Positions 1 to 17,428 of a stretch of 17,428 nucleotides of DNA are shown piece by piece (within the stretch, counting starts at the first letter, position 1; each line of letters starts with the position of its first letter). The notes under the pieces are model-generated. The model made no database searches, had not been told where the DNA came from, and was given only the letters and a program-made list of their open reading frames with translations. The translations under genes and the position numbers were made by a program. The stretch is from Hyphomicrobiales bacterium (GTDB lineage: Bacteria > Pseudomonadota > Alphaproteobacteria > Rhizobiales > HXMU1428-3). The stretch spans positions 1 to 17,428 of the forward strand of contig JAJFHW010000387.1 in NCBI GenBank assembly GCA_021775385.1, read 5' to 3'.

Positions 1-335
1 TACAGAACCTGGTTAGCAACTCCATTAAATTTAACGACCGAGATATTCCAGCCATCTTCATTACAAATCAAGTACTGCCAAACAATATGATTGAGATCTC
101 AGTTGCTGACGATGGCATTGGCATTGCCCCAAAATATGTAGAAAAAGTATTCAACGTCTTTTCAAGATTACATAATGAGGAAGCCTATAAAGGGACAGGA
201 ATTGGTCTTGCCATCTGTAAAAAAATCATTACAGACCATCATGGAACTATCTATATTGATAAGGAATATAGCCAAGGAACAAAGGTCATTATTACGTTAC
301 CGCTATCAATCTCTTCTGAAGACCTCAGTAGTTAA
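1..335 (+). CDS. Sensor histidine kinase, C-terminal ATPase fragment (partial, cut by window start)
   Basis: The reading frame is open from the window edge (first full codon at base 3) to TAA at 333-335, so only about 110 C-terminal residues are visible. They form an HATPase_c domain. It opens with an N-box (QNLVSNSIKF), continues with the G1 box (DDGIGIAP), an F-box-like stretch (VFNVFSRLH) and the G2 box (GTGIGLAICKK), and ends in the usual G-T-x-x-x-x-x-LP strand. The F-box and G2 style resembles PAS- or phytochrome-linked hybrid-type kinases. The sensor, the phospho-accepting His and the partner regulator are outside the window, so the signal is unknown. It ends 61 bp from the convergent nnrS stop. 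Whether it belongs to the nitrate island is not shown. The family assignment is secure and the specific role is not. Confidence 0.9.
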   Translation, partial: QNLVSNSIKFNDRDIPAIFITNQVLPNNMIEISVADDGIGIAPKYVEKVFNVFSRLHNEEAYKGTGIGLAICKKIITDHHGTIYIDKEYSQGTKVIITLPLSISSEDLSS

Positions 336-396
336 GCTAATGACAAACCACACTATTGAAAAAACGATTAATACTCCTTCTAAACCAATAGAGAAA

Positions 397-1593
397 TCAT
401 CCCGATTTTCCATCCACTCTTGGGTTGATCAGAATTGGGATATATACTTTTAAAAACACCACATACGCCACCACCCATAGACTGATTGATAGAGCCATAA
501 CGCTTGTAAAAATTACTGGAAAGAAGGGAGCTACAACACGACTTACAGCTGACAAAAGCACCATCACAAAGCTAACTATGATTATTGTTTCTACCCGAAG
601 TTCTCGCCCGGTATGACCAAGAGAGGCTCGTGACATAATGGCAAGCATGAAAACTCCGATTGAGCCAACTGAGAAGCAATGTAAATATAAATTGAATGGG
701 ACATCAGCAATGCCTTCTAATGCTTTTAGAAATAAAGCAAGGATCATCAGAAAATAAGCTAAATGCAAAACCCAAATAATTGGGCTATCCATTACCTTAT
801 GGAACCCCCATCGACTAAACCGAATTAAATGCACTACAAATGCTAGCAAAGCGATAATATAACTCAAAATGGAATGGGGCAAAGCCAGATCTATAATCGC
901 CATTAAAACCAATAAGAAAAGAGCGGGCTTTTCAATTAGAGGCAATTTCCCGATTTTGTAAACGCTGTTTTTTTGCTTCAGATAATTACGTGTGAAATTG
1001 GGTATTATTCTGCCTCCAACAACAGACAGCGTTATCATGATAATATTTATTGCAAATAATGCTCCACTCCCAGATGGAAAAACACCTAATTCATTCATAT
1101 CAAGAATAATCAAAAAATTAGCAAGGGCTAGAAACAGAAGGATACCGATAAATATATAATTTCGGTCATTCTTTGCTGAAATTAAAACATGACTTACATG
1201 AATTAATAGAGCTATTGGCAAAATCATATCTATGAATAATAAGCGGCCAATCAATGGGTTATCAAAAAACAAGAACAACCAGAATGCAACTCTCCCTCCT
1301 ACCCAAAAACCTAGTAAAATTTTTAAATCTTTACCTGTTAATGCTGGTTTCTTTGTCCAGTTTGGTAGTGCCGATAATAAAAAACCACAGATGCCGGCGG
1401 TAACAAACCCAAACAACATTTCATGGGCGTGCCAGACTTGGAGGGGGATGCTTGGTTCTATAACCCCTTGCAGAAAAAGTAGCCAGGGGATAAGCGGCAA
1501 AATAGCATATGCGCCAGCTGCCAAAAAAAATGGCCTAAACCCATAAGAAAAAATAGAAAACTTTTCATCAATTTCACTAGAGCTTATAGCCAT
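397..1593 (-). CDS. nnrS: NnrS family heme/copper membrane protein
   Basis: This 398-residue, very hydrophobic protein should have about 12 membrane segments. Family landmarks are visible in order: a short N-terminal YGFRPFFL motif, WHAHEMLFGF with His55 and His57, a VGGRIIPNFTRNYL block in the middle, and MSRASLGHTGR near the C-terminus. NnrS proteins are inner-membrane metalloproteins that reduce nitric-oxide and nitrosative stress during nitrate/nitrite respiration, and are often controlled by NNR/FNR-type regulators. The ATG at 1593 is preceded by a clear GGGAG ribosome site about 8 nt upstream, inside the end of moeA. Only 4 nt separate the moeA stop from this start, so the two genes are almost certainly co-transcribed. 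The upstream FNR-type box at 3005-3018 probably controls both. Family assignment is strong; the biochemical role is inferred from the family. Confidence 0.92.
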   Translation of the reverse strand: MAISSSEIDEKFSIFSYGFRPFFLAAGAYAILPLIPWLLFLQGVIEPSIPLQVWHAHEMLFGFVTAGICGFLLSALPNWTKKPALTGKDLKILLGFWVGGRVAFWLFLFFDNPLIGRLLFIDMILPIALLIHVSHVLISAKNDRNYIFIGILLFLALANFLIILDMNELGVFPSGSGALFAINIIMITLSVVGGRIIPNFTRNYLKQKNSVYKIGKLPLIEKPALFLLVLMAIIDLALPHSILSYIIALLAFVVHLIRFSRWGFHKVMDSPIIWVLHLAYFLMILALFLKALEGIADVPFNLYLHCFSVGSIGVFMLAIMSRASLGHTGRELRVETIIIVSFVMVLLSAVSRVVAPFFPVIFTSVMALSISLWVVAYVVFLKVYIPILINPRVDGKSG

Positions 1594-1597
1594 TAAA

Positions 1598-2881
1598 TTA
1601 CTCCCGCACTTTAGATAGATTAATGCAACCGGGAGTTAGAGAATAAACATCTACGATGTCTCCTGCATCTCGAACATAATCATCTTTTTTGAAAACTGCC
1701 CAGCAGTTAGAATTCAGGAGCGGGTGGGTTTTAAAGGATTCTTGTCCTTCAAGTATATCAACAAATAATTCAGCGTCATCCGTTACACTCAAATTTGATT
1801 TTGCGAAAAAATGATAATCATGATTCTTAATAACTTGATTTTTTAATTGTGCTTTTAAGGGAGCCTCACTTGGCAAGCCCTGGAGATTACGTAATAGCGG
1901 TAGCACAAAGAAACGAAAACCAACTGCTGCGGAAATAGGATTTCCAGGCAACCCAAAATAATGTTTATCATTAGGTAAACGCGCATAAAGTATCGGTTTA
2001 CCTGGCCGAATTGCCACTTTATGAAAAATTACTTCTGCTCCTAACTCTCGCAATGCTCCAGGTATAAAATCATGTCGTCCAGCTGAGACACCGCCAGAAG
2101 AAATTAAGACATCTGTCTTATCTAATGCATTAAATATCGAAACTTTAAAATGATCTGCGTCATCAGCTAGAACACCTGCAAACTTTGTTTTTGCCAGTCC
2201 ACTCTCATTTAAAGCTGATAATAAGTAAGGACCATTTGCATCTCTGATTTGCCCAGAACACAGATCAGTAAAACAATCTGTAACCACTTCATTTCCACTA
2301 CTAAAAAGTGTGACTTTAGGCTTTGCAACAACATTGATCATTTTTTGACCAATTGCTGAAAGCGCCAGAATAGATGCAGAGTTTAGCTTGCTGCCTTTAG
2401 AGATTATTAGACTGCCTGATTTATAGTCTTCACCAGGCAGTCTAATATTCGCTTGCCCATTAATTGGGGCTCGAAAAGAGACAACTGACGGATGTTGGTT
2501 ATCATCGGAATTTAGAATTTCCACTTTTTCAACAGGTACTACCGCATCATACCCTCTTGGGACACAAGCTCCTGTCATAATTTCCCAAACGCCTATTGGA
2601 TTATAGGTCTTAGAAAACTCCTCACCCTCAGCACAGGCATCGCCAGCCATGGTTCGACCAACCACTTTTAATTCTATTATATTTGTAGAACTAGCATTCA
2701 ACAACTTGGTAGAGCTGACAGCAAACCCATCTACAGCAGAATTTACAAAAGAGGGAATGAAAACTTCTGAAAAGACATCTTTGCTAGCGACATAGCCAAG
2801 GCAATCACGAATAGGCATTTTCAGGCTTGGAAGTTGCTTCTGCTCAAATATAATCCTTTGAGCGTCTTTAAAGGAAATCAT
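1598..2881 (-). CDS. moeA: Molybdopterin molybdotransferase MoeA
   Basis: This cytoplasmic enzyme inserts molybdate into adenylylated molybdopterin to finish the Mo cofactor needed by NarG. The 427-residue length fits the family. Visible landmarks are PSFVNSAVDGFAV, with the conserved Asp at residue 51, IMTGACVPRGYDAVVPVE at about 101-118, RLPGED at 147-152, the MoCF_biosynth core SSGGVSAGRHD at 261-271, RPGKP at 292-296, and GLPGNPISAA at 310-319. The ATG at 2881 has only a weak purine-rich lead (GTGGAAA directly before it, GAGAGAG further up). It is the first gene after an FNR-type promoter and is followed 4 nt later by nnrS. Its place beside narGHJI suggests a dedicated copy serving nitrate reductase; I cannot see whether the genome has a second moeA. 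A strong inverted repeat lies inside the gene at codons 145-159. Confidence 0.95.
   Translation of the reverse strand: MISFKDAQRIIFEQKQLPSLKMPIRDCLGYVASKDVFSEVFIPSFVNSAVDGFAVSSTKLLNASSTNIIELKVVGRTMAGDACAEGEEFSKTYNPIGVWEIMTGACVPRGYDAVVPVEKVEILNSDDNQHPSVVSFRAPINGQANIRLPGEDYKSGSLIISKGSKLNSASILALSAIGQKMINVVAKPKVTLFSSGNEVVTDCFTDLCSGQIRDANGPYLLSALNESGLAKTKFAGVLADDADHFKVSIFNALDKTDVLISSGGVSAGRHDFIPGALRELGAEVIFHKVAIRPGKPILYARLPNDKHYFGLPGNPISAAVGFRFFVLPLLRNLQGLPSEAPLKAQLKNQVIKNHDYHFFAKSNLSVTDDAELFVDILEGQESFKTHPLLNSNCWAVFKKDDYVRDAGDIVDVYSLTPGCINLSKVRE
2405..2447 (-). repeat. 14-bp perfect inverted repeat (hairpin) inside moeA
   Basis: The arms at 2405-2418 and 2434-2447 are perfect reverse complements (left arm TATTAGACTGCCTG) around a 15-nt loop. 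In the mRNA this is a GC-containing 14-bp stem over moeA codons 145-159, which encode the conserved RLPGED region. It is far longer than neighbouring chance repeats. No T-run follows it on the transcribed strand, so it does not look like a simple intrinsic terminator. Its role is unknown; it could affect mRNA stability or processing. Confidence 0.75.
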
Positions 2882-2976
2882 TTTCCACTTAATCTCTCTC
2901 TACCATCAATAGAAGTCTACTTTTGATGAATTAAATAAACGCTCCAGATTGAAAAGAGACAATCCAGCATCAATTA

Positions 2977-2982
2977 ATTACA
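2977..2982 (-). promoter_or_regulatory. Candidate -10 element of the moeA-nnrS promoter
   Basis: Read leftward this hexamer is TGTAAT, five of six matches to TATAAT. If the FNR-type box centred at 3011.5 acts at -41.5, transcription starts at 2970 and positions -12 to -7 fall exactly on 2982-2977. This is the expected class II geometry, where the activator site replaces the -35 element. The leader to the moeA ATG would be about 88 nt. Predicted, not mapped. Confidence 0.55.
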
Positions 2983-3004
2983 GCATGATTGAAGTTGAGT
3001 GAAT

Positions 3005-3018
3005 TTGATTGAGGTCAA
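3005..3018. promoter_or_regulatory. FNR/NNR-type box upstream of moeA-nnrS
   Basis: The sequence TTGAT-TGAG-GTCAA matches nine of the ten defined bases of the FNR consensus TTGAT-N4-ATCAA. It abuts the stop codon of the upstream NIT-CRP regulator gene (TAA at 3021-3019) and lies 123 bp before the moeA start. Together with the TGTAAT hexamer at 2982-2977 it forms a convincing class II activator promoter. A protein with an E-x-x-S-R recognition helix, such as the neighbouring NIT-CRP regulator or a conventional FNR, is the likely binder. Confidence 0.75.
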
Positions 3019-4659
3019 TTAAGCGATCTTAATTTCATCTTCGCTTAAAAACTGAGGATTGGGGCAGTCATTCGTATTATGACGAGGGCAATTTTCGGCA
3101 AGACTATGGTCACAGAATTCACAAAGCGCTTTTTCATGAGGCAAAATGATCAAGTCATTTTCGATAATAAACCCTTTTTGCTTTAATCGTTTCAAAGCAC
3201 GAGAGAACGTCTCTCGCTTCATATTTAAATATGAAGCGATGGTTGTTTTATCATATGGAAGCTGTAAATGTTTTGTATGATTTTCCTGATCTAAAGCTAC
3301 TTTTAATAAAAACCATCCAATTCTTTCATCTACAGTTTTTAATCGTGCTATCTCAATTTGGCGAATTAAGTTTTGCGAGCGATAGCACATACTCGATAAA
3401 AGATTTACGGCGAGAATATTATTTTTCTTAACCTGCTCACGAATAACTGGTGCTGGTAATGATAAGATCGTTGCATCTTCAGAAACTTGAGCACTAATAG
3501 GAAATTTCAAGTTAAGATACACTGCTGTTTCCATGATGGTGTCTCCTGAACTTAGCATTTGTAAAATAGCTTCTTCACCACTGCTTGTTCCCTTGAAGAT
3601 TTTAATCCACCCTTTGAGAATGATATAAAGTCGGTTGGCTTGTTCACCTTCTAAGAATAGCAGCTTCCCTTTATTAAATTCACGAACCTGGGCGTGTTGA
3701 AAAAGGGATTGAAGAGACGTTCTGGAAAGACCGGAAAATATTTGTAAGGTGTCTATCAGTAAAACATGTTTTGCAAAAAGATTATTGGAGTATGACATTG
3801 CGTTTTGGATGATGTCATTTTGTTCTAATTCATTTCTTTTGTTCGCAATACTCCCAACTTCTTGAGAGACTGCACTTAATTCAGTTGGATTTTCATCTCC
3901 TTCAAGAGTATCTATAAGTTCATTTAAAATTGTTTGTAAGGAATTTATTTTTTCAGAAATTAAATCAAACCAAGCTTCAGGAGTTAACTCGTATAAATGA
4001 GGTGATTGTGGTGATTGCCTTAAAACGTCGTGAAGATGATCAAGTTTCTGACAAGCTTCGTTTTCTAAAACTTCTCCGACTATTTTTCCTTGTTTTTCAT
4101 TTGCCACAGCTAAAAAGGTATTTTGATAATTATTTTGTTCCGAAAGCAAGAAAAGTAAGCGCTCAACAAATTCTACATTTTGAAAACTGTAAGCGGTGAA
4201 CCCTCTCACTCCAATAGCCCGCTCCAAACCAATACGTTCTTTCCATTGAAGGAATGCATTTAGCGCGCTAACAAATGCAGGCTTTACTTCCTCTATGTTT
4301 AGAGCAATTTCAATACAACTGTTTAGCAAAGGACATATGAGTTGGTGTGAATAGAAATTTAAGGCAGCTGAAACATTAAGATCTAGATTTACAATATTTT
4401 TTCTGACCAAGGTCAGTTCTTCTCTTTTATCTAAAATCACTTTTAGTTTTTTTAAATTCGGGTCTTTTAACAACCCACTAACGGCCCAACTTTCAAGACT
4501 GTTTCCAAAGACTTCAAACATTTTATCTGTTTTTAAAAATTGCAACTCTATACGCTTAGAAAATAGTTTACCTTCACTGCAAAGAAGCATGGCACTGCAT
4601 CCACGTTCTCTTTGCAGTTGATGAATTACATCTCCTAAAATATAAAGTGCTTCTTTCAT
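3019..4659 (-). CDS. NIT-CRP/FNR fusion transcription regulator with C-terminal Cys cluster
   Basis: This predicted cytoplasmic one-component regulator has 546 residues, about twice the usual CRP/FNR length. Residues 1 to about 200 look like a NIT (nitrate- and nitrite-sensing) domain, with an N-terminal HQLQRERGCS motif (13-22) and a KERIGLERAIG motif (140-150). These Arg-rich helices are the ones that bind nitrate in NasR-type NIT domains. A helical linker follows. A cyclic-nucleotide-fold effector domain spans about 300-410 and lacks the RSA-type cAMP contact. A CRP-type winged helix follows, with recognition helix RETFSRALKRL (482-492) carrying the FNR signature E483-x-x-S486-R487. The tail holds C513-X2-C516-X7-C524-X7-C532, a possible Fe-S or metal site. 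I chose ATG 4659, preceded by AAAAGG at suitable spacing, over an upstream in-frame TTG at 4716 that would add 19 residues. There is no membrane segment. It probably controls the FNR-type boxes nearby. Confidence 0.88.
   Translation of the reverse strand: MKEALYILGDVIHQLQRERGCSAMLLCSEGKLFSKRIELQFLKTDKMFEVFGNSLESWAVSGLLKDPNLKKLKVILDKREELTLVRKNIVNLDLNVSAALNFYSHQLICPLLNSCIEIALNIEEVKPAFVSALNAFLQWKERIGLERAIGVRGFTAYSFQNVEFVERLLFLLSEQNNYQNTFLAVANEKQGKIVGEVLENEACQKLDHLHDVLRQSPQSPHLYELTPEAWFDLISEKINSLQTILNELIDTLEGDENPTELSAVSQEVGSIANKRNELEQNDIIQNAMSYSNNLFAKHVLLIDTLQIFSGLSRTSLQSLFQHAQVREFNKGKLLFLEGEQANRLYIILKGWIKIFKGTSSGEEAILQMLSSGDTIMETAVYLNLKFPISAQVSEDATILSLPAPVIREQVKKNNILAVNLLSSMCYRSQNLIRQIEIARLKTVDERIGWFLLKVALDQENHTKHLQLPYDKTTIASYLNMKRETFSRALKRLKQKGFIIENDLIILPHEKALCEFCDHSLAENCPRHNTNDCPNPQFLSEDEIKIA
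3200..3216 (-). repeat. 7-bp stem, 3-nt loop hairpin in the recognition-helix codons
   Basis: CGAGAGA at 3200-3206 and TCTCTCG at 3210-3216 are perfect complements around ACG. They cover codons 482-487, the R-E-T-F-S-R stretch of the regulator. The hairpin overlaps the outer arm of the neighbouring 26-bp palindrome, so the two structures are mutually exclusive when folded. No function can be assigned from sequence. Confidence 0.6.
3214..3239. repeat. Perfect 26-bp palindrome inside the regulator gene
   Basis: All 13 pairs around the centre between 3226 and 3227 match with no spacer (left half TCGCTTCATATTT). It encodes residues 474-482 of the NIT-CRP regulator, the turn of its helix-turn-helix. 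A perfect two-fold site of this length is not expected by chance in a window this size (roughly 17,000/4^13 for a given spacing). It could be a protein-binding site or a DNA/RNA structure. It does not match the FNR consensus. Confidence 0.8.
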
Positions 4660-4724
4660 AAACAGACCTTTTCTTATACATGAAAAAAAATGAGTTAGGC
4701 CTAAAAGAAAAACCAAGTTCTTTC

Positions 4725-4753
4725 AGTATAGGTTAGATAAGAGATCGATACAA
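4725..4753 (-). promoter_or_regulatory. Candidate sigma-70 promoter for the NIT-CRP regulator gene
   Basis: Read leftward, TTGTAT (4753-4748) is followed by a 17-nt spacer and TATACT (4730-4725), which matches five of six -10 bases. The start would be near 4718, giving a leader of about 58 nt. No FNR box is seen in this gap, so the regulator may be expressed independently of oxygen, or by readthrough from hemN. The -35 match is weak. Confidence 0.4.
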
Positions 4754-4790
4754 TATGAAGAAGCAAACCATCAATTTTTGACGAGAACAA

Positions 4791-6083
4791 TTAAACTGCC
4801 TGAGAAAATGAAACCTTTCCTTCAGATAAGTAGCTATCGAACTTTGAGGCAATCTTTCTCAATTGATGGTGTCCTCGATTATTCAATGTTAGATGCTCAT
4901 CCACGTAACTTACAATACCGTTTTGAATATAGGGCAAAAGGCTCTTAATTTCTGGTGCAAATTCATTTGAACAAACTTTTGTTTTAAATCCACACATTAC
5001 AGACATTATGATTTTACGCCTTTTAATGTCATTGATTGAGAGCTCCACACCGCGCACGACTGGTAGGCTACCGTTCTTAATTGAAGCCGCGTAACTTCTA
5101 TAATCAGAGGTGTTTTGTAAATATGCTGTTGGTAATGTAGATATTGATGACACTCCAAGGCCTAATAAGGCATCAGCTCTATCAATTGTATATCCTTGAA
5201 AATTTCGTTGTAAACTCTGCTCTTTTTGTGCGATAGCCAAGCTGTCGTCCGGTTTTACGAAATGATCAAGACCAATAGAAACGTACCCATTCGAGATTAA
5301 ATACTCGTGGGCGAAATCAAACATCTCCATTCTCAAATCAGGACCAGGCAGGGCTTTAGCGGGTATTAGTTCTTGATGTTTTTTCATCCAAGGCACATGG
5401 GCATAGCCGAAGAGTGATATCCGATTTGGATCTAACTTTATTGTATTATCAATCGTCTCTTTTATGGTTTCCAAGTTTTGAAATGGTAGCCCATAAATCA
5501 AATCAAAATTGATTTCATTTATTTTGGCCTCACGTAAGTGCTCAACAACATTCTTCACTTGCTCATAAGATTGGTGGCGGTTAATTGCCTTCTGGACCTT
5601 TTCATCAAAGTCCTGCACGCCAATACTAGCTCGATTTACACCGCTTTTTGCATAAGCTAACACTTTTTCTCTATTTACGGTTCGAGGGTCCAGTTCAATT
5701 GCAATTTCAGCTTCATCTAGAACTTTAAAATTCGACCTAACAGTATTCATAAATTTTAAGAAATCTGGCGCTTCAATAACCGTGGGTGAGCCCCCACCCA
5801 AGTGCATATATTTTACGCGCTTCGCTCCAGACATTTTTGCCACCATTGCGATTTCCTGGTGCAACAATTCCAAATAGTTTTCAATGGGCTTATAACCATT
5901 TACAATTTTTGTATGACATCCGCAAAACCAACATAGTTTACGACAAAAAGGAATATGAAAATACAAAGATAAGATATCTTTTTCTTCTAATTTACACAGT
6001 AAATTTTGATATGTTTCACCATCAACCCCGCTATGAAAATTAGGTGCTGTAGGGTAGCTTGTATATCTCGGAATTTGTTCCAT
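4791..6083 (-). CDS. hemN: Oxygen-independent coproporphyrinogen III oxidase (radical SAM)
   Basis: This cytoplasmic enzyme converts coproporphyrinogen III to protoporphyrinogen IX without oxygen, allowing heme synthesis under anaerobiosis, for example for the two b-hemes of NarI. The 430-residue protein starts with the family's PRYTSYPTAPNF block. It then has the radical-SAM/HemN signature HIPFCRKLCWFCGC, with C47, C51, C54 and C56 (CX3CX2CXC). A GGGSPT motif and an ASIGVQDF strand follow. It is somewhat shorter at the N-terminus than E. coli HemN (457 residues). An in-frame TAA seven codons upstream of ATG 6083 excludes a longer start. The ribosome site is a modest GAGAG about 10 nt upstream. 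It is the first gene of the leftward block and faces narK1 across a region with a shared FNR-type box. It is a true HemN type by its motifs rather than the HemW relative. Confidence 0.95.
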   Translation of the reverse strand: MEQIPRYTSYPTAPNFHSGVDGETYQNLLCKLEEKDILSLYFHIPFCRKLCWFCGCHTKIVNGYKPIENYLELLHQEIAMVAKMSGAKRVKYMHLGGGSPTVIEAPDFLKFMNTVRSNFKVLDEAEIAIELDPRTVNREKVLAYAKSGVNRASIGVQDFDEKVQKAINRHQSYEQVKNVVEHLREAKINEINFDLIYGLPFQNLETIKETIDNTIKLDPNRISLFGYAHVPWMKKHQELIPAKALPGPDLRMEMFDFAHEYLISNGYVSIGLDHFVKPDDSLAIAQKEQSLQRNFQGYTIDRADALLGLGVSSISTLPTAYLQNTSDYRSYAASIKNGSLPVVRGVELSINDIKRRKIIMSVMCGFKTKVCSNEFAPEIKSLLPYIQNGIVSYVDEHLTLNNRGHHQLRKIASKFDSYLSEGKVSFSQAV

Positions 6084-6111
6084 AAAAATGCTCTCATAAT
6101 TGCCAGATTAT

Positions 6112-6120
6112 TCTATAACA
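6112..6120 (-). promoter_or_regulatory. Candidate extended -10 of the hemN promoter
   Basis: Read leftward this is TGT-TATAGA, a TG-extended -10 with four of six hexamer matches. If the box centred at 6146.5 sits at -41.5, the start is 6105 and positions -12 to -7 fall exactly on 6117-6112. The leader would be about 22 nt. Confidence 0.5.
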
Positions 6121-6139
6121 GCAAAATATTTTATTATAT

Positions 6140-6153
6140 TTGACCTAAATCAC
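6140..6153. promoter_or_regulatory. FNR/NNR-type box between hemN and narK1
   Basis: TTGAC-CTAA-ATCAC matches eight of ten defined FNR bases, with one mismatch per half-site. It is the only such box I see in the 97-bp divergent region 6084-6180. Its spacing fits class II activation of hemN exactly. On the narK1 side its centre is 70 nt from the chosen start codon, and I find no equally good -10 at class II spacing (TATGAG at 6180-6185 is slightly too far). I see no NarL-type heptamers here. Confidence 0.65.
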
Positions 6154-6204
6154 ATTCTTCAACTCAGATCCTGAAATGCTATGAGCAGCCAAATGGATTT
6201 AATC

Positions 6205-6208
6205 GGAG
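6205..6208 (+). promoter_or_regulatory. Ribosome binding site that sets the narK1 start
   Basis: GGAG lies 8 nt before ATG 6217. The two upstream in-frame ATGs (6181 and 6193) have no comparable site, and 6181 falls within the region where the promoter itself is expected. This favours 6217 as the true start. Confidence 0.7.
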
Positions 6209-6216
6209 TTGGAGCA

Positions 6217-7674
6217 ATGACAATAAGAGCTGTTACAAAAAATGACCAAATACAGGCTTTAGCTAATAGCACACTGGCATTTACAGTGTGCTTTGCTGTT
6301 TGGACAATTTTTTCAATCATCGGCATTCGTATTAAAACTGAGTTAGGCCTTAACGATACTCAATTTGGCATACTCGTCGCTACTCCAATTTTAACAGGAT
6401 CACTTAGCCGGATATTCCTTGGAGTTTGGGCTGACCAATATGGTGGCCGTATCATCTTCACCATACAAATGCTGGCTACAGCCGTTGCTACATTTCTCCT
6501 TACTATGGTGACGACTTACCCAATGTTTTTAATTGCCGCTTTAGGAGTGGGACTAGCTGGGGGTAGTTTTGCTGTTGGGGTTCAGTATGTTTCAACATGG
6601 TATTCTAAAGAGACACAGGGCACTGCACTTGGTATTTTTGGAGCTGGTAATGTTGGTGCAGCTGTTACTAACTTTGGCGCACCTCTCTTATTGGTAGCTA
6701 TGGGGAATGAATGGCAAGCCGTTGCTCAAATTTACGCTATTGTTATTGCAGTAACTGCAGTTTTGTTTTTCCTTTTCACTAAAGATGACCCAGCGCTAGC
6801 CGAACGTAGAGCAAAGGGCATTGAGCACGTTCCTTTTTTAAAACAACTGGAACCACTTAAGCAGCTGCAAGTCTGGCGCTTTTCTCTTTATTACTTTTTT
6901 GTCTTTGGTGCCTTTGTTGCCTTGGCTCTTTGGTTGCCGCGCTATTATGTTGGCGCTTATGGACTAGAACTACAAACAGCGGGCTTATTAGCAGCATGCT
7001 ACGCCATGCCAGGCAGTATTTTCAGAGCCCTTGGTGGTTGGATGTCAGATAAATTTGGTGCCCGGTCAATCATGTACTGGACTTTCTTCGTCTGCGCGGC
7101 CTGTACTTTTATTATGTCCTACCCAGCCACTGATTATAAAGTCGCTGGCATCAATGGAGACATTGATTTTAATCTCACCATCCCCTTATGGATGTTTGTC
7201 TCCCTTACAGTTGTGCTTGGTTTCTTTATGTCTCTTGGTAAAGCCGCTGTTTATAAACACATCCCCGTTTACTACCCAAATCATGTTGGCTCTGTTGGCG
7301 GCATTGTTGGGCTGGTTGGCGGACTTGGTGGTTTCTTTTTGCCGATTTCATTTGGCATCATGAATGACCTTGTTGGTGTGTGGACCAGTTGCTTCATGCT
7401 TTTAACAATCATCATCACCATAGCTTTGGTCTGGATGCATATCTCCATACAAATTCAAGAACGTGAAAAACACCCTGAATTGCGCGGCCCGAAATATTTG
7501 CCTGAACTTGTCAGTGATGAGGACAGCATCATGAGTTTTCTTGAAGCGCAAGCTCTACAACAAAAAAGCGAATTGTTAGCTCAGGAAAGTCAGCAAATGC
7601 TGCACCGGTCTGAAACTCTGAAAAGACAAAGTGATGATCTTCTCAAACAAAGTGAAGAATTAAAACCTGTTTAA
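6217..7674 (+). CDS. narK1: Nitrate/nitrite transporter, NarK1 type, with coiled-coil tail
   Basis: This major-facilitator protein with about 12 membrane segments takes up nitrate, by proton symport in characterised NarK1 proteins. The 485-residue product starts at ATG 6217; a longer 497-residue reading from 6181 lacks a ribosome site. The two substrate arginines expected in segments 2 and 8 are seen in GSLSRIFLG and GSIFRALGG (R65 and R270 from this start). The first nitrate signature is GIFGAGNVGAAV, and a second glycine-rich block is GSVGGIVGLVGGLGG. Residues 449-483 form five exact heptads (x-x-S-x-x-L-x), a predicted cytoplasmic coiled coil that ordinary NarK1 proteins lack. A hairpin lies in codons 18-26. 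It is the first gene of the narK1-K2-GHJI operon, with a 31-nt gap to narK2. The alternative direction, nitrite export, cannot be excluded from sequence. Confidence 0.93.
   Translation: MTIRAVTKNDQIQALANSTLAFTVCFAVWTIFSIIGIRIKTELGLNDTQFGILVATPILTGSLSRIFLGVWADQYGGRIIFTIQMLATAVATFLLTMVTTYPMFLIAALGVGLAGGSFAVGVQYVSTWYSKETQGTALGIFGAGNVGAAVTNFGAPLLLVAMGNEWQAVAQIYAIVIAVTAVLFFLFTKDDPALAERRAKGIEHVPFLKQLEPLKQLQVWRFSLYYFFVFGAFVALALWLPRYYVGAYGLELQTAGLLAACYAMPGSIFRALGGWMSDKFGARSIMYWTFFVCAACTFIMSYPATDYKVAGINGDIDFNLTIPLWMFVSLTVVLGFFMSLGKAAVYKHIPVYYPNHVGSVGGIVGLVGGLGGFFLPISFGIMNDLVGVWTSCFMLLTIIITIALVWMHISIQIQEREKHPELRGPKYLPELVSDEDSIMSFLEAQALQQKSELLAQESQQMLHRSETLKRQSDDLLKQSEELKPV
6268..6292 (+). repeat. Hairpin in the first codons of narK1
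   Basis: AGCACACTG (6268-6276) and CAGTGTGCT (6284-6292) are perfect complements around a 7-nt loop. The stem lies about 50 nt inside the first gene of the operon, with TTTGCTGTTT after it but no long T-run. It could influence early translation or mRNA decay. It could also be a by-product of coding sequence. Confidence 0.5.
7561..7665 (+). repeat. Five tandem heptads at the NarK1 C-terminus
   Basis: The encoded units are QKSELLA, QESQQML, HRSETLK, RQSDDLL and KQSEELK. Ser is invariant at position 3, and Leu or Met is at position 6. The 3-4 spacing of Ser and Leu gives a regular coiled-coil register. The DNA copies are diverged, so this is protein-level rather than recent DNA duplication. Confidence 0.75.
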
Positions 7675-7705
7675 CCATCAATCAAAGAAAGGTGGAAACA
7701 TAGTT

Positions 7706-9319
7706 ATGGCAAAAGACTTACAAAATTGGAACCCTGAAGATGAGCAACAATGGAGCTCATCTGGTAAAAGCATAGCCAATCGTAATTTATGGATCTCTAT
7801 CCCTAGTTTATTATGTGGCTTTGCTGTTTGGTTATTCTGGGGCATCATCACAGTTCAAATGCTGAACCTTGGTTTCCCGTTTAGCAAACCAGAGCTTTTC
7901 ACATTAATGGCGATCGCCGGTTTATCTGGTGCGACCCTTCGTATACCCAGTTCCTTCTTCATTCGGTTGGCTGGTGGTAGAAATACAATTTTTTTCACGA
8001 CTTCATTGCTCATCCTTCCTGCACTAGGCACTGGTATAGCACTGCAAAACCCGGATGCTCCATTGTGGCACTTTCAGCTACTTGCCCTCTTATCTGGTTT
8101 TGGGGGAGGTAACTTTGCTTCCTCAATGTCAAACATTAGTTTCTTTTTTCCCAAAAAGGTTCAAGGATATTCGCTTGGAATGAATGCTGGCTTGGGGAAT
8201 TTTGGTGTCACAACCATGCAAATTGTGGTTCCTCTGGTTATGACAACGGCACTTTTTGCCGGTGATGCCATGCTACTCAAAAATACTAGCGGAACATTAA
8301 TTGGTAAAATTCCAATTGGGACAGAAACCTTTATTCAAAATGCCGGCTACATTTGGTTATGTTTTTTAATTCCACTTTCCATCGCTTCCTGGATAGGGAT
8401 GAATAACATCGTTGATGAACACGTCTCGCCTAACATAGGTGGCACATTAAATGCATTTTTCAAAATCATCATTATGTTAACACTTGGTCTTACTATCGCG
8501 GCAGGTGGCTTATATTTAATGCTGCCGGCAAGTGCTAATGGTTCTGGGCTTAATATTGATAAATTGATCATTCTACCACTTGTTGTCGCGGTCACGGTAT
8601 TTGCGCTTAAAATTCTACCGCTTGGAAAAGATTATAAAGATGGGCTCGCCCGCCAATATAAGATTTTTGATAATAAACACACCTGGGCAATGACTGTTAT
8701 TTATACAATGACCTTTGGATCTTTTATTGGCTATTCAGCTGCACTGGCTCTTTCCATTAAAGTTATCTTTGGGTTTCAGCATCTTATGGTCGACGGTGTT
8801 TTAACTCATAACACAGCAAATGCAAATGGACCGTCAGCGCTCATGTATGCCTGGATGGGACCCTTTATTGGGGCTCTTATTCGCCCTATTGGTGGGATGA
8901 TTGCCGATAAAATTGGCGGTGCGAAAGTTACTCAAATCATTTCAATTATTATGGTCGCCAGTGCCCTGGGTGTTGCTTACTACATGAAGCAAGCTTATGC
9001 CTCTGCGACACCAGAGCAATATTTTTGGCCTTTCCTAATTTTATTCCTCATCTTGTTTGCCGCCACTGGTATTGGCAACGGCTCAACGTTTAGAACCATT
9101 GCTATGGTTTTTGATAAGGAACAAGCAGGCCCAGTGCTTGGTTGGACATCTGCTATCGCTGCTTATGGAGCTTTCTATATCCCTAAGGTCCTTGGAGAGA
9201 ATATCAAAGCTGCAACACCTGAATATGCCCTTTACGGTTTTGCCGCCTTTTACACCATCTGCATTGTCATTAATTGGTGGTTCTACCTTCGTAAAAACGC
9301 ATATGTACAAAATCCATAA
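7706..9319 (+). CDS. narK2: Nitrate/nitrite transporter, NarK2 type (antiporter)
   Basis: This 537-residue major-facilitator protein is predicted to have 12 membrane segments plus a longer central loop. In characterised systems NarK2-type proteins exchange nitrate for nitrite, clearing the product of NarG. The substrate arginines are seen in GATLRIPSSF (R79) and GALIRPIGG (R393). The nitrate signatures are NAGLGNFGVTTMQ in the first half and GIGNGSTFRTIAMVF near the end. The insertion around 190-215 and the loop around 300-330 account for the extra length compared with NarK1. The start ATG 7706 has AGGTGG upstream with rather long spacing. It follows narK1 by 31 nt and precedes narG by 15 nt, so it is co-transcribed. 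In some alphaproteobacteria NarK1 and NarK2 are one fused protein; here they are separate. Confidence 0.93.
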   Translation: MAKDLQNWNPEDEQQWSSSGKSIANRNLWISIPSLLCGFAVWLFWGIITVQMLNLGFPFSKPELFTLMAIAGLSGATLRIPSSFFIRLAGGRNTIFFTTSLLILPALGTGIALQNPDAPLWHFQLLALLSGFGGGNFASSMSNISFFFPKKVQGYSLGMNAGLGNFGVTTMQIVVPLVMTTALFAGDAMLLKNTSGTLIGKIPIGTETFIQNAGYIWLCFLIPLSIASWIGMNNIVDEHVSPNIGGTLNAFFKIIIMLTLGLTIAAGGLYLMLPASANGSGLNIDKLIILPLVVAVTVFALKILPLGKDYKDGLARQYKIFDNKHTWAMTVIYTMTFGSFIGYSAALALSIKVIFGFQHLMVDGVLTHNTANANGPSALMYAWMGPFIGALIRPIGGMIADKIGGAKVTQIISIIMVASALGVAYYMKQAYASATPEQYFWPFLILFLILFAATGIGNGSTFRTIAMVFDKEQAGPVLGWTSAIAAYGAFYIPKVLGENIKAATPEYALYGFAAFYTICIVINWWFYLRKNAYVQNP

Positions 9320-9334
9320 ATTGAGAGAAATATC

Positions 9335-12300
9335 ATGAGCCATATTTTAGATAAATTGACTTTCTTTACTCATAAGGCACCTGAAACCTTCTCTGAAGGT
9401 CATGGTGTTACAACAGATGAAAACCGCGAATGGGAACATGCTTACAGAAATCGTTGGTCCCATGACAAGGTGGTACGTTCGACCCACGGTGTGAATTGCA
9501 CGGGGTCATGTAGTTGGAAAATCTATGTTAAAAACGGTCTTGTCACTTGGGAAACCCAGCAAACTGATTACCCGCGTACGCGCCCTGATTTGCCCAATCA
9601 CGAACCACGCGGTTGTGCGAGAGGGGCAAGCTTCAGTTGGTACCTCTACAGCTCAGCTCGATTAAAATACCCAATGATCCGCTCTAAGCTATTAAAAAGT
9701 TGGCGTGCTACAAAACTTATTCATAAAGACCCGGTTGATGCCTGGGCTTCTCTTATGAGTGATCAAGAATTGACAACAGAGTATAAGCAAGCTCGCGGTC
9801 TTGGCGGTATGGTTCGAACCAGCTGGGAAGAAGCCAACGAGATAATCGCCGCTTCAAATGTCTATACGGCTAAAACCTATGGACCAGATCGTATTATTGG
9901 TTTTTCTCCAATTCCTGCTATGTCCATGATTTCATATGCTGCTGGTAGCCGTTACCTATCACTAATTGGCGGAACTTGTATGAGCTTTTACGATTGGTAT
10001 TGCGACCTGCCACCCGCCTCACCTCAGGTATGGGGCGAGCAGACGGATGTTCCTGAAAGTGCTGATTGGTATAACTCGTCATATATTATTGCTTGGGGAT
10101 CTAATGTCCCCCAGACAAGAACCCCTGATGCTCATTTCTTTACAGAGGCTAGATATAACGGCACAAAAACAGTTGCCGTTACGCCTGACTATAGCGAGGT
10201 TGCAAAGTTATCAGATAGCTGGATGCCAGTGCGGCAGGGAACTGACAGTGCCATGGCTATGGCCATGGGACATGTCATTCTGAAAGAATTTCATTTGGCA
10301 GGAAAAAGTGAATATTTTGATGATTATTGCCGGATGTACACTGACATGCCGTTCCTCGTCATGCTTGATGAGAAAGACGGATATTATGTCCCTGGTCGCA
10401 CCTTACGGGCATCTGATTTTGAGAACAATCTAGGTGAAGAAAAAAACACTGACTGGAAACCAGTTATCTACGATGCCAACACCAACCAAGTTGTCGTGCC
10501 AAACGGGACGGTTGGCTCACGCTGGGATGAAAACGGCAAATGGAATATGGAAACCAAGAACGTTGCAGATGGCTCAGAAATCTGGCCTGAAGTTTCCCTC
10601 TTAAACACTAAGGATGAAGTGGTCTCTGCTGGTTTTCCTTATTTTGGCAACCTTGAAAATGATCAACCTATTTTTGCCCATACTGAACATGACAGCGTAC
10701 AACAGCGCAACATTCCAGCGCGGCGCATAACTCTAGGCGATAACAAAGAAGTTCTTGTTGCAACTGTCTTTGATCTTCTTATTGCTAACTATGGTATCGA
10801 CAGAGGTTTAGGTGGTGGAAACGTGGCAACATCTCTAGAAGATGATGTTCCCTACACCCCTGCCTGGCAAGAAAAAATCACAGGCGTTCCTGCTGAACAA
10901 GTTACACGAATAGCCCGTGAATTTGCAGACAATGCTGATAAAACCCGTGGACGTTCCATGGTGATTTTGGGAGCTGCCATTAATCACTGGTATCATATGG
11001 ATATGATCTATCGTGGCATTATTAACATGCTCATGATGTGCGGTTGTATTGGTAAATCTGGTGGGGGCTGGGCTCACTATGTCGGCCAGGAAAAACTGCG
11101 CCCTCAAACCGGATGGCAACCTTTGGCTTTTGCTCTTGATTGGCACCGTCCGCCACGCCACATGAATTCCACCAGCTTTTTCTACAATCATTCGAACCAA
11201 TGGCGTTATGAAAAGCTTGAGGTCGACGAAATACTTTCCCCCTTAGCAGATAAAGAAAAATGGAAAGACTATTCTCTCATCGATTGCAATGTCAGGTCTG
11301 AGCGTATGGGTTGGTTGCCATCGGCACCTCAACTGGAAGAAAACCCATTAGAGTTATCTAAGCAGGCAAAAACTGCTGGTAAAGATCCTAAAGACTATAT
11401 CGTCGATAAATTAAAAGATGGATCATTACGCATGTCGTGCGAAGATCCTGATAATCCTAAAAACTTCCCACGTAATATGTTTATCTGGCGTTCAAATATT
11501 TTAGGCTCATCTGGCAAGGGGCATGAATATATGCTCAAGCATCTTCTTGGTACTACCAACGGTGTGCTGGGCAAAGATCTTGGAGAGCTTGGAGGCCCGA
11601 AACCTAAAGAAGTAGAATGGCATGAAGAAGCGCCAGAGGGTAAGTTAGACCTTGTTGTCACTTTAGATTTCAGAATGTCGACCACTTGCATGTATTCCGA
11701 CATCGTTCTTCCTTCAGCTACCTGGTATGAAAAAAACGACCTGAATACATCTGACATGCATCCCTTTATCCACCCTCTTTCAAGGGCGGTAGATCCGGCT
11801 TGGGAATCTCGTAGTGATTGGAATATTTACAAAGGAATTGCTGAAAAATTTTCTGAACTTTGCGTTGGTCATTTAGGAACTGAGACTGATGTTGTTGCTC
11901 TTCCTATATTGCATGACACTCCTGCTGAACTTGCTCAAGGTATTGATGTAAAGGAATGGAAATCTGGTGAATGCGAAGCAATTCCTGGCAAAACAATGCC
12001 GAACTACATTTCTGTTGAGAGAGATTACCCCAACACTTACAAGAAGTTCACGGCTTTAGGCCCTCTCATGACGAAAATCGGCAATGGTGGCAAAGGAATT
12101 TCCTGGAATACAGAAGACGAAGTTAGCTTTTTAGGCCAGCTAAACCATACGGTAACACAAGAAGGTGTCTCTAATGGCTTGCCTTGCATTGATACTGATA
12201 TTGATGCAGCTGAAGTTGTCCTCTCTCTTGCTCCTGAGACCAATGGACAAGTTGCTGTTAAGGCCTGGCAAGCTTTGGGTAATTTCACTGGCCGTGACCA

Positions 12301-13096
12301 TACTCATTTAGCGAAACCAAAAGAAGATGAGAAAATTCGCTTCAGAGACATTCAAGCACAGCCCAGAAAAATCATCTCTTCCCCCACATGGAGTGGTCTT
12401 GAAGATGAGCATGTTAGTTATAATGCCGGTTACACAAATGTGCACGAACTTATCCCATGGCGCACTTTAACTGGCCGCCAACAATTCTATCAGGATCATG
12501 CATGGATGCGAGATTTTGGCGAAGGGCTTTGTGTCTATAAACCACCTATTAACACCAAAACAATAGCGCCAGTTATTGACGAGTTTGGTAAAGGGCGCAA
12601 ACAAGTAGTCCTCAATTGGATTACACCTCACCAAAAATGGGGCATTCACAGCACCTACTCTGAGAACCTGTTGATGCTAACACTTAGCCGGGGTGGTCCT
12701 GTGGTTTGGATTAGTGAGATTGACGCTAAAAAAATCGATGTGAAGGACAATGACTGGATTGAACTTTACAACACCAATGGTGCTATTTCAGCGCGAGCTA
12801 TTGTTTCCCAGCGCGTTCCTGAAGGAATGAGCATGATGTATCACGCGCAGGAAAAAATCATCAACACACCTGGAGCTGAAACAACAGGTAACAGAGGTGG
12901 TATTCATAACTCTGTCACTCGGGCTGTGGTGAAACCAACACATATGATTGGTGGATACGCACAGCTTTCTTACGGTTTTAATTATTATGGAACTGTTGGT
13001 TCGAACCGAGATGAGTTTGTGATTGTTAGAAAAGTAGAAAAATTGGATTGGTTAGAAAATCCAGATGAGAATCTTGACCATGAGGAGATTGCATAA
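9335..13096 (+). CDS. narG: Respiratory nitrate reductase catalytic subunit, NarG
   Basis: This 1253-residue molybdenum enzyme reduces nitrate to nitrite on the cytoplasmic side of the membrane in the NarGHI complex. The N-terminal FS0 iron-sulfur motif is intact: H51, C55, C59 and C94 in HGVNCTGSCSW and EPRGCARGAS. This is the same pattern as E. coli H49/C53/C57/C92, shifted by two. The Mo-ligand aspartate is D224 in DWYCDLPPASPQ, corresponding to E. coli D222. Long stretches such as GEQTDVPESADWYNSSYI and NVPQTRTPDAHFF are nearly E. coli-like. There is no twin-arginine signal of the periplasmic type, which fits the cytoplasmic-facing class. The ATG at 9335 has GAGAG upstream. Its TAA overlaps the narH ATG by one base (TAATG), so translation is coupled. 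Confidence 0.98.
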   Translation: MSHILDKLTFFTHKAPETFSEGHGVTTDENREWEHAYRNRWSHDKVVRSTHGVNCTGSCSWKIYVKNGLVTWETQQTDYPRTRPDLPNHEPRGCARGASFSWYLYSSARLKYPMIRSKLLKSWRATKLIHKDPVDAWASLMSDQELTTEYKQARGLGGMVRTSWEEANEIIAASNVYTAKTYGPDRIIGFSPIPAMSMISYAAGSRYLSLIGGTCMSFYDWYCDLPPASPQVWGEQTDVPESADWYNSSYIIAWGSNVPQTRTPDAHFFTEARYNGTKTVAVTPDYSEVAKLSDSWMPVRQGTDSAMAMAMGHVILKEFHLAGKSEYFDDYCRMYTDMPFLVMLDEKDGYYVPGRTLRASDFENNLGEEKNTDWKPVIYDANTNQVVVPNGTVGSRWDENGKWNMETKNVADGSEIWPEVSLLNTKDEVVSAGFPYFGNLENDQPIFAHTEHDSVQQRNIPARRITLGDNKEVLVATVFDLLIANYGIDRGLGGGNVATSLEDDVPYTPAWQEKITGVPAEQVTRIAREFADNADKTRGRSMVILGAAINHWYHMDMIYRGIINMLMMCGCIGKSGGGWAHYVGQEKLRPQTGWQPLAFALDWHRPPRHMNSTSFFYNHSNQWRYEKLEVDEILSPLADKEKWKDYSLIDCNVRSERMGWLPSAPQLEENPLELSKQAKTAGKDPKDYIVDKLKDGSLRMSCEDPDNPKNFPRNMFIWRSNILGSSGKGHEYMLKHLLGTTNGVLGKDLGELGGPKPKEVEWHEEAPEGKLDLVVTLDFRMSTTCMYSDIVLPSATWYEKNDLNTSDMHPFIHPLSRAVDPAWESRSDWNIYKGIAEKFSELCVGHLGTETDVVALPILHDTPAELAQGIDVKEWKSGECEAIPGKTMPNYISVERDYPNTYKKFTALGPLMTKIGNGGKGISWNTEDEVSFLGQLNHTVTQEGVSNGLPCIDTDIDAAEVVLSLAPETNGQVAVKAWQALGNFTGRDHTHLAKPKEDEKIRFRDIQAQPRKIISSPTWSGLEDEHVSYNAGYTNVHELIPWRTLTGRQQFYQDHAWMRDFGEGLCVYKPPINTKTIAPVIDEFGKGRKQVVLNWITPHQKWGIHSTYSENLLMLTLSRGGPVVWISEIDAKKIDVKDNDWIELYNTNGAISARAIVSQRVPEGMSMMYHAQEKIINTPGAETTGNRGGIHNSVTRAVVKPTHMIGGYAQLSYGFNYYGTVGSNRDEFVIVRKVEKLDWLENPDENLDHEEIA

Positions 13097-14667
13097 TGAA
13101 AATCCGTGCTCAAATTGGAAAGGTTCTTAACCTGGATAAATGCATTGGCTGTCATACCTGTTCTGTTACCTGCAAAAATGTTTGGACATCGCGCCAGGGG
13201 GTTGAGTATGCCTGGTTTAACAATGTTGAGTCAAAACCTGGTGTTGGTTACCCTCGCAAATGGGAAGATCAAAAGGTCTGGAATGGGGGCTGGGAGCGCA
13301 AATCAAACGGCAGCCTTACTCCAAAAATGGGTGGAAAATTCAGACTATTAGCCAAAATTTTTGCTAATCCTGACCTACCTGAAATTGATGATTATTACGA
13401 GCCATTTACTTTCGAATATGAACGGTTGCAAAAAGCCCCTTTATCGAAAGCTATGCCAACGGCCAGAGCTCACTCAGCAATAACTGGCAAGAAAATGGAA
13501 AAACCTGAATGGGGACTAAACTGGGAAGAAATCCTTGGTGGCGAGTTTTCAGAGCGCAGTGAAGATTATAATTTTGAGAGCATTCAAAAAGAACTTTACG
13601 GAGAATTTGAAAATACATTCATGATGTATCTTCCGCGCCTTTGTGAGCATTGCCTCAACCCAACTTGTGTTGCGGCTTGCCCAAGCGGGGCTATCTACAA
13701 GCGCGAAGAAGATGGTATTGTGCTTATCGACCAAGACAAGTGCCGCGGTTGGCGTATGTGTGTTTCCGGATGTCCTTACAAGAAAATCTATTATAACTGG
13801 CAATCAGGCAAATCGGAAAAATGCACATTTTGTTACCCTCGTATTGAAGCTGGTGACCCAACGGTTTGCTCAGAGACCTGTGTTGGCCGTATTCGCTATT
13901 TAGGCGTTATGCTTTATGATGCAGATAGAATTAAAGAAGCGGCCAGCATTGAAGCCCCTGAAGATCTGTATCAGGCACAACTAGATATTTTTCTTGACCC
14001 TCATGACCCTGAAATTATTGCTCAGGCAAGAAAAGATGGTGTTCCTGAGAGTTGGATTGAAGGTGCACAAAATTCTCCAGTTTATAAAATGGCGATGGAT
14101 TGGAAAGTTGCCTTTCCACTGCATCCTGAGTACCGCACGCTTCCAATGGTTTGGTATATCCCGCCATTATCACCTATTCAGAACGCAGCTGAAAAGGGGC
14201 AAATTGATATGGCCGGGGTTATTCCTGATGTCCACAAATTACGCATTCCTGTGAAATATTTGGCCAATCTCTTGACTGCGGGCAAAGAAGAGCCAGTGGT
14301 TCATGCTTTAGAGCGAATGATCGCAATGCGTGAATTCAAGCGCGGTCAAAACGTAGATGGTGAAAGCAACATAGATCTTCTCTCACAAGTTGGTCTGGAT
14401 GAAAAGACTGTCAATGATATGTACCGCATCATGGCGTTAGCGAGCTATGAAGATCGCTTTGTTATACCGACAAACCACAAGGAATATGCAGGGGAAACAC
14501 CATTTGACAATGAAATCCCGTTCGACACTCGGTCTGCTTGTGGATTTAGTTTTGGTAATGGCTGCTCTGGTGGGACAAGCAAACCAAACCTATTTGGAGC
14601 TAAAACTCATCAAAACACAATGAGTGGCAGAATACATGAACCCGGCTCAAAAGGAGATCGCTCATGA
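13096..14667 (+). CDS. narH: Respiratory nitrate reductase iron-sulfur subunit, NarH
   Basis: The 523-residue subunit wires electrons from NarI hemes to NarG through four iron-sulfur clusters. All ligand groups are present: C16/C19/C22/C26 (CIGCHTCSVTC), C183/C186/C191/C195, C216/C222/C226 and C243/C246/C258/C262. Trp219 stands where a fourth Cys would make a [4Fe-4S] cluster, giving the [3Fe-4S] cluster typical of NarH. The numbering is within one residue of the E. coli protein through this region. A GAGGAG ribosome site lies in the end of narG. The last four bases overlap the narJ start (ATGA), the normal coupling in nar operons. The C-terminal tail is slightly longer than in E. coli (512 residues). 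Confidence 0.98.
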   Translation: MKIRAQIGKVLNLDKCIGCHTCSVTCKNVWTSRQGVEYAWFNNVESKPGVGYPRKWEDQKVWNGGWERKSNGSLTPKMGGKFRLLAKIFANPDLPEIDDYYEPFTFEYERLQKAPLSKAMPTARAHSAITGKKMEKPEWGLNWEEILGGEFSERSEDYNFESIQKELYGEFENTFMMYLPRLCEHCLNPTCVAACPSGAIYKREEDGIVLIDQDKCRGWRMCVSGCPYKKIYYNWQSGKSEKCTFCYPRIEAGDPTVCSETCVGRIRYLGVMLYDADRIKEAASIEAPEDLYQAQLDIFLDPHDPEIIAQARKDGVPESWIEGAQNSPVYKMAMDWKVAFPLHPEYRTLPMVWYIPPLSPIQNAAEKGQIDMAGVIPDVHKLRIPVKYLANLLTAGKEEPVVHALERMIAMREFKRGQNVDGESNIDLLSQVGLDEKTVNDMYRIMALASYEDRFVIPTNHKEYAGETPFDNEIPFDTRSACGFSFGNGCSGGTSKPNLFGAKTHQNTMSGRIHEPGSKGDRS

Positions 14668-15353
14668 AGACGTTTAAAATATTAGGGCTGTTACTAACTT
14701 ATCCTGAAGGGTCAATCCTAAAGGCGCATAAAGAATTGTTAGACATCATAAAAAACGAAGATATTTTACCACCAGCTGCACTTAAAAAAATAGACCATTT
14801 TATCACCGCTCAGAACAATAAAGATCTTTTAGAAATTCAAGAAGACTATGTCGATCTTTTTGATCGTGGACGTGCTTATTGTCTTCATCTTTTTGAACAT
14901 ATTCATGGCGAGTCTCGTGACAGAGGCCAGGCTATGGTTGACCTAATAGAAACGTACAAAACGAAGGGTGTTTATATCGATAATAATGAGCTCCCTGATT
15001 ATCTTCCTTTATTCATGGAGTATCTTTCTCATTGTTCATTTCAAGAAGCTAGTGAACTTCTTGGGGATGCTATTGATGTCATTGCTACGATTGGTAAGAA
15101 GCTAGAAAAACGCGGCTCAATCTACGCTGATGTTTTTTCTGCTATTGAAGCTCTCTCCTCTGTTAAACCAGATAAAACTAAAATTGCTCAAGCTATCGCT
15201 GAAGCACCAAAAGACCCTGAAACACTAGAAGAGCTTGATGAAGAATGGAAAGAAGCAGAAGCCTTCAGTGGTGACCCTGTTGCCGATTGTAATAGTTGCA
15301 ACGCCTTTCCCAATGCAACTGAAGCCTTAGACAAACAAATAGGAGGAGCTTAA
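14664..15353 (+). CDS. narJ: Nitrate reductase assembly chaperone NarJ
   Basis: This cytoplasmic, all-helical TorD-family chaperone binds apo-NarG and controls cofactor insertion and docking on NarI. It is not part of the mature enzyme. The 229 residues match the family length. The start KILGLLLTYPE and the signature block FDRGRAYCLHLFEHIHGES (about 68-86), followed by RDRGQAMVDL, are typical. The acidic C-terminal third is usual. ATG 14664 overlaps the narH stop by four bases and has AAAAGGAG upstream. The stop precedes narI by one base, with the narI ribosome site AGGAGGAG inside the last narJ codons. Confidence is high from motif and position. Confidence 0.96.
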   Translation: MKTFKILGLLLTYPEGSILKAHKELLDIIKNEDILPPAALKKIDHFITAQNNKDLLEIQEDYVDLFDRGRAYCLHLFEHIHGESRDRGQAMVDLIETYKTKGVYIDNNELPDYLPLFMEYLSHCSFQEASELLGDAIDVIATIGKKLEKRGSIYADVFSAIEALSSVKPDKTKIAQAIAEAPKDPETLEELDEEWKEAEAFSGDPVADCNSCNAFPNATEALDKQIGGA

Positions 15354-15354
15354 A

Positions 15355-16050
15355 ATGGCGTTAGATTATATTCATCAATTTTTATTCGGATATTATCCTT
15401 ATATTTGCTTAGCTGTTTTTGTTATAGGAAGCGCTCTTCGATACGATAGAGATCAATATTCCTGGAAGGCTGATTCAAGTCAGCTTTTGCGAAAAAAAGG
15501 CATGGGGCTTGGAAGCAACTTATTCCACATAGGTATTATCCTGCTGTTTTTTGGTCATTTAGTTGGTCTTTTAACACCACATGAAGTTTATCATCATTTC
15601 ATGACTGTTGAGAGCAAACAAATTATGGCCATGGTTGCTGGTGGAATTTTTGGCACCATCTGTTTCATAGGAATGACCATTCTACTAAAACGCCGTTTAT
15701 TCGATGATCGTATTCGTTCAACAAGTAAACCTTCGGATATTATGATTTTAATCCTTCTTTATGTTCAATTGATTTTGGGTTTAATTACACTACCCTTCTC
15801 AGCCCAACACCTCGACGGTAGTTCAATGGTTGCTCTCGCAAATTGGGCGCAACATATTGTGACTTTCCGATCTGGTGCTGCTGACTTCATCGTCAATGAA
15901 GCTCTTGTTTTCAAGCTTCATCTGATTTTAGGAACAACCATCTTCCTGATTTTTCCGTTCACTCGCCTGGTGCATATTTTCAGTGGTGTTTCAGCGCCTT
16001 TGAAATATTTACTCCGCTCTGGCTATCAAATTGTACGAAAGAGAGGTTAG
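15355..16050 (+). CDS. narI: Respiratory nitrate reductase cytochrome b subunit, NarI
   Basis: This 231-residue membrane subunit with five predicted segments oxidises quinol and passes electrons through two b-hemes to NarH. The four heme-ligand histidines are H58 and H68 (LFHIG and FFGHLVG) and H189 and H207 (FKLHLIL and TRLVHIFS). They are in the same spacing as E. coli H56/H66/H187/H205. The ATG is preceded by the strong AGGAGGAG site in narJ. The TAG stop lies 4 nt before the following gene's start, so that gene is co-transcribed. Anaerobic heme for this subunit could come from the HemN encoded upstream. Confidence 0.97.
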   Translation: MALDYIHQFLFGYYPYICLAVFVIGSALRYDRDQYSWKADSSQLLRKKGMGLGSNLFHIGIILLFFGHLVGLLTPHEVYHHFMTVESKQIMAMVAGGIFGTICFIGMTILLKRRLFDDRIRSTSKPSDIMILILLYVQLILGLITLPFSAQHLDGSSMVALANWAQHIVTFRSGAADFIVNEALVFKLHLILGTTIFLIFPFTRLVHIFSGVSAPLKYLLRSGYQIVRKRG

Positions 16051-16054
16051 CTCC

Positions 16055-16525
16055 ATGCCAATTATAATAAATGATATTGAAATTACAGATGATGAAGTAC
16101 ACGCAGAGATGCAACATCATCCGGCGGGGGGTGTTGATGAGGCTCGTCACAGAGCGGCACGAGCTCTGGTTGTGAGAAAAATTTTATTGCTGGAAGCTGT
16201 GAATTCTAAATTATTAGTATCAGCTGAGAATTGTTCTCCTCTTGAGGAAGAACAAGCAATTGACGCTTTACTTCAAAGCAACATCTCAGCGCCCGTTGCT
16301 GATGACACCAGTTGCTCTCGATATTATGAACAAAACAAAGAACGGTTTATCGACAAGAAAACCAACAAGCCCTTACCTTTTTCATTGGTACAACAATATA
16401 TCCATGACTACCTACAAACAAGATCTCTTCAAACCGGCATCAGCCATTACATAAAAGTATTAGCAGGCAAAGCTAACATTCATGGATTTGACTTAGAGGG
16501 AGCAGACAGCCCACTTGTGCAATAA
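16055..16525 (+). CDS. Parvulin-like (PpiC/NifM-type) protein lacking the catalytic core
   Basis: Many proteobacterial nar operons carry a peptidyl-prolyl isomerase gene of about 250-300 residues directly after narI, thought to help assemble the reductase. This 156-residue protein matches the N-terminal part of that family (MPIIINDIEITDDEV, the AEMQHHPAG block, a long helix, then CSRYYEQNKERF at 87-98). It also matches the C-terminal part (KPLPFSLVQQYIHDYL at 105-120, then HYIKVLAGKANIHGF). The parvulin catalytic domain of roughly 90-100 residues that normally lies between these blocks is missing, and the join falls near residues 98-105. The frame is open and clean, so this looks like an in-frame loss rather than a decaying pseudogene. 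ATG 16055 has GAGAGG 8 nt upstream; an in-frame TTG at 16031 inside narI is less likely. It has no signal peptide. Confidence 0.75.
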   Translation: MPIIINDIEITDDEVHAEMQHHPAGGVDEARHRAARALVVRKILLLEAVNSKLLVSAENCSPLEEEQAIDALLQSNISAPVADDTSCSRYYEQNKERFIDKKTNKPLPFSLVQQYIHDYLQTRSLQTGISHYIKVLAGKANIHGFDLEGADSPLVQ

Positions 16526-16545
16526 ATATTCTTGTCCAAACGGAG

Positions 16546-17364
16546 TTAAAAAACTGATTTGTTTTTAATTTGCGTTGATTGATCCTCAGAGTTGATTGGC
16601 CTGCCTGCTGCGTACCAATAACCGCCTCCCATTAAAACGACACCTGAAAGCGTGTTTCCTATGGTTACCCAGAATAAGTTATAACTTGCTCCTAAAAAAC
16701 TAATATTTCCTGGGTGATCTGATAGTAATGCGAGAGAAAAGACAGTCATATTTGCAACGCTATGTTCAAACCCTGAGGCGATGAACGCATAAAGGCACCA
16801 AAAAATTATAATACATTTGGTTGTATCACTTTTTGTTCTAGCAGCGCCCCAAATTGCAAGACAGACTAGCCAGTTGCACAAAATACCGCGCGCAAGCAAC
16901 TCTGTTGGGGTCCCTGACATTTTTTTGTAAGCGATTTGATGCAACAGATCTTGTCCTCCTTCTTGAAGTACTACACCGCCTCCGCCTGTGATAAATAATA
17001 GCGCAAGACCTAAGGATCCAACAAGATTTCCAGCCCAAGTTGTGGCCCAGATTTTTATGCCATCAATTGTATTACATGCCTTTGTTAATCTACCTATTGA
17101 GGCATACATCGTATGACCTGTAAAAAGGTCGGCTCCAGCAAAAACAATTAAAATTAGTGCAATACCGAAACTTGCCCCCATAACAATATTACGTAGTGAA
17201 GGGTCAACAACCTGCCCAACGGAAAAGATGAGCAAGATCCCTATACCCACATAGGCTCCGGCCATTAGGCTAGATATAAAGAAACCCCATGGATTGTTTT
17301 GTAAATTATCCACTTTTTCTTTTGAGAGTTCAGAGAAATACCGCACAGTTTCACCGATCGTCAT
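16546..17364 (-). CDS. nirC: Formate/nitrite-family channel, probable nitrite transporter NirC
   Basis: The 272-residue protein belongs to the FNT family of pentameric inner-membrane channels with six segments. Visible landmarks are NPWGFFISSLMAGAYVGIG near the start, the LFTGHTMY loop (about 80-87) in the first half, NWLVCLAIW (164-172) in the second, and GFEHSVANM with the conserved pore His201. The LFTGHTM form resembles NirC more than FocA, and the nitrate-reduction setting favours nitrite as substrate. Formate cannot be excluded. ATG 17364 has a good AAGGGG ribosome site. It runs opposite to the nar operon, and the two stops are only 20 bp apart. Its promoter probably lies at or beyond the window edge. 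Confidence 0.85.
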   Translation of the reverse strand: MTIGETVRYFSELSKEKVDNLQNNPWGFFISSLMAGAYVGIGILLIFSVGQVVDPSLRNIVMGASFGIALILIVFAGADLFTGHTMYASIGRLTKACNTIDGIKIWATTWAGNLVGSLGLALLFITGGGGVVLQEGGQDLLHQIAYKKMSGTPTELLARGILCNWLVCLAIWGAARTKSDTTKCIIIFWCLYAFIASGFEHSVANMTVFSLALLSDHPGNISFLGASYNLFWVTIGNTLSGVVLMGGGYWYAAGRPINSEDQSTQIKNKSVF

Positions 17365-17428
17365 AGGCTAACCCCTTAAAACTTTGAACTGTTCTTTTTT
17401 TTATTTTTTGACTTAAAAATAAGGGAGC

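Follow-up and report, generated by a model that had tools for sequence, protein, structure and literature searches.

In some alphaproteobacteria, nitrate respiration is probably activated by a fusion of a NIT domain with an FNR-type regulator, where their relatives keep NarR. The fusion was identified in a contig of a Hyphomicrobiales bacterium (JAJFHW010000387.1), the analyzed stretch of 17,428 nucleotides being called the window. The architecture is real and unusual, and an explicit nitrate-sensor domain sits in the genetic slot of NarR. The protein is likely to be a cytoplasmic one-component nitrate/nitrite activator of nar that works in NarR's place, with FNR giving the oxygen signal. This reading is based on the domains and conserved residues observed, the fold predicted, the position of the gene, the conserved box, the alternation with NarR-like genes, the presence of FNR and a search of five genomes in which no PilJ-type domain was found.

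A NIT domain fused to a Crp/Fnr regulator

The fusion gene and the parts of its product were located as follows:

3019..4659, minus strand: NIT-Crp/Fnr fusion gene, encoding 546 aa, stop codon included in the coordinates
3904..4632, minus strand: NIT domain, residues 10-252 (Pfam, NasR match)
4603-4605, minus strand: Arg19 of the NIT domain
4219-4221, minus strand: Arg147 of the NIT domain
3784..3903, minus strand: linker, residues 253-292 (structure prediction, alignment A2)
3424..3684, minus strand: cNMP-fold effector domain, residues 326-412 (Pfam)
3118..3327, minus strand: HTH_Crp_2 DNA-binding domain, residues 445-514 (Pfam)
3064..3123, minus strand: Cys4 tail, C513-X2-C516-X7-C524-X7-C532

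The gene runs from an ATG at 4659 to a stop codon at 3019-3021; the original prediction had the coordinates right and its text gave no strand. A mechanical list of open reading frames used the TTG at 4716 as the start, but the closest relatives align from MKEAL at the ATG. Both motifs quoted in that prediction were found, HQLQRERGCS at residues 13-22 and KERIGLERAIG at residues 140-150, and the architecture it had claimed holds, since all three Pfam profiles matched: NIT (PF08376; E 1.4e-30, 107.8 bits compared with a curated cut-off of 24.9), cNMP_binding (E 4.5e-16) and HTH_Crp_2 (E 2.4e-12). In a sequence comparison NasR (4akk) matched residues 10-249 at E 2e-9. The three domains were present, with E values up to 0.001, in all 53 proteins of alignment A2, which contains the window protein and 52 relatives (52 of the 63 fusion loci). 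With its cNMP-binding fold and Crp-type HTH the fusion is a member of the Crp/Fnr family, and the proposed one-component design is supported. An artefact of one assembly or an oddity of the reading frame was ruled out by the 63 fusion loci in further records and by more of them in additional genomes.

The fusion gene lies divergent from narK-narGHJI

The following features surround the fusion gene in the window:

1598..2881, minus strand: moeA, molybdopterin biosynthesis, downstream of the box at 3005, a possible target
3005..3018, plus strand: perfect FNR-type box TTGATTGAGGTCAA between the fusion gene end and moeA
4791..6083, minus strand: hemN, oxygen-independent coproporphyrinogen III oxidase, flanked by the fusion gene and narK1
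6140..6153, plus strand: FNR-type box TTGACCTAAATCAC, 1 mismatch, upstream of narK1
6181..9319, plus strand: narK1 and narK2, nitrate/nitrite transporters of the NarK family, both probable targets
9335..16050, plus strand: narGHJI, respiratory nitrate reductase, a probable target

Here narG was named by TIGR01580, and narH, narJ and narI by reading and order. As in the window, hemN separates the fusion gene from narK1 in G002, G003 and L038. The small protein encoded after narI (16049-16525) matched no Pfam family above cut-off; in Paracoccus zhejiangensis the gene after narI is annotated as a peptidylprolyl isomerase, and weak matches were seen after other nar operons. At 3-335, Pfam identified the C terminus of a histidine kinase that is truncated by the edge of the contig.

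When one genome per species was scanned with an alignment of five sequences as query, 79 loci were obtained (81 stretches confirmed, 80 kept), 63 of which were counted as fusions, including partial ones at contig ends (e.g. L061, L090 and L099). In these loci nar genes were found upstream and divergent, the arrangement of the NarR slot, in 57 of the 58 loci with at least 700 bp of upstream sequence, counting L058, where a NarG match of only 76 residues lies at the contig end. The one locus without a nar gene there was L092, and L040, L042, L048, L066 and L090 have less than 700 bp upstream. narG was reached in 49 of the 63 fusion loci. NarK2 and NarG, where in reach, match those of the window at over 70% (L058 excepted). 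The gene adjacent to the fusion is only 25-29% identical to the NarK1 of the window in 19 of the 58 loci and, judged by this identity, may encode another transporter.

TTGAY-N4-RTCAA boxes with at most 1 mismatch were observed in 57 of 59 narK-side regions (those of 58 loci and of the window; L032 and L036 are one place), and were lacking in the narK-side regions of L080 and L081, which lie beside nar. In every box-bearing region except L039 a box is located 17-153 bp ahead of the point where the narK1 match begins, which is not an exact start codon. When all 1024 five-base half-sites were searched at spacings 2, 4 and 6, TTGAC-N4-GTCAA ranked first, being found in 43 of 52 dereplicated regions (≤1 mismatch) compared with 0, 0 and 1 in three resampled sets, which were first-order Markov resamplings and not exact dinucleotide shuffles. 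A chance occurrence was thereby rejected for the family as a whole. For the window alone, the 6 hits (≤1 mismatch) did not differ significantly from the 3.94 expected, and 39 of 200 shuffles reached 6. In G003, G002 and G007, too, a perfect box directly follows the fusion gene, and no FNR-type box was found in the window directly upstream of the fusion gene.

The nar slot holds either the fusion or a NarR-like gene

Excerpts of a review state that NarR replaces NarXL in alphaproteobacteria and is a Crp/Fnr regulator without the Fe-S cluster of FNR (PMC8139620). Further passages describe NarR as nitrite/nitrate-sensitive and as controlling nar together with FnrP (PMC3541799, PMC8139620), and nitrate reduction in Paracoccus as requiring it (PMC3541799). 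These passages on the replacement of NarXL give no account of how NarR senses nitrate.

narG was found in 17 of 61 genomes, i.e. that of the window and 60 from its genus and order. The fusion was present in 5 of these 17 and in 0 of the 44 without narG (Fisher p 0.001), the five genomes not being independent, because four of them belong to one genus. In 8 of the other 12 narG genomes, narK and a NarR-like Crp/Fnr gene are divergently oriented; no NarR-like gene was seen in the narG surroundings of L172 and L180, and the contigs of L173 and L181 end near narK. Thus the narK-divergent slot, as assessed in genomes of the window's genus and order, holds either the fusion or a NarR-like gene. One of the 8, G004 from the window's own genus, encodes a NarR-like protein 70% identical to that of Paracoccus alcaliphilus. 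The proteins of P. alcaliphilus and P. zhejiangensis are annotated only as cyclic nucleotide-binding proteins, and the label NarR-like is given to them for their gene place and for the account of NarR reported by Wood et al. (2001).

Like the fusion, NarR of Paracoccus is a Crp/Fnr regulator encoded divergently from narK-narGHJI with an FNR-type box between. The NarR-like proteins, however, have 232 residues in the two annotated Paracoccus records and 232-286 from stop to stop in the set, which leaves no room for a NIT domain; they also lack the Cys4 tail and form a clade of their own, whereas the fusion has both NIT domain and tail. With the NarX/NarQ-NarL/NarP systems the fusion would share nitrate control of nar genes, but neither a histidine kinase nor a response regulator forms part of it. 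A search of the five fusion genomes for a PilJ-type (NarX/NarQ) domain gave no match, with a positive E. coli control and the window's assembly being 79% complete. The fusion had been described as a short route around NarX/NarL: the one-component part of this description stands, but given that the five genomes searched showed no PilJ-type domain and that NarR is stated to replace NarXL already, the fusion seems to be an alternative for NarR in the shared slot rather than a bypass.

Distribution and ancestry

The fusion is carried by alphaproteobacterial assemblies and by Exilibacterium tricleocarpae (Cellvibrionaceae), whose strain R142 has its relative (L079) next to nar. At E 1e-60 it was found, besides the window's genome, in 1 of 384 genomes of a class sample, cut by the contig end, and in 2 of 397 of a phylum sample, both from the same class, the other matches being NIT-less; these counts indicate that it is uncommon. 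A phage collection gave no fusion match, and no plasmid record covered 80% of the fusion query in one place among the best 40 of 427 records. No NIT-Crp/Fnr fusion was described in the searched literature, outside of which most subscription papers lie.

In a quick tree of the Crp/Fnr part, which has some long branches, fusion, NarR-like and Cys4-tailed proteins grouped together (SH-aLRT 88), and the remaining Crp/Fnr proteins and FNR fell outside. The 11 NarR-like proteins formed one clade (SH-aLRT 98), into which no fusion protein fell. Of the 31 fusion rows, 30 grouped together (SH-aLRT 93) with the NIT-less paralogues L095 and L097 nested inside, and fusion L170 grouped with tailed NIT-less proteins (SH-aLRT 87). 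Because L095 and L097 fall inside and L170 outside, a single clade of all 31 fusion rows, and with it a single clean origin, was rejected (tree test, p 2.6e-52). Given the quick tree and its long branches, loss, repeated fusion and misplacement are all possible; gain of the NIT domain by a tailed ancestor with later losses, or several fusions, would both fit. No nar match was seen in the fetched stretches of L095, L097 and L092, the last of which has a degenerate NIT domain; all three are nested among the fusions.

The Crp/Fnr module and its C-terminal Cys4 tail

The recognition helix ETFSR is present in 53/53 proteins of A2 which, together with the box upstream of narK1, supports the predicted FNR-type DNA recognition. 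Ile388 was aligned by eye with the arginine of CRP that contacts the phosphate of cAMP; since this position, so matched, is arginine in 0/53 proteins, a CRP controlled by cAMP was rejected. An FNR-type cluster in the Crp/Fnr module was likewise rejected, since neither the linker nor the beginning of the module contains a cysteine. The conserved cysteines of the fusion are C-terminal. The fusion thus shares with FNR and FnrL the cNMP fold, the Crp-type HTH with its E..SR recognition helix and the FNR-type box, but not the N-terminal cysteine cluster, and a separate, classical FNR with N-terminal cysteines was found by reading in 5/5 fusion genomes examined. Because the box is of FNR type, the genomes encode FNR and 11/11 NarR-like slots share it, the box leaves its binder unnamed.

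The CX2CX7CX7C tail (residues 513-532) was not mentioned in the original prediction. C513 is kept in 52/53 proteins of A2 and C516, C524 and C532 each in 53/53; the nar-linked L039 is without the first cysteine. Similar tails end Crp/Fnr regulators without a NIT domain (L164-L168, L102). Further genes of this kind were placed by reading of their neighbours: that of L188 (7907-8680) is divergent from narK-narG, that of L190 shares a 16-kb stretch with narK and narG, that of L187 stands near apparent cbb3 oxidase assembly genes, and those of L186 and L189 have no clear neighborhood link. The L188 regulator is possibly an intermediate between NarR-like and fusion regulators.

From its sequence, the natural reading of the tail is that it could be a metal or Fe-S site. 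An extension compatible with nar activation by the fusion, which is put forward tentatively, is that a redox-labile Fe-S cluster on the tail senses oxygen or NO. The near-complete conservation of the cysteines would agree with this, as would the tails of NIT-less relatives in the nar slot (L188) or near narK and narG (L190). Against it, a structural zinc site would show the same cysteine pattern, the same genomes contain classical FNR, L039 has lost the first cysteine despite its nar linkage, and the predicted model is of moderate to low confidence over the tail. It is similarly doubtful whether one polypeptide acts as a nitrate-AND-anoxia gate, in which the NIT domain reads nitrate/nitrite, a cluster on the tail reads anoxia or NO, and NIT was added to a Cys4-tailed, nar-linked lineage related to NarR.

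The arginine pair of the NIT domain and a model for nar activation

Structure prediction, another of the suggested checks, resulted in a monomer model in which the NIT domain has an all-helical NasR-like fold with both arginines. An arginine pocket is proposed as the nitrate/nitrite site of NasR in passages of PMC7496416, and by analogy the NIT domain of the fusion would bind nitrate or nitrite; excerpts of the literature also report a NIT domain without such binding. NasR of Klebsiella oxytoca (NIT-ANTAR) has an N-terminal NIT domain of equal fold with the arginine pair and is also a one-component protein, but its output is an RNA-binding ANTAR domain and not a DNA-binding Crp/Fnr module, and it is tied to nitrate-assimilation genes and not to respiratory nar.

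Arg19 is kept in 53/53 proteins of A2 and Arg147 in 52/53, the sole loss being that in L092, in which the architecture is retained and no nar genes lie within 10 kb. The pair is not invariant across NIT domains at large, since L002, one of two NIT-containing chemoreceptors in the window's genome (L002 and L003), has a lysine in place of the second nitrate-pocket arginine. It is rather improbable that the NIT domain senses another ligand, or is now a dimerization module, with nar control by the fusion retained: L092 would fit this, but both arginines are kept in 52/53 fusions while the chemoreceptor of the same genome has lysine, and nearly all of the loci seen are linked to nar.

In the proposed mechanism, nitrate or nitrite would be held between Arg19 and Arg147 on two neighboring helices of the NIT domain. 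The resulting change would cross the flexible linker to the dimeric Crp/Fnr module, which would be released or reoriented, bind TTGAY-N4-RTCAA upstream of narK1 and activate narK1-narK2-narGHJI and perhaps also moeA-nnrS; the oxygen signal would come from the cell's own classical FNR. We infer activation rather than repression, the target genes and the coupling mechanism. The linker has pLDDT values under 50 in the predicted structure (residues 257-289) and spans 24-49 residues from one flanking anchor column to the other across A2; because of this low confidence and variable length, our guess favors an autoinhibitory or dimer-geometry switch over a rigid helical relay. Counting against the model are the narK-side regions of L080 and L081, in which no box was found, the same result directly upstream of the window's fusion gene, a box that does not tell the fusion from FNR as its binder, and the poorly predicted linker. 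In passages of PMC7496416, contacts between NIT and ANTAR hold NasR off until nitrate releases it, and thus the sign of the output could not be read from the domains; that the fusion mainly represses nar or other genes, with nitrate relieving this, is nevertheless very unlikely, since the box position relative to the narK1 match start (except in L039) suits an activator site and passages of PMC3541799 describe NarR, the characterized regulator of this slot, as needed for nitrate reduction in Paracoccus.

As a probable nar activator in the place of NarR, the fusion is a compact candidate for a nitrate-responsive transcription factor, its Cys4 tail is a further sensor candidate, and it offers a direct model, open to testing, of how nitrate may control nitrate respiration in alphaproteobacteria.
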